Assembly (NCBI GenBank): GCA_017882685.1
Contig: JADGPA010000183.1
Span: forward strand, 1-49,556
Reading direction: 5' to 3'
From: Propionibacteriaceae bacterium
GTDB lineage: Bacteria > Actinomycetota > Actinomycetes > Propionibacteriales > Propionibacteriaceae
DNA length: 49,556 nt
In this document: positions 1 through 49,556 of the stretch, in pieces
Position numbering within the stretch: position 1 is the first letter of the stretch
How the letters are laid out: each line of letters begins with the position of its first letter
Position numbers and translations under genes: made by a program
Notes under the pieces: model-generated
What the model was told of the DNA's origin: nothing
Databases searched by the model: none
Seen by the model: the letters and a program-made list of their open reading frames with translations, nothing else

Positions 1-116
1 CCGAGCCGTTACTCCAAGCCCGATGGTGATTCGCGGCCGCGCTACGAGAAGGCTGCGGGTGATTCGCGTCCGAGCCGTTACTCCAAGCCCGATGGTGATT
101 CGCGGCCGCGCTACGA
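1..116 (+). repeat. 69-bp in-frame tandem repeat
   Basis: Bases 1-47 recur exactly at 70-116, a 69-bp period or 23 codons, and the array may continue upstream of the window. It encodes the repeat of the disordered N-terminal region. Confidence 0.9.
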
Positions 117-1257
117 CAAGCCCGCAGGCGACGATCGTCGTGGCCCGCGCAGCGGTGACTCACGTCCCAGCTCCGGCGGCTATCGTCCTGACCGTCCCGC
201 CGCCCGCGCGGGTGGTCGACCTGACTCCGCTGGCGGACCGAAGCGTTCGTCCAGCGCAGGCTACAAGGGCGTCAACGCGCGTCCGGATTCCTCGAGCCGG
301 CCTCCGTCCCGCTACACCGAGGATCGTCCCCGCGAAGCTCCGCGTCCGGGCCTGGCCGCCAAGGTCAACGAGCCTGCGACTCCGAAGGGGCTCGACCTTC
401 GCCAGTTGCCCCGAGGCGTCCGCGCTGAGCTCCGTGGCCTGACCTCTGAGCACGCGGAGGTCGTCGGCGCGCACCTGCTGATGGCCGGCCAGCTCATCGA
501 CACCGATCCCGACCTCGCTTACGCGCACGCCGAAGCCGCCCGTCGCCGCGCCGCGCGGTTGCCGATCACCCGTGAGGCTGCCGGCGAGACCGCCTATGCG
601 GCCGGCAACTTCGGTACGGCCCTGAACGAGTTCCGTGCTCTGCGCCGGATGACCGGTCGTGACGACTACCTGGCGGCCATGGCTGACTGTGAGCGCGCTC
701 TCGGTCGCTACCAGGGCGCCCTGAGGCTCGTGAAGGAGGGTTTGGCCAAGAACCCGGAGGTCGTGACCCGGATCGAGCTCCGGCTCGTTGAAGCCGGGAT
801 CAGGTCGCAGACCGGTCAGGTGGAGGAGGCCTTACGCCTGCTGAAGAGCGAGATCGAGGAACTCGGTACTCGCGGCACCAAGCTGGCGCGGGCGCGGCTG
901 CGCTACGGCTACGCCGACCTGCTCGAGCGCACCGGTGACGGCGATCAAGCCGAACGGTGGTTCGACGCAGTCGTTCGGCTCGATCCCGACGACACCACGG
1001 ACGCCGCTGACCGCGTGGCGGCCCTGCGCGGCATCGTCATCGAGTACGACGACACCGACGAGGAATTCGTTGACGAGGGCGAAGGCGACGACGAGGAGGA
1101 CGAGTCCGAGGCTGACGTCACAAATGCTGAGGTCACCGGGGGCGAAGCCGTCGAGCCGGAGGAAGCTGCTGTTGAGGTCGAGTTCATCGACCTCAACGAT
1201 GCGGTCGCCCTGGACGAGACGGACCTGAGCGAGGCTGCGGAGACCGACGAGCAGTGA
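1..1257 (+). CDS. TPR-like acidic protein, 5' end cut by window
   Basis: The frame is open from base 1, so the true start lies upstream and 418 residues are visible. The first ~130 residues are a disordered Arg/Asp/Ser/Pro/Tyr-rich region with a 23-residue tandem repeat. Residues ~135-345 are helical and tetratricopeptide-like (for example RYQGALRLVKEG and GDGDQAERWFDAVVRLDPDD). The last ~75 residues are very acidic (Asp/Glu runs). It overlaps the next gene by GTGA. The position just before a HAD phosphatase and tlyA matches the TPR gene Rv1691 of M. tuberculosis. Function is unknown. A charged N-terminus, helical core and acidic tail suggest a scaffold, but that is inference. Confidence 0.8.
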   Translation, partial: PSRYSKPDGDSRPRYEKAAGDSRPSRYSKPDGDSRPRYDKPAGDDRRGPRSGDSRPSSGGYRPDRPAARAGGRPDSAGGPKRSSSAGYKGVNARPDSSSRPPSRYTEDRPREAPRPGLAAKVNEPATPKGLDLRQLPRGVRAELRGLTSEHAEVVGAHLLMAGQLIDTDPDLAYAHAEAARRRAARLPITREAAGETAYAAGNFGTALNEFRALRRMTGRDDYLAAMADCERALGRYQGALRLVKEGLAKNPEVVTRIELRLVEAGIRSQTGQVEEALRLLKSEIEELGTRGTKLARARLRYGYADLLERTGDGDQAERWFDAVVRLDPDDTTDAADRVAALRGIVIEYDDTDEEFVDEGEGDDEEDESEADVTNAEVTGGEAVEPEEAAVEVEFIDLNDAVALDETDLSEAAETDEQ

Positions 1258-2246
1258 GCCGCCTGATCGACGCCTATGACGCCGCCTTCTTCGACCTCGA
1301 CGGGGTGATCTACCTCGGTCCGCTCGCAGTCGTTGGAGCCACCGGGGCGCTGGCAGGGCTGCGTGAGCTGGACAAGAAGGTGATGTTCGTCACCAACAAC
1401 GCCGCCCGCTCTGCCCAGGTGGTGATCGACCAGCTCAACAGCCTCGGCTTCCAGGCCGACGACCACACCGTGCTCACCAGCGCGCAGGTGGCCGTCACGC
1501 ACATCGCCCGCGAGCTGCCGCGCGGGGCAAAGGTCCTGGTCAGCGGCAGCGCGAGCCTTGCAGCGCTGGTGGAGCAGGCCGGCCTCGTGCCGGTGCAGAC
1601 AGCCGCTGAGAGGCCGGACGCCGTCGTGCAGGGCTACGACCCCGCCATGACCTGGCCGCGGCTCGACGAGGCCGCCCTTGCCATCCAGGCCGGGGCACGC
1701 TGGTATGCCACCAACGACGACGCCTCCCGTCCCACCGAACGCGGCCTCGTGCCGGGCGCAGGCGGGGCGATCGCCGTGATCGCGGGCACCGTCGGCGGCC
1801 AGCCGACGATCTTCGGCAAGCCGTTCCCTCCGATGCTGGCTGAGGCCGTACGACGGACCGGTGCCGAGCACCCGATCTTCGTCGGCGACCGGATCGACAC
1901 CGACATCGTCGGAGCCGCGAACGCCGGCATGGACTCCTTGATGGTGTTCACCGGCGCGAACGGCAAGTCCGACCTTGTCGCGACCGAACCGGGGGAACGA
2001 CCCACCCATATCGGGGCGGACGTCCGCGCGTTGCTGGAACCACCGCGCACGGTCCAGGTGGAGCCCGCCCGGGCCAGTTGCCGTGGCCAGGTCGCGCGGG
2101 CCGACACCGGCACTGTGCGGCTGGACGCCGTGCCCTTGACGCTGGACGCACAGCTGGACGCCCTGTGGGCGATCACGCAGCTCGTGTGGGACGACCCGGC
2201 CCTCGACTGCACCGAAGCCCTGGCCAGCCTCGAACTGGTCGGCTGA
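1254..2246 (+). CDS. HAD-IIA (NagD-like) phosphatase
   Basis: A 330-aa cytosolic phosphatase of the HAD superfamily, subclass IIA. Motif I is FFDLDGVIY at residues ~12-20, with the Asp nucleophile and the acid/base Asp. Motif II is FVTNNAARS at ~44. Motif III and IV appear as GKPFPPM (~194) and VGDRIDTDIVGAANAGM (~215). The GTG start overlaps the upstream stop (GTGA), so the two genes are translationally coupled. The equivalent gene in M. tuberculosis, Rv1692, is reported to be a glycerol-3-phosphate phosphatase, and that substrate is a reasonable guess here. The C-terminal ~70 residues beyond the HAD fold are unassigned. Confidence 0.88.
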   Translation: MSRLIDAYDAAFFDLDGVIYLGPLAVVGATGALAGLRELDKKVMFVTNNAARSAQVVIDQLNSLGFQADDHTVLTSAQVAVTHIARELPRGAKVLVSGSASLAALVEQAGLVPVQTAAERPDAVVQGYDPAMTWPRLDEAALAIQAGARWYATNDDASRPTERGLVPGAGGAIAVIAGTVGGQPTIFGKPFPPMLAEAVRRTGAEHPIFVGDRIDTDIVGAANAGMDSLMVFTGANGKSDLVATEPGERPTHIGADVRALLEPPRTVQVEPARASCRGQVARADTGTVRLDAVPLTLDAQLDALWAITQLVWDDPALDCTEALASLELVG

Positions 2247-2263
2247 ACCCGTCCTCGAACCGG

Positions 2264-2269
2264 TATCCT
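2264..2269 (+). promoter_or_regulatory. Possible -10 box for bioY
   Basis: TATCCT lies about 30 nt before bioY, leaving room for a short 5' UTR with an AAGGAG ribosome site. No clear -35 and no biotin-repressor-like inverted repeat were seen. Confidence 0.35.
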
Positions 2270-2299
2270 TCCGGGGCCACCGAACACAAGGAGACGAAC

Positions 2300-2884
2300 G
2301 TGTCCGATACCGAAAAGTCGACACCGGCGACCGACCTGGCCATGATCGCGGTCTTCGCCGCACTGATCGCAGCCTTCTCGCTGACGCCGTCCATCCCGAT
2401 CGGCGTGGTGCCGATCACCCTCCAGACACTCGCTGTCGTGCTCGCGGGGCTCGTCCTCGGCCCTCGGCGGGGGTTCCTTGCCACCCTGCTCTACCTCGCT
2501 GTGGGTTTTGCAGGCCTCCCGGTCTTCGCCGGCGGCGCAGCCGGACTCGGCCTGCTGGCGAAGCCGTCGGTCGGTTACCTGCTGGCTTTCCCGTTCGGGG
2601 CGGCCCTCGCCGGGTACCTGGCGAGACTCTTCGCCTCGTGGCGGGGCGCGCGCCAGTACCTCGGCTTCTTCCTCGCCGGCGTGGGCGCCTCCCTGCTGAT
2701 CCACGCTGTCGGCATCGTCGGCCTCATGCTGGTGGCGCGCATGGGCTTCGTCGCTGCGTTCGTGTTCGACCTGACCTTCTGGATAGGCGACTCGGTCAAG
2801 ATGTTCGTAGCAGCAGCCATCGCTGTGGCTGTGCACAAGGCGTTCCCTGTTCTTCTGGTGCGCCGGCAGCCCGCTGTCGCCTGA
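2300..2884 (+). CDS. bioY: Biotin ECF transporter, S component BioY
   Basis: A 194-aa integral membrane protein that captures biotin for the energy-coupling-factor transporter. The GTG start is chosen because AAGGAG lies at 2288-2293, seven bases upstream; the frame is open further upstream but lacks BioY sequence. The protein shows the BioY pattern: a first helix (LAMIAVFAALIAAF), the segment PIGVVPITLQTLAVVLAGLVLG-type loop, GAAGLGLLAKPSVGYLLAFP, and about six hydrophobic segments. An ATPase and a T component follow directly, forming a complete bioYMN set. Its products and bioM are separated by two bases. Confidence 0.93.
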   Translation: MSDTEKSTPATDLAMIAVFAALIAAFSLTPSIPIGVVPITLQTLAVVLAGLVLGPRRGFLATLLYLAVGFAGLPVFAGGAAGLGLLAKPSVGYLLAFPFGAALAGYLARLFASWRGARQYLGFFLAGVGASLLIHAVGIVGLMLVARMGFVAAFVFDLTFWIGDSVKMFVAAAIAVAVHKAFPVLLVRRQPAVA

Positions 2885-2886
2885 CC

Positions 2887-3588
2887 TTGATCCAGCTCCG
2901 CAGCGCAGGCGTCACTGTCAGCGTTCCGGCCTCAGGGCAGGTTCGCCGGCGGGTGCTGCTGCACCCGACCAGCCTTGAGCTGGCCGAGCGGCGGGTGGCC
3001 GTGATCGGGGCGAACGGCTCCGGGAAGTCAACGCTGCTGCAGTTGTTCAACGGCTTGGTGCTGCCCTCTGCCGGCGACGTGCTGGTCGACGGGCTCGACA
3101 CCGCGAGGCGGGGCCGTGAGGTGCGCCGGCGCGTGGGGTTCGTCTTCACCGACCCGATGGCGCAACTGGTCCTTGCCACGCCCGCAGACGACATCGAGCT
3201 TTCCCTGCGTCGACTGATCCGAGACCGGAACGCCCGCAGGGTTGAAGCGCTACGGCTGCTGGGCGAGCGCGGGTTGGCCGAGCTGGCCGACCAGAGCGTC
3301 TACGACCTGTCAGGCGGTGAGCGGCAATTGGTTGCACTCACCTCTGTGCTCGCCGCGTCACCGAGCATCGTGGTCGCTGATGAACCCACCACTCTGCTGG
3401 ACCTGCGCAACACCGACCGCGTCCGGGCGGCGCTGGCAGCTCTGGAGCAACAGGTGGTCGTCGCCACCCACGACCTTGAGCTGGCTGCGGACGCCGAGAG
3501 GGTCCTGGTGATCGAGGGCGGACGCGTGGCTGCAGACGGGGAGCCGGCCGAAGCCATCGACTTCTACCTGCGACTGGTGCGGCCGTGA
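2887..3588 (+). CDS. bioM: Biotin ECF transporter ATPase BioM
   Basis: A 233-aa ABC-type ATPase that powers the BioY-BioN complex from the cytoplasmic face. Walker A is GANGSGKST, the Q-loop region is VFTDPMAQLVL, the signature is LSGGERQLV, Walker B is IVVADEPTT and the switch His is in VATHDLEL. The TTG at 2887 is the only plausible start giving a full N-terminal strand before Walker A; it sits two bases after the bioY stop, so coupled translation is likely. The frame is open upstream inside bioY but that stretch is not ATPase-like. It overlaps bioN by four bases (GTGA). Confidence 0.9.
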   Translation: MIQLRSAGVTVSVPASGQVRRRVLLHPTSLELAERRVAVIGANGSGKSTLLQLFNGLVLPSAGDVLVDGLDTARRGREVRRRVGFVFTDPMAQLVLATPADDIELSLRRLIRDRNARRVEALRLLGERGLAELADQSVYDLSGGERQLVALTSVLAASPSIVVADEPTTLLDLRNTDRVRAALAALEQQVVVATHDLELAADAERVLVIEGGRVAADGEPAEAIDFYLRLVRP

Positions 3589-4190
3589 ACCTGTTCAGCC
3601 TCTACGTTCCCGGCAACACGGTGCTGCACCGGCTCGGCGTCGGCTCGAAGTACCTGCTGCTGCTCGCCCTGACAGTGCCGGCCCTGGTCGTCGGCGACCC
3701 TGGGGTGAGCCTTGCCGCCCTCGTTGCCGGCCTTCTGCTGTTGGCCAGTTGCCGGGCTGGCCTTGCCCACAGCTGGGGGTTGCCCGTTCCGCTCCTGGTA
3801 CTGCTCGCCCTGCTGGCTGCCTACCAGCTCCTTGTCGGCCGACCCGACCTTGCGATCGTTGTGGCCGCCAACCTCGGCACCGCGGTGTACGCGAGCCGTA
3901 TCCTCACCCTCACCACGCCCGGCCCCGCCTTGATCGACGCCCTCGTCGCCGCTGTGCGGCCGCTCGAACGGTTCGGCGTGAAGGCGGACATGGTGGGCCT
4001 TGCCGTCGCGATCATGGTCCGCTCCGTTCCGCTGCTCCTGGACTCCTTCGACCAGGTTCGTCAGGCTGCACGGGCTCGGGGACGCGAGCGCAACCTGTTC
4101 CTGCTGGTGACACCGGTGGTGGTGCGCGCGGTCGGCCAGGCGCAGGCGACCGGCGCAGCCCTCGCCGCCCGCGGACTGGGCGAGTCGTAG
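3585..4190 (+). CDS. bioN: Biotin ECF transporter T component BioN
   Basis: A 201-aa EcfT-family membrane protein linking the S component to the ATPase. It opens with LYVPGNTVLHRLGVGSKYL, typical of EcfT, followed by four to five hydrophobic helices. Two Ala-Arg-Gly motifs needed for coupling to the ATPase are visible: ARARGRERN near residue 163 and AALAARGLGES at the end. The GTG start overlaps the bioM stop. The single-ATPase gene order bioY-bioM-bioN indicates a dedicated biotin importer and not a shared ECF module. Confidence 0.9.
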   Translation: MNLFSLYVPGNTVLHRLGVGSKYLLLLALTVPALVVGDPGVSLAALVAGLLLLASCRAGLAHSWGLPVPLLVLLALLAAYQLLVGRPDLAIVVAANLGTAVYASRILTLTTPGPALIDALVAAVRPLERFGVKADMVGLAVAIMVRSVPLLLDSFDQVRQAARARGRERNLFLLVTPVVVRAVGQAQATGAALAARGLGES

Positions 4191-4205
4191 GTCCTGCCGG
4201 TCTGC

Positions 4206-4282
4206 TCCTCGCAGTTCGTTCCTCACTGCTTGTCGAGACTCCGCCCTTCCCGACCGCTGACGCGGTCGCGGCGGTTGTCGTC
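4206..4282 (+). repeat. Intergenic structured repeat, copy A
   Basis: This copy starts with TCCTCGCAGTTCGTTCCTCA and continues with a CCCTTCCC tract and a hairpin, CGACCGC (4251-4257) pairing with GCGGTCG (4262-4268) around a TGAC loop. It matches copy B at 5224-5300 along its whole length and fills the gap between bioN and the 51-aa gene. Confidence 0.75.
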
Positions 4283-4288
4283 TAGCAT
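4283..4288 (+). promoter_or_regulatory. -10 box, leaderless promoter of 51-aa gene
   Basis: TAGCAT ends 6 nt before the GTG at 4295. There is no ribosome site, so transcription probably starts at the start codon. Confidence 0.55.
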
Positions 4289-4294
4289 GGCGCC

Positions 4295-4450
4295 GTGACC
4301 GAGCCTGCAACGCCGCCCACCACCGGCGTCCCGGATATCGATGCGGCCCTGACCCAGGTGAATCTCGACGGGCCGGTCGCCGACCACCACCAGCAGCTCT
4401 CCGCAGCCGTGGAGGCCCTGCAGCGGGCGTTGCGGACCCCCCAGCAGTGA
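4295..4450 (+). CDS. Conserved small protein (51 aa), Rv1693-like position
   Basis: A 51-aa protein starting MTEPATPPTTGVPDID and ending EALQRALRTPQQ. A Pro/Thr-rich N-terminus leads into one predicted amphipathic helix. Its GTG start has a TAGCAT box 6 nt upstream, and its stop overlaps the tlyA GTG start (GTGA), so tlyA translation depends on it. M. tuberculosis carries a similarly small gene, Rv1693, at the same place between the HAD phosphatase and tlyA. No function is known. Position, coupling and absence of internal stops support a real gene. Confidence 0.75.
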   Translation: MTEPATPPTTGVPDIDAALTQVNLDGPVADHHQQLSAAVEALQRALRTPQQ

Positions 4451-5199
4451 CCGCGCGGCTCGACCGTGCGTTGGTGGAGCGCGGCCTTGCCCGCTCTCGT
4501 GCCCAGGCCCAGGAGGCGATCAGGGACTTGCGCGTGCTGGTCAACGGCCACCAGGTCGCCCGAGCGTCCCAGCCGGTGCTGGCAGGTGACGCGATCGAGC
4601 TGTCAGGCGGCGACCATTACGTCTCCCGTGCCGCCCACAAGCTACTGGGTGCCCTGGCCGGCTCCGGCGTGACGGTGGCAGGGCGCGTGCTCGATGCCGG
4701 TGCGTCGACCGGCGGCTTCACCCAGGTGCTGCTCGAGGCAGGGGCTGCGAAGGTCTACGCGATCGACGTCGGCCACGGCCAGCTTGTCGATGAGCTCCGG
4801 GCTGATCCGCGCGTGATCGTGCGGGAGCGGCTCAACCTGCGTGACCTCACCCTCGGCCACGTAGATGGTGAACCCGTCGACCTCGTTGTGGGCGACGTGT
4901 CCTTCATCTCCCTGCGGCTGCTGTTGGCACCGCTGCTCGCCGTGCTGGCCCCGACCGGCGCTGCGCTCCTGCTGGTTAAGCCGCAGTTCGAGGTGGGCAG
5001 GGGTGGGCTGGATGACCGAGGGGTCGTCCGCGATCCCGTCCGGCGCGCCCGAGCAGTGACCGACGTCGCGGAAGCCGCCGCAGCGCTGGGCTGGCACGCG
5101 GCCTGGCAAGCGGAGAGCCAGCTGCCCGGTGAGTCCGGCAATCTGGAGTACTTCCTTCACTTGGTGCCCGGCACGCCCGATCTCGCGACCGCGGGCTGA
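4447..5199 (+). CDS. tlyA: TlyA-type rRNA 2'-O-methyltransferase
   Basis: A 250-aa protein combining an N-terminal S4 RNA-binding domain (TARLDRALVERGLARSRAQA, residues ~1-60) with a Rossmann FtsJ/RrmJ-like methyltransferase. The S-adenosylmethionine loop is VLDAGASTGGFTQVLLEAGA (~80-100), followed by VYAIDVGHGQL, DVSFISLRLLL and LLLVKPQFE, where the Lys belongs to the catalytic set. TlyA in mycobacteria methylates cytidines of 16S and 23S rRNA and its presence gives capreomycin sensitivity. The GTG start overlaps the preceding small gene. The standard actinobacterial neighbours (nadK, recN) follow after a repeat-filled gap. Confidence 0.93.
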   Translation: MTARLDRALVERGLARSRAQAQEAIRDLRVLVNGHQVARASQPVLAGDAIELSGGDHYVSRAAHKLLGALAGSGVTVAGRVLDAGASTGGFTQVLLEAGAAKVYAIDVGHGQLVDELRADPRVIVRERLNLRDLTLGHVDGEPVDLVVGDVSFISLRLLLAPLLAVLAPTGAALLLVKPQFEVGRGGLDDRGVVRDPVRRARAVTDVAEAAAALGWHAAWQAESQLPGESGNLEYFLHLVPGTPDLATAG

Positions 5200-5300
5200 T
5201 CCTCGCAGTTCGTTCCTCACTGTTCCTCGCAGTTCGTTCCTCACTGCTCGTCAGGACTTCTCCCTTCCCGGTCGCTGGCGCGACCGTGGCGGTCGGCGTC
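5200..5300 (+). repeat. Intergenic structured repeat, copy B with duplicated head
   Basis: The 23-bp head found in copy A occurs twice here, at 5200-5222 and 5224-5246. The rest follows to about 5300, with a hairpin CGGTCGC (5269-5275) and GCGACCG (5280-5286) around TGGC. Bases 5300-5356 hold further degenerate CTCGTCAAGACT-like pieces and no gene. Confidence 0.75.
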
Positions 5301-5356
5301 TGCTCGTCAAGACTCGTCGAGTTGCAGCCGCTGACGCGTCTGCACTGCTCCTCGTC

Positions 5357-5362
5357 TAGGGT
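5357..5362 (+). promoter_or_regulatory. -10 box, leaderless promoter of nadK
   Basis: TAGGGT ends 6 nt before the nadK GTG; no ribosome site is present between them. Confidence 0.6.
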
Positions 5363-5368
5363 TGGTCC

Positions 5369-6292
5369 GTGAACCCGCAGCGTCGGCACGTGGCCGTAAC
5401 CCTCCACCCGTTGCGTCCGGCGGCCCTCGAGGCCGCGGCGGAGTTCATCACCGGTATGAACTCGCGTGGGATCACCTGCCTGGCGTCTCCCGAGGACCTC
5501 GCGGCGCTGGCTGCCCGCGTCCCGGGTGCGGACCTGGACGATCTGAACGGTGGGGACTGCGAACTGATGGTGGTATTCGGCGGCGACGGCAACATCCTGC
5601 GCGCGGCCGAGTGGTCACTGCCCCGGCAAGTCCCCGTGCTGGGGGTGAACCTCGGCCATGTCGGGTTCCTCGCCGAGCTGGAATCCTCGCAAGTGGGGTC
5701 GCTGATCGAACATGTCGCGCGCGGCGACTACGAGGTCGAGGAGCGTATGACCATCGACACCGTCGTCCGCGCGGAGCGGGGGGGCGAAGAGCTGTGGCGG
5801 TCGTTCGCCATCAACGAGGTGTCGGTGGAGAAGCTGGCACGGGAGCGGATGATCGAGGTGCTGGTGCGAATCGACGACCGGCCGTTGTCCCGCTGGGCCA
5901 CCGACGGGGTGCTCGTGGCCACCCCCACCGGCTCCACCGCCTACGCGTTCTCCGCCCACGGTCCGGTGATCTGGCCGGAACTGAGCGCCCTGCTGCTGGT
6001 GCCGCTGAGTGCGCACGCCCTGTTCGCCCGCCCGCTGGTGTTGAGTGAACGCACGGTCGTCTCGATCGAGGTGCTGCCGGGCGGCAGCCCCGGCGGGGTC
6101 GTCTGGTGCGACGGCCGGCGCACCACCGACGTGACCGGCGGTATGGAGATCGAGGCGAGGCTGGGGGAGCACAAGCTGCTGCTGGCTCGCACCGGCGAGC
6201 AGCCGTTCGTGACCCGACTGGTTCGCAAGTTCGGGCTGCCCGTCGACGGCTGGCGTGGCGCAGCCGAGAGGAACGCCACCCATGCTCGCTGA
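5369..6292 (+). CDS. nadK: NAD kinase
   Basis: A 307-aa cytosolic enzyme that phosphorylates NAD to NADP using ATP or polyphosphate. The diagnostic motifs are VFGGDGNILRAAEW (~70), where the Asp is catalytic, GVNLGHVGFLAEL (~93), ATDGVLVATPTGSTAYAFSA (~180) and the C-terminal strand region GGVVWCDGRR. The GTG start is fixed by the immediately preceding TAGGGT -10 box and by the N-terminal strand HVAVTLHP. It overlaps recN by 11 bases, so nadK and recN are co-transcribed, as in most actinobacteria. Confidence 0.94.
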   Translation: MNPQRRHVAVTLHPLRPAALEAAAEFITGMNSRGITCLASPEDLAALAARVPGADLDDLNGGDCELMVVFGGDGNILRAAEWSLPRQVPVLGVNLGHVGFLAELESSQVGSLIEHVARGDYEVEERMTIDTVVRAERGGEELWRSFAINEVSVEKLARERMIEVLVRIDDRPLSRWATDGVLVATPTGSTAYAFSAHGPVIWPELSALLLVPLSAHALFARPLVLSERTVVSIEVLPGGSPGGVVWCDGRRTTDVTGGMEIEARLGEHKLLLARTGEQPFVTRLVRKFGLPVDGWRGAAERNATHAR

Positions 6293-7961
6293 GCTGCGGA
6301 TCGCCGATCTCGGCGTCATCGGCGAGGCCACCATCGAGCCCGGCCCGGGCTTCACCGCCGTCACCGGAGAGACCGGCGCAGGCAAGACCATGATCGTCAC
6401 CGGGCTGGCGCTCCTGGCCGGCGCAAAGGCCGACCCGAAGCTGGTGCGCAATGGCGCCTCCCGCGCCCTCGTCGAGGGTCGCTGGCAGGTGGGGCCGGAC
6501 ACCGCAGCGGAACTGGCGGAGCTTGGCGCGGAGACCGAGGACGGCGAAGTGCTGGTGAGCCGCCAGATCGGAACGAACCGATCCCGGATGAGCGTCGGTG
6601 GTGCGCAGGTGCCCCTCGGCGCCGGCGCTGCAGTCGTCGGCGAATGGGCGACCATCCACGGCCAGTCCGAACAGCTTCGACTCGGGTCACCGGACCGCCA
6701 GCTCCAGGTACTCGACCGTTACGGCGGACCCCTGCTGGCGGCGGAGCTCGCCGGCTACCGTGTGGAGTACGCCGCACGCAGGACTGCGGCAGCGGAACTG
6801 TCCGAGCTGACCACCCAGTCACAGGCGCGCGCCCGGGAACTCGACCTGCTGCGCTTCGGGCTGGACGAGATCGCCAAGGCCGACCCGCAGCCGGCCGAGG
6901 ACGTGGCGCTGGTTGCCGAAACCATCCGGCTGCAGGCCGTTGATGACCTGCGGCTGGCCGCGCACGTCGCGCTCACGGCCCTGGCGGGTGACGAGGACGA
7001 CTACGAGACACCCGACGCGCTCGGCCTTGTCGGCGCCGCCCGCAAGGCGCTCGCCCCAGCCGTCGACAAGGATCCGACGATTGCACCGCTGGCTGAGCAG
7101 CTGGAGGGCGCGGCGGCCGCGATGGCCGACGTCGCGTCGGGCATCGCCTCCTACGCCGCGGGGCTGGACGCCGACCCGCTGCGCCTCGAATGGATCGCCG
7201 GTCGCAGGGCCGAGCTGGCGCACCTCACCCGCAAGTACGGCGCCACCGTCGATGAGGTGCTGGCCTGGGCAGCGGAGGCCGTCACGAGGATCACCGTGCT
7301 GGACGCCGGCGACACCCGGATCGAGGAGCTCAGGGCCCAGGTCGCTGCACTCGACGAGCGGCTCGTCGCGGCGGCGGGCCGCATCACCGCGCTGCGGCGG
7401 GCAGCGGCCACCGAACTGACCGGCCTGGTCGCCGGCGAACTCGTCGCCCTTGCGATGCCGCGGTCACGACTGGATTTCGAGCTCACCCCGGCTGCGGAGC
7501 TTGGGCCCAACGGCGGTGACCAGGTGAACCTGCTGTTCTCCGCGAACCCGGGAAGCACGCCCGGACCGCTCGGCAAGGTGGCCTCCGGCGGCGAGTTGAG
7601 CCGCGTCCGGTTGGCGCTGGAGGTCGTGCTTGCCACCGAAGCCAGCGGCGAGACGTTCGTCTTCGACGAGGTGGACGCCGGCGTGGGCGGAGCGGTGGCG
7701 CTGGAGATCGGGCGGCGCCTGGCGCGGCTGGCCGAGCGCTGTCAGGTGATCGTGGTGACCCACCTCGCGCAGGTCGCCGTCTTCGCCGACCGGCACTACG
7801 TGGTCAGCAAGGCCGATGACGGCTCGGTCACCACCAGCGGGGTGCGGCTGGTCGAGGCCGACGAGCGCGTGGAGGTGCTCGCCCGGATGATGGGCGGGCT
7901 CGACTCCAGCGACTCCGGCCTGGCGCACGCTCGGGAGCTGCTGGCTTTGGCAGCCAGCTGA
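6282..7961 (+). CDS. recN: DNA repair ATPase RecN
   Basis: A 559-aa SMC-like protein acting in double-strand break repair. Walker A is VTGETGAGKTMI at residues ~28-39. Long helical arms run from ~155 to ~380 with a short tip, as in RecN and not full SMC. The signature is ASGGELSRVRLALEV (~438), Walker B is FVFDEVDAGVGG and the switch His is in VIVVTHLAQVA. I use ATG 6282, preceded by GAGAGGAA; an upstream in-frame GTG at 6255 adds nine unlikely residues. The start overlaps the nadK end. A hairpin follows the gene. Confidence 0.93.
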   Translation: MLAELRIADLGVIGEATIEPGPGFTAVTGETGAGKTMIVTGLALLAGAKADPKLVRNGASRALVEGRWQVGPDTAAELAELGAETEDGEVLVSRQIGTNRSRMSVGGAQVPLGAGAAVVGEWATIHGQSEQLRLGSPDRQLQVLDRYGGPLLAAELAGYRVEYAARRTAAAELSELTTQSQARARELDLLRFGLDEIAKADPQPAEDVALVAETIRLQAVDDLRLAAHVALTALAGDEDDYETPDALGLVGAARKALAPAVDKDPTIAPLAEQLEGAAAAMADVASGIASYAAGLDADPLRLEWIAGRRAELAHLTRKYGATVDEVLAWAAEAVTRITVLDAGDTRIEELRAQVAALDERLVAAAGRITALRRAAATELTGLVAGELVALAMPRSRLDFELTPAAELGPNGGDQVNLLFSANPGSTPGPLGKVASGGELSRVRLALEVVLATEASGETFVFDEVDAGVGGAVALEIGRRLARLAERCQVIVVTHLAQVAVFADRHYVVSKADDGSVTTSGVRLVEADERVEVLARMMGGLDSSDSGLAHARELLALAAS

Positions 7962-9749
<1,788 letters not shown>

Positions 9750-9754
9750 TCGCC

Positions 9755-10447
9755 GTGGCCCGGCAACTGGCCCGCTCCGAGGTCGCTGACACCCCGATGG
9801 TCTGGCCGGTCGCCGGCCACGTCGTGCTCGGGCACGGGCAGGTCTCCGACTTCGTCAACGACACCGTCGTCACTCCCGACGGTGGCCGGATGGAGCGGCA
9901 GTACACCCTGCACCCCGGCGCTGTCGGGGTGATCGCCTGGGACGCCGACGACCGGATCGCCGTCGTCCGGCAGTACCGGCACCCGGTCGGCTTCCAGCTC
10001 ACCGAGCCGCCCGCCGGCCTGCTCGACGCCGACGGCGAGAGCTGGCTGACGGCCGTGCAGCGCGAACTGGCGGAGGAGGCAGGGCTCAGCGCCGACCGGT
10101 GGCAGATCCTGGTGGACCTGTTCACCACGCCGGGAGCAAACCAGGAGTCGCTGCGCATCTACCTGGCCCGCGGGCTCACCGGCACCGCCGCGCCGGACGG
10201 CTTCGTCGCCGACCACGAGGAGGCAGACATGGAGGTCTGCTGGGCGGCCCGCGCCGACCTGGTCGACGCCGTGCTGGCTGGCCAGCTGCAGAACCCGACC
10301 ATGGTCGCCGGTGTGCTCGCCCTCGAAGTGGCCCGCCTTTCGGGCCGCCTTGACGACCTCCGCAGCCCTGAAGCGCCCTGGCCGGCCCGGGCCGTCCGCG
10401 AGACCCACAACGCCGCCCTGGCCACCCTCGATGGCCACGCCGGTTGA
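9755..10447 (+). CDS. Nudix hydrolase, ADP-ribose pyrophosphatase type
   Basis: A 230-aa Nudix enzyme, probably cleaving ADP-ribose to AMP and ribose 5-phosphate. The N-terminal strands (residues ~15-60: [18 protein letters not shown]) are typical of ADP-ribose pyrophosphatases. The Nudix box is seen as [18 protein letters not shown] (~92-109), with the metal-binding REXXEE core intact. The GTG start lies 5 bp after the pyrG stop; ATG 9797 is a shorter alternative. Position equals Rv1700 in M. tuberculosis. It overlaps xerD by 17 bases. Confidence 0.85.
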
Positions 10448-11366
10448 AAAGCTGGTCCGCAGCTACCTGGACCACCTGACCGTCGAGCGCGGCGCCTCAC
10501 CGAACACCGTCGCCGCCTACCGCCGCGACCTGGCGCGCTACACGGCTTTCCTTGCCGGCCGGGGCATCGTCGATCCGGCGAAGGTGACGGAGGCCGACGT
10601 GACGGCTTTCCTTGCCAGCCTGCGGGCCCCCACGGGCGGCCGAGCCCCGCTGTCGGTGGCCAGCGCCACACGGTCGCTGGTCGCTGTCCGGTCGCTGCAC
10701 AGCTTTGCTGCAGCAGAAGGGCGCACCCCGACCAATCCGGCGGCCGCCGTCCATCCACCAAAAGCCGGCCGCGACCTCCCCAAGGCGCTGGACATCGCGC
10801 AGGTGCAGGCGCTGCTCGACACCCCGGACGCCGAGACCCCGATGGGCCTGCGGGACGCAGCCCTGCTCGAACTGCTCTACGGCACCGGAGCGCGGATCTC
10901 GGAGGTGCTCGACCTGGACGTCGACGACGTCAGCCCACTGTTGGGCGATCCGGAGGCAGGACTTCGGCTGTTCGGGAAGGGCCGCAAGGAACGGCTCGTG
11001 CCGGTGGGCTCGTACGCCCGCAAGGCCGTCGAGGCCTGGCTGGTGCGGGGACGCGCGGCCTTCGCCCAGGCGTCCTCCCGGCCAAGCGCTGCCCTGTTCC
11101 TGAACCGCAAGGGGCTGCGGCTCAGCAGGCAGAGCGCCTACGGGGTGATGCAGAAGGCCGCAGCTGCCGCCCACCTCGACCTGGAAGTGTCCCCGCACAC
11201 CCTGCGGCACTCGTTCGCGACCCATCTCCTCGACGGCGGGGCCGACGTCCGGGTGGTCCAGGAACTGCTGGGGCATGCTTCGGTGACCACCACCCAGATC
11301 TACACCCTTGTCACGGTCGAGCACCTGCGCGAGGTGTTCCTTGCCGCCCATCCCCGGGCGCGCTGA
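10431..11366 (+). CDS. xerD: Site-specific tyrosine recombinase XerD
   Basis: A 311-aa recombinase that, with XerC, resolves chromosome dimers at dif. The N-terminal core-binding SAM-like domain ([19 protein letters not shown]) precedes the catalytic domain. Catalytic residues are visible as Arg in [13 protein letters not shown], Lys in [10 protein letters not shown], His-x-x-Arg in [14 protein letters not shown], His in ELLGHASV and the Tyr nucleophile in [12 protein letters not shown] 10431 lies inside the end of the Nudix gene, which indicates an operon. The length and motifs are those of a housekeeping XerD and not of a phage integrase. Confidence 0.92.
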
Positions 11367-11379
11367 CAGCACGAGAGCC

Positions 11380-11385
11380 TAGAGT
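11380..11385 (+). promoter_or_regulatory. -10 box, leaderless promoter
   Basis: TAGAGT ends 6 nt before the ATG at 11392, in the 25-bp gap after xerD. Confidence 0.5.
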
Positions 11386-11391
11386 CAAGCC

Positions 11392-12450
11392 ATGCCTGGT
11401 CCGGATCGCCGCACGCTGCTGGTCGGGGGGCTCGCCCTCCTTGCTGGCTGTACGGCTTCCGCACCGCCGGTTGTGAGCCCCACCCCCGGCACTGGTTCGC
11501 CGTCAGCGACACCCAGCCCGTCCATGATCCCCACCCCAACGCCGACGCCAACACCCACGCCGACGGTCAACGACGACGTTGTGGTGATGACCTACAACAT
11601 CCTCACCGGTGCGCGCGTCGCGGGCAGCTTCCGCCAGCACGTGCCGAAGGCGGACGTCCGCTTCGCCAGACGGGCCCCCGTCCTCGTGGAATGGATCACA
11701 GACGCCGCACCCGACCTGCTGGGCATCCAGGAGAACGAACTGATGGGGCCACCGCTGCACCGGCCGCTGCGAGCCCTGGTGCCGAAGCTGCCCCGTTTTA
11801 CCGCTGTCCATGCAGACACCGACGTGCCGATCCTGTTCCGGACGAGCCGGTTCACCCTCAAGGACTCCGGTGTCAGCACCATTTCCACAGCGCACTTTCA
11901 TCGCATGTGCACCTGGGTGATCCTCACCAGCAAGCGCACCGGCGCTGACGTGCTGGTGGCCAACACACACCTCGACTCCGGCGAGAACCGACGGATCATC
12001 CGGATCCGTGAGGCCTCGCTGACCAAGCTGGCCGACGTGGTCCAGCGCATCGATCCCGAAGGGACGCTGCCGCTGATCGTCCTGGGCGACTTCAACACCA
12101 TCACCCACCGCGTTGAAGGGGAGGGGCTGCCGCACGTGTTCGAGCCGCTGGCGCGGCTCGGCCTCGTCAACAGTCGGTGGATGACCACCAACGACACCAG
12201 CACGGTTCCCGGTGCCGCAACGATGAACAGCCTTGGTACACAGGTCGATGGGCGCTGGACCTACGGCGCGATCCGTCACGACGGTTACACCTTCGACTAT
12301 GTGTGGTGCGGACCCGGGATCTCGGTGCGCAGCTGGCAGGTCTACACGGGGCCCGGCGTGCGGGAACGCCAGGGGCATCCGTTCTTCGCGGCCGGGCCAG
12401 TCCCGTCCGACCACTGCCCGGTGCGGGTCGAGGTATCGATCCCGAGCTGA
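11392..12450 (+). CDS. Lipoprotein, endonuclease/exonuclease/phosphatase fold
   Basis: A 352-aa lipoprotein: signal peptide with lipobox LLAGC (Cys ~20), then a Pro/Thr/Ser linker that includes a run of Pro-Thr dipeptides (~42-60). The rest is an EEP-fold domain with VMTYNILTG (~64), GIQENE (metal Glu), VANTHLDSG (catalytic His), VLGDFNT (Asp/Asn) and a C-terminal SDHCPVRVEV (Asp-His). This family includes secreted nucleases, sphingomyelinases and inositol phosphatases; the substrate cannot be chosen from sequence. It should be anchored outside the membrane. It stands alone with its own leaderless promoter. Confidence 0.85.
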   Translation: MPGPDRRTLLVGGLALLAGCTASAPPVVSPTPGTGSPSATPSPSMIPTPTPTPTPTPTVNDDVVVMTYNILTGARVAGSFRQHVPKADVRFARRAPVLVEWITDAAPDLLGIQENELMGPPLHRPLRALVPKLPRFTAVHADTDVPILFRTSRFTLKDSGVSTISTAHFHRMCTWVILTSKRTGADVLVANTHLDSGENRRIIRIREASLTKLADVVQRIDPEGTLPLIVLGDFNTITHRVEGEGLPHVFEPLARLGLVNSRWMTTNDTSTVPGAATMNSLGTQVDGRWTYGAIRHDGYTFDYVWCGPGISVRSWQVYTGPGVRERQGHPFFAAGPVPSDHCPVRVEVSIPS

Positions 12451-12500
12451 CGTGCCTGCCCGGCACGGCGCGTCCGTGCAGACTTGTCGACATTTGGGCG

Positions 12501-12506
12501 TAGGTT
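12501..12506 (+). promoter_or_regulatory. -10 box, leaderless promoter of the parA operon
   Basis: TAGGTT ends 6 nt before GTG 12513. TTGTCG at 12484-12489 is too close to serve as a standard -35. Confidence 0.55.
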
Positions 12507-12512
12507 GGTCCG

Positions 12513-13415
12513 GTGACCAACACCAACGCGCCAGCCCTGATCGAACCCGAGCCGATGGTGGGGGCAGGAGAGATCGGGCCGACCGGAAGGCCGATGCCCG
12601 ACCTGCCGGCGCCGACGCCCCCGGATCCGAGCCACCCCAAGCGCGCGCTGATCATTGCGATGTGCAACCAGAAGGGCGGCGTCGGGAAGACCACGACGAC
12701 GATCAACCTCGGCGCTGCGCTCGCAGAGACCGGACGCAAGGTGCTGCTGGTCGACTTCGACCCGCAGGGCTCGCTGTCGGTGGGGCTCGGGGTGAACCCG
12801 CACACGCTCGACACCAGCATCTACGACCTGCTGCTGAACAAGCGCACCGCCGCGGAGGACGTGATCACCCGGACGGTCGTGCCAGGGCTCGACCTGCTGC
12901 CCTCCAACATCGACCTGGCCGCTGCGGAGGTGCAGCTGGTCTCCGAGGTCGCAAGGGAGCAGACGCTGCGCAGGGTGCTGACCAAGGTGCGCCACAGCTA
13001 CGACATGATCCTGATCGACTGCGCCCCGTCCCTCGGCCTGCTCACCATCAACGCGCTCACCGCTGCGGACAAGGTGCTGGTGCCGCTGGAGTGCGAGTTC
13101 TTCGCCCTGCGCGGGGTGGCCCTGCTGACCGACACCATTGAGAAGGTGCAGGACCGGCTGAACCCTGAGCTCGAGGTGCTGGGAATCGTCGGCACCATGT
13201 ATGACGCGCGCACCCTGCACAGCAGGGAGGTGCTCGAGAGGGTGGTCGAGGCCTTTGGCGAGACGGTCTTCCACTCGGTGATCCGGCGCACGATCAAGTT
13301 CCCGGAGACCCAGGTGGCCGGCGAGCCGATCACCACCTACGCCCCGTCCTCCGCGGGCACGGTGTCCTACCGGCTGCTGGCGCGGGAGGTGCTGTTCCGA
13401 TGCCCCGGCGCCTAG
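12513..13415 (+). CDS. parA: ParA/Soj-type chromosome partition ATPase
   Basis: A 300-aa ParA-family ATPase. After a ~40-residue Pro-rich N-terminus comes the deviant Walker A in NQKGGVGKTTTTINLGAA (~52-69), then VLLVDFDPQGSLSVGLG (Walker A') and LIDCAPSLGLLTINAL (Walker B). It matches the parA/soj copy that precedes scpA in mycobacteria (Rv1708), not the origin-proximal parAB pair. It heads a chain of overlapping genes through scpA, scpB, rluB and pafA. Its end overlaps the next gene by 16 bases. A role in chromosome organisation with condensin is inferred from context. Confidence 0.88.
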   Translation: MTNTNAPALIEPEPMVGAGEIGPTGRPMPDLPAPTPPDPSHPKRALIIAMCNQKGGVGKTTTTINLGAALAETGRKVLLVDFDPQGSLSVGLGVNPHTLDTSIYDLLLNKRTAAEDVITRTVVPGLDLLPSNIDLAAAEVQLVSEVAREQTLRRVLTKVRHSYDMILIDCAPSLGLLTINALTAADKVLVPLECEFFALRGVALLTDTIEKVQDRLNPELEVLGIVGTMYDARTLHSREVLERVVEAFGETVFHSVIRRTIKFPETQVAGEPITTYAPSSAGTVSYRLLAREVLFRCPGA

Positions 13416-13723
13416 GCCTCCCCGGCGCTTCCGAGCCGTTCCGGGAGACCTCCGGCCCGGACTTCGTCCGCGACGACGACACCGACGCCGACGACTCCGG
13501 ACCCCGCACCAGTGGGCGGATCCGGCACGAGGAGAAGATCACGGTCTACGTCAGCAGCGACGAGCTGCTGGCCCTCGAACAGGCCCGGCTCACCCTCCGG
13601 GCCCATCACGGCATGGCAGTCGATCGCGGCAGGATCGTGCGTACGGCGATCGGGCTGGCCATGGCAGACCTGGACGCCCGCGGCGCGGACTCCGACCTGG
13701 TCCGCGGACTCGGCGAGCCGTGA
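13400..13723 (+). CDS. Small ribbon-helix-helix-like protein between parA and scpA
   Basis: A 107-aa protein. Residues 1-40 are disordered and acidic (DDDTDADDSG). Residues ~43-95, from EEKITVYVSSDELLALEQ to RTAIGLAMADLDARG, look like a strand followed by two helices, as in ribbon-helix-helix DNA-binding proteins. GGGAGGTG sits upstream of the ATG. It overlaps parA by 16 bases and scpA by four. It may be the DNA-binding partner of the neighbouring ParA, replacing a ParB, but this is inference; I do not recognise a named family. Confidence 0.75.
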   Translation: MPRRLGLPGASEPFRETSGPDFVRDDDTDADDSGPRTSGRIRHEEKITVYVSSDELLALEQARLTLRAHHGMAVDRGRIVRTAIGLAMADLDARGADSDLVRGLGEP

Positions 13724-14559
13724 GCCCGCTCCCGGGAGCAGAAACCGCGGAGTTCAACGTCCACCTCAGCAACTTCACCGGCCCGTTCGACCTGCTCCTG
13801 CACCTGATCTCCAAACACAAGCTGGACGTCACGGAGGTGGCGCTCTCGCAGGTCACCGATGACTTCGTCGCCCACATCAAGCTGGCAACGGCTGCGAACG
13901 GCCCCGGCTGGTGGGACCTCGACCAGTCGAGCTCCTTCATCGTCGTAGCAGCGACCCTGCTCGACCTGAAGGCCGCCCGGTTGCTGCCGCAGGGCGAAGT
14001 GGACGACGCCGACGACCTGGCCCTCCTGGAGGCCCGCGACCTGCTGTTCGCCCGCCTCCTGCAGTACCGGGCATTCAAGCTGGTCAGCGGCTGGCTGTCC
14101 GCGACCCTTGAGGTTCAGGCTCGCCGCCACCCCCGTCCGGGTGGGCTTGAGGAACGCTTCGCCAAGCTGCTGCCCGACGTGGTGCTGGACGGCTTCGGCG
14201 ACGTCATCGCCATCATGGCCGGACGCGCGCTCACTCCCCGGGGTGAGCCGCAGGTATCGCTGACACACCTGCACGCGTCGCTGGTGAGCGTGCGCGAGCA
14301 GGCCGACCTCATCGTGCACAAGCTGTTGGCGCACAGCTCGATCACTTTCCGCTCCCTGACCGCCGACGCAGGCGACCGCCTGGTGGTGGTTGCGCGGTTC
14401 CTTGCGCTGCTGGATCTGTTCCGGGAGGGCGCGGTGAACTTCGAACAGCTCACCCCGTTGGGCGAGCTCACCGTCCGCTGGCTCGGTGCAGAGGTGGACG
14501 CCGACCGGATCGGAGCAGAATACGACGAGACCCCCCAACCACAGGAGAACGATGAGTGA
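13720..14559 (+). CDS. scpA: Condensin kleisin subunit ScpA
   Basis: A 279-aa kleisin that bridges the SMC heads with ScpB for chromosome compaction and segregation. It begins FNVHLSNFTGPFDLLLHLIS and KLDVTEVALSQVTDDF, the ScpA hallmark, followed by FIVVAATLLDLKAARLLP. The C-terminal winged helix is near LVVVARFLALLDLFREGAV. GTG 13720 overlaps the previous stop, and the 3' end overlaps scpB by 8 bases. The smc gene itself is not in the window. Confidence 0.93.
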   Translation: MSPLPGAETAEFNVHLSNFTGPFDLLLHLISKHKLDVTEVALSQVTDDFVAHIKLATAANGPGWWDLDQSSSFIVVAATLLDLKAARLLPQGEVDDADDLALLEARDLLFARLLQYRAFKLVSGWLSATLEVQARRHPRPGGLEERFAKLLPDVVLDGFGDVIAIMAGRALTPRGEPQVSLTHLHASLVSVREQADLIVHKLLAHSSITFRSLTADAGDRLVVVARFLALLDLFREGAVNFEQLTPLGELTVRWLGAEVDADRIGAEYDETPQPQENDE

Positions 14560-15154
14560 GATCTCCGGCGCGGTGGAAGCCCTGCTGTTGATGGCGACCG
14601 AACCGGTCCCGGCCACAGACCTGGCCGAGGCGGTGGATGTGCCCGTCGCGGAGGTGGAAGAGTGCCTTGCCGGCCTGGCCGCGTTCTACGACAGCACCGG
14701 ACGTGGCTTCGAGCTGCGCCAGGTGGGTGCAGGCTGGCGCTACTACACCCGCGACGAGCACGCCGACGTGATCGGGCGCTGGCTGCTGGAGGGCCAGCGG
14801 GGCACGCTGAGCCAGGCGGCGCTGGAGACGCTGGCCGTGGTTGCCTACCTGCAGCCCATATCCCGCGGACGGGTCTCCGCTGTGCGCGGGGTGAACGTCG
14901 ACGGCGTCATCCGCACGCTGGCCACCCGCGACCTGATCGAGGAGGTCGGCCGCGACCCCGAGACCGGGGCCCGCCTGTTCGCCACGACCAGCTACTTCCT
15001 GGAGCGGATGGGGCTCACAAGCCTCGATCAGCTGCCGCCGCTGGCCCCCCACCTACCCGACGCCTCGGCGCTGGAAGCAGAACTGATCGGGCTGGCCGGC
15101 GTCGGACTTACCGACGCCGGTTTGGCCGGCGCAGGAGAGGGAGCATCCGAATGA
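14552..15154 (+). CDS. scpB: Condensin subunit ScpB
   Basis: A 200-aa protein with two winged helices that dimerises on ScpA. The typical start is ISGAVEALLLMATEPVPATDLAE, then GGFELRQV-like GRGFELRQVGAGWRYYTR, and LSQAALETLAVVAYLQPISRGRVSAVRGVNVDGVI split across residues ~85-120. ATG 14552 is preceded by AGGAGAA and lies inside the scpA end. Its stop overlaps the rluB ATG. The C-terminal ~30 residues are low-complexity Gly/Ala-rich. Confidence 0.92.
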   Translation: MSEISGAVEALLLMATEPVPATDLAEAVDVPVAEVEECLAGLAAFYDSTGRGFELRQVGAGWRYYTRDEHADVIGRWLLEGQRGTLSQAALETLAVVAYLQPISRGRVSAVRGVNVDGVIRTLATRDLIEEVGRDPETGARLFATTSYFLERMGLTSLDQLPPLAPHLPDASALEAELIGLAGVGLTDAGLAGAGEGASE

Positions 15155-15906
15155 GCCAGCCCGACGGCCCGGAACTGCACGAGGGCATCCGCTTGCAGAA
15201 GGTCCTCGCCCAGGCGGGGGTGGCGTCCCGGAGGGCAGCGGAGGACCTGATCTTCCGCCGCCGCGTCGAGGTCAACGGCGAGGTCGTCACGGAGCAGGGG
15301 CGCAGGGTCGACCCGGTGAACGACGTGATCCGCGTGGACGGCAAGCGGATCCCGCCGCAGGCCGCCCACCTGTACGTCGTGCTGAACAAGCCCCGCGGTG
15401 TGGTGTCGACGATGGAGGACCCGCACGGGCGCCCGGCCCTGGCAGAGATCGTCCGCACGTTCACCCCGGAGCGCCTGTTCCACGTCGGCCGGCTGGACGC
15501 CGAGACCGAGGGCCTGCTGATCCTCACCAATGACGGCGACTTCTCCCAGCGGATGATGCACCCCTCCTTCGAGGTGCCGAAGGTCTACGTCGCGGAGATC
15601 GCCGGGGTGATCACCGAGGCGTCGCTGAAGAATCTTCGCAAGGGCATCACGCTCGACGACGGGCCGGTGAAGCCCGACAAGGTTGAGCTGCTGCAGCGCG
15701 GCACCGACCGCAGCCTTGTGCGGGTCACGCTGCACGAGGGCCGCAACCGCATCGTGCGTCGCATGTTCGACGAGATCGGCCAGCCGGTACGCCAGCTGTC
15801 CCGGATCGCGATCGGCCCGGTGCGCCTCGGCGAACTGAAGTCCGGGACGTTGCGGGAGCTGACCCGTGAGGAGCTCGGCGCGCTGCTCGACCTGGTGCAG
15901 CTGTAG
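15151..15906 (+). CDS. rluB: Ribosomal large subunit pseudouridine synthase B
   Basis: A 251-aa pseudouridine synthase of the RsuA/RluB group. The N-terminal S4 domain (IRLQKVLAQAGVASRRAAED) precedes the catalytic domain with VLNKPRGVVSTMEDPHGRP and the active-site Asp in HVGRLDAETEGLLILTNDGD. The C-terminal motif is EGRNRIVRRMFDEIG. Known family members modify 23S rRNA near U2605. ATG 15151 overlaps the scpB stop, with AGGAGAGGG upstream. The stop is followed directly by the pafA GTG. Confidence 0.93.
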   Translation: MSQPDGPELHEGIRLQKVLAQAGVASRRAAEDLIFRRRVEVNGEVVTEQGRRVDPVNDVIRVDGKRIPPQAAHLYVVLNKPRGVVSTMEDPHGRPALAEIVRTFTPERLFHVGRLDAETEGLLILTNDGDFSQRMMHPSFEVPKVYVAEIAGVITEASLKNLRKGITLDDGPVKPDKVELLQRGTDRSLVRVTLHEGRNRIVRRMFDEIGQPVRQLSRIAIGPVRLGELKSGTLRELTREELGALLDLVQL

Positions 15907-17292
15907 GTGGAGCGCGTCCTCGGGGTGGAGACCGAATACGGACTCAGCGCCCGTACCGACTCCGGACGGCTGAGCGCTCCCGAGGCGGCGGAAACTCTGT
16001 TCCGTCCTGTGGTCGCTGAGCACCGCTCGGCCAACGTCTTCCTCGTCAACGGCGGCCGGCTGTACCTCGACGTCGGCGCCCATCCCGAATACGCGACCCC
16101 CGAGTGCCGGACGGCGCGCCAGTTGCTGGTCGCGGAACGGGCAGGCGACGAGATCGTCGCCCGGCTCGCCGCGCGCGCTTCGGAGTTGTCGGCACAGGCC
16201 GGCCAGCAAGTGCGCTTCCGGCTCTTCAAGAACAACGTCGACAGTTTCGGCAACTCCTACGGCTGCCACGAGAACTATCTGGTGAGCCGCGACCTCGACC
16301 TGGAGGTGGCCGCCGACCTGCTGGCCACCTTCCTGGTCACCCGGCAGGTGATCTGTGGCACCGGGCGGCTGCACCGCGGCGAGTTCACGATCAGTCAGCG
16401 CGCTGACCACCTGCACGACCAGCTGTCCGCGCTCACAACAAGGGCACGGCCGCTGCTGAACACAAGGGACGAGCCGCTGGCCGACGCCAGCAGGTTCCGC
16501 CGGCTGCACGTGCTCGCCGGTGACTCCAACCTGCTTGAACCGTCGGCCTGGTTGAAGGTGGGCAGCCTTGCCGCCGTCCTCGAGTTACTGGACACCCCCA
16601 CCGGCCCCGACCCGAGGCTGGCCCGGCTGCGGCTCGCCGACCCGGGCTCTGCCCTGAAGCTGGTGGCCCGCGACCCCGGCATCCGCCTCGAGCTCGCGGA
16701 CGGACGCCACCTGAGTGCGATCGAGCTGCAGCGCGCCCACTTGGAACTGGCCACGGTCCACGCCGAACCGGCCCTGGTCGCGCTGTGGTCGCGCGTGCTG
16801 GACGCGCTGGCCGACGGCGTCCCCGAGCGCGTCGCCGCCGAGGTGGAGTGGGTCGCCAAGCGCCGACTGCTTGACGGCTACCGCAGCAGGCACCGGCTGG
16901 CGGTCGACGACCCCAGGTTGGCCCAGCTCGATCTGGCGTTCCATGAGCTGGGCGGATTGTTCACCCTGCTGGAGGCCAGGGGAGCCGTGACCCGGATCAC
17001 CGATCCGGCAGACGTCGAGGCGGCGCTGCGCCAACCCCCCACCGGCACGCGGGCGGAGGCACGATCGGCCTTCCTTACTGCGGCTGCCGGCCAAGGGCGC
17101 GACCACACCGTCGACTGGCAGACCTGCACCGTCCACGATCTTCCGGGTCCGGACGGGCGGCCGGCGGACCGCAGCGTGGTGCTGGGCGACCCCCTGGCAA
17201 CAGTTTCCGACGAACTCGAAGAGTTGGTAGCAGCAATGTCGGCGCAGCCCCGCGTCCGGGCAACCGGCGGGTTCCGTCCGCCCGCACAGTGA
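15907..17292 (+). CDS. pafA: Pup-protein ligase PafA
   Basis: A 461-aa glutamine-synthetase-fold ligase that joins the C-terminal Glu of Pup to substrate lysines. Key stretches: VLGVETEYGLS (Mg/ATP-binding Glu, ~5), SANVFLVNGGRLYLDVGAHP with EYATPEC (~41-68, containing the conserved LDVG Asp), FKNNVDSFGNSYGCHENY (~104) and NTRDEPLADASRFRRLHV (~182). These fit PafA and not the depupylase Dop. GTG 15907 follows the rluB stop with no gap. No pup, dop, ARC or proteasome gene is next to it; those would normally sit upstream. pafB and pafC lie 2 kb downstream. Confidence 0.92.
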   Translation: MERVLGVETEYGLSARTDSGRLSAPEAAETLFRPVVAEHRSANVFLVNGGRLYLDVGAHPEYATPECRTARQLLVAERAGDEIVARLAARASELSAQAGQQVRFRLFKNNVDSFGNSYGCHENYLVSRDLDLEVAADLLATFLVTRQVICGTGRLHRGEFTISQRADHLHDQLSALTTRARPLLNTRDEPLADASRFRRLHVLAGDSNLLEPSAWLKVGSLAAVLELLDTPTGPDPRLARLRLADPGSALKLVARDPGIRLELADGRHLSAIELQRAHLELATVHAEPALVALWSRVLDALADGVPERVAAEVEWVAKRRLLDGYRSRHRLAVDDPRLAQLDLAFHELGGLFTLLEARGAVTRITDPADVEAALRQPPTGTRAEARSAFLTAAAGQGRDHTVDWQTCTVHDLPGPDGRPADRSVVLGDPLATVSDELEELVAAMSAQPRVRATGGFRPPAQ

Positions 17293-17299
17293 GGTTCGG

Positions 17300-17305
17300 T
17301 ATTCT
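17300..17305 (+). promoter_or_regulatory. -10 box, leaderless promoter of FKBP gene
   Basis: TATTCT ends 6 nt before GTG 17312, just after the pafA stop. Confidence 0.55.
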
Positions 17306-17311
17306 CTCCCG

Positions 17312-18292
17312 GTGTCCTACTCCCGCCTGATCCCGGCCCTGGCCTGCGTGCTCGCGCTCGCCGCCTGCGGCAGCCCCTCTGCGTCGCCCACCATCACGGC
17401 CAGCCCCAGCACCTCAGCGACGCCTTCCGCATCGGCGACGCCGACGGCCAGCATCGCCGTCTCTGACTCGCTGGACGCGATCAAGGTCACCGGTGCGAAG
17501 GGGAAGCTGCCGACGGTCACCATCAAGGCGCCGTTCGCGATCGACAAGACCCGCGTGCAGGTGCTGGAAAAGGGCAGCGGCGACAAGGCCGTCGCGGACG
17601 GCTACGTGACCGTGAACTACTACGGCGCCCTTGGCCGCACCGGCAAGAAGTTCGAGGAGTCCTTCAGCTCCGGGTCCACAGCGACCTTCCCGCTGGGCCA
17701 GGTCATCGCCGGCTTCAAGACCGGGCTCACCGGCCAGCAGGCGGGTAGCCGGGTGCTGATCGCGATGCCCGGTTCCGACGCCTACGACGCCAACCCGACC
17801 AGCGGTCCCACCGACTACCAGGTCGGGGACACCCTGGTGTTCGTGGTCGACATCATCTCGGTCTCCGTCTCGGGCCCGACCGGCAAGGCCGTCACCCCGG
17901 CCTCGGGCCTGCCGACCGTCAGCGGGGCGAGCAAGCCCACGATCACGATCCCGTCCGGCACCCCGCCCACCAAGATGGTCACCCAGCCGCTCACCGAGGG
18001 CACCGGCAACAAGGTCGCAAAGACCGACACGATCATGGCCCGCTACGTGGGCTACTCGTGGAAGACCGGCAAGCTGATCGACGACGGCTTCGACACCCCG
18101 ACCTCCGGCAAGGTGACCGGCCTCATCCCCGGCTGGCAGACCGGCCTTGTCGGCAAGAAGGTCGGCTCGCGCGTGCTGATGGTGTTGCCGCCGGCCGACG
18201 GCTTCCCGAACGGCAGCAACAACCCGCCGGTCGAGGCCGGTGACACCGTGGTCTACGTGGTCGACATCCTGTTCTCCTCCGCGTCCGCGTAG
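17312..18292 (+). CDS. Lipoprotein with two FKBP prolyl isomerase domains
   Basis: A 326-aa exported peptidyl-prolyl isomerase. The signal peptide ends in lipobox LAAC (Cys ~20), followed by a Ser/Ala/Thr/Pro linker. Domain 1 (~75-180) has VNYYGALGRTGKKFEESF, AGFKTGLTGQQAGSRVLI and GDTLVFVVDI. Domain 2 (~215-326) has ARYVGYSWKTGKLIDDGF, IPGWQTGLVGKKVGSRVLM and GDTVVYVVDI. It likely helps secreted proteins fold at the cell surface. FKBP genes between pafA and pafB are common in actinobacteria. Its 3' end overlaps gluQRS on the other strand by 40 bases. Confidence 0.9.
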   Translation: MSYSRLIPALACVLALAACGSPSASPTITASPSTSATPSASATPTASIAVSDSLDAIKVTGAKGKLPTVTIKAPFAIDKTRVQVLEKGSGDKAVADGYVTVNYYGALGRTGKKFEESFSSGSTATFPLGQVIAGFKTGLTGQQAGSRVLIAMPGSDAYDANPTSGPTDYQVGDTLVFVVDIISVSVSGPTGKAVTPASGLPTVSGASKPTITIPSGTPPTKMVTQPLTEGTGNKVAKTDTIMARYVGYSWKTGKLIDDGFDTPTSGKVTGLIPGWQTGLVGKKVGSRVLMVLPPADGFPNGSNNPPVEAGDTVVYVVDILFSSASA

Positions 18293-19182
18293 CCAGGGGG
18301 ATCGACGACCCAGGGTTCGCGGGGCACCTGGAGCGGGTCGAACCGCTCCAGCAGTTGCGCGAGCGTCACGGCCTCACCAGGATCGGCGAGGCCCAGGGAT
18401 CGGGCCAGCAGGCTCAGCACCTCCGCAGGGCCCACGCCCAGGGGAGCTAGGTCGGCTAGGGTGACCGCACCGTCCCGCTTGGCCAGGCGGACGCCGTCGG
18501 TGTTGACCGCCAGCGGCACGTGGGCGTAGGAGGGCGCTGCGCCGCCGAGCCGGGTGGCAAGCCAGGCCTGACGCGGGGAGGACGACAAGAGGTCGTCCCC
18601 GCGGACCACCTGGTCTACTCCCATCGCCAGGTCGTCAACCACAACGGCGAGGTTGTAGGCCGGCACGCCGTCGTTGCGGACAAGGACGAAATCGTCGACC
18701 ACTTCGGTCTCCTCACCGGCCCATAGGTCGGTCACGCTGAAGCGCTGGCCGCCGGCCCGCACCCGCAGCGCTGGGCGCCGGGTGGACGCCAACTCCTGCC
18801 TGCGGGACGCCGCCAGCCGCAGGCAGGTGCCGGCATAGGGGCGGTACCCGTCCGCGTGTGGCGCGGAGGGCGCCTCCGCGATCTCCCTGCGGGTGCAGTA
18901 GCACTCGTAGGTGTCGAGCCCGGCGACCGCTGCCGAATAGGCGTCGATGCGGGCGGACTGCCACACCACCTCGCCGTCGTGGTCCAGGCCGAGCGCCGCC
19001 AGGTCGCGGATCTGCTGCGCTGCCACCTCACCGGAAGCCGCGACCCGCTGGGTGTCGAGGTCCTCGATCCGGAGCCGGAACTCCCGTCCGGTGCTGCGGG
19101 CGAGCAGCCAGGCCACCACGGCCGTGCGCAGGTTGCCCAGGTGCAGCGCCGAGGTAGGGCTCGGCGCGAACCGTCCGCCCAT
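18253..19182 (-). CDS. gluQ: Glutamyl-Q tRNA(Asp) synthetase
   Basis: A 309-aa class I synthetase-like enzyme that attaches glutamate to queuosine in tRNA-Asp. It begins MGGRFAPSPTSALHLGNLRT, with the HIGH-equivalent ALHLGN. The zinc-site cysteines are in YECYCTRRE and in AGTCLR. The KMSKS-equivalent is VRLAKRDGAVTL. It lacks the anticodon-binding half of GluRS. The ATG at 19182 is chosen because AAGGAGG lies at 19187-19193; the open frame extends 14 codons further without a ribosome site. It is transcribed against its neighbours and is divergent from pafB. Confidence 0.9.
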   Translation of the reverse strand: MGGRFAPSPTSALHLGNLRTAVVAWLLARSTGREFRLRIEDLDTQRVAASGEVAAQQIRDLAALGLDHDGEVVWQSARIDAYSAAVAGLDTYECYCTRREIAEAPSAPHADGYRPYAGTCLRLAASRRQELASTRRPALRVRAGGQRFSVTDLWAGEETEVVDDFVLVRNDGVPAYNLAVVVDDLAMGVDQVVRGDDLLSSSPRQAWLATRLGGAAPSYAHVPLAVNTDGVRLAKRDGAVTLADLAPLGVGPAEVLSLLARSLGLADPGEAVTLAQLLERFDPLQVPREPWVVDPPGYADAEENRMSTT

Positions 19183-19186
19183 ATCC

Positions 19187-19193
19187 CTCCTTG
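19187..19193 (-). promoter_or_regulatory. Strong ribosome binding site for gluQ
   Basis: AAGGAGG on the minus strand lies 4 nt before the ATG at 19182. It decides the start and contrasts with the many neighbouring genes lacking such a site. Confidence 0.75.
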
Positions 19194-19234
19194 TGCCCAC
19201 CGCGAACCTCCGCGTTTCAGTCAAGCAGATCCGG

Positions 19235-19240
19235 TAACGT
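19235..19240 (+). promoter_or_regulatory. -10 box, leaderless promoter of pafBC
   Basis: TAACGT ends 7 nt before GTG 19248. Confidence 0.5.
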
Positions 19241-19247
19241 CAACGAC

Positions 19248-20198
19248 GTGTCGCCCCGCAAATCCGAACGGATCATGAACCTGGCGATCTGCCTGCTCAT
19301 GGCCCGCCGGTTCATCGAGAAGACCCAGATCCGCCAGGTCGTCGAGGGCTACCACGACCTGTCCGACGCGGCTTTCGAGCGCACCTTCGAGCGGGACAAG
19401 GACGAGTTGCGCTCGATGGGTGTGCCGGTGGAGACCGGCAGCAACAACCCGCTGTTCCCCGACGAGGTGGGCTACCGGATCCGCCGCAAGGATTTCGAGC
19501 TCCCGGCGATCGACTTCGACTCCGCGGAGACAGCAGCCCTCGGACTGGCTGCCACCGTGTGGGAGTCGGCCACCCAGGAGGAGCAGACCGTCTCGGCGCT
19601 CGCCAAGCTGCGCGCGGCCGGTGTCGACCCCGACCCGGCCCGGCTGTCCGGCCTCGCGCCGTCGATCGGTGCGCGCGAGCCGGCCTTCGCCACCATCTGG
19701 GCAGCCACTGGCGACCACACCCCGATCCGGGTCAGCTACAGGGGCCAGCCGCGACAGTTGGAACCGTGGGCCATGACGTACCGCCGCGGCGCCTGGTACC
19801 TGCTCGGCCGGGACCGGGATCGCGAAGCCCCGCGGATGTTCAAGGTCGCCCGGGTGGACGCCCCCGCGCAGGCCATCGGCAAGGCCGGCAGCTACCGGGT
19901 GCCCGACGTCGACCTTGACGCGGCCTGGCGCCGGCTGGAGCCGCGACAAGCCGACACGGAGGCGATCGTTGCGATCCGTCCGGGGCGCGCTGTCGAGCTG
20001 GTGCGCCGCGGCCGTCCTGTCGAGCACGTTGGCACTGTCCCCGCTGGTTATGAGGTGTACGCGGTCGGCTACGCCCGCGCCGCCGACCTCGTGGGGGAGT
20101 TGTGCGCGCACGGTGCGGACGCGCTGGTGCTGTCGCCGCTGCGGATCCGTCAGGCTGTCATCACGGAACTGACGGCCGTCGCAGGGAGCCTGGCATGA
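19248..20198 (+). CDS. pafB: WYL-domain transcriptional regulator PafB
   Basis: A 316-aa regulator with an N-terminal winged helix (SERIMNLAICLLMARRFIEK; FERTFERDKDELRSMGVPVE) and a WYL domain near ~165-215 (AMTYRRGAWYLLGRDRD). With PafC it forms the heterodimeric activator of the RecA/LexA-independent DNA damage response described in mycobacteria. GTG 19248 gives MSPRKSERI; it has a TAACGT box 7 nt upstream and no ribosome site. The stop overlaps the pafC start (ATGA), ensuring equal expression. pafA lies on the far side of the FKBP and gluQ genes. Confidence 0.92.
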   Translation: MSPRKSERIMNLAICLLMARRFIEKTQIRQVVEGYHDLSDAAFERTFERDKDELRSMGVPVETGSNNPLFPDEVGYRIRRKDFELPAIDFDSAETAALGLAATVWESATQEEQTVSALAKLRAAGVDPDPARLSGLAPSIGAREPAFATIWAATGDHTPIRVSYRGQPRQLEPWAMTYRRGAWYLLGRDRDREAPRMFKVARVDAPAQAIGKAGSYRVPDVDLDAAWRRLEPRQADTEAIVAIRPGRAVELVRRGRPVEHVGTVPAGYEVYAVGYARAADLVGELCAHGADALVLSPLRIRQAVITELTAVAGSLA

Positions 20199-21133
20199 CC
20201 TCCGCGGAGCAGGTCGCCCGGCTGCTCGCGCTGGTGCCCTACCTCCAGTCGCACCCCGACGCGGAGCTCGGCACGACCGCGGAGGTTTTCGGCGTCTCCA
20301 CCGAGCAACTGCTCGAGGACCTGAACGTGCTCTGGTACTGCGGGCTCCCCGGCGGCATGCCCGGCGACCTGATCGAGATCGACATGGACACCGTCGCGGC
20401 CTCCGGCAGGATCCGGCTGTCCAACGCCGAGTACCTCGCCCGCCCGATGCGGTTCACCCCCGATGAGGCTATGAGTCTTGTCGTTGCACTTCGTGCGGTC
20501 CGGGAGCTCGCCGGCGGTCACGTCGGTGAGGGCATCGACTCCGCCCTCGCGAAGCTGGAACGCGCCACCGGCGCACCGAGCCCGCACGTCGCTGTTGCCG
20601 GCGGTTCGGAGGAGATCCGCGAACGGCTCACCGAGGCTGTGGCGGGCAAGGTGGTGGTCGAGCTCGACTACACCGGCGCCGGCCTCGCTCCGTCCAGCCC
20701 GCTAGTGGCGCCGGCCCAGCTGATCGTCCGCGACGGCTTCGGCTACCTGCAGGCCTGGAGTCTCGAGCGCGGCGCATGGCGGACGTACCGGCTCGACCGG
20801 ATCAGTGCTGTCCGGGTGACCGCTGAGCCGGTCGGGGACATCGGCGAGCCGCCGGCCTTCGGGCCCGGTTGGCTTGAGCAGCGTCCGGACGCAGCGGAAG
20901 TGACCCTGCGACTGGCCCCGGAGGCTGCCTGGATCGCTGAGTACCACCCGATCCGAGCGCTGCGGCAGCTGCGGGGGGCGATCGAGGTTGACCTGCTGGT
21001 GGCGGACCCGGCGTGGCTGCGGAGCCTGCTGCTGCGACTGGGTCGCGCAGTGCGGTCCGTCGTGCCGCCAGAGGCGGCCGCCGGTGCCCGTGAGGCGGCA
21101 GCGGAAGCGCTTGCCGCGTACGGCGCAGAGTAG
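20195..21133 (+). CDS. pafC: WYL-domain transcriptional regulator PafC
   Basis: A 312-aa partner of PafB, with an N-terminal winged helix (EQVARLLALVPYLQSHPDAE; FGVSTEQLLEDLNVLWYCGL) and a WYL domain (~175-230: GYLQAWSLERGAWRTYRLDR). ATG 20195 overlaps the pafB stop. The stop codon TAG is also the first three bases of a -10 box for the next small gene. Confidence 0.92.
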   Translation: MTSAEQVARLLALVPYLQSHPDAELGTTAEVFGVSTEQLLEDLNVLWYCGLPGGMPGDLIEIDMDTVAASGRIRLSNAEYLARPMRFTPDEAMSLVVALRAVRELAGGHVGEGIDSALAKLERATGAPSPHVAVAGGSEEIRERLTEAVAGKVVVELDYTGAGLAPSSPLVAPAQLIVRDGFGYLQAWSLERGAWRTYRLDRISAVRVTAEPVGDIGEPPAFGPGWLEQRPDAAEVTLRLAPEAAWIAEYHPIRALRQLRGAIEVDLLVADPAWLRSLLLRLGRAVRSVVPPEAAAGAREAAAEALAAYGAE

Positions 21134-21136
21134 GGT
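21131..21136 (+). promoter_or_regulatory. -10 box overlapping the pafC stop codon
   Basis: TAGGGT ends 6 nt before ATG 21143. Its TAG is the pafC stop codon. Confidence 0.55.
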
Positions 21137-21142
21137 TTCACC

Positions 21143-21334
21143 ATGGTCTGGGTCCTGGTCTTCGGCGGCATCGCGCTCGCTGGTCTGGTCATGGTGGCCA
21201 GCTACGGCGTCTGGCTGTGGCACAAGGCGTCCGACCTGTTCTCCGAGCTGGAGATGCTCGGCACGAGGGCTGAGGAACTCGCCGCGCTGCTCGAACAGGT
21301 CAGGCCGGAACTCACCACCCGTCAGGAGAGCTAA
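21143..21334 (+). CDS. Small single-pass membrane protein upstream of tatA
   Basis: A 63-aa protein with one N-terminal transmembrane helix (~2-28, VWVLVFGGIALAGLVMVA and SYGVWLW) and a short charged helix (ELEMLGTRAEELAALLEQV) likely facing the cytoplasm. Start support: TAGGGT 6 nt upstream. It lies in the conserved space between pafC and tatA and may be co-transcribed with tatAC. The function is unknown; a Tat accessory role would be a guess. Confidence 0.72.
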   Translation: MVWVLVFGGIALAGLVMVASYGVWLWHKASDLFSELEMLGTRAEELAALLEQVRPELTTRQES

Positions 21335-21370
21335 GGTAGCCCGGAACGTCCGACTACGAAGGAGACTGGC

Positions 21371-21643
21371 ATGCCGAGTATGGGCGGCTGGGAATGGGTG
21401 ATTCTGGCCCTGATCGCACTGCTGCTGTTCGGCGGCTCCCGGCTTGCCGGGATCGGCAAGAACGCCGGAAAGGCGATCCGCGAATTCAAGGAAGAGACCG
21501 CGTCGCTGCGGTCCTCCGTCTCCGACGACCCGGTTCCCCCGGTGACCGCACAGGCGAGCCCCCAGCCAAGCGCACCGCAGGTTGTGGCGTCGACGTCCCC
21601 GGTGGAGCCTGAGCCTGAAGCCGACACCGAGACCAAGTCCTGA
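21371..21643 (+). CDS. tatA: Sec-independent translocase pore subunit TatA
   Basis: A 90-aa Tat protein. One transmembrane helix (WEWVILALIALLLFGGSRL, ~7-25) is followed by the amphipathic helix AGIGKNAGKAIREFKEE and an acidic/Pro-rich tail. The Phe-Gly at the helix hinge is present. GAAGGAGA precedes the ATG by seven bases. TatA oligomers form the pore for folded proteins with twin-arginine signals. tatC follows after 7 bp; no tatB is seen here. Confidence 0.93.
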   Translation: MPSMGGWEWVILALIALLLFGGSRLAGIGKNAGKAIREFKEETASLRSSVSDDPVPPVTAQASPQPSAPQVVASTSPVEPEPEADTETKS

Positions 21644-21650
21644 ACTGGCA

Positions 21651-22475
21651 GTGGCCAAAGGGAAGGGTCGTTTCGCCTGGCTGAGACCCCCGCGGGGTGC
21701 TCCCGGCGGGGTGATGTCGCTCGCCGACCACCTGCGCGAGTTGCGGTACCGGTTCATCGTCGCAGCGATCGCGATCGTGATCGCCAGCAGCTTGGCCGCC
21801 ATCTGGTACAACCAGCTGTACCTCGTGGTGATGCGGCCCTACCTGATCGCCGTCGACATGCTCAAGGCCAGCAATCCGAACCTGACAGCCTCCACCGTGA
21901 TCAGCGGCGTGGGCACCCCGATCATGTTGGCCCTCCAGGTCTGCCTGGTGGCGGGGCTGATCGTTGCCGCACCGATCTGGCTGTACCAGCTGTGGGCCTT
22001 CATCGTTCCCGCCCTGATGGCCAACGAGAAGAAGTACGCAATGTACTTCCTTGGCGCGGCCATCCCGCTGTTCCTTTTCGGCGTCCTCGTCGGCTACCTG
22101 ATCATGCCGCAGGGCATTTCGGTGATGTTGTCGTTCACCCCGTCCAGCATTCCGATCACCAACCTGCTGGAGGTCAACGACTTCCTCAAGCTCCAGTTGC
22201 AGCTGATGGTCATCTTCGGCCTGGGGTTCCTGATGCCGGTCGTTGTCGTCGGCATCAACTTGATCGGCCTCGTCAGTTCTGCCCAGCTGGCCAAGGCACG
22301 CACGTTCGTGATCTTCGGCACCTTCGTGTTCGGCGCGGCAGCGACCCCGTCCACCGACCCGTTCTCGATGCTGGCGTTGGCGTTGCCTATGTCCCTGCTC
22401 TACCTCGCGGCCGAGCGAGTCTGCCGGGTCAACGACCGCCGGAAGGCGAAAGCCGCCGCGCTCGAGGCAGTCTGA
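21651..22475 (+). CDS. tatC: Sec-independent translocase receptor TatC
   Basis: A 274-aa six-helix membrane protein that recognises twin-arginine signal peptides. SLADHLRELRYRFIVAA (~21) is the conserved cytoplasmic N-terminus, and the Pro/Glu-containing segment IVPALMANEKKYAM (~117) is the typical loop. GTG 21651, 7 bp after tatA, is preferred over an upstream in-frame start inside tatA. The stop overlaps the ATG of the lipid kinase (TGATG). Confidence 0.93.
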   Translation: MAKGKGRFAWLRPPRGAPGGVMSLADHLRELRYRFIVAAIAIVIASSLAAIWYNQLYLVVMRPYLIAVDMLKASNPNLTASTVISGVGTPIMLALQVCLVAGLIVAAPIWLYQLWAFIVPALMANEKKYAMYFLGAAIPLFLFGVLVGYLIMPQGISVMLSFTPSSIPITNLLEVNDFLKLQLQLMVIFGLGFLMPVVVVGINLIGLVSSAQLAKARTFVIFGTFVFGAAATPSTDPFSMLALALPMSLLYLAAERVCRVNDRRKAKAAALEAV

Positions 22476-23428
22476 TGCCGCTGCACTACAACGGGCCCAC
22501 CCTCACGCTGGTGGTGAACCCGTCAGCCGGTGGTGGGCGCGCACGGCGCCTGTTGCCGAAGGTGACCAGTGGCCTGCTCACCGGACTGCCCGGGGCCAGC
22601 CTGCGGGTGTTCCAGACCAGTACCTACGCCGAAGCGCGGCTGCGCTGCATCGCCGCCGTCGAGCAGGCGAGGCCCGCAGCGCCGGACCGGATGACCGACT
22701 CGCTGCTGGTGATGGGCGGGGACGGCATGATGCACCTGGGCCTCAACGCGTGCGCTGCCACCGACGTGCCACTCGGATTGATCCCCGCCGGCACCGGCAA
22801 CGACTTCTGCCGCGGCGTCGGCACGCCGGCGACCGCTGCGGCAGCCGTCCGCACGATCGTGGCGGCCCACACCCGGCGCATCGACCTGATGTCGGCCGGC
22901 GGAAAGCTGGCCGGTGGCGCAGAGCACCGCTGGGTGGGTTCGATCGTCTCCACCGGGTACGACGGAAGGGTGAACTACCGCACCAACCAGTTGCGCTGGA
23001 GCTTCGGCGGGCTCGCCTACGCCTGGTCGGCCCTTGCCGAGTTGAGCAGGTTCGACCCGCTGCCGTACCGGCTGCTCATCGACGGTGAGCCTCGCATCCA
23101 GACCGCCATGTTCGTGGCGGTCGGCAACGCCGGCTGGTTCGGCGGCGGGATGCAGGCCTGTCCCAACGCCGATGTGACCGACGGACTGCTGGACGTGACC
23201 GTCATCCACCCGGTGAGCCGGGCCACCTTGTTGCGGTTGCTACCCAGCATCTACACCGGCAAGTTCGTCCGCGATCCCGCGGTCGAACTGCTGCGCGCGA
23301 AGGAGGTCGTCGTCGACGGCGACGGGCTCTACGCCATGGCCGACGGCGAGGAGCTCGGGGCGGTGCCGCTCACCCTGCGGGCGGTCGGGGACTGTCTCAC
23401 CATCTACGCACCGGCGCCGGCGGCATGA
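22475..23428 (+). CDS. Diacylglycerol kinase-like lipid kinase
   Basis: A 317-aa member of the DAGK catalytic family, which phosphorylates diacylglycerol or related lipids with ATP at the membrane. It begins LTLVVNPSAGGGRARRLLP (~10-28), with the nucleotide motif VMGGDGMMHLGLNA (~76) and PAGTGNDFCRG (~100). The C-terminal beta domain contains WVGSIVSTGYDGRVNYR and FGGGMQACPNADVTDG. ATG 22475 overlaps tatC. Its end overlaps the helicase start (ATGA). Actinobacterial members at this position are usually annotated only by family. Confidence 0.88.
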   Translation: MPLHYNGPTLTLVVNPSAGGGRARRLLPKVTSGLLTGLPGASLRVFQTSTYAEARLRCIAAVEQARPAAPDRMTDSLLVMGGDGMMHLGLNACAATDVPLGLIPAGTGNDFCRGVGTPATAAAAVRTIVAAHTRRIDLMSAGGKLAGGAEHRWVGSIVSTGYDGRVNYRTNQLRWSFGGLAYAWSALAELSRFDPLPYRLLIDGEPRIQTAMFVAVGNAGWFGGGMQACPNADVTDGLLDVTVIHPVSRATLLRLLPSIYTGKFVRDPAVELLRAKEVVVDGDGLYAMADGEELGAVPLTLRAVGDCLTIYAPAPAA

Positions 23429-26157
23429 GTACCGACGCAGGAGTGGCCGAGTTCGCAACCGGCTACCCGTTCGCGCTCGACGACTACCAGGTGACGGCCT
23501 GCGGGCATGTCGCGGAAGGACGCGGCGTGCTCGTGGCCGCACCGACCGGTGCCGGCAAGACTGTGGTCGGCGAGTTCGCCGTGTTCCTCGCGCTGCAGAC
23601 CGGGCGCAAGTGCTTCTACACCACGCCGATCAAGGCCCTCAGCAACCAGAAGTTCCGCGACCTGGTCGAACGCTATGGCGAAGAACGGGTGGGCCTGCTC
23701 ACGGGCGACACCACCATCAACGGTGAGGCGCAAGTGGTGGTGATGACAACCGAGGTGCTGCGCAACATGCTGTACGCGGGCTCCTCGACACTGGCCAACC
23801 TCGGCTTCGTCGTGATGGACGAGGTGCACTACCTCGCCGACCGGTTCCGCGGCGCGGTGTGGGAGGAGGTCATCATCTCGCTGGCCGAATCGGTGCAGCT
23901 GATCTCGCTGTCTGCGACCGTCAGCAACGCAGAGGAGTTCGGCGACTGGCTCTCCGAGGTGCGCGGTGGTGTGGAGGTCGTCGTCACCGAACGCCGCCCC
24001 GTCCCGCTGTACCAGCACGTGATGGTGGGACGCCGGCTGCTGGAGCTGTTCGAGGACACGGACGTCAACCCCGAACTGCTGCGACTGGCCAAGGAGGAAT
24101 CCCGCGGGCAGCGCGACGACAGCCGCCGTCCGCGGGGACGCAACGGCAACGGACGCCGCGCACCCGCCTACGGCTCAGGACGCTACGGCGGCGGCGCGGC
24201 CCGGCAACGGGTGGACGCCGGCCCCAAGCTGGTTCCACGCAGGGATGCCACGGTCGAACGGCTCGAGGCGGAGGGCCTGCTGCCGGCGATCTTCTTCATC
24301 TTCTCCCGCCAGGGCTGCGACACCGCCGTCGGGCAGCTGATGAACTCGAGCCTGCGGCTCACCACGACAACCGAACGCGCAGCGCTGGCGGAGATCGCCG
24401 ACCGGCACATCGCAGGGCTGAGCCGCGAGGACCTTGCTGCGCTGGAGTTCGACAGCTTCGCCGAGGCCTTCGGCAACGGGATCGCCGCGCACCACGCCGG
24501 GCTGCTGCCCGCCTTCAAGGAGGCCGTGGAGGAGGCGTTCACAGCCGGACTGGTGAAGGTGGTCTTCGCAACCGAGACCCTTGCCCTCGGTATCAACATG
24601 CCAGCCCGCAGCGTCGTACTCGAGAAGCTCGTGAAGTACAACGGCGAGACCCACGCCGACATCACGGCAGGGGAGTACACGCAGCTGACCGGACGCGCGG
24701 GGCGCCGGGGCATCGATGTCGAGGGTCACGCCGTGGTCTGCTGGCAGCCGGGACTCGACCCGCGGGCGCTGGCCGGGCTCGCTGCCCGCCGCACCTACCC
24801 GCTGCGCTCGTCCTTCCAGCCCACCTACAACATGGCCGTGAACCTTGTCGCAACCGTTGGCAGGGAACGGGCGAGGGGGCTGCTGGAGCAATCGTTCGCG
24901 CAGTTCCAGTCCGATCGTTCTGTCGTTGGTCTCTCCCGGGGCATCGCAGCCAACAACGAGCGGATCGCCACCGACTGGGCGAAGGCCGGCTGCACTCTCG
25001 GTGACGCTGAGGACTACTTCCGGTTGCGGGCAAGGATCTCTGCAGCGGAGGCAGAGGCCGCGCGCGACCGACGCGCCGACCGCAGGGCAGAATCCATCGA
25101 GGCGCTACGGACGCTGCGTCCTGGCGACATCATCGACATCCCTGGCCGACGGCACCGCGCCTGGGCGGTCGTCGTCGACCCGGGCATTGGCCCGGACGGC
25201 CCGCAGCCCACCGTCCTCACCGCCGACCGGCAGCTGAAGAAGTTGACTGCATACGACTTCCCGCAGCCGCCCGTCGTCGCGTTGCGGATGAAGGTGCCCA
25301 AGCACTTCGACAGCGCCTCGGCAGCATTTCGGCGCAACCTTGCCGCCGCGCTGGAAGCAAAGCTGCGCAGCGAGCCGATCGAGGCGCCCGGTTCCGCCGA
25401 CGCTGCGGACGCCGATGCCATGGCCCAGGTTGTAGAACTCCGACAAGAGCTGCGCAACCACCCCGTCCATGCCTGCCCGGACCGCGAGGAGCACGCCCGC
25501 CACGCAGAGGCAGCGCTGCGCCTGGAGCGCGACACCGCCACCCTGCAACGCCAGGCCGACCGGCGCACCAACACCATCGCTGTGCGCTTCGACCGGATCT
25601 GCGCGGTGCTGGAGTCGATGGGCTACCTCAGCGCCGACGGCGGCCACTCCGTCACCGACGCCGGGCGGATGCTCTCCCGGATCTATTCAGAACTCGACCT
25701 GGTCACGGCCGAGGCCGTGCGGGAGGGGATCTTCGACGGGCTCACCGCGCCGCAGCTGGCAGCGGTCGTCTCCAGCCTCGTCTTCGAGTCCCGCGGAGAC
25801 CGTCGCGAACCGTCCCGCATGCCCGACCGCCGCTCCGAAAACGCCCAGATGGCGCTGCGCGGCATCTGGAGGCAGGTGTCGCTGGCCGAACGTGACCATC
25901 GGCTGCCGAGCCACACCGAGCCGGACATCGGCTTCGCTGAGGCGATTCACGCCTGGGCGGCCGGCGCAGACCTGGCCGAGGTGCTCTACCGCTCGTCCCT
26001 GACCGCCGGCGACTTCGTCCGCTGGGCCCGGCAAGTGGTGGACGCAGCCGGGCAGCTCGCCCAGGCCGTCGGTGCCGGCGAGCTGCGGACGGTGTGCCGG
26101 GAGCTGATCGCCGGCGTCCGCCGCGGTGTGGTGGACGCAGCCCCGCTCGAGGATTGA
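23425..26157 (+). CDS. helY: Ski2/Mtr4-like RNA helicase HelY
   Basis: A 910-aa superfamily 2 helicase. Motif I is AAPTGAGKTVVGEFA (~34), Ia TTPIKALSNQKF, II MDEVHYLADRFRG (DEVH box), III LSATVSNAEEFGDW, and IV-VI run through VFATETLALGINMPARS and QLTGRAGRRGIDVEG. An Arg/Gly-rich insert lies at ~230-258 (RPRGRNGNGRRAPAYG). The C-terminal third is helical (DSHCT-like). Equivalent to Rv2092c in the tatA-tatC-helY order. It probably unwinds structured RNA in processing or decay. The start overlaps the lipid kinase. Confidence 0.92.
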   Translation: MSTDAGVAEFATGYPFALDDYQVTACGHVAEGRGVLVAAPTGAGKTVVGEFAVFLALQTGRKCFYTTPIKALSNQKFRDLVERYGEERVGLLTGDTTINGEAQVVVMTTEVLRNMLYAGSSTLANLGFVVMDEVHYLADRFRGAVWEEVIISLAESVQLISLSATVSNAEEFGDWLSEVRGGVEVVVTERRPVPLYQHVMVGRRLLELFEDTDVNPELLRLAKEESRGQRDDSRRPRGRNGNGRRAPAYGSGRYGGGAARQRVDAGPKLVPRRDATVERLEAEGLLPAIFFIFSRQGCDTAVGQLMNSSLRLTTTTERAALAEIADRHIAGLSREDLAALEFDSFAEAFGNGIAAHHAGLLPAFKEAVEEAFTAGLVKVVFATETLALGINMPARSVVLEKLVKYNGETHADITAGEYTQLTGRAGRRGIDVEGHAVVCWQPGLDPRALAGLAARRTYPLRSSFQPTYNMAVNLVATVGRERARGLLEQSFAQFQSDRSVVGLSRGIAANNERIATDWAKAGCTLGDAEDYFRLRARISAAEAEAARDRRADRRAESIEALRTLRPGDIIDIPGRRHRAWAVVVDPGIGPDGPQPTVLTADRQLKKLTAYDFPQPPVVALRMKVPKHFDSASAAFRRNLAAALEAKLRSEPIEAPGSADAADADAMAQVVELRQELRNHPVHACPDREEHARHAEAALRLERDTATLQRQADRRTNTIAVRFDRICAVLESMGYLSADGGHSVTDAGRMLSRIYSELDLVTAEAVREGIFDGLTAPQLAAVVSSLVFESRGDRREPSRMPDRRSENAQMALRGIWRQVSLAERDHRLPSHTEPDIGFAEAIHAWAAGADLAEVLYRSSLTAGDFVRWARQVVDAAGQLAQAVGAGELRTVCRELIAGVRRGVVDAAPLED

Positions 26158-26165
26158 TCGTCGCC

Positions 26166-26171
26166 TAATCT
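26166..26171 (+). promoter_or_regulatory. -10 box, leaderless promoter of hisF
   Basis: TAATCT ends 6 nt before ATG 26178. Confidence 0.6.
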
Positions 26172-26177
26172 GAGGCC

Positions 26178-26939
26178 ATGTCGCTCGCCATCCGCGTGAT
26201 CCCCTGCCTGGACGTCCACGACGGACGGGTGGTGAAGGGTGTCAACTTCCGCAACCTGCGCGATGCCGGCGACCCGGTCGCCCTCGCTGCGGCCTATGGC
26301 GCAGAGGGTGCCGACGAGCTGGTGTTCCTCGACATCTCCGCTTCCTCCGAAGGAAGGGCCACCACGTTCGACATGGTGCGCCGCACGGCGGAGACCGTGT
26401 TCATCCCGCTGTGCGTGGGCGGGGGAGTGCGGGGCGTCGAGGATGTGGACACCCTGCTGCGCACGGGGGCGGACAAGGTGGGCATCAACACCGGTGCAAT
26501 CACCCGTCCGGAGGCCATTGACGAGATTGCCCGGCGGTTCGGCAACCAGGTACTTGTGCTCTCGCTGGACGCGCGGCGCGAGCCCGGGCGCCCGTCCGGC
26601 TTCGGAGTGACCACGCACGGCGGACGCACCTCCGCCGGCCTGGACGCGATCGAGTGGGTGCGCGAGGCCGTCGACCGTGGGGCCGGGGAGGTGCTGCTGA
26701 ACTCGATGGACGCGGACGGCACCACCAGCGGTTTCGACACCGAAATGATCGAGGCGGTGAAGGCAGTGGTCGACGTGCCCGTGATCGCCTCCGGCGGGGC
26801 CGGCTCCGTTGCCGACTTCGTCGCTGCTGCCAACGCCGGAGCCGACGCTGTCCTCGCAGCGAGCGTGTTCCACTACGGCACGGTGACCATCGCAGAAGTC
26901 AAGGCCGGCCTCGCGGACGCCGGCTTCGCCGTACGCTAA
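26178..26939 (+). CDS. hisF: Imidazole glycerol phosphate synthase cyclase subunit
   Basis: A 253-aa (beta-alpha)8 barrel that, with HisH, turns PRFAR and ammonia into imidazole glycerol phosphate and AICAR. The catalytic Asp pair is visible in [16 protein letters not shown] (~5) and [15 protein letters not shown] (~175); phosphate-binding Gly motifs are [10 protein letters not shown] and [11 protein letters not shown]. It stands apart from the other his genes, with its own leaderless promoter. Its last codons overlap the -10 box of the HIT gene. Confidence 0.95.
26932..26937 (+). promoter_or_regulatory. -10 box inside the end of hisF
   Basis: TACGCT ends 7 nt before the HIT-gene ATG 26945 and overlaps the final hisF codons. 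Confidence 0.45.
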
Positions 26940-26944
26940 CGGCC

Positions 26945-27349
26945 ATGAGCTGCCTGTTCTGCGCGATCGTCGCCGGCGACATCCCGTCCCGTCAGGTCTA
27001 TGCCGACGACCACGCCATAGCGTTCCTCGACATCGCCCCCTGGCACGTGGGCCACACGCTGGTGGTGCCTCGCCGCCACGTCGACGACCTGCTCGGCGAG
27101 CCAGAAGCGCTCACCGAGATCGTGCCGGCGATCAATGCCGCCTCACGCCTCCTGGTGGAGCGGCTGGCCGCCGACGGGTTGAACCTTGTCAGCAGCACCG
27201 GGGTCGCGGCCGGGCAGGAGGTCTTCCACTTCCACGTCCACCTCGTGCCGCGGTTCGCCCATCGCGCGGGGCTGCGGGAGTTGTTCGTGCACGAACCCGA
27301 CGTCGACCTCGACCGGGTGCACCGCCAGCTTGTCGGCGATCAGCCGTAG
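26945..27349 (+). CDS. HIT-family nucleotide hydrolase
   Basis: A 134-aa histidine-triad protein. It begins CLFCAIVAGDIPSRQVYADD, typical of HIT/Hint enzymes, and carries the catalytic triad in FHFHVHLVPR (~96-105). It probably hydrolyses purine nucleotide phosphoramidates or similar AMP-linked compounds. The N-terminal Cys pair (CLFC) may bind zinc. The start is MSCLFC, five bases after hisF. Its 3' end overlaps the SpoIID gene on the other strand by 10 bases. Confidence 0.88.
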   Translation: MSCLFCAIVAGDIPSRQVYADDHAIAFLDIAPWHVGHTLVVPRRHVDDLLGEPEALTEIVPAINAASRLLVERLAADGLNLVSSTGVAAGQEVFHFHVHLVPRFAHRAGLRELFVHEPDVDLDRVHRQLVGDQP

Positions 27350-28902
27350 CTGACGACGCACGCTCCGGAGCCGGGGCAGGCGATCCGTCCGAGCTGGAAG
27401 TCCACGGACGTCCCGGTCTCCGACGTGACCACGTCGGTCTTCGGGAAGCCCAGCTTCGAGGTGGCCCCGCCCAGGTCGTTGTAGGCCGTGCGGACCGCGC
27501 CGGTGAGCAGGTGGCTCCCGGTCACTGCTGACCACCACAGGTCGGCGTTGGCGAAGGAGAGCACGGAGCCGCCGGCAACGACCTTTTCCGCTGCCGTCGG
27601 GGTGCCGACGGTGCTGGCGGTGCCGCCGAGGGCCTGCCAGTGCAGGTAGTTGGCCGTTGTCGTGGCCGGATCACTGCCGCCGACGAGCTTGAACAGGCGC
27701 TCCTTCAGGCCGAACTTGCTCTTGAACGACCCACCGGTCACCGTGACCGAGCCCTTGCTGCCGGTGATCTTGACCTTCTCGACCCGGCCGCCGTACGTGC
27801 CGTCCCCGTCGCGGTCGGTGATCTGTACCGACTTCAGGGTGCCGACGCTGGTGTATGCCTTCTGGATCTTCGCCGAGCTCAGCGTGACCGACCAGCTCTG
27901 GTCGCGCTTCACGCCGTCGTACGGGTCTTTCTTCGCCTTCAGGTAGGGGTAGTCGGCCCCGCCGGAGGCCGACCAGCCGCCGTTGGACGAGGAGAACATC
28001 GTCAACGCCAGCTGGCCCTTGTACTCGACCACCTTTTTGGCGGTGCCGCTGATCGCCTTGTCGCTGGCGGCCTGCTCGACGGCGACACCCCGGTACACCT
28101 GGCAGGCGGTGGTGTCGCACAGGTCGTAGACGGCGCCGGAGGCGACGACCGAGCGCAGCTTGGCGGCATAGGTGCGGGCGGCGATGGCCTGCGCCTTCAC
28201 GGCCTCCGCGGACCAGGACGCCGGCATCTCCGCGGGGACGACGCCACGCAGGTAGGTCTCTATCGAGACGTAATTCACCGTCCTGCCGCCGCCGCCGTAG
28301 AAGCGGAGGGCGAGCTTGCCGCGGTAGGTGCGGGTGTCGCCGTTTGGCATGGCCAGCTTCACCGTTCCGGTCTTGCTGTTCTGGATGTACCAGACCCGCT
28401 TCGGGTCGAGCTTGTTGGCGTATTTGGTGTACTTGCCGGCGGGGTTGCGGTAGGCCAGCACTCGCAAGTCACGGGAGCGGCTGATGCGCCACTTGTTGTA
28501 CTTGGTGCCCGTCGGCAGGGTGACGCTTACTCCCTTCGAGTCGACCACCTTCTGGCCGGCCACCGGACGCACGGCGAGGGACTTGTCGTTGTCCGCGGTG
28601 ATCCAGACCCGGATGGTACTGCCGCTGGGCAGCTCGTCGAGCTTTGTCCCCGGGTAGTAGAAGTCGATGATCTCGGCGTAGTCGAGGCCCTTGGTCGCTG
28701 CGCCGTACGCGCCGTACTGCGACATGCCCTTGCCGTGTCCCCAGCCTGCACCGACGATACTGATCGCAGAGCCTTTGGGGGAGACGGCGGCGTCGGCGTG
28801 CGCGGGGACGGCGGAGCCGACCGCACCTGCGGTCAGGGCTACCGCACCGAGGGCAGCGGTAACTGCCTTCCGGAGGGCTTTCGGCTGTGGGAAGGTGGGC
28901 AT
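27340..28902 (-). CDS. Secreted SpoIID/LytB-domain protein with LGFP-like tail
   Basis: A 520-aa exported protein. ATG 28902 gives a Sec signal peptide (LRKAVTAALGAVALTAGAVG, cut after AHADA). The SpoIID/LytB domain spans ~40-390, with GHGKGMSQYGAYGAATKGLD, YLRGVVPAEMPASWSAEAVK, AQAIAARTYA and SSNGGWSASGG. The end (~430-520) contains LGFP-like repeats (LGFPKTD), which bind cell wall. SpoIID proteins are peptidoglycan lytic enzymes; in non-sporulating actinobacteria their exact role is unclear. A weak ribosome site GAAGGGAA lies upstream. The frame is open for 54 more codons upstream, but that stretch is not protein-like. Confidence 0.85.
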   Translation of the reverse strand: MPTFPQPKALRKAVTAALGAVALTAGAVGSAVPAHADAAVSPKGSAISIVGAGWGHGKGMSQYGAYGAATKGLDYAEIIDFYYPGTKLDELPSGSTIRVWITADNDKSLAVRPVAGQKVVDSKGVSVTLPTGTKYNKWRISRSRDLRVLAYRNPAGKYTKYANKLDPKRVWYIQNSKTGTVKLAMPNGDTRTYRGKLALRFYGGGGRTVNYVSIETYLRGVVPAEMPASWSAEAVKAQAIAARTYAAKLRSVVASGAVYDLCDTTACQVYRGVAVEQAASDKAISGTAKKVVEYKGQLALTMFSSSNGGWSASGGADYPYLKAKKDPYDGVKRDQSWSVTLSSAKIQKAYTSVGTLKSVQITDRDGDGTYGGRVEKVKITGSKGSVTVTGGSFKSKFGLKERLFKLVGGSDPATTTANYLHWQALGGTASTVGTPTAAEKVVAGGSVLSFANADLWWSAVTGSHLLTGAVRTAYNDLGGATSKLGFPKTDVVTSETGTSVDFQLGRIACPGSGACVVSYG

Positions 28903-29057
28903 CGGGGGGAATTCCCTTCGGTTGCTTACGGCTAAGTCATGGTCGCCCACGGGTTGCGTCCGTTGCCAGTTCGAGCCTGAGAAACCCTCAGAGTCGAAGG
29001 TGCAGGTTGAGCCTTGGGCACCGCGGCGACCACCATGTGGAATCAGTGGCCCACGTG
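28903..29057. other. Intergenic region between SpoIID gene and ilv promoter
   Basis: This stretch must hold the SpoIID promoter on the minus strand. A small hairpin (CTGAG/CTCAG near 28976-28990) is visible. I looked for a riboswitch and could not support one. Confidence 0.4.
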
Positions 29058-29087
29058 TTGACATGGGTGGGGATGGGGCGGGAACCT
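29058..29087 (+). promoter_or_regulatory. ilvBNC promoter
   Basis: A consensus -35 TTGACA (29058-29063) is followed after 18 nt by GAACCT (29082-29087), which keeps the A2 and T6 of a -10 box. The -10 ends 6 nt before the leader-peptide GTG, predicting a leaderless leader mRNA. Confidence 0.65.
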
Positions 29088-29093
29088 TGTGCT

Positions 29094-29135
29094 GTGCGGA
29101 ATATCGTCCTCGTAGTTAGCCAGCGTGTCGGCTGA
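29094..29135 (+). CDS. ilv leader peptide (attenuator)
   Basis: A 13-codon ORF reading [13 protein letters not shown], with five consecutive Ile/Val/Leu codons (29103-29117) and one further Val. No ribosome site precedes it. Its stop sits in the rising arm of a stable hairpin. Leader peptides of this kind sense charged branched-chain tRNAs: stalling on the Ile/Val/Leu codons blocks the hairpin and lets RNA polymerase pass the terminator before ilvB. The C. glutamicum ilvBNC leader is reported to be translated without a ribosome binding site, which fits. Confidence 0.8.
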
Positions 29136-29159
29136 GATCCTTCTCAATCCCGACGCGCT
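29122..29159 (+). promoter_or_regulatory. Attenuator hairpin 1
   Basis: AGCGTGTCGG (29122-29131) pairs with CCGACGCGCT (29150-29159), one G-U, and inside it TGAGA (29133-29137) pairs with TCTCA (29142-29146). It overlaps the leader stop codon and directly abuts the terminator. Confidence 0.7.
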
Positions 29160-29191
29160 CCCTCGCCTGCCTACGCAGCGGGGGTTTTTTT
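29160..29191 (+). terminator. Intrinsic attenuator terminator of ilvBNC
   Basis: Left arm 29160-29170 pairs with right arm 29175-29184 (10 bp, one bulged C, loop CTAC), followed by seven T. This is the clearest rho-independent terminator in the window, and it lies 39 nt before ilvB, so it must be read through for expression. Confidence 0.85.
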
Positions 29192-29230
29192 CTGCTTCCG
29201 TACGCCCAGCTTCAACGAAGAGAGGTAAAG

Positions 29231-30976
29231 ATGCCCGGGGAGTCACCGAGAACAATGACTGGGGCCCAGTCCCTGGTGGAGTCGCTCGAGCGCGTCGGGG
29301 TCGAGGTCATCTTCGGCATCCCGGGCGGGGCCATCCTGCCCGCCTACGACCCGCTGTACGACTCGAAGATTCGGCACATCCTGGTGCGCCACGAGCAGGG
29401 TGCTGGCCACGCCGCCGAGGGCTACGCCCACGTCACCGGCGGGGTCGGGGTCTGCATGGCCACCTCTGGACCGGGCGCTACCAACCTCGTGACCGCGATC
29501 GCCGACGCCTACATGGATTCGGTGCCGATCGTCGCAATCACCGGTCAGGTGGCGAGCAAGTCGATCGGTACCGACGCCTTCCAGGAGGCCGACATCCGCG
29601 GCATCACCTTCCCGATCACCAAGCACAGCTTCCTGATCACCGACCCGCTGGAGATCCCGCACGCGATCGCCGCAGCCTTCCACCTTGCCCGGACCGGGCG
29701 TCCCGGCCCGGTGCTGGTGGACATCGCGAAGGATGCGCTCTCCGCCCAGACCGAGTTCGTCTGGCCCGAGGAGCTCGACTTGCCGGGCTACCACCCGGTC
29801 GAGAAGCCGCACAGCAAGCAGATCCGCGAAGCTGCTCGGCTGATCGCCGCTGCCCAGCGTCCGGTCCTCTACGTCGGCGGCGGCGTGAACCGCGCCCGGG
29901 CGTGGGACGGGCTTGCCGAGATGGTGAAGCTCACCGGAATCCCGGTGGTGACAACCCTGATGGCCCGGGGTGCGATCCCCGATAGCCACGAGCTGAACAT
30001 GGGCATGCCGGGCATGCATGGCAGCGTTGCCGCCGTGGGAGCCCTGCAGCGCTCCGACCTGCTGATCACCCTTGGTGCGAGGTTTGACGACCGGGTGACC
30101 GGCAAGCTCGACTCCTTCGCTCCGGGCGCGAAGGTGATCCACGCCGACATCGACCCCGCGGAGATCTCCAAGAACCGGGTGGCGGACGTGCCCATCGTCG
30201 GTGACCTCGCCGAGGTGATCAGCGACCTGAACCTGGCGCTGCGCGACGTCGACCTGCCGGACTACAGCGCGTGGGTGGGGTACCTCCAGGGGCTGCGGAC
30301 CCGCTACAGGGTGACCGAGTTTGAGCCGACGTCCGACGGGCTGCTCAGCCCGGAATACGTCATCAAGCGGATTGGCGAGATCGCCGGGCCCGACGCCACG
30401 TTCGTCACCGGGGTTGGCCAGCACCAGATGTGGGCCGCCCACCTGCTGCCGCACGAACGGCCCAACCGATTCCTCACCTCCGGCGGCGCGGGCACCATGG
30501 GGTACGGCGTCCCCGCTGCGATGGGGGCTCAGGTCGGCCTCCCCGGCACGGTGGTGTGGGGCATCGACGGCGACGGCTGTTTCCAGATGACCAACCAGGA
30601 GTTGGTCACCTGCTCGCTGGAGGGCATCCCGATCAAGATCGCCGTGATCAACAACCGCAGCCTCGGCATGGTGCGCCAGTGGCAGACCCTGTTCTACGGG
30701 GAGCGCTACTCCAACACCAACCTGCAGTCCCATCGGGTGCCGGACTTCCCGAAGCTGGCCGAAGCCATGGGTGCTGTCGGGCTGCGGGCGGAGACCCCTG
30801 AAGAGGTCGACCAGGTGATCAAGGAGGCGATGGCCATCAACGACCGTCCGGTGGTGGTGGAGTTCGTGGTCCACAAGGACGCCATGATCTGGCCCATGGT
30901 TGCCGCGGGCACAAGCAATGACGACATCAAGATCGCCCGGGACCTCGCTCCCGCGTGGGAGGGGGAGGACCTGTGA
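29231..30976 (+). CDS. ilvB: Acetolactate synthase large subunit
   Basis: A 581-aa thiamine-diphosphate enzyme making acetolactate or acetohydroxybutyrate, the first common step of Val/Leu/Ile synthesis. The catalytic Glu is in [15 protein letters not shown] (~55), with [20 protein letters not shown] after it. The FAD and middle domain follows, and the ThDP/Mg motif is [15 protein letters not shown] (~446). AGAGAGG precedes ATG 29231. The start of ilvN overlaps its stop (GTGA). Expression is controlled by the upstream attenuator. Confidence 0.95.
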
Positions 30977-31515
30977 ACAAGCACACCCTGAGCGTGCTGG
31001 TCGAGAACAAGCCGGGTGTCCTGGCGCGGATCGCCGGCCTGTTCGCCCGTCGCGGCTACAACATCGAGTCCCTTGCCGTGGGTCCGACCGAGAACGAGAA
31101 CTTCTCCCGGATCACCGTCCAGGTGGCCGTGGACAGCCAGCAAGTGCTGGAGCAGATCGTGAAGCAGCTCAACAAGCTGATCGAGGTGCTCAAGATCGTC
31201 GAGCTGGAGCCTTCCGCCTCCGTGAGCCGCGAGCTGATGCTGATCAAGCTCAAGGCCGACCCCGCCTCCCGCAGCCAGATCATCGAGATCGTCCAGCTGT
31301 TCCGGGGCAAGACCATCGACGTCCACAACGACTCCATGACTATCGAGGCCACCGGTTCGCCTGACAAACTCGAAGCCTTGTTGGAGATGCTCAAGCCCTA
31401 CGGCGTGCGTGAACTGGTGCAGTCCGGCCTGGTTGCGCTCGGGCGGGGCAGCCGATCGCTCAGCGATCGTGCCAAGATCGAGAAGACACGTCCGGCCGCG
31501 CGGCTGGCCAACTAG
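30973..31515 (+). CDS. ilvN: Acetolactate synthase regulatory subunit
   Basis: A 180-aa small subunit that gives valine feedback control. An N-terminal ACT domain ([20 protein letters not shown], ~3-22; [16 protein letters not shown]) is followed by a C-terminal domain (~85-160) with [19 protein letters not shown] 30973 overlaps the ilvB stop, with GGGGGAGG upstream. Length is normal for the family. Confidence 0.94.
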
Positions 31516-31518
31516 TAA

Positions 31519-32562
<1,044 letters not shown>

Positions 32563-32573
32563 GCTGAGTAGCC

Positions 32574-32602
32574 GACGCCCCGTCCGAAACGGACGGGGCG
32601 TC
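32574..32602 (+). terminator. ilvBNC operon terminator
   Basis: GACGCCCCGTCCG and its perfect complement form a 13-bp stem around AAA. A short T-containing stretch (CGCCTTT) follows. Confidence 0.75.
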
Positions 32603-32637
32603 GCGCCTTTCCGGCGCCGCCCACCCGCTCCCGGGTG

Positions 32638-32643
32638 TACGTT
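32638..32643 (+). promoter_or_regulatory. -10 box, leaderless promoter of lipoprotein gene
   Basis: TACGTT ends 6 nt before ATG 32650, which argues for that start over the in-frame GTG at 32635. Confidence 0.5.
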
Positions 32644-32649
32644 CCGGGC

Positions 32650-33477
32650 ATGCCCCACCCCCCGGCGCATGGGCGGTCCTCGCGCCGCGCCAGCATCATC
32701 GGCGCCCTTGCCCCGCTGCTGTGCGTCGCTGGCTGCGGGCTGCTGCCCACGACGCTGCCCGCTGCGCCCGATCTCACGCCGCATCCACCCATCGCCACCC
32801 CTCCGACAAGGCGCCCAGCCCTCCCGCCCAGCCCGCTCCCGCCCAGTCCGCTCCCGACAGCGCCGCCCGCGACGGTCAGGCCCACGGCGAGTGTGAGCCT
32901 CAACACCCACCCAACGGGGTTGCCCACTTATCCCCAGCCCACCGAGCCCTCCTGCTTGCTGCCCACCAAGGTCTTGGCGTCGGTCCCCAATGCAGGCGGG
33001 CCGACCCTCGCCCAGACGCGCGTCGCGAAGGCCTGGCGGGCGAGCGAGGCCGGCAAGAGCATCGGGGTGAACACCGGGACTCTCGAGAAGGGCTACCGGG
33101 GGACGGTGACTCCGGCGTCGGTCGTCCATGTCGAAGGCGCGCCCTGGGTGGCACTGGACATCCGCGAGTGGTCCAGTCTCATGACGATTGTCCTTGCCGA
33201 TCCCGGAGTTGCCGCGGCCAAGCTGGAAGCGGTCCGGGCGATGGTGCGATCTCCGTGCAGCTATTCGTTCGGCTACTCCTCCGGACCGTACGTCGTGGCA
33301 CGCGTCAGCGAGGATGGTCCCGACCTCGTGGTGGTCACGGGGATGATGAGCGGATACCCGGTGACCGACACCTTTGTCCGGTACGGCAACACGGTCACCT
33401 ACGGCTCGATGATGCTCGTGCCGTCCAGCGGTGACGACATCCGCACGATGGTCCTGGACGCCCTGACCAAGGCCTGA
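32650..33477 (+). CDS. Lipoprotein of unknown function with Pro-rich linker
   Basis: A 275-aa protein. The signal peptide is RRASIIGALAPLLCVAGC, with a lipobox Cys at ~29. A proline-rich linker follows (~30-90, repeats of PPSPLPPSPLP). The folded part (~95-275) has two Cys residues (SCLLP and SPCSY) that could form a disulfide, plus SYSFGYSSGPYVVARVSED and TDTFVRYGNTVTYGSMML. I do not recognise the family. It is transcribed alone between the ilv terminator and a large palindrome. Confidence 0.72.
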   Translation: MPHPPAHGRSSRRASIIGALAPLLCVAGCGLLPTTLPAAPDLTPHPPIATPPTRRPALPPSPLPPSPLPTAPPATVRPTASVSLNTHPTGLPTYPQPTEPSCLLPTKVLASVPNAGGPTLAQTRVAKAWRASEAGKSIGVNTGTLEKGYRGTVTPASVVHVEGAPWVALDIREWSSLMTIVLADPGVAAAKLEAVRAMVRSPCSYSFGYSSGPYVVARVSEDGPDLVVVTGMMSGYPVTDTFVRYGNTVTYGSMMLVPSSGDDIRTMVLDALTKA

Positions 33478-33503
33478 CGAACCCGACGCGTCCCCACACC
33501 AGG

Positions 33504-33563
33504 CGCCCCCGAAACGGAAGGACGCCCCCGATCTTTCGCGGGCGTCCTTCCGTTTCGGGGGCG
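33504..33563. repeat. 60-bp palindromic element, copy 1
   Basis: Arms 33504-33527 and 33540-33563 are perfect 24-bp complements around a 12-nt loop. A relative of the same length lies at 34658-34717. It can end transcription from either side. Confidence 0.85.
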
Positions 33564-33611
33564 TTTGCGTTGGGACGCCGCTGGAGCCGTCGAGGCGTCG
33601 GCAGGGCGGTG

Positions 33612-33636
33612 TTGTCCGTATTGTCAGTTTGTTGTC
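33612..33636 (+). promoter_or_regulatory. Triple TTGTC motif upstream of AbiEi-like gene
   Basis: TTGTC occurs at 33612, 33621 and 33632 in a locally AT-richer stretch before the gene. It could be a -35 region or an operator. Confidence 0.3.
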
Positions 33637-33687
33637 AATGCGCCTGGTGGGCTGGTTTCGGCACGGACTCTGACGTCCAATCGTCGG

Positions 33688-34584
33688 GTGGATGTACGCC
33701 GGACGCACCAGTTCCTCGCCGCGGGATCGGAGAACCATGAGCTGGCACGGCTCTGCCGTACCCAGGACCTCTATCGAGTTCGGCACGGCGCCTTTGCTCG
33801 GCAGACGCCGGTGGACGCCCCCGCGGCCCACCACCAGCTGGTGGCAGGAACATGGCCACTCCTCGGGGATAACGCAGTACTCAGTCATGGCACGGCTGCG
33901 CTGCTCCACGGGCTACCCATCTGGGACGGGATGCTAGCGACGGTATCGGTGACTCGGGAGGATGGTGGTCATGGTCGTCGCACCCACTGGCTTGGCGTCC
34001 ACCACAGCCCGCTCAGCGCGGTGGAGAAGGTGGCGATCGGTGAGTATCGCGTGACCAGTATTGAGCGGACGGCTATCGACCTCGCCCGGACGTTGAGCTT
34101 CGAGGACGCGGTCGCCATCCTCGACGCAGCACTCCGGCTGGGAGCCGAACCGGCGTTGCTTGGTGCGATCGTCGCCGCGGCCGCTGGACGGAAGGGAGTG
34201 CGCGTAGCCAGGGAAGCGCTCGGGTTTGCCGACCGCCGGTCCGAGAGCGTTGGCGAATCGATCAGCCGGGCGCGCATGCTCCAGGTGGGACTTCCTGCGC
34301 CGGAACTTCAGGTTGAGGTCTTCACGCCGTCCGGGTTCTGGGTCGCGCGCGGGGACTTCGGCTGGCGACGAGAACGAGTCATCGGCGAGTTCGACGGCAG
34401 GATCAAGTACATCGGTCCACCCGAGGAAGTCGCAGACTCCGTCATGCGCGAGAAGGCTCGCGAGCAGGCTATTCGGGACGCAGGCTGGTGGGTCGTCCGG
34501 TGGAGCTGGAAGGACCTGGCCAATCCCCAGGCCTTCCGCCAACGGATCGAAGCGGCCTTTCGTGCTGCCGAGAGCTTGCCGTAG
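33688..34584 (+). CDS. AbiEi antitoxin-like / DUF559-type protein
   Basis: About 298 aa. An N-terminal winged-helix-like AbiEi segment (VRRTHQFLAAGSENHELARL and YRVRHGAFA) is followed by an AbiEi core with SHGTAALLHGLPIW and TSIERTAIDLARTL. The C-terminal part (~215-298) carries RVIGEFDGRIKYIG and REQAIRDAGWWVVRWSW, resembling the DUF559/VSR nuclease-like fold, with the Glu-x-Asp of such sites. The start is uncertain: GTG 33688 gives the typical N-terminus, while the frame is open back to 33565 inside the palindrome. No AbiEii toxin partner is adjacent. Two related 60-bp palindromes flank the gene. Confidence 0.7.
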   Translation: MDVRRTHQFLAAGSENHELARLCRTQDLYRVRHGAFARQTPVDAPAAHHQLVAGTWPLLGDNAVLSHGTAALLHGLPIWDGMLATVSVTREDGGHGRRTHWLGVHHSPLSAVEKVAIGEYRVTSIERTAIDLARTLSFEDAVAILDAALRLGAEPALLGAIVAAAAGRKGVRVAREALGFADRRSESVGESISRARMLQVGLPAPELQVEVFTPSGFWVARGDFGWRRERVIGEFDGRIKYIGPPEEVADSVMREKAREQAIRDAGWWVVRWSWKDLANPQAFRQRIEAAFRAAESLP

Positions 34585-34657
34585 CCCCCTCGGACCCATC
34601 GCGCTCCACCCGCGGACCCGTCCCGTTTCGCCCGGCGGCGACGCTCCCGCCAACAGA

Positions 34658-34717
34658 CGCCCCCGAACCCGAAGGACGCCCGCGATCCTTCGGGGGCTTC
34701 CTTCTGATTCGGGGGCG
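34658..34717. repeat. 60-bp palindromic element, copy 2
   Basis: Arms pair over 10 + 6 + 4 bp with a CCC/TGA internal loop and one mismatch. Sequence and length match copy 1, but this copy is partly decayed. Confidence 0.8.
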
Positions 34718-34812
34718 CCTGGTGGTCGTGTGCGGATATGGAGCGGGACTGGCCGGGAGCTGGCGAGGGGGAAGCGGCGGGGACGAGGGTCTGGGAGGGT
34801 AAGGACCCGTCT

Positions 34813-34824
34813 GGCAAGCTTGCC
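34813..34824 (+). promoter_or_regulatory. 12-bp palindrome over the ctpE start region
   Basis: GGCAAGCTTGCC is a perfect palindrome ending 3 nt before ATG 34828. It contains CAAGCT (34815-34820), one base off the TANNNT -10 pattern. It may be an operator on a leaderless promoter. Confidence 0.4.
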
Positions 34825-34827
34825 GGC

Positions 34828-37248
34828 ATGACGATCGCCGCTCAGACCAACCCAGGCCTCACCGCGGCAGAAGTCGCCGAGCGGGTCAAGGCCGGCCAGG
34901 TGAACAACCTTCCGCCACGCTCGGGGCGCACGACGTGGGACATCGTGCGGGCCAACGTGTTCACCCGGATCAACTTCCTGCTGATGGCACTGTTCATCCT
35001 CGTCCTCAGTACCGGCTCCATCGTGAACGCGCTGTTCGGCTTCCTGATCATCTTCAACGCCGGCATCGGCATCGTGCAGGAACTCCGCGCCAAGCGGACG
35101 CTGGACAACCTTGCCGTGGTGGGGGAGGGCAAGCCGCTGGTCCGTCGCGACGGGCTCGCCCGGCAACTGCACCGCGAAGAGGTGGTGCTCGACGATCTGA
35201 TCGAGGTCGGCCCGGGCGACCAGATCATCGTGGACGGGCAGATGATCGAGGCCAGCTACCTCGAAGTCGACGAGTCCCTCCTCACCGGTGAATCCGATCC
35301 GATGCTCAAAGAGCCGGGAGATGCGGTGATGTCGGGCAGTTTCGTCGTTGCAGGCGTCGGCGCCTTCAGGGCCACCAGGGTTGGCGCGGAATCCTTCGCA
35401 GCGCAGCTCACCGCTGAGGCCAGCCGATTCTCCCTTGTGAAGTCGGAGCTCCAGACCGGCATCAACCAGATCCTGCGGCTGATCACGTGGCTGTTGGTGC
35501 CGGTCGGTGCGGCGACCGTCTGGGTGCAATGGACGCGGAACCAGGGCACCTGGCAGGACCGCGTGCTCGCGATCGGCGGCGCGCTGGTCCCGATGGTCCC
35601 CGAAGGGCTGGTGCTGCTCACCTCGCTGGCGTTCGCTGTCGGCGTCGTCCGGCTGGGACAGAGGAACGTCCTCGTGCAGGAACTGCCGGCCATCGAAGGC
35701 CTCGCGCGCGTGGACGTGGTGTGCGCAGACAAGACCGGAACCCTGACAGAGAACGGGCTGCGCTTCGGTGAGCTCGAGGTGCTCACCGGCGATGAACGGC
35801 ACGTCCGTGCGGTGCTCGCGCAGCTCGCCGGCGCCGATCCCCGGCCGAACGCCTCCGTCCAGGCGCTCGCGCACGCGCTGCCGCAGGACGGGCCCAGCTG
35901 GGTGGTGACGGCGATGGCCCCGTTCACGTCGGCGAAGAAGTGGTCGGGCATGTCCTTCGAGGGAGAGGGTCACTGGGTACTTGGCGCTCCGGACGTCCTC
36001 GGGACGCAGGGCAGTGCTGCCGCTGAGCGCGCAGAGGAGGTCGGCTCAACGGGACGGCGGGTGTTGTTGCTCGGCGAGGCAGACATCGCTGTGGACGCCG
36101 CCGACGCCCCCGGGCGGGTCACTCCGCGCGCGCTCGTTGTGCTGGAGCAGAAGGTGCGCCCGGAAGCCCGCGCCACCCTCGCCTACTTCGCTGAGCAGAA
36201 CGTGGCCGTGAAGGTGATCTCCGGCGACAACGCCACCTCCGTTGCTGCGGTCACCGGCTCCCTCGGGGTCGACACCGGCGACGTGGTCGATGCCCGGACA
36301 CTCCCCGATGACCCGGAGGAGTTCGCCCAGAGGGTCGAGTCTGCAAGGGTGTTCGGCCGGGTGACACCGCACCAGAAGAGGCAGATGGTTGCCGCGCTGC
36401 AGTCGAAGGGTCACAACGTCGCCATGACCGGTGATGGTGTCAACGATGTGCTCGCGATCAAGGACTCCGACCTGGGCGTGGCCATGGGCTCCGGGGCGGC
36501 GGCTACGCGCGCGGTCGCGCAGCTGGTGCTGCTCGACGACAGCTTCGCCACCCTGCCTTACGTCGTGGCTGAGGGCCGCCGGGTCATCGGCAACATCGAG
36601 CGGGTCGCCAACTTCTTCCTGACCAAGACCATGTACTCGATCCTCCTTGCCCTGCTGGTCGCGTTATGGCTCCTGCCCTTCCCGTTCGTGCCGATCCACA
36701 TCTCCTTCGTCGGCTGGTTCACGATCGGCATTCCGGCCTCGATCCTCGCCCTCGCGCCCAACGCAGAACGTGCCCGGCCGGGTTTCCTTCGCCGCGTGAT
36801 GACCTTCTCGCTGCCGTCCGGCCTCGTGGTTGCTGTGACCACCTTCATCGCGTACCTGCTCGTGCTGCCTGCTGCAGGGGCGGACGCCGCACAGGCCACC
36901 CAATCGAGCACGGCAGCACTGCTCACGCTGATGGTGGCCGGAGCCTGGGTCATGGTGGTCACTGCGCGGCCCTACGAGTGGTGGAAGGTGCTGATGATCC
37001 TGGCCTGCGGGCTGATGGCCTTCCTCGTCATCTTCTGGCTGCCCTACCAGGTGCCGGGCTGGATCGCTGCGTGGCCGTTCCTCGCACGGTTCGACCCCCA
37101 GCTCGACCCGAGCAACGCAGCCCTGATGGGCACCGGCGCCACGGCGGGACTCATTGCAGCCGTGCTCATCGAGACGATCTGGTGGCTGTCTGGGCGCCTG
37201 ACCGGGCAACACCGCAGTCTGTGGAGGCGGGCTGAGGGGCAGAGCTGA
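34828..37248 (+). CDS. ctpE: P-type cation ATPase, CtpE-like
   Basis: An 806-aa membrane pump. The actuator motif is [16 protein letters not shown] (~150), the phosphorylation site [11 protein letters not shown] (~303), the hinge [20 protein letters not shown] (~535) and the membrane motif [18 protein letters not shown] (~253). Ten hydrophobic helices are apparent, six of them after the hinge. The MVPEGL helix and short N-terminus fit the CtpE group, which imports or exports Ca2+ in mycobacteria. No heavy-metal CPC motif or N-terminal metal domain is present, so a copper or zinc pump is unlikely. ATG 34828 is preferred; an upstream ATG (34738) adds 30 unlikely residues. Confidence 0.85.
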
Positions 37249-37249
37249 C

Positions 37250-37920
37250 GGTCGCGCTGTTCGGCTCTGGTCAGGAAGCGTTCGTGCCGGCACTGGTGGC
37301 TGCAGAACGTCTGCGCGAACCGGAAGCTTGCTCTCGTAACGCCCGGTGAGCAGCAGGCAAGGGTCGGCAGGTCGGGCCCGTACGCGAACATGGCCGGACA
37401 GCCAATGACCCGGACGTCGTCCCCGCCGAAGCCCAACCGCTGCAAGTACTTTGCGGTTCGCTCACCCCGGACGCCGATGTTCGGCGCGTTCCGCAGCACC
37501 GCCCGGACGAGGCGGGTCACGGCCGGTCCAATGTCTCCCCGCGGCTCCCTGGTCTTCAGGGTCAGCTGGGGTTGACACCCGCAACCACGACGGGGATCCG
37601 CAGTCGCTCGATGGTCGCGGTCATGTCCTCGAGCTCCGGATGAAGTGCTGGCGGAACGCGTTGGCCAAAGGGAGCACCACCGCGTCAAAGGAGTCGTTGA
37701 CCCAGCCAGGATCGGCCGTCCGGAAGCGGTCCACCTGCACTGTGGCAGACCCCGCGGACAGCAGCCGATACACAGAATGCGAGAACAGCAGGTTGCCGAC
37801 GTTGTCGCCGAGGTTCCGTCTGGCGAGGGACTGCTCGGCAGAGTAGTTGTCGAACGGGCTCTGGAAGGCGCGCAGCAGGATCCGGTGGTGCGCCGGCTGG
37901 TGGTTGCGGTCCGACGGCAA
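37250..37920 (-). pseudogene. Broken polysaccharide pyruvyl transferase-like gene
   Basis: Reading right to left from TTG 37920 (with GAAGGAA upstream) the product starts LPSDRNHQPAHHR and continues ILLRAFQSPFDNYSAEQSLA and NFDAVVLPLANAFR-like DSFDAVVLPLANAFRQHF. One missing base near 37640 shifts to ELEDMTATIERLRIPVVVAG. Another near 37560 shifts to LTLKTREPRGDIGPAVTRLV, then NAPNIGVRGERTAKYL and VIGCPAMFAYGPDLP. Sequence resemblance fades after ~37380 and the gene abuts ctpE. The order of blocks is that of pyruvyl-transferase-family proteins. Either a decayed gene or, less likely, two sequencing errors. Confidence 0.75.
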
Positions 37921-38030
37921 GGGATTCCTTCGCGTGCAATCAGTCAGAACGGTCAGGCGCGGTCGTCGGTGAACCGGCGAGCGAGCCGGTCGTCGGGCCC
38001 CGATCCGATCGGAGAATACTAGCTGTTCCG

Positions 38031-39098
38031 TCAGCGCAGCCGCGAGACGATGTCGTCGCCAACCACTGACGTCGGCCGCTTCGTGGCCCCGCGCTCTGCG
38101 ATGTCGGCATCGACAGCAGCCTCGATCCTCCGGGCGTCCTCGCCCCGTCCCAAGTGGTCGAGCAGCAGGGCCATCGAAAGGATCGTCGCGGTCGGGTCGG
38201 CCAGTTGCTTTCCCGCGATGTCGGGGGCCGAGCCGTGCACCGGCTCGAACATCGACGGGAAGGCGCCCTCGGGATTGATGTTGGCGCTGGCCGCCAGGCC
38301 TATGCCGCCGGTGACCGCTGCTGCGAGATCGGTGAGGATGTCGCCGAACAGGTTGTCGGTGACCATGACGTCGAAGCGCTGCGGGTCCTGCACGAGGGCG
38401 ATCGTCGCCGCGTCCACGTGCAGGTAGTCGGTGGTGACGCCAGGGTGCTCCGCGGCGATGGCCTCGAACAGCCGGTTCCACAGCCCGCCGGCGTTCACGA
38501 GCACGTTGTGCTTGTGCACCAGCGTGACGTGGTGGCGCCGGCCCTCGGCGCGGACGAAGGCGTCTCGGATAACGCGCTCGACACCGTGGGCGGTGTTGAT
38601 GCTGACCTCGGTGGCAACCTCGTACGCCGTTCCGGCGCGGAAAGCACCGCCGTTGCCGCAGTAGAGGCCCTCGGTGCCCTCCCGAACGACGACGAAGTCG
38701 ATTGGCCCGCGCCGCGTGATCTCGGGGGCAAGGGGAGTGGCCACGCCCGGGTAAAGCCTGGACGGACGCAGGTTCACGTAGTGGTCGAAGGCGAAGCGCA
38801 GCTTCAGCAGCAATCCGCGCTCGAGCAGACCGCTGGGGATCGCCTTGGATCCGGGTGCCGCGCCGACGGCCCCGAGGATGATGGCCTGGCTCGCTGCGAG
38901 TTCTCCCATCACCGAATCGGGCAGTACTTCGCCGGTGCGCTGCCAGCGCTCGGCGCCCAGGTCGTGGTGCACGAAGTCGAAGGCGTCGTCACCGACGACG
39001 GTGGTGAGGACCTTCAGGCCCTCAGCGACCACCTCCGGGCCGATGCCGTCGCCGGCGATGACGGAGATGACGGGCTTGCTGGTGTCTGCTGAACTCAC
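38031..39098 (-). CDS. leuB: 3-isopropylmalate dehydrogenase
   Basis: A 355-aa NAD-dependent enzyme of leucine synthesis. [20 protein letters not shown] (~11) is the N-terminal hallmark, LRPSRLYPG and [14 protein letters not shown] are substrate-binding, [12 protein letters not shown] and [18 protein letters not shown] carry the metal-binding Asp residues, and [12 protein letters not shown] binds NAD. GTG 39098 is chosen because TAGCCT lies 7 nt upstream on the minus strand; 12 open codons upstream are unlike the family. It is divergent from ilvE, 80 bp away. Confidence 0.94.
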
Positions 39099-39105
39099 CC
39101 CCGCG

Positions 39106-39111
39106 AGGCTA
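39106..39111 (-). promoter_or_regulatory. -10 box, leaderless promoter of leuB
   Basis: TAGCCT on the minus strand ends 7 nt before GTG 39098. Confidence 0.5.
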
Positions 39112-39166
39112 CTTGGCGCCCACCAGCCGGACAATTCCGTCTCACGGAAACCTGGCCCAAAGGCGG

Positions 39167-39172
39167 TAGCAT
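39167..39172 (+). promoter_or_regulatory. -10 box, leaderless promoter of ilvE
   Basis: TAGCAT ends 6 nt before ATG 39179. leuB and ilvE thus share a 55-bp divergent control region. Confidence 0.6.
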
Positions 39173-39178
39173 GCGCCC

Positions 39179-40264
39179 ATGCCCCTGAGCTTCCCGCTGC
39201 ACGCCAATCCCGCTCCGGCCAGCGACGACGATGTCGCCCGGGTCCTTGCCGATCCCGGTTTCGGTGATTACTTCACCGACCATATGAGCGTGGCAACCTG
39301 GACCAGCGACGGCGGCTGGGGCGAGGCAGAGATCAAGCCATACGGTCCTTTCCTGATGGATCCGGCGTCGGCCGTGCTGCACTACGCGCAGGAGGTCTTC
39401 GAGGGCATGAAGGCCTACCGGCACGCCGATGGCTCGATCCACCTGTTCCGGCCCGAGGCGAACGCCCGCCGGTTCCAGACGTCCGCAGCCCGGCTCATGC
39501 TGCCCGAGTTGCCGACCGACGACTTTGTCGCGGCCGTCGCGGAGCTGGTGAAGGCCGATGCCCGCTGGGTGCCCGAGGCCTCCGGAGAACGCAGCCTCTA
39601 CCTGCGGCCGTTCATGTTCGCCTCGGAGGTGTTCCTCGGCGTCCGCGCCGCCCAGCGCGTCACGTTCAGCGTCATTGCCTCCCCGGCCGGGCCGTACTTC
39701 ACCGGCGGCGTGAAGCCGGTCGACATCTGGGTGACAGACACCTACGCCCGTGCAGGTGTCGGCGGGACGGGCGCAGCCAAGTGCGGCGGCAACTACGCAG
39801 CGTCCCTGATCGCCCAGTACGAGGGCTACGAACACGGTTGCTCGCAGGTGCTGTTCATCGAGGCTGCCGACAAGGACCGGGTGGAGGAACTGGGCGGCAT
39901 GAACGTCTTCCTCGTCACGGTCGACAGCCGGCTGGTGACGCCGGCGCTCACCGGGACGATCCTCGAAGGCATCACCCGCGACTCGATCCTCGCCGTCGCC
40001 GCCGACCTCGGCCTGACCCCCGAGGAGCGCCGGATCACCCCGGAGGAACTGTTCGAGGGCATCGCCAACGGCACAACGGTGGAGGCGTTCTCCTGTGGGA
40101 CAGCCGCCGTGGTGACACCGATCGGCGCGTTCAAGTCGACCAAGGGGGAGTGGCGGCTACCCGACAACGGCTCGCCGCAGACCCTTGCGCTGCGCAACGC
40201 CGTCCTCGACATCCAGTACGGACGGGTGCCGGATACCCAGGGGTGGTTGCAGCGGGTCTGCTGA
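39179..40264 (+). CDS. ilvE: Branched-chain amino acid aminotransferase
   Basis: A 361-aa fold-type IV PLP enzyme doing the last step of Val, Leu and Ile synthesis. [18 protein letters not shown] (~65) and [16 protein letters not shown] are typical; the PLP-binding Lys is in [15 protein letters not shown] (~200); [20 protein letters not shown] (~290) completes the site. The ATG has a TAGCAT box 6 nt upstream and no ribosome site. It is convergent with tpx, 21 bp away. Confidence 0.94.
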
Positions 40265-40285
40265 ACCGCCGCCCATGGCTGCGCC

Positions 40286-40783
40286 TCAGCCGAGCGCGGC
40301 CAACGCGGCGACGTAGTCCGGTTCCTGGTTGATGCTGGGCACTTGCTCGGTGTGCAGGATCGTCAGATCGCGGTCGGCGACGATCACGGCCCTCGACAGC
40401 AGCCCGCGCATCGGCCCGTCCACGAGCGTGAGTCCGAAGTCGAGCCCGAAGCCCGAACGGAAACTGGAACCCGTGGTGACGTTCTGGATGCCCTCCGCAA
40501 CGCAGAAACGCTTGTGCGCGTAGGGCAGGTCTGCGGACACGCACAGCACGAGGGTGTCAGTGAGGCCCGCAGCGAGCTCGTTGAACCGGCGGACGCTCAT
40601 CGCGCAGGTGCCGGTGTCGAGGCTGGGGAAGATGTTCAGCACGAGCCGACGGCCGGCGGCGATCTCCGAGCCGAAGTCGGTCAGGTCGGCTCCCGTGAGG
40701 ATGAACGGTCGGAGCTTCTTGCCGAGCGGTGGCAGTTCGCCGGCGCTATGGACGGTGACGCCTCGGTGGAGCAGTGTTGCCAT
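40286..40783 (-). CDS. tpx: Thiol peroxidase (atypical 2-Cys peroxiredoxin)
   Basis: A 165-aa cytosolic peroxidase. The peroxidatic Cys is in FPSLDTGTCAMSVRRFNE (~52-69) and the resolving Cys in PYAHKRFCVAEG (~87-98), the Tpx arrangement. The N-terminus ATLLHRGVTVHSAGELPP is also typical. ATG 40783 has TAGACA 6 nt upstream on its strand, close to but not matching the TANNNT pattern. It faces cimA across a 140-bp control region. Confidence 0.93.
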   Translation of the reverse strand: MATLLHRGVTVHSAGELPPLGKKLRPFILTGADLTDFGSEIAAGRRLVLNIFPSLDTGTCAMSVRRFNELAAGLTDTLVLCVSADLPYAHKRFCVAEGIQNVTTGSSFRSGFGLDFGLTLVDGPMRGLLSRAVIVADRDLTILHTEQVPSINQEPDYVAALAALG

Positions 40784-40820
40784 AGGGACTGTCTACAAGC
40801 CCCCGCGGTCGAAATCAACT

Positions 40821-40853
40821 GTTTCGCGAGACAGTAGTCTCACGCGGTGAAAC
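40821..40853. promoter_or_regulatory. Inverted repeat between tpx and cimA
   Basis: GTTTCGC...GCG..GAAAC flanks a core GAGAC (40828-40832), AGTA, GTCTC (40837-40841). This imperfect 33-nt dyad lies 38 nt upstream of the tpx start, in position for an operator. Confidence 0.45.
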
Positions 40854-40923
40854 GAGGCCGTAACGGGGGCCGGGGACGGCAGACTCGCCCGATGAGTCCG
40901 CCCAAGACGACCGAGGTGCCCAG

Positions 40924-42519
40924 ATGACGACCTTGCCAGCAGCCCCCGACGTCTTCCACGTCTTCGACACCACCTTGCGTGACGGTGCCCAACAGGAGGG
41001 CCTGCAGCTGACCGTCAGCGACAAGCTGAAGATCGCGCGCCACCTCGACGAGCTGGGAATCGGGTTCATCGAAGGCGGATGGCCGGGCGCCAACCCCAAC
41101 GACACCGCCTTCTTCGCCGCTGCCGCAAACGGCGAATTGAAGCTGAAGAACGCCAAGCTGGTGGCATTCGGCGCCACTCGCAAGGTCGGCGCGACCGCAG
41201 CGGACGACCCGCAGGTGCAGGCGCTGCTGGACGCCTCCACCGAGGTGATCTGCATCGTTGCCAAGAGCCATGACGAGCATGTCTTCCGCGCGCTGCACAC
41301 CACGCTGGAGGAGAACCTGGCGATGGTGGCCGACACGGTGACCCACCTTGTCGCGAGCGGGCGCCGCGTCTTCGTCGATTGTGAGCACTTCTTCGACGGC
41401 TATCGGGCCAACCCCGAGTACGCCCTCGAGGTCGTCCGCACCGCTGCCGAGGCGGGTGCGGAGGTCGTCGTGCTGTGCGACACCAACGGCGGCATGCTGC
41501 CGTCCTGGATGGGCGACATCGTCTCCGCTGCCGCCCAGATCGGGGTCGACCTGGGCATCCACTGCCACAACGACACCGGCTGCGCGGTTGCCAACACCCT
41601 TGCCGCCGTCGAGGCCGGCGTAATGCACGTGCAGGGCACGATGAACGGCCACGGCGAGCGCACCGGCAATGCCAACCTGATCACCGTCGTCGCGAACCTG
41701 CAGCTGAAGTACGGCTGGCCACTGGTGCCGGCCGCTGCGCTCGCAGAGGCCACCCGGATCAGCCACGCCATCGCCGGCGTGACGAACGTGGCCATGAACA
41801 ACCGTCAGCCCTACGTCGGGGCGTCCGCGTTCGCGCACAAGGCCGGCCTGCACGCGTCCGCGATCAAGGTGGACGCCAACCTCTACCAGCACATCGACCC
41901 GAAGCTGGTAGGCAACGACATGCGCATGCTGGTCTCCGACATGGCCGGACGCGCCAATGTGCAGATCAAGGGCTCGGAGTTGGGCTACGACCTGTCCGAC
42001 CGCGAGCTCGCAGCCAAGATCACCGACAAGGTGAAGGCGCGGGAAATGGACGGCTACTCCTACGAGTCGGCCGACGCGTCCTTCGAGCTGCTGCTGCGCG
42101 AGGAGCTCGGCATCCTGGAGCCCTTCTTCGAGGTGCTCAGCTGGCGAGTGCTGACCGGCCATGAGGTGAAGCCGGAGGGCGACTCCGAGGCGATGGTGAA
42201 GGTGCGCGCCAAGGGCATCACCCAGAACCTGGTCGGCGAGGGCCACGGCCCGCTGAACGCACTGGACGTCGCGCTGCGCTCGGCCCTCAACACCGCCTTC
42301 CCGCACGTGGACGACTTCGAGCTCACCGACTACAAGGTGCGCATCCTCGACCAGGGTCACGGCACCGACGCGATCGTCCGCACGCTGATCGACATGACCG
42401 ACGGCGAGCGGACCTGGACGACCGTCGGGGTCGGCACCAACGTGATCGAGGCCTCCTGGGAGGCCCTGCACGACGGCTACCTGTGGGGCCTGACCCACGA
42501 GCAGGACAACAAGTCCTGA
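40924..42519 (+). CDS. cimA: (R)-citramalate synthase
   Basis: A 531-aa enzyme of the HMG-CoA-lyase-like family. The catalytic barrel has FDTTLRDGAQQEGLQLTVSD (~14), GIGFIEGGWPGANPND and the metal site GIHCHNDTGCAVANTLAAV (~210). The C-terminal regulatory LeuA-dimer domain runs ~400-531. Citramalate synthases condense pyruvate with acetyl-CoA for isoleucine synthesis; the GGWPG stretch and length favour this over isopropylmalate or homocitrate synthase. GAGGTG precedes the ATG. A short ORF (40892-40927) overlaps the start. Confidence 0.87.
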   Translation: MTTLPAAPDVFHVFDTTLRDGAQQEGLQLTVSDKLKIARHLDELGIGFIEGGWPGANPNDTAFFAAAANGELKLKNAKLVAFGATRKVGATAADDPQVQALLDASTEVICIVAKSHDEHVFRALHTTLEENLAMVADTVTHLVASGRRVFVDCEHFFDGYRANPEYALEVVRTAAEAGAEVVVLCDTNGGMLPSWMGDIVSAAAQIGVDLGIHCHNDTGCAVANTLAAVEAGVMHVQGTMNGHGERTGNANLITVVANLQLKYGWPLVPAAALAEATRISHAIAGVTNVAMNNRQPYVGASAFAHKAGLHASAIKVDANLYQHIDPKLVGNDMRMLVSDMAGRANVQIKGSELGYDLSDRELAAKITDKVKAREMDGYSYESADASFELLLREELGILEPFFEVLSWRVLTGHEVKPEGDSEAMVKVRAKGITQNLVGEGHGPLNALDVALRSALNTAFPHVDDFELTDYKVRILDQGHGTDAIVRTLIDMTDGERTWTTVGVGTNVIEASWEALHDGYLWGLTHEQDNKS

Positions 42520-42535
42520 CCCTGCCACGCCGACT

Positions 42536-42577
42536 TGTCAGAATCTGGTTCGCCTATAGCCGGATGAGATTCTGACA
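42536..42577. terminator. Bidirectional hairpin between cimA and deoA
   Basis: TGTCAGAATCT (42536-42546) and AGATTCTGACA (42567-42577) are perfect 11-bp complements with a 20-nt loop, placed between two convergent genes. No long T-tract. Confidence 0.55.
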
Positions 42578-42606
42578 GCTCGGGAGCACAGGGTGGTGTG
42601 TGGGGG

Positions 42607-43893
42607 TCAGGATTCTGCGCTGATCCGCTCCAGCACGACCGGACGGAGCTCTGGCGGCGCCGACGCGTAGTCCACGGCGCCGACGAGGGCTTCCTTCGCC
42701 CGCTCGATCCGCTCCGGGGTGTCGGTGTGCAGGGTGAAGAGGGGCTGTCCCGCCTGCACCGGCTCGCCGACGGCAGCGTGCCAGGTGACCCCCGCTGCCG
42801 CCTGCACCTGCTCGCCCTGGACGGCCCTGCCGGCACCCAGCCGCCACGCGGCGAGGCCCACGGCCATCGCGTCCATCCGGGACAGGTAGCCGTCGGCCTC
42901 TGCCGGCACCACCTCGGTGTGCCTGGCAACCGGCAGCGGTGCGTCGGGGTCGCCGCCCTGGGCGCGGATCATCGCCTTCCACGCGTCCATCGCCTTGCCG
43001 GAAACAAGGGCGGCGGCGGGATCGGCGTCAATGCCGGCGCAGGCCAGCATCTCCCTGGCCAGCGCCAGCGTCAGTTCGACCACGTCGGCAGGCCCACCAC
43101 CAGCGAGCACCTCCACCGATTCGGCCACCTCGAGGCCGTTTCCAGCGGTGCGCCCGAGCGGAGTGTCCATGTTCGTGATCAGGGCGACGGTGTTCACCCC
43201 GGCAGCGTTGCCGATGCCCACCATCGTCGTCGCCAGCGCGCGCGACTGCGCGAGGGTCTTCATGAAGGCGCCGGCGCCGGTCTTCACGTCCAACACCAGC
43301 GACGCGGTGCCTTCTGCGATCTTCTTGCTCATGATCGAGGCAGAGATCATCGGGATGGATTCGATGGTCGCGGTGACGTCGCGCAGCGCGTAGAGCTTCT
43401 TGTCTGCTGGGGCGAGACCGGCTCCGGCCGCGCAGATCACCGCTCCCACCGATTCCAGCTGGGCCAGCATCTCCGGGTTGGTAAGGCTTGCCCGCCAGCC
43501 GGGAATCGCTTCCAGCTTGTCCAGGGTGCCGCCGGTGTGGCCGAGCCCGCGCCCGGACAGCTGCGGGACGGCAGCGCCGCAGGCGGCGACCAGCGGTGCC
43601 AGCGGCAGCGTGATCTTGTCGCCGACCCCACCAGTGGAGTGCTTGTCGACGGTCGGACGGCTGAGGCTGGAGAAGTCCATGCGCTCGCCGGTGTCGATCA
43701 TCGCGTTGGTCCAGCGAGTGAGCTCCGTGGCGTCGAGGCCGCGGAAGAAGATGGCCATCGCCATCGCCGACATCTGCTCGTCGGTGACCACACCGTCGGT
43801 GTAGGCCCGGATCAGCCAGTCGATCGCCTCGTCGCCGAGTCGACCCCCGTCCCGCTTGGTCCTGATCAGCTCCACCGCGTCGAACGTGCTCAT
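42607..43893 (-). CDS. deoA: Thymidine phosphorylase
   Basis: A 428-aa enzyme splitting thymidine to thymine and deoxyribose 1-phosphate. The family signature is SGRGLGHTGGTLDKLE (~118-133), preceded by KHSTGGVGDKITLPLAPLV (~85). The N-terminus FDAVELIRTKRDGG is typical, and the C-terminal barrel-sandwich domain is present (AAVGEPVQAGQPLFTLHT). Pyrimidine-nucleoside phosphorylase specificity is possible. The ATG has TAGGGT 7 nt upstream within a palindrome shared with the divergent dehydrogenase gene. Confidence 0.92.
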   Translation of the reverse strand: MSTFDAVELIRTKRDGGRLGDEAIDWLIRAYTDGVVTDEQMSAMAMAIFFRGLDATELTRWTNAMIDTGERMDFSSLSRPTVDKHSTGGVGDKITLPLAPLVAACGAAVPQLSGRGLGHTGGTLDKLEAIPGWRASLTNPEMLAQLESVGAVICAAGAGLAPADKKLYALRDVTATIESIPMISASIMSKKIAEGTASLVLDVKTGAGAFMKTLAQSRALATTMVGIGNAAGVNTVALITNMDTPLGRTAGNGLEVAESVEVLAGGGPADVVELTLALAREMLACAGIDADPAAALVSGKAMDAWKAMIRAQGGDPDAPLPVARHTEVVPAEADGYLSRMDAMAVGLAAWRLGAGRAVQGEQVQAAAGVTWHAAVGEPVQAGQPLFTLHTDTPERIERAKEALVGAVDYASAPPELRPVVLERISAES

Positions 43894-43900
43894 GCCTCGC

Positions 43901-43910
43901 ACCCTAGGGT
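43901..43910. promoter_or_regulatory. Palindromic divergent -10 box
   Basis: ACCCTAGGGT reads TAGGGT on both strands: 43905-43910 ends 6 nt before ATG 43917 (plus), and the minus copy (43906-43901) ends 7 nt before ATG 43893. The two hexamers share two bases, and both mRNAs should be leaderless. Confidence 0.6.
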
Positions 43911-43916
43911 AGGGAC

Positions 43917-44849
43917 ATGGCTCGACGCATCTGGTTGCCCTATCCCGACGCCGCGGCTGCACGGGCAGCCCTCGGACCGCTCCCCGAAGGCCTCGTCGTT
44001 GACGGGTTCCTCGCAGACGGCACCTGGCCCGACTCGATCGGTGAGGTCGAGCTGCTGGTGGCCCCGTACATGTTCCCAGCGCCACAGGTGATGGAGCGGG
44101 TGGGGGAGATGGCCGGCCTCAAGGCCGTGCAGCTGCTCAGCGCCGGCTACGACAACTACCTGCCGTTCCTGCCCGACGGCGTCCAGCTCTGCAACGCGGC
44201 CGGGGTGCATGACGCCAGCACCGCGGAACTCGCTGTCGGGCTCGCCCTTGCCTGCACCCGCCACCTCGACCTGTATGCCCGCAATATGCCGACCGGCACC
44301 TGGGGCAACGACGTCACTATGTCGCTGGCCGACCGGCACGTCCTCATCGTCGGCTACGGACGGATCGGGGCAGCCATCGAGCAGCGCCTGGCCGGTTTCG
44401 AGCTGGGCTCGGTCACCCGCGTCGCCCGCCGCGCACGGACCGGGGACGCGCCTGTCCACCCGATCGAGGAATTGGGTGCCCTGCTTCCGCAGGCCGAGGT
44501 GGTCTTCGTGGTCACCCCGCTGACGCCGTCCACCGAGCACCTGATCGGGGCGGCAGAGCTCGCCCTGCTGCCCGACGGTGCGCTCTTGGTGAACGTTGCC
44601 CGCGGCAGGGTCGTCGATACCGACGCGCTGCTGGCAGCAACCCGCACCGGACGGATCCGGGCCGCGCTCGACGTGACCGATCCCGAGCCGCTGCCGTCCG
44701 ACCACGAGCTGTGGCGAACGCCAGGCGTGCTGATCAGTCCGCATGTCGGTGGCCAGAGCAGCGCGTTCTGGCCGCGAATGGAGCGGATGGTGCGCGGCCA
44801 GCTGGCTCGGTTCGCCGCGGGGGAGCCGCTGCTCAACGTCGTGGCTTGA
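43917..44849 (+). CDS. D-isomer-specific 2-hydroxyacid dehydrogenase
   Basis: A 310-aa NAD(P)-dependent oxidoreductase. The Rossmann motif is VLIVGYGRIGAAIEQRL (~142), and the catalytic Arg, Glu and His are seen in LVNVARGRVVDTDALL, DVTDPEPLPSDHELW and VLISPHVGGQSS. The N-terminal substrate domain has LLSAGYDNYLPFLPDGVQLC and HDASTAELAVGLAL. Substrate is unknown (glyoxylate, hydroxypyruvate or phosphonate are possible). It starts only 23 bp from deoA on the other strand. Confidence 0.88.
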   Translation: MARRIWLPYPDAAAARAALGPLPEGLVVDGFLADGTWPDSIGEVELLVAPYMFPAPQVMERVGEMAGLKAVQLLSAGYDNYLPFLPDGVQLCNAAGVHDASTAELAVGLALACTRHLDLYARNMPTGTWGNDVTMSLADRHVLIVGYGRIGAAIEQRLAGFELGSVTRVARRARTGDAPVHPIEELGALLPQAEVVFVVTPLTPSTEHLIGAAELALLPDGALLVNVARGRVVDTDALLAATRTGRIRAALDVTDPEPLPSDHELWRTPGVLISPHVGGQSSAFWPRMERMVRGQLARFAAGEPLLNVVA

Positions 44850-44873
44850 GCGGGGTCGTCGAGGCGGTGCCCG

Positions 44874-44879
44874 TAAGCT
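44874..44879 (+). promoter_or_regulatory. -10 box, leaderless promoter
   Basis: TAAGCT ends 7 nt before ATG 44887. Confidence 0.5.
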
Positions 44880-44886
44880 GACCGCC

Positions 44887-45690
44887 ATGCGCATTGCCAG
44901 ATTCGTCGCCCAGGGCGATCCCACCTACGGGGTCGTCGAGCTGGCCGAAGACCAGGGGCCGAACCCCGACACCATCGCCGTCGTGTCCGGGGATCCGCTC
45001 GCCGGCCCGGTCCACTACACGGGGGAGCGGCTGCCGTTGGCCGACGTCCGGCTGGTCTCGCCGGTGATTCCGCGCAGCAAGATCATCGGGGTCGGGCGGA
45101 ACTACGCAGAGCACGCCGCAGAACTCGGCAACGAGGTGCCCGCGAACCCGCTGTTGTTCTTCAAGCCCAACACCGCTGTCATCGGTCCGTTCGAACCGAT
45201 CGTGCACCCGCCGGAGACCGAGAACCTGCACTACGAGGGTGAACTGGCTGTCGTGATCGGACGGATCTGCCGCCGCGTCCCGCCGGAGCGGGTCACCGAT
45301 GTCGTGTTCGGCTACACGGTGGCCAACGACGTCACCTGCCGTGACCTGCAGAACAGCGACGGGCAGTGGACACGGGCGAAGGGCTACGACAGCTTCTGCC
45401 CGCTCGGCCCGTGGATCGCCACCCACATCTCCATCGAGGAGGCGGGCAGGCTCGACCTGCTGACCAGCCTCAATGACGAGCCGGTGCAAGCAGCCAGTAC
45501 CGACCAGATGGTGCGCGGCATCCCCGAGCTGATCAGCTACATCAGCGACTTCACCACCCTGTTGCCGGGCGACGTCGTGCTCACCGGCACCCCGGCCGGT
45601 GTGGGACGGATGGTGCCGGGAGACCGCATCAGCGTGACCATCAGCGGCATCGGGACGCTGACCAACACCGTCGTGGCAGAGGATGCCTGA
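44887..45690 (+). CDS. Fumarylacetoacetate hydrolase-family protein
   Basis: A 267-aa FAH-family enzyme. SKIIGVGRNYAEHAAELGNE (~67), LLFFKPNTAVIGPFEPI and the metal ligands in ENLHYEGELAVVIGR (Glu, Glu, ~118) with FGYTVANDVTCRDLQ (Asp) are in the usual order; GTPAGVGRMVPGD closes the site. Members act as acylpyruvases, oxaloacetate decarboxylases or ring-cleavage hydrolases. The gene resembles Rv2993c, which sits before gltX in M. tuberculosis; here a CPBP protease takes that place. Confidence 0.88.
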   Translation: MRIARFVAQGDPTYGVVELAEDQGPNPDTIAVVSGDPLAGPVHYTGERLPLADVRLVSPVIPRSKIIGVGRNYAEHAAELGNEVPANPLLFFKPNTAVIGPFEPIVHPPETENLHYEGELAVVIGRICRRVPPERVTDVVFGYTVANDVTCRDLQNSDGQWTRAKGYDSFCPLGPWIATHISIEEAGRLDLLTSLNDEPVQAASTDQMVRGIPELISYISDFTTLLPGDVVLTGTPAGVGRMVPGDRISVTISGIGTLTNTVVAEDA

Positions 45691-46678
45691 GGTGTCGGAA
45701 CTCGCGAAGGTGTTCCGCACCCGTTTCTCCGCACTCGTCAAGCACGAGCCCCTGCCGGGGGTGACATACCCCGAGGTGCTGATGGTCGACGCCCCGCTGG
45801 CGCCGCGCTGGCGGGTGATCGCGCTCGGCGTGGGTGGCAGTCTGCTCGGCATCATCTCGTTCTTCGTGTTCACACGGGCGCTGATCCTGTTCATCGTCTG
45901 GCTCGGCTGGCTGGCAGCGGGGGGTCCGGGCACCCTGCAGGCCTACGGCACGGCCGCGGCGAACTTCGAAGTGCCGATCGGCATGCTGGCCACCAACCTC
46001 GGCCTTGCCCTGCTCATCCCGATCAGCGTCGGGCTGGTGCTGCTCGTGCACCGGTTCCATCCCCGCTGGTTGCACTCAGTGCAGCCCGGATTCCGGTGGC
46101 GGTTCATGCTGGCCTGCCTGCTGGCCAGCCTCGTCGTGCTCGGCGGGCTGTGGGTGGTCTCGCGGATTGGCCAGCCGTGGGTGTTCGCTCCCGAGCAGCA
46201 GTGGGGTTGGTACCTGCTGATCGTGCTGCTCACGTCCCCGCTGCAGGCTGCTGCCGAGGAGTACTTCTTCCGCGGCTACCTGATCCAGGCGCTGCACACC
46301 ACGTCCTCCAGCAGTCCCTGGTTCGGCGTGGTCGGCTCTGCCGCGGTGTTCGCGCTGTTCCACGGGACGCAGAACCTGCCCCTGTTCCTGTACCGGTTCG
46401 CCTTCGGCATCCTTGCCGGCGTGCTCGTGGTGATGACCGGCGGCCTGGAGGCCGGGATCGCGGCCCACGTCGTGAACAACGTGGTCGCGTACGGCTACGC
46501 GGTGCTGTCCGGGACGGTCGTTGCGACCCACGCCGTCACAGAAATCGGGTGGGTGGAACTGGCCTGGAGCCTCGTCGGCTTCGGCGCGTTCGCCGCCGTC
46601 GCGATCTGGATCGCACGCCGGATGCAGGTGGCCATCACCACGCCGGGGGTCCGGTTTGGTGGCCCGGCCGAGGTCTAG
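45683..46678 (+). CDS. CPBP-family intramembrane metalloprotease
   Basis: A 331-aa protein with about eight hydrophobic segments after a ~45-residue cytoplasmic N-terminus. The Abi/CPBP active-site motifs are AAEEYFFRGYLIQAL (Glu-Glu-x-x-x-Arg, ~192) and ALFHGTQNLPLFLYR (~224), then AAHVVNNVVAYGYAVL. ATG 45683 overlaps the FAH gene by 8 bases; GTG 45692 is an alternative. CPBP proteases cleave or process membrane and lipidated proteins, and some give self-immunity to bacteriocins. No bacteriocin gene is nearby. Confidence 0.87.
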   Translation: MPEVSELAKVFRTRFSALVKHEPLPGVTYPEVLMVDAPLAPRWRVIALGVGGSLLGIISFFVFTRALILFIVWLGWLAAGGPGTLQAYGTAAANFEVPIGMLATNLGLALLIPISVGLVLLVHRFHPRWLHSVQPGFRWRFMLACLLASLVVLGGLWVVSRIGQPWVFAPEQQWGWYLLIVLLTSPLQAAAEEYFFRGYLIQALHTTSSSSPWFGVVGSAAVFALFHGTQNLPLFLYRFAFGILAGVLVVMTGGLEAGIAAHVVNNVVAYGYAVLSGTVVATHAVTEIGWVELAWSLVGFGAFAAVAIWIARRMQVAITTPGVRFGGPAEV

Positions 46679-46692
46679 TAAAGTCACTCCTC

Positions 46693-46712
46693 GCCGGCCT
46701 TACCGGGCCGGC
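46693..46712 (+). terminator. Hairpin after CPBP gene
   Basis: GCCGGCC (46693-46699) pairs with GGCCGGC (46706-46712) over a 6-nt loop. No T-tract. Confidence 0.45.
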
Positions 46713-46773
46713 AAGTCTGTGAGTGGACACGATCAGCTGCGAACCAGCCGGTTGCCAACCCACTGATGGACGA

Positions 46774-46845
46774 TGGGGTATGGGGTAATTGGCAGCCCGC
46801 CGGATTCTGGTTCCGTCAGTCTAGGTTCGAGTCCTAGTACCCCAG
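46774..46845 (+). tRNA. tRNA-Gln(CTG)
   Basis: A 72-nt cloverleaf. Acceptor TGGGGTA (46774-46780) pairs with TACCCCA (46838-46844), discriminator G. D-stem GGG/CCC, anticodon CTG at 46807-46809 in loop TTCTGGT, and T arm CTAGG-TTCGAGT-CCTAG. CCA is not encoded. Confidence 0.93.
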
Positions 46846-46886
46846 CGCAGCGATCATCGCCGCCGCTGGAAGTGCAAGTGGTTTGG

Positions 46887-46892
46887 TAGTGT
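46887..46892 (+). promoter_or_regulatory. Possible -10 box for tRNA-Glu
   Basis: TAGTGT lies about 30 nt before the mature tRNA-Glu 5' end in the 77-bp gap between the two tRNA genes. Confidence 0.35.
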
Positions 46893-46922
46893 TCGCTGGA
46901 TGTCGCTGGAGCGACAGCTAGG

Positions 46923-46995
46923 GGCCCCGTTGTGTAGCGGCCTAGCACGCCGCCCTCTCAAGGCGGTAGCGCGGGTTCGAATCCCGTCGGGGCTA
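46923..46995 (+). tRNA. tRNA-Glu(CTC)
   Basis: A 73-nt cloverleaf. Acceptor GGCCCCG (46923-46929) pairs with CGGGGCT (46988-46994), one G-U, discriminator A. Anticodon CTC at 46957-46959 sits on a perfect 5-bp stem CCGCC/GGCGG, and the T arm is GCGGG-TTCGAAT-CCCGT. CCA is not encoded. Its 3' end borders a zone with integrase debris, so it is a likely integration site. Confidence 0.94.
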
Positions 46996-47001
46996 CAAGG
47001 T

Positions 47002-47039
47002 GAAACCCCTTGTCAGAGGCAACTCTGGCAGGGGGTTTC
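47002..47039 (+). terminator. tRNA-Glu terminator
   Basis: A 17-bp stem (two G-U pairs), arms 47002-47018 and 47023-47039, closed by a GCAA tetraloop and followed by TTTCG. Confidence 0.8.
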
Positions 47040-47068
47040 TTTCGTCTCCAGGCCCTTTTGGGGGCGCC

Positions 47069-47098
47069 GTGACACATCTGTGACACAGTTCGCGACAC
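47069..47098 (+). repeat. Helically phased GTGACACA repeats
   Basis: GTGACACA occurs at 47069-47076 and 47080-47087, with a degenerate GCGACAC at 47092-47098. The spacing of 11-12 bp places them on one face of DNA, next to integrase debris. Confidence 0.5.
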
Positions 47099-47180
47099 GG
47101 AGACCTCGGCAGGGCTGTTCCGGGAGGCATCGAACGGGGCCCACGATGAGTCGGCCGTGCGGGATTGTGCGGCACGTTTC

Positions 47181-47385
47181 CTAGCGTCGCTTTGCGCTCC
47201 TGGGGCGTGCGGTTTCTCGCAGCGGCTCGGGCTCGAGTCCCTCTGTCGTAAGCGGCTCACGACTGGCGAGCTCGACGGTGCGGGCGGCGTCCAGGGCGTC
47301 GGCGACGGTGTCGAGCCGGTCGGCGAACAGGTGCCCGTACAGGTCGAGCGTCATGGTGGCCGACTTGTGCCCGAGCATCCGATCG
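47181..47385 (-). pseudogene. C-terminal fragment of a tyrosine integrase
   Basis: The minus frame ending at 47181 reads RMLGHKSATMTLDLYGHLFA followed by DRLDTVADALDAARTVEL, the end of a phage-type tyrosine recombinase including the Tyr nucleophile. Only about 68 residues survive; the homology stops abruptly near 47385. Its place just downstream of tRNA-Glu is the classic spot for an integrated element. Confidence 0.75.
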
Positions 47386-47465
47386 GACCCCGCTCCTTCC
47401 ACCTCGGTCCGCGTGGCATCCGCTACAAGAAGAGCGATGTGCTGGCCTGGCTGGACCGGCAGTAT
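47385..47465 (+). pseudogene. C-terminal fragment of an excisionase-like protein
   Basis: The plus frame reads GPRSFHLGPRGIRYKKSDVL and AWLDRQ, matching the wing and last helix of MerR-like excisionases. It begins where the integrase fragment stops, so two broken ends are joined head to head. No start or N-terminal helix remains. Confidence 0.6.
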
Positions 47466-48413
47466 GCTCCAGCGGTGGCTGGCCAAGCCGTCATGGATCC
47501 TGCTGTTCGGTGCGGGCGCCATGTTCGGCCTTGGCGCGGTGGTCAAGATCTGGGGAGTTGTCCCGGTAGGGGTCCTGCTCCTCTGGCTGGCCTGGCGGCA
47601 CGGCTGGAGGCAGGCAGCCATCGCGTCGGGCGGTGCGATCGCGGCGGTCATGTTGCTCCTGGCACCGTTCGCCATGTCATGGCCCGAGTTGTGGCGAATG
47701 GTCATTCTCGACCAGCTCGGCCGCCCGCGGACGGCAATCCAGATAGTCGCGGGCCGATTCGTCGATATCCTTGGGCTCGGCTTCCTGCCCCGCACGGTTG
47801 CCGTCGCGCCGGCGGTTGTCCTCGGGGCCACCACGGTGACTGCATTGTGGCTTGCCTGGCGAAGCAACCTCGGCCAACTCTTCGTCCTGCTCTCCGTGGC
47901 CTGTGGGCTGACCCTCCTGGCAAGCCCGACCTGGTTCGGACACTACGCAGCCTTCCTGGCAGCCCCGCTGTGCCTGGCCGTCGGCACCGCGTTCAGTGAG
48001 CTGCTTAAGGTGACCGCAACCCGGAAGTACCGTCGGCTCGCGATCTCGGTCGTCATGACCGGCTTGGCGTTGATCGGAACCGTCGTGATCGCCAAACACG
48101 ACGGAACGGCGTTCGACGGCCGACGACCCTCATCTTCAGTAACACCCTGCGCCGTAATCTCGCTGCCGGATGCCCGCTCGTCGCAGACCTCGGCGGCTAC
48201 ATCTATGACCTGTATCCCGCCGGAGGATCCATTCGCCGCGCCTCGAATCCAGCCTTCCAGCGCTTCGCCCTCCACCACCTCGGCAGCGGAACCACCATGA
48301 CCATCATCCGTTTCGGGACCGGAGACCTCAGCCGCCACAGCAGAACAGTGATCGACAGCTGGCCCGTCGTGGGCCAATACGGCCCACTCGTCGTGCGACG
48401 GCCGACGCACTGA
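47464..48413 (+). pseudogene. Truncated and frameshifted GT87-like glycosyltransferase
   Basis: From 47464 a membrane protein fragment runs AMFGLGAVVKIWGVVPVGVL and LDQLGRPRTAIQIVAGRFVD with several hydrophobic helices, as in polyprenyl-phosphate-mannose-dependent GT87 enzymes. Near 48100-48130 the frame shifts, and NTLRRNLAAGCPLVADLGGY, RASNPAFQRFALHHLGSGT and DSWPVVGQYGPLVVRR continue to the stop at 48411. The N-terminal half with the catalytic loop is missing. It is a remnant, not a working enzyme. Confidence 0.7.
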
Positions 48414-48554
48414 ACTGGCGACTCCTCTTCAATCCCTCCGGGGCCGCCCGCCGCTGCGCGCGACCGATCGGAGGTCTTCCCACCGGCATGGGCGGCCTTG
48501 GCAGCCTTGACGCAGTTCACTGGCCACGCCCGGCAGGCGTACTTTCTCGCGACG
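48414..48554. other. Intergenic, no gene seen
   Basis: Bases between the glycosyltransferase remnant and the PAP2 promoter show no supported coding or RNA signal. Confidence 0.4.
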
Positions 48555-48560
48555 TACTGT
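48555..48560 (+). promoter_or_regulatory. -10 box, leaderless promoter of PAP2 gene
   Basis: TACTGT ends 6 nt before ATG 48567 and decides that start over upstream in-frame ATGs. Confidence 0.5.
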
Positions 48561-48566
48561 GGCCGC

Positions 48567-49295
48567 ATGACGAATCTTCGGCTCCCGCGATTGGGCGTAG
48601 CGGCGCTGGTTACGGGGACGGTCGCGCTGGTTTACGTCCTCGCACTGTGGACGCGGACCGGTTTGGCGTTCGACGGTCGCATTCTGGCGCGCGTCGCGGG
48701 CGGTAACCCGATCATGTCCGAGTTCGTAACCGACGTCCTCGACGCGGTGTTCACCCCCACGATTGTCGCGACAGTGGTGGGGCTGGTTGTGGTTGCTGCC
48801 CGCGGTCGTCGCGTCGCCGTCACCGCCCTTGCGGCGCTTGCTGGTCTCCTCTCGGCGGTGACGACCGAGGTGCTCAAGGTGATGCTTCCTGGGCGCCCTG
48901 GTGATCCGACCGCTCCGTTGTCGAGCGGGTTGGATCTGCTAAGCCCATGGTGGTGGGCGCGGGTCCGCGACGGCGCGGTCATCCAGAGCGGCTCCTTCCC
49001 GAGCGGCCATGCCACGGTCGCCACGGCGTTGGCGCTCGCCTTGCTCACGGCCGTGACTCCGCGGCTTTCGAGACGACTCGCCGTCCCGCTGCTGATGTTG
49101 GCTGCTGTCGTCTCGGGGGCAACCGTCATTGCCGGGTGGCACCGCCCCAGCGACGCACTGGCCGGCATGCTGGTGGCCCTGGCCTGGTGGCTCGTCCTTG
49201 TCCCGGCTCGGATGCCGCACCTGACCGCGGCGGGGCGACCACCCACGCCCCCGTCATCGGCCGGCCAGCGCCCTCTCAGCTTCGCGCGAGGTTGA
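48567..49295 (+). CDS. PAP2-superfamily membrane phosphatase
   Basis: A 242-aa protein with about six membrane helices. The three acid-phosphatase motifs are present in order: EVLKVMLPGRPGDP (Lys...Arg-Pro, ~98), SGSFPSGHATVATALA (~144) and GWHRPSDALAGML (His...Asp, ~192). Such enzymes dephosphorylate lipid phosphates such as undecaprenyl pyrophosphate or phosphatidate at the outer face. It is intact although it lies in a decayed accessory zone. The last ~25 residues are a Pro-rich tail. Confidence 0.87.
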   Translation: MTNLRLPRLGVAALVTGTVALVYVLALWTRTGLAFDGRILARVAGGNPIMSEFVTDVLDAVFTPTIVATVVGLVVVAARGRRVAVTALAALAGLLSAVTTEVLKVMLPGRPGDPTAPLSSGLDLLSPWWWARVRDGAVIQSGSFPSGHATVATALALALLTAVTPRLSRRLAVPLLMLAAVVSGATVIAGWHRPSDALAGMLVALAWWLVLVPARMPHLTAAGRPPTPPSSAGQRPLSFARG

Positions 49296-49432
49296 CCCGC
49301 GGCGCGCCGGCAATCGGGGCGGCGCCAGCATCGGCCTGTCGGCGCGGACACCCAGGCCGAGCGACGGGATTACGCGCCCTCTCTCGCCGACCCGCTCGCG
49401 CAGAGCCATGATCTGATCAGTTGTGGTACTGC

Positions 49433-49485
49433 TAGTGCCCTGCGTGTTAAGTAGCTTTACGGTTGGGGTTTCGTCAGAATGAGGT
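49433..49485 (+). mobile_element. Probable left end of an IS630-family element
   Basis: A TA dinucleotide (49433-49434), the usual IS630 target, is followed by GTGCCCTGCGTGTTAAGTAG, which may be the terminal inverted repeat. The other end is outside the window. Confidence 0.5.
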
Positions 49486-49556
49486 ATGGCGAATCGTGCT
49501 GCTGCGGGGTTGGTGTTGGCTGAGGGTGATCGTGAGGAGTTGTCCCGGCTGACCAG
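49486..49556 (+). CDS. IS630-family transposase, 3' part beyond window
   Basis: The window ends 23 codons into this gene. The visible start, MANRAAAGLVLAEGDREELS, matches the N-terminus common to actinobacterial IS630-family transposases, just before their helix-turn-helix. GAGGT lies immediately upstream of the ATG. The DDE catalytic domain is not visible. Confidence 0.65.
   Translation, partial: MANRAAAGLVLAEGDREELSRLT

Follow-up and report, generated by a model that had tools for sequence, protein, structure and literature searches.

The repeats that flank tlyA in a 49,556-nucleotide stretch of a Propionibacteriaceae genome (contig JADGPA010000183.1; hereafter the window) are best read as copies of a short, gene-less mobile element made of two hairpins, similar in kind to PATEs and REPs and recognized as folded DNA. 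We put the probability of this reading at roughly 0.55. Four observations bear on it: the dispersal of the units, their presence or absence at orthologous sites, the constraint on their structure, and their site preference.

The repeat block around tlyA

Two segments of the window, 4185 to 4283 and 5203 to 5301, align without gaps at 79% identity. The element of about 77 bp that the initial annotation had reported twice around a small ORF and tlyA is thus real, but its copy limits (4206 to 4282 and 5224 to 5300) have to be moved outward, since the junctions give 4204 to 4283 for unit A and 5222 to 5301 for unit B. Both are complete two-hairpin units on the forward strand, as are all features described here, and score 69.7 and 60.1 bits, respectively, with R1, a covariance model of the unit. 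The head had rightly been seen a third time: its 19-nt core occurs without a mismatch at 4210, 5204, and 5228, whereas shuffled sequences, even with up to three mismatches allowed, averaged 0.01 occurrences and never reached three. This head-only partial copy lies at 5198 to 5221 and begins right behind the T in the stop codon region of tlyA. What had been overlooked is a further, headless hairpin 2 module, unit C, found by its box pattern at 5302 to 5357 (70.1 bits).

In unit A, hairpin 1 (4211 to 4229) consists of GCAGT, a 9-nt loop, and ACTGC, with its pairing kept across units. The AGAC at 4236 to 4239, which may be guide-like, pairs with GTCT at 4280 to 4283, as seen in helix 1 of the covariation analysis and in the unit pairing counts. 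Hairpin 2, recognized from sequence and box pattern in both units and from covariation in unit A, reads CGACCGC-TGAC-GCGGTCG at 4251 to 4268 and CGGTCGC-TGGC-GCGACCG in unit B at 5269 to 5286. The two stems (4251 to 4257 with 4262 to 4268, and 5269 to 5275 with 5280 to 5286) are exactly as first described, including the two base pairs altered on both sides between the copies.

Unit A lies upstream of the small ORF (51 amino acids; 4295 to 4450), which overlaps the start of the tlyA-like gene (4447 to 5199; S4 and FtsJ domains by domain models). The unit is abutted by TAGCAT at 4283 to 4288, a −10-like box of the small ORF that occurs in genome G001 too, there with no unit in front of it. The block 3′ of tlyA extends from 5198 to 5357, and its last letter, the end of unit C, is the T of TAGGGT (5357 to 5362), a −10-like box of the downstream NAD kinase gene, nadK (5369 to 6292; domain models). 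Small-ORF-like sequence was also seen by eye upstream of tlyA in five loci of the genus (L195, L196, L198, L200, and L203). Elsewhere in the window, a 73-bp sequence that resembles a long-stem palindrome is present in two copies 84% identical (33491 to 33563 and 34645 to 34717), and positions 1 to 131 hold a 62-bp stretch in two tandem copies (92%) that is apparently coding.

Folding of single copies was unremarkable, with z scores of −1.45, −0.71, and −0.07 on the forward strand and −1.29 and −3.10 on the reverse strand in five folds. The case therefore rests on further copies and not on units A and B.

Distribution of the unit

We ran R1 on 30 genomes of the genus, probably Propionicimonas, to which the window's genome (G000; 215 contigs, 88.9% complete) belongs. 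The initial annotation had proposed a covariance model, a genome search, and covariation statistics, and these brought to light further copies in G000 and its relatives, with the stem kept. Matches at an E value of 0.1 were found in 18 of the 30 genomes. Six of these have one or two modules, and 12 have at least five (32 in G000, 29 in G008, 24 in G001, 23 in G015, 13 in G024, 11 each in G026 and G004, 9 in G021, 8 in G011, 7 in G027, 6 in G017, and 5 in G028). From 124 matches we kept 116 modules, leaving out one that a contig end truncates and, apart from L227 and L247, the seven with the lowest scores; 94 of the 116 had both ends, 86 remained after removal of near-identical copies, and 76 of those had a recognized apex.

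A draw of 147 genomes of the family, genus members included, was searched with stricter filters; outside the genus, six genomes gave one weak match each, with E values of 4e-4 to 1e-2, and four of the six matches were partial. The three of these matches that were read by eye are not units, L191 resembling coding DNA and L192 and L193 resembling terminator hairpins. The plasmid search gave a single 31-nt match, in a Halomicrobium plasmid, and the phage search gave no unit match. Within the genomes searched, the unit is dispersed, partly tandem, and confined to one genus. Predicted genes take up 86% of the loci, yet most units (71 of 86) lie mainly outside them; the genes were predicted with a crude rule of our own, and some of the 15 units called mostly intragenic clearly owe this to over-extended ORFs. 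Of 74 units, 51 share their strand with the gene downstream.

Units are missing at matching sites of relatives. The gap between tlyA and nadK is 172 nt in G000 versus 13 nt in G001 and G027, where it reads TAATGTTTGGTCC or TAGTGTTTGGTCC before GTG, and the site before the small ORF shows the same presence/absence behavior. None of the 26 other loci of the genus has a module in the tlyA region (best match, E value of 0.094), and for these sites gain of units is a simpler account than loss in relatives. The unit at the ecfT site is likewise absent from the 26 other loci of the genus, and G000 has a unit at the ebfC site where its near relative G027 has none (EbfC 98% identical; read by eye). Before the TAGGCT box of a metallo-hydrolase-like gene, units with different arms are present in G001, G015, G017, G024, and G026, and there is none in G000, G007, G011, G014, or G021 (by eye). 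At the hrcA promoter, the units of G001, G015, and G024 have similar arms, which suggests that these were inherited. Upstream of nadK in G011, locus L197 carries GGCGTCGTCTAGTGT, which resembles the right end of the unit without its hairpins and is possibly a scar.

Anatomy of the unit

Across genomes, the consensus begins after CT with GNTCCTCG (at times ANTCC), followed by hairpin 1, CTCGTC, A or G, and AGAC; about 5 nt further on comes hairpin 2, then about 5 nt and the terminal GTCT. The length is close to 80 bp, 84 of the 94 units with both ends measuring 76 to 82 bp. Units have palindromes near both ends, have no terminal inverted repeats, and are too short for a gene. In 33 of the 116 modules another module follows directly, and such tandem neighbors have one CT in common.

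The GCAGT and ACTGC arms of hairpin 1, with 9 nt between them, are replaced in other copies by GCGGT/ACCGC, GTGGT/ACCAC, or GGGGT/ACCCC, and some copies have a GCTGAC-type apex like that of hairpin 2. In hairpin 2, the apex (CGC-loop-GCG) is mostly fixed and the feet are fixed, while the arms vary. The fourth pair from its apex is a recurrent mismatch, formed in 45 of 76 units, compared with 70 for the fifth pair and 73 for the sixth. The palindrome is directly preceded by CGTC, in the pattern CGTC[ACG][AG]G, in 78 of 86 units. AGAC, some 5 nt off the foot of hairpin 2, and GTCT are exact in 64 of 86 units; three units have paired changes (AGAG/CTCT in L235 and AGAT/ATCT in L269 and L296), and several have unpaired ones (for example, AGTC/GTCT in L258 and L301 and AGAC/GTAT in L256).

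Pairing of the arms

A MAFFT alignment (A1) was made of 20 sequences picked by eye from box-pattern matches, with coding false positives left out; arm pairing was no criterion in choosing them. In the proposed structure, 89.1% of the cells of A1 were paired, and 11 of 17 pairs showed changes on both sides. The covariation score was 0.474, against an average of 0.147 for shuffled alignments and at most 0.124 for slid structures.

We also compared pairing within and between units, which needs no alignment of the arms. For hairpin 2, an average of 6.18 of 8 positions paired within a unit versus 4.14 between units (76 units). Among 39 distinct arms the values were 6.46 and 3.90, and no shuffle exceeded 4.6, in a permutation in which related units are not independent and kinship is handled only by removing similar arms. 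For hairpin 1, the figures were 4.82 of 5 versus 4.28 for the TTCG type (33 units) and 2.54 of 4 versus 1.83 for the GCTGAC type (41 units). The letters of the arms thus change from copy to copy, but nearly every copy keeps its arms paired. The hint of compensatory change that two copies had given is borne out by many, and the constraint on structure proposed from those two copies is upheld by both the covariation score and the permutation.

Junctions and −10-like boxes

CT precedes the unit at 37 of 54 independent left junctions, versus a background of 5.2%, and the unit itself ends in GTCT. Of the 116 modules, 81 had enough flank for a terminal 3′ junction to be read (the script misplaces some ends, for example, in L186, L249, and L230); the next base was A at 46, G at 33, and another base at 2. 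At 38 of the 46 A-type junctions the unit runs into TANNNT, compared with 170 of 2,037 CTA triplets in the same loci. With G008 set aside, CT↓ANNNT (the arrow marking the junction) is found at 38 of 61 terminal junctions, the two followed by neither A nor G being outside the 61, versus 43 of 1,571 other noncoding CT↓R sites; G000 alone contributes 12 of 21.

In many copies, then, the 3′ end of the unit directly adjoins the T↓A step of a TANNNT box, and such boxes stand before housekeeping genes. Ten downstream genes chosen from the 38 sites match models of the RNase J family, TopA, LigA, FabG-like proteins, cardiolipin synthase, PyrR, FtsE, trigger factor, GatC, and HrcA. Judging from its motif, place, and conservation, the box is likely to be a −10 element: TANNNT stands before nadK in all eight genus loci read. 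ATG or GTG follows the box by 5 to 9 nt at 23 of 38 sites, as leaderless transcripts would have it (61 of 169 CTANNNT sites in a control that is not clean, as it contains the 38). A canonical −35 element within the unit was considered and rejected, the apex TGAC lying, by eye, roughly 3 nt farther from the box than such an element should.

G008 behaves differently, with none of its 18 terminal junctions at a TANNNT box. Its units lie within another palindrome, which reads TTCGACARGCTC-A-GGGA when uninterrupted (A in 19 of 21); GGGA follows 13 of 19 modules, and ACARGCTCT precedes 7 of 19. In loci L383 to L402 of this genome, the palindrome TTCGACARGCTCAGGGATC is frequent, the searched form occurring uninterrupted 21 times in 376 kb, and it hosts several units.

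The two bases before the cut could be read at several empty sites. They are TT at the nadK site of G001 and G027, AT at the hydrolase site of G000, G007, and G021, and CA in 19 of 21 uninterrupted host palindromes of G008; none of these is CT. PATEs insert without duplicating their target; in the unit, the two junctions share no more than CT (or T), which at several empty sites did not preexist. In IS200/IS605 elements the left flank should preexist as the target motif, so that the absence of the left CT from readable empty sites argues against the plain IS200/IS605 rule.

Y1 transposase loci

Y1 genes are present in 10 of the 12 genomes with at least five modules and in 4 of the 18 others, by a hand count that ignores relatedness. 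We do not use this co-occurrence as support because no fetched Y1 locus carries a unit: at an E value of 0.01, none of the 20 loci examined out of 21 Y1 genes found had a match (best, 16.1 bits; E value of 0.026). RAYT was therefore rejected as a partner, and no IS605-type parent of the unit palindromes was found among these loci. A search for a Y1 gene in unit-rich G008 (29 modules) and G026 (11 modules) gave no match. The 20 loci instead carry terminal repeats of the GGGGAC type, 19 clearly and L323 weakly. Loci L305 to L324 have TIRYT-like Y1 genes flanked by such repeats, several in a row at L309 and L312; PMC3733652 describes TIRYT and also a GGGGWSAS motif.

What moves the unit

That the unit is mobile is very likely, and an enzyme that reads it as folded DNA is probable; whether the moving enzyme is of the HUH type is more doubtful, the odds lying somewhat against it. 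A trans-acting enzyme would read the folded single strand through loop, mismatch, and foot and not through arm sequence, and with recognition by shape the arms may therefore drift as long as pairing is kept. Pairing of AGAC with GTCT might help to place the cut, much as guide and cleavage sequences do in IS200/IS605 and REP/RAYT systems. Insertion at −10 boxes could make use of opened promoter DNA or could simply be what selection tolerates. A more specific proposal, and an unlikely one, is that insertion is aimed at borders between single- and double-stranded DNA, which would be the −12/−11 border of a promoter or, in G008, the loop-stem border of a palindrome; the promoter border would be the upstream edge of the transcription bubble, and insertion would be coupled to promoter opening. 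Several points tell against the preferred reading, among them the Y1 results and the absence of the left CT from readable empty sites. Empty sites would also follow from loss in relatives, AGAC does not adjoin the foot of hairpin 2 and unpaired guide changes exist, and the terminal junctions of G008 are never at TANNNT.

The main competitor, itself unlikely, is a recombinase other than HUH (Y1) that exchanges a short CT core on double-stranded or folded DNA and replaces the target dinucleotide. It would account for CT at both ends where empty sites have TT, AT, or CA and for the one CT shared by tandem units, but a double-strand mechanism leaves the fully variable arms unexplained. IS110 (PF01548) is a CT-core family, and a nonautonomous IS110 element was rejected since G008, G015, G027, and G028 had no IS110 transposase match and G000 had only a fragment below threshold. 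The fixed length, fixed ends, and strong site preference of the unit speak against an origin with no dedicated enzyme, in which palindromes arise, spread, and stay paired through template switching, slippage, and gene conversion. We hold this to be quite improbable, even with the tandem arrays and one apparent microhomology junction (CCGA↓GACTCC, read by eye in G001 next to the hydrolase gene) in its favor.

Two further explanations assign the unit a function at its site. It might be cis-regulatory promoter DNA, serving as an upstream half or as the target of a protein that reads structure, and be kept by selection and spread by recombination. The abutment on TANNNT, the same-strand downstream genes, and the similar units kept at the hrcA promoter of three genomes would fit, but most sites are not common to different species, G instead of A follows 33 of 79 terminal A/G junctions, the G008 units lie in another palindrome, and the arms offer a binding protein no fixed sequence; we consider this account improbable. 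Of the two alternatives raised in the initial annotation, a palindrome-borne element fits, whereas an RNA finds no support. Covariation suits RNA and single-stranded DNA equally, but Rfam 15 at its gathering score found only two tRNAs in the window, those units that abut a −10-like box should lie upstream of the expected transcript, sites turn over between species, and single copies fold little better than shuffles. A riboswitch, attenuator, small RNA, or terminator is accordingly very improbable.

If the unit is a mobile element read as folded DNA, its copies amount to a natural experiment on the features that such an enzyme needs, since pairing, apex, and feet are retained in copies whose arms are completely different. 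With the site preference, promoter-coupled insertion of folded DNA would become testable, and the preference shows how, within one genus, many housekeeping promoters have acquired a foreign upstream half. Insertion at the bubble edge, if true, would be transposition coupled to promoter opening, swapping the upstream half of housekeeping promoters.

Comparison with known systems

The initial annotation had stated that no named family matches. No exact family was found, and our literature search returned no paper on the two-hairpin unit, but related named kinds exist. Among other systems considered, integron attC sites have GTTRRRY and RYYYAAC boxes. The ends of IS200/IS605 elements resemble the unit in having a hairpin near each end and, 5′ of hairpin 2, a motif that can pair with the 3′ end (PMC6006769); the passages on these ends in PMC8266576 and PMC6006769 place the guide 5′ of the hairpin. 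The unit differs in that its left flank does not preexist, its motif is away from the hairpin foot, and no transposase gene was found in or beside a unit.

GTAG REPs, as portrayed in the relevant parts of PMC8266576 and PMC6006769, share with the unit intergenic hairpins, a short motif on the 5′ side of the palindrome, and CT, the cut site of the TnpA-REP enzymes studied there; one REP group also has a stem mismatch. The unit consensus, however, has CGTC in the place of GTAG and two hairpins per unit, and the Y1 genes of the genus carry other repeats, none being flanked by the unit. CGTC-tagged REPs, going by the sections on them in PMC3733652, have CGTC directly 5′ of a palindrome, associate with other palindromes, and are without a known dedicated transposase, which that source treats as an open question. 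They are single palindromes of 20 to 40 bp with stems of 8 to 9 bp that start with AT and mostly a CCA tail, whereas the unit has about 80 bp, two hairpins, and AGAC…GTCT ends; the five phyla listed for them in those sections do not include Actinobacteria.

PATEs of Haloquadratum, in the account given in the pertinent part of PMC3119063, are like the unit in their gene-less length, their palindromes near both ends without terminal inverted repeats, and their many copies, seen at sites where a relative has none. Their palindromes resemble those of IS605-type transposons of the same organisms; the unit, in contrast, has arms that differ completely between copies, is about 80 bp long, is often tandem, and prefers −10-like boxes. 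What is unusual about it is that its arms vary fully and that it favors the upstream edge of a −10-like box; REP copies within one genome are described in a passage of PMC6006769 as varying only slightly in sequence and length. The repeats around tlyA are no chance pair; they belong to a family of miniature two-hairpin repeats at the level of a genus, very probably mobile, that stands nearest to PATE and REP and fits the full definition of neither.
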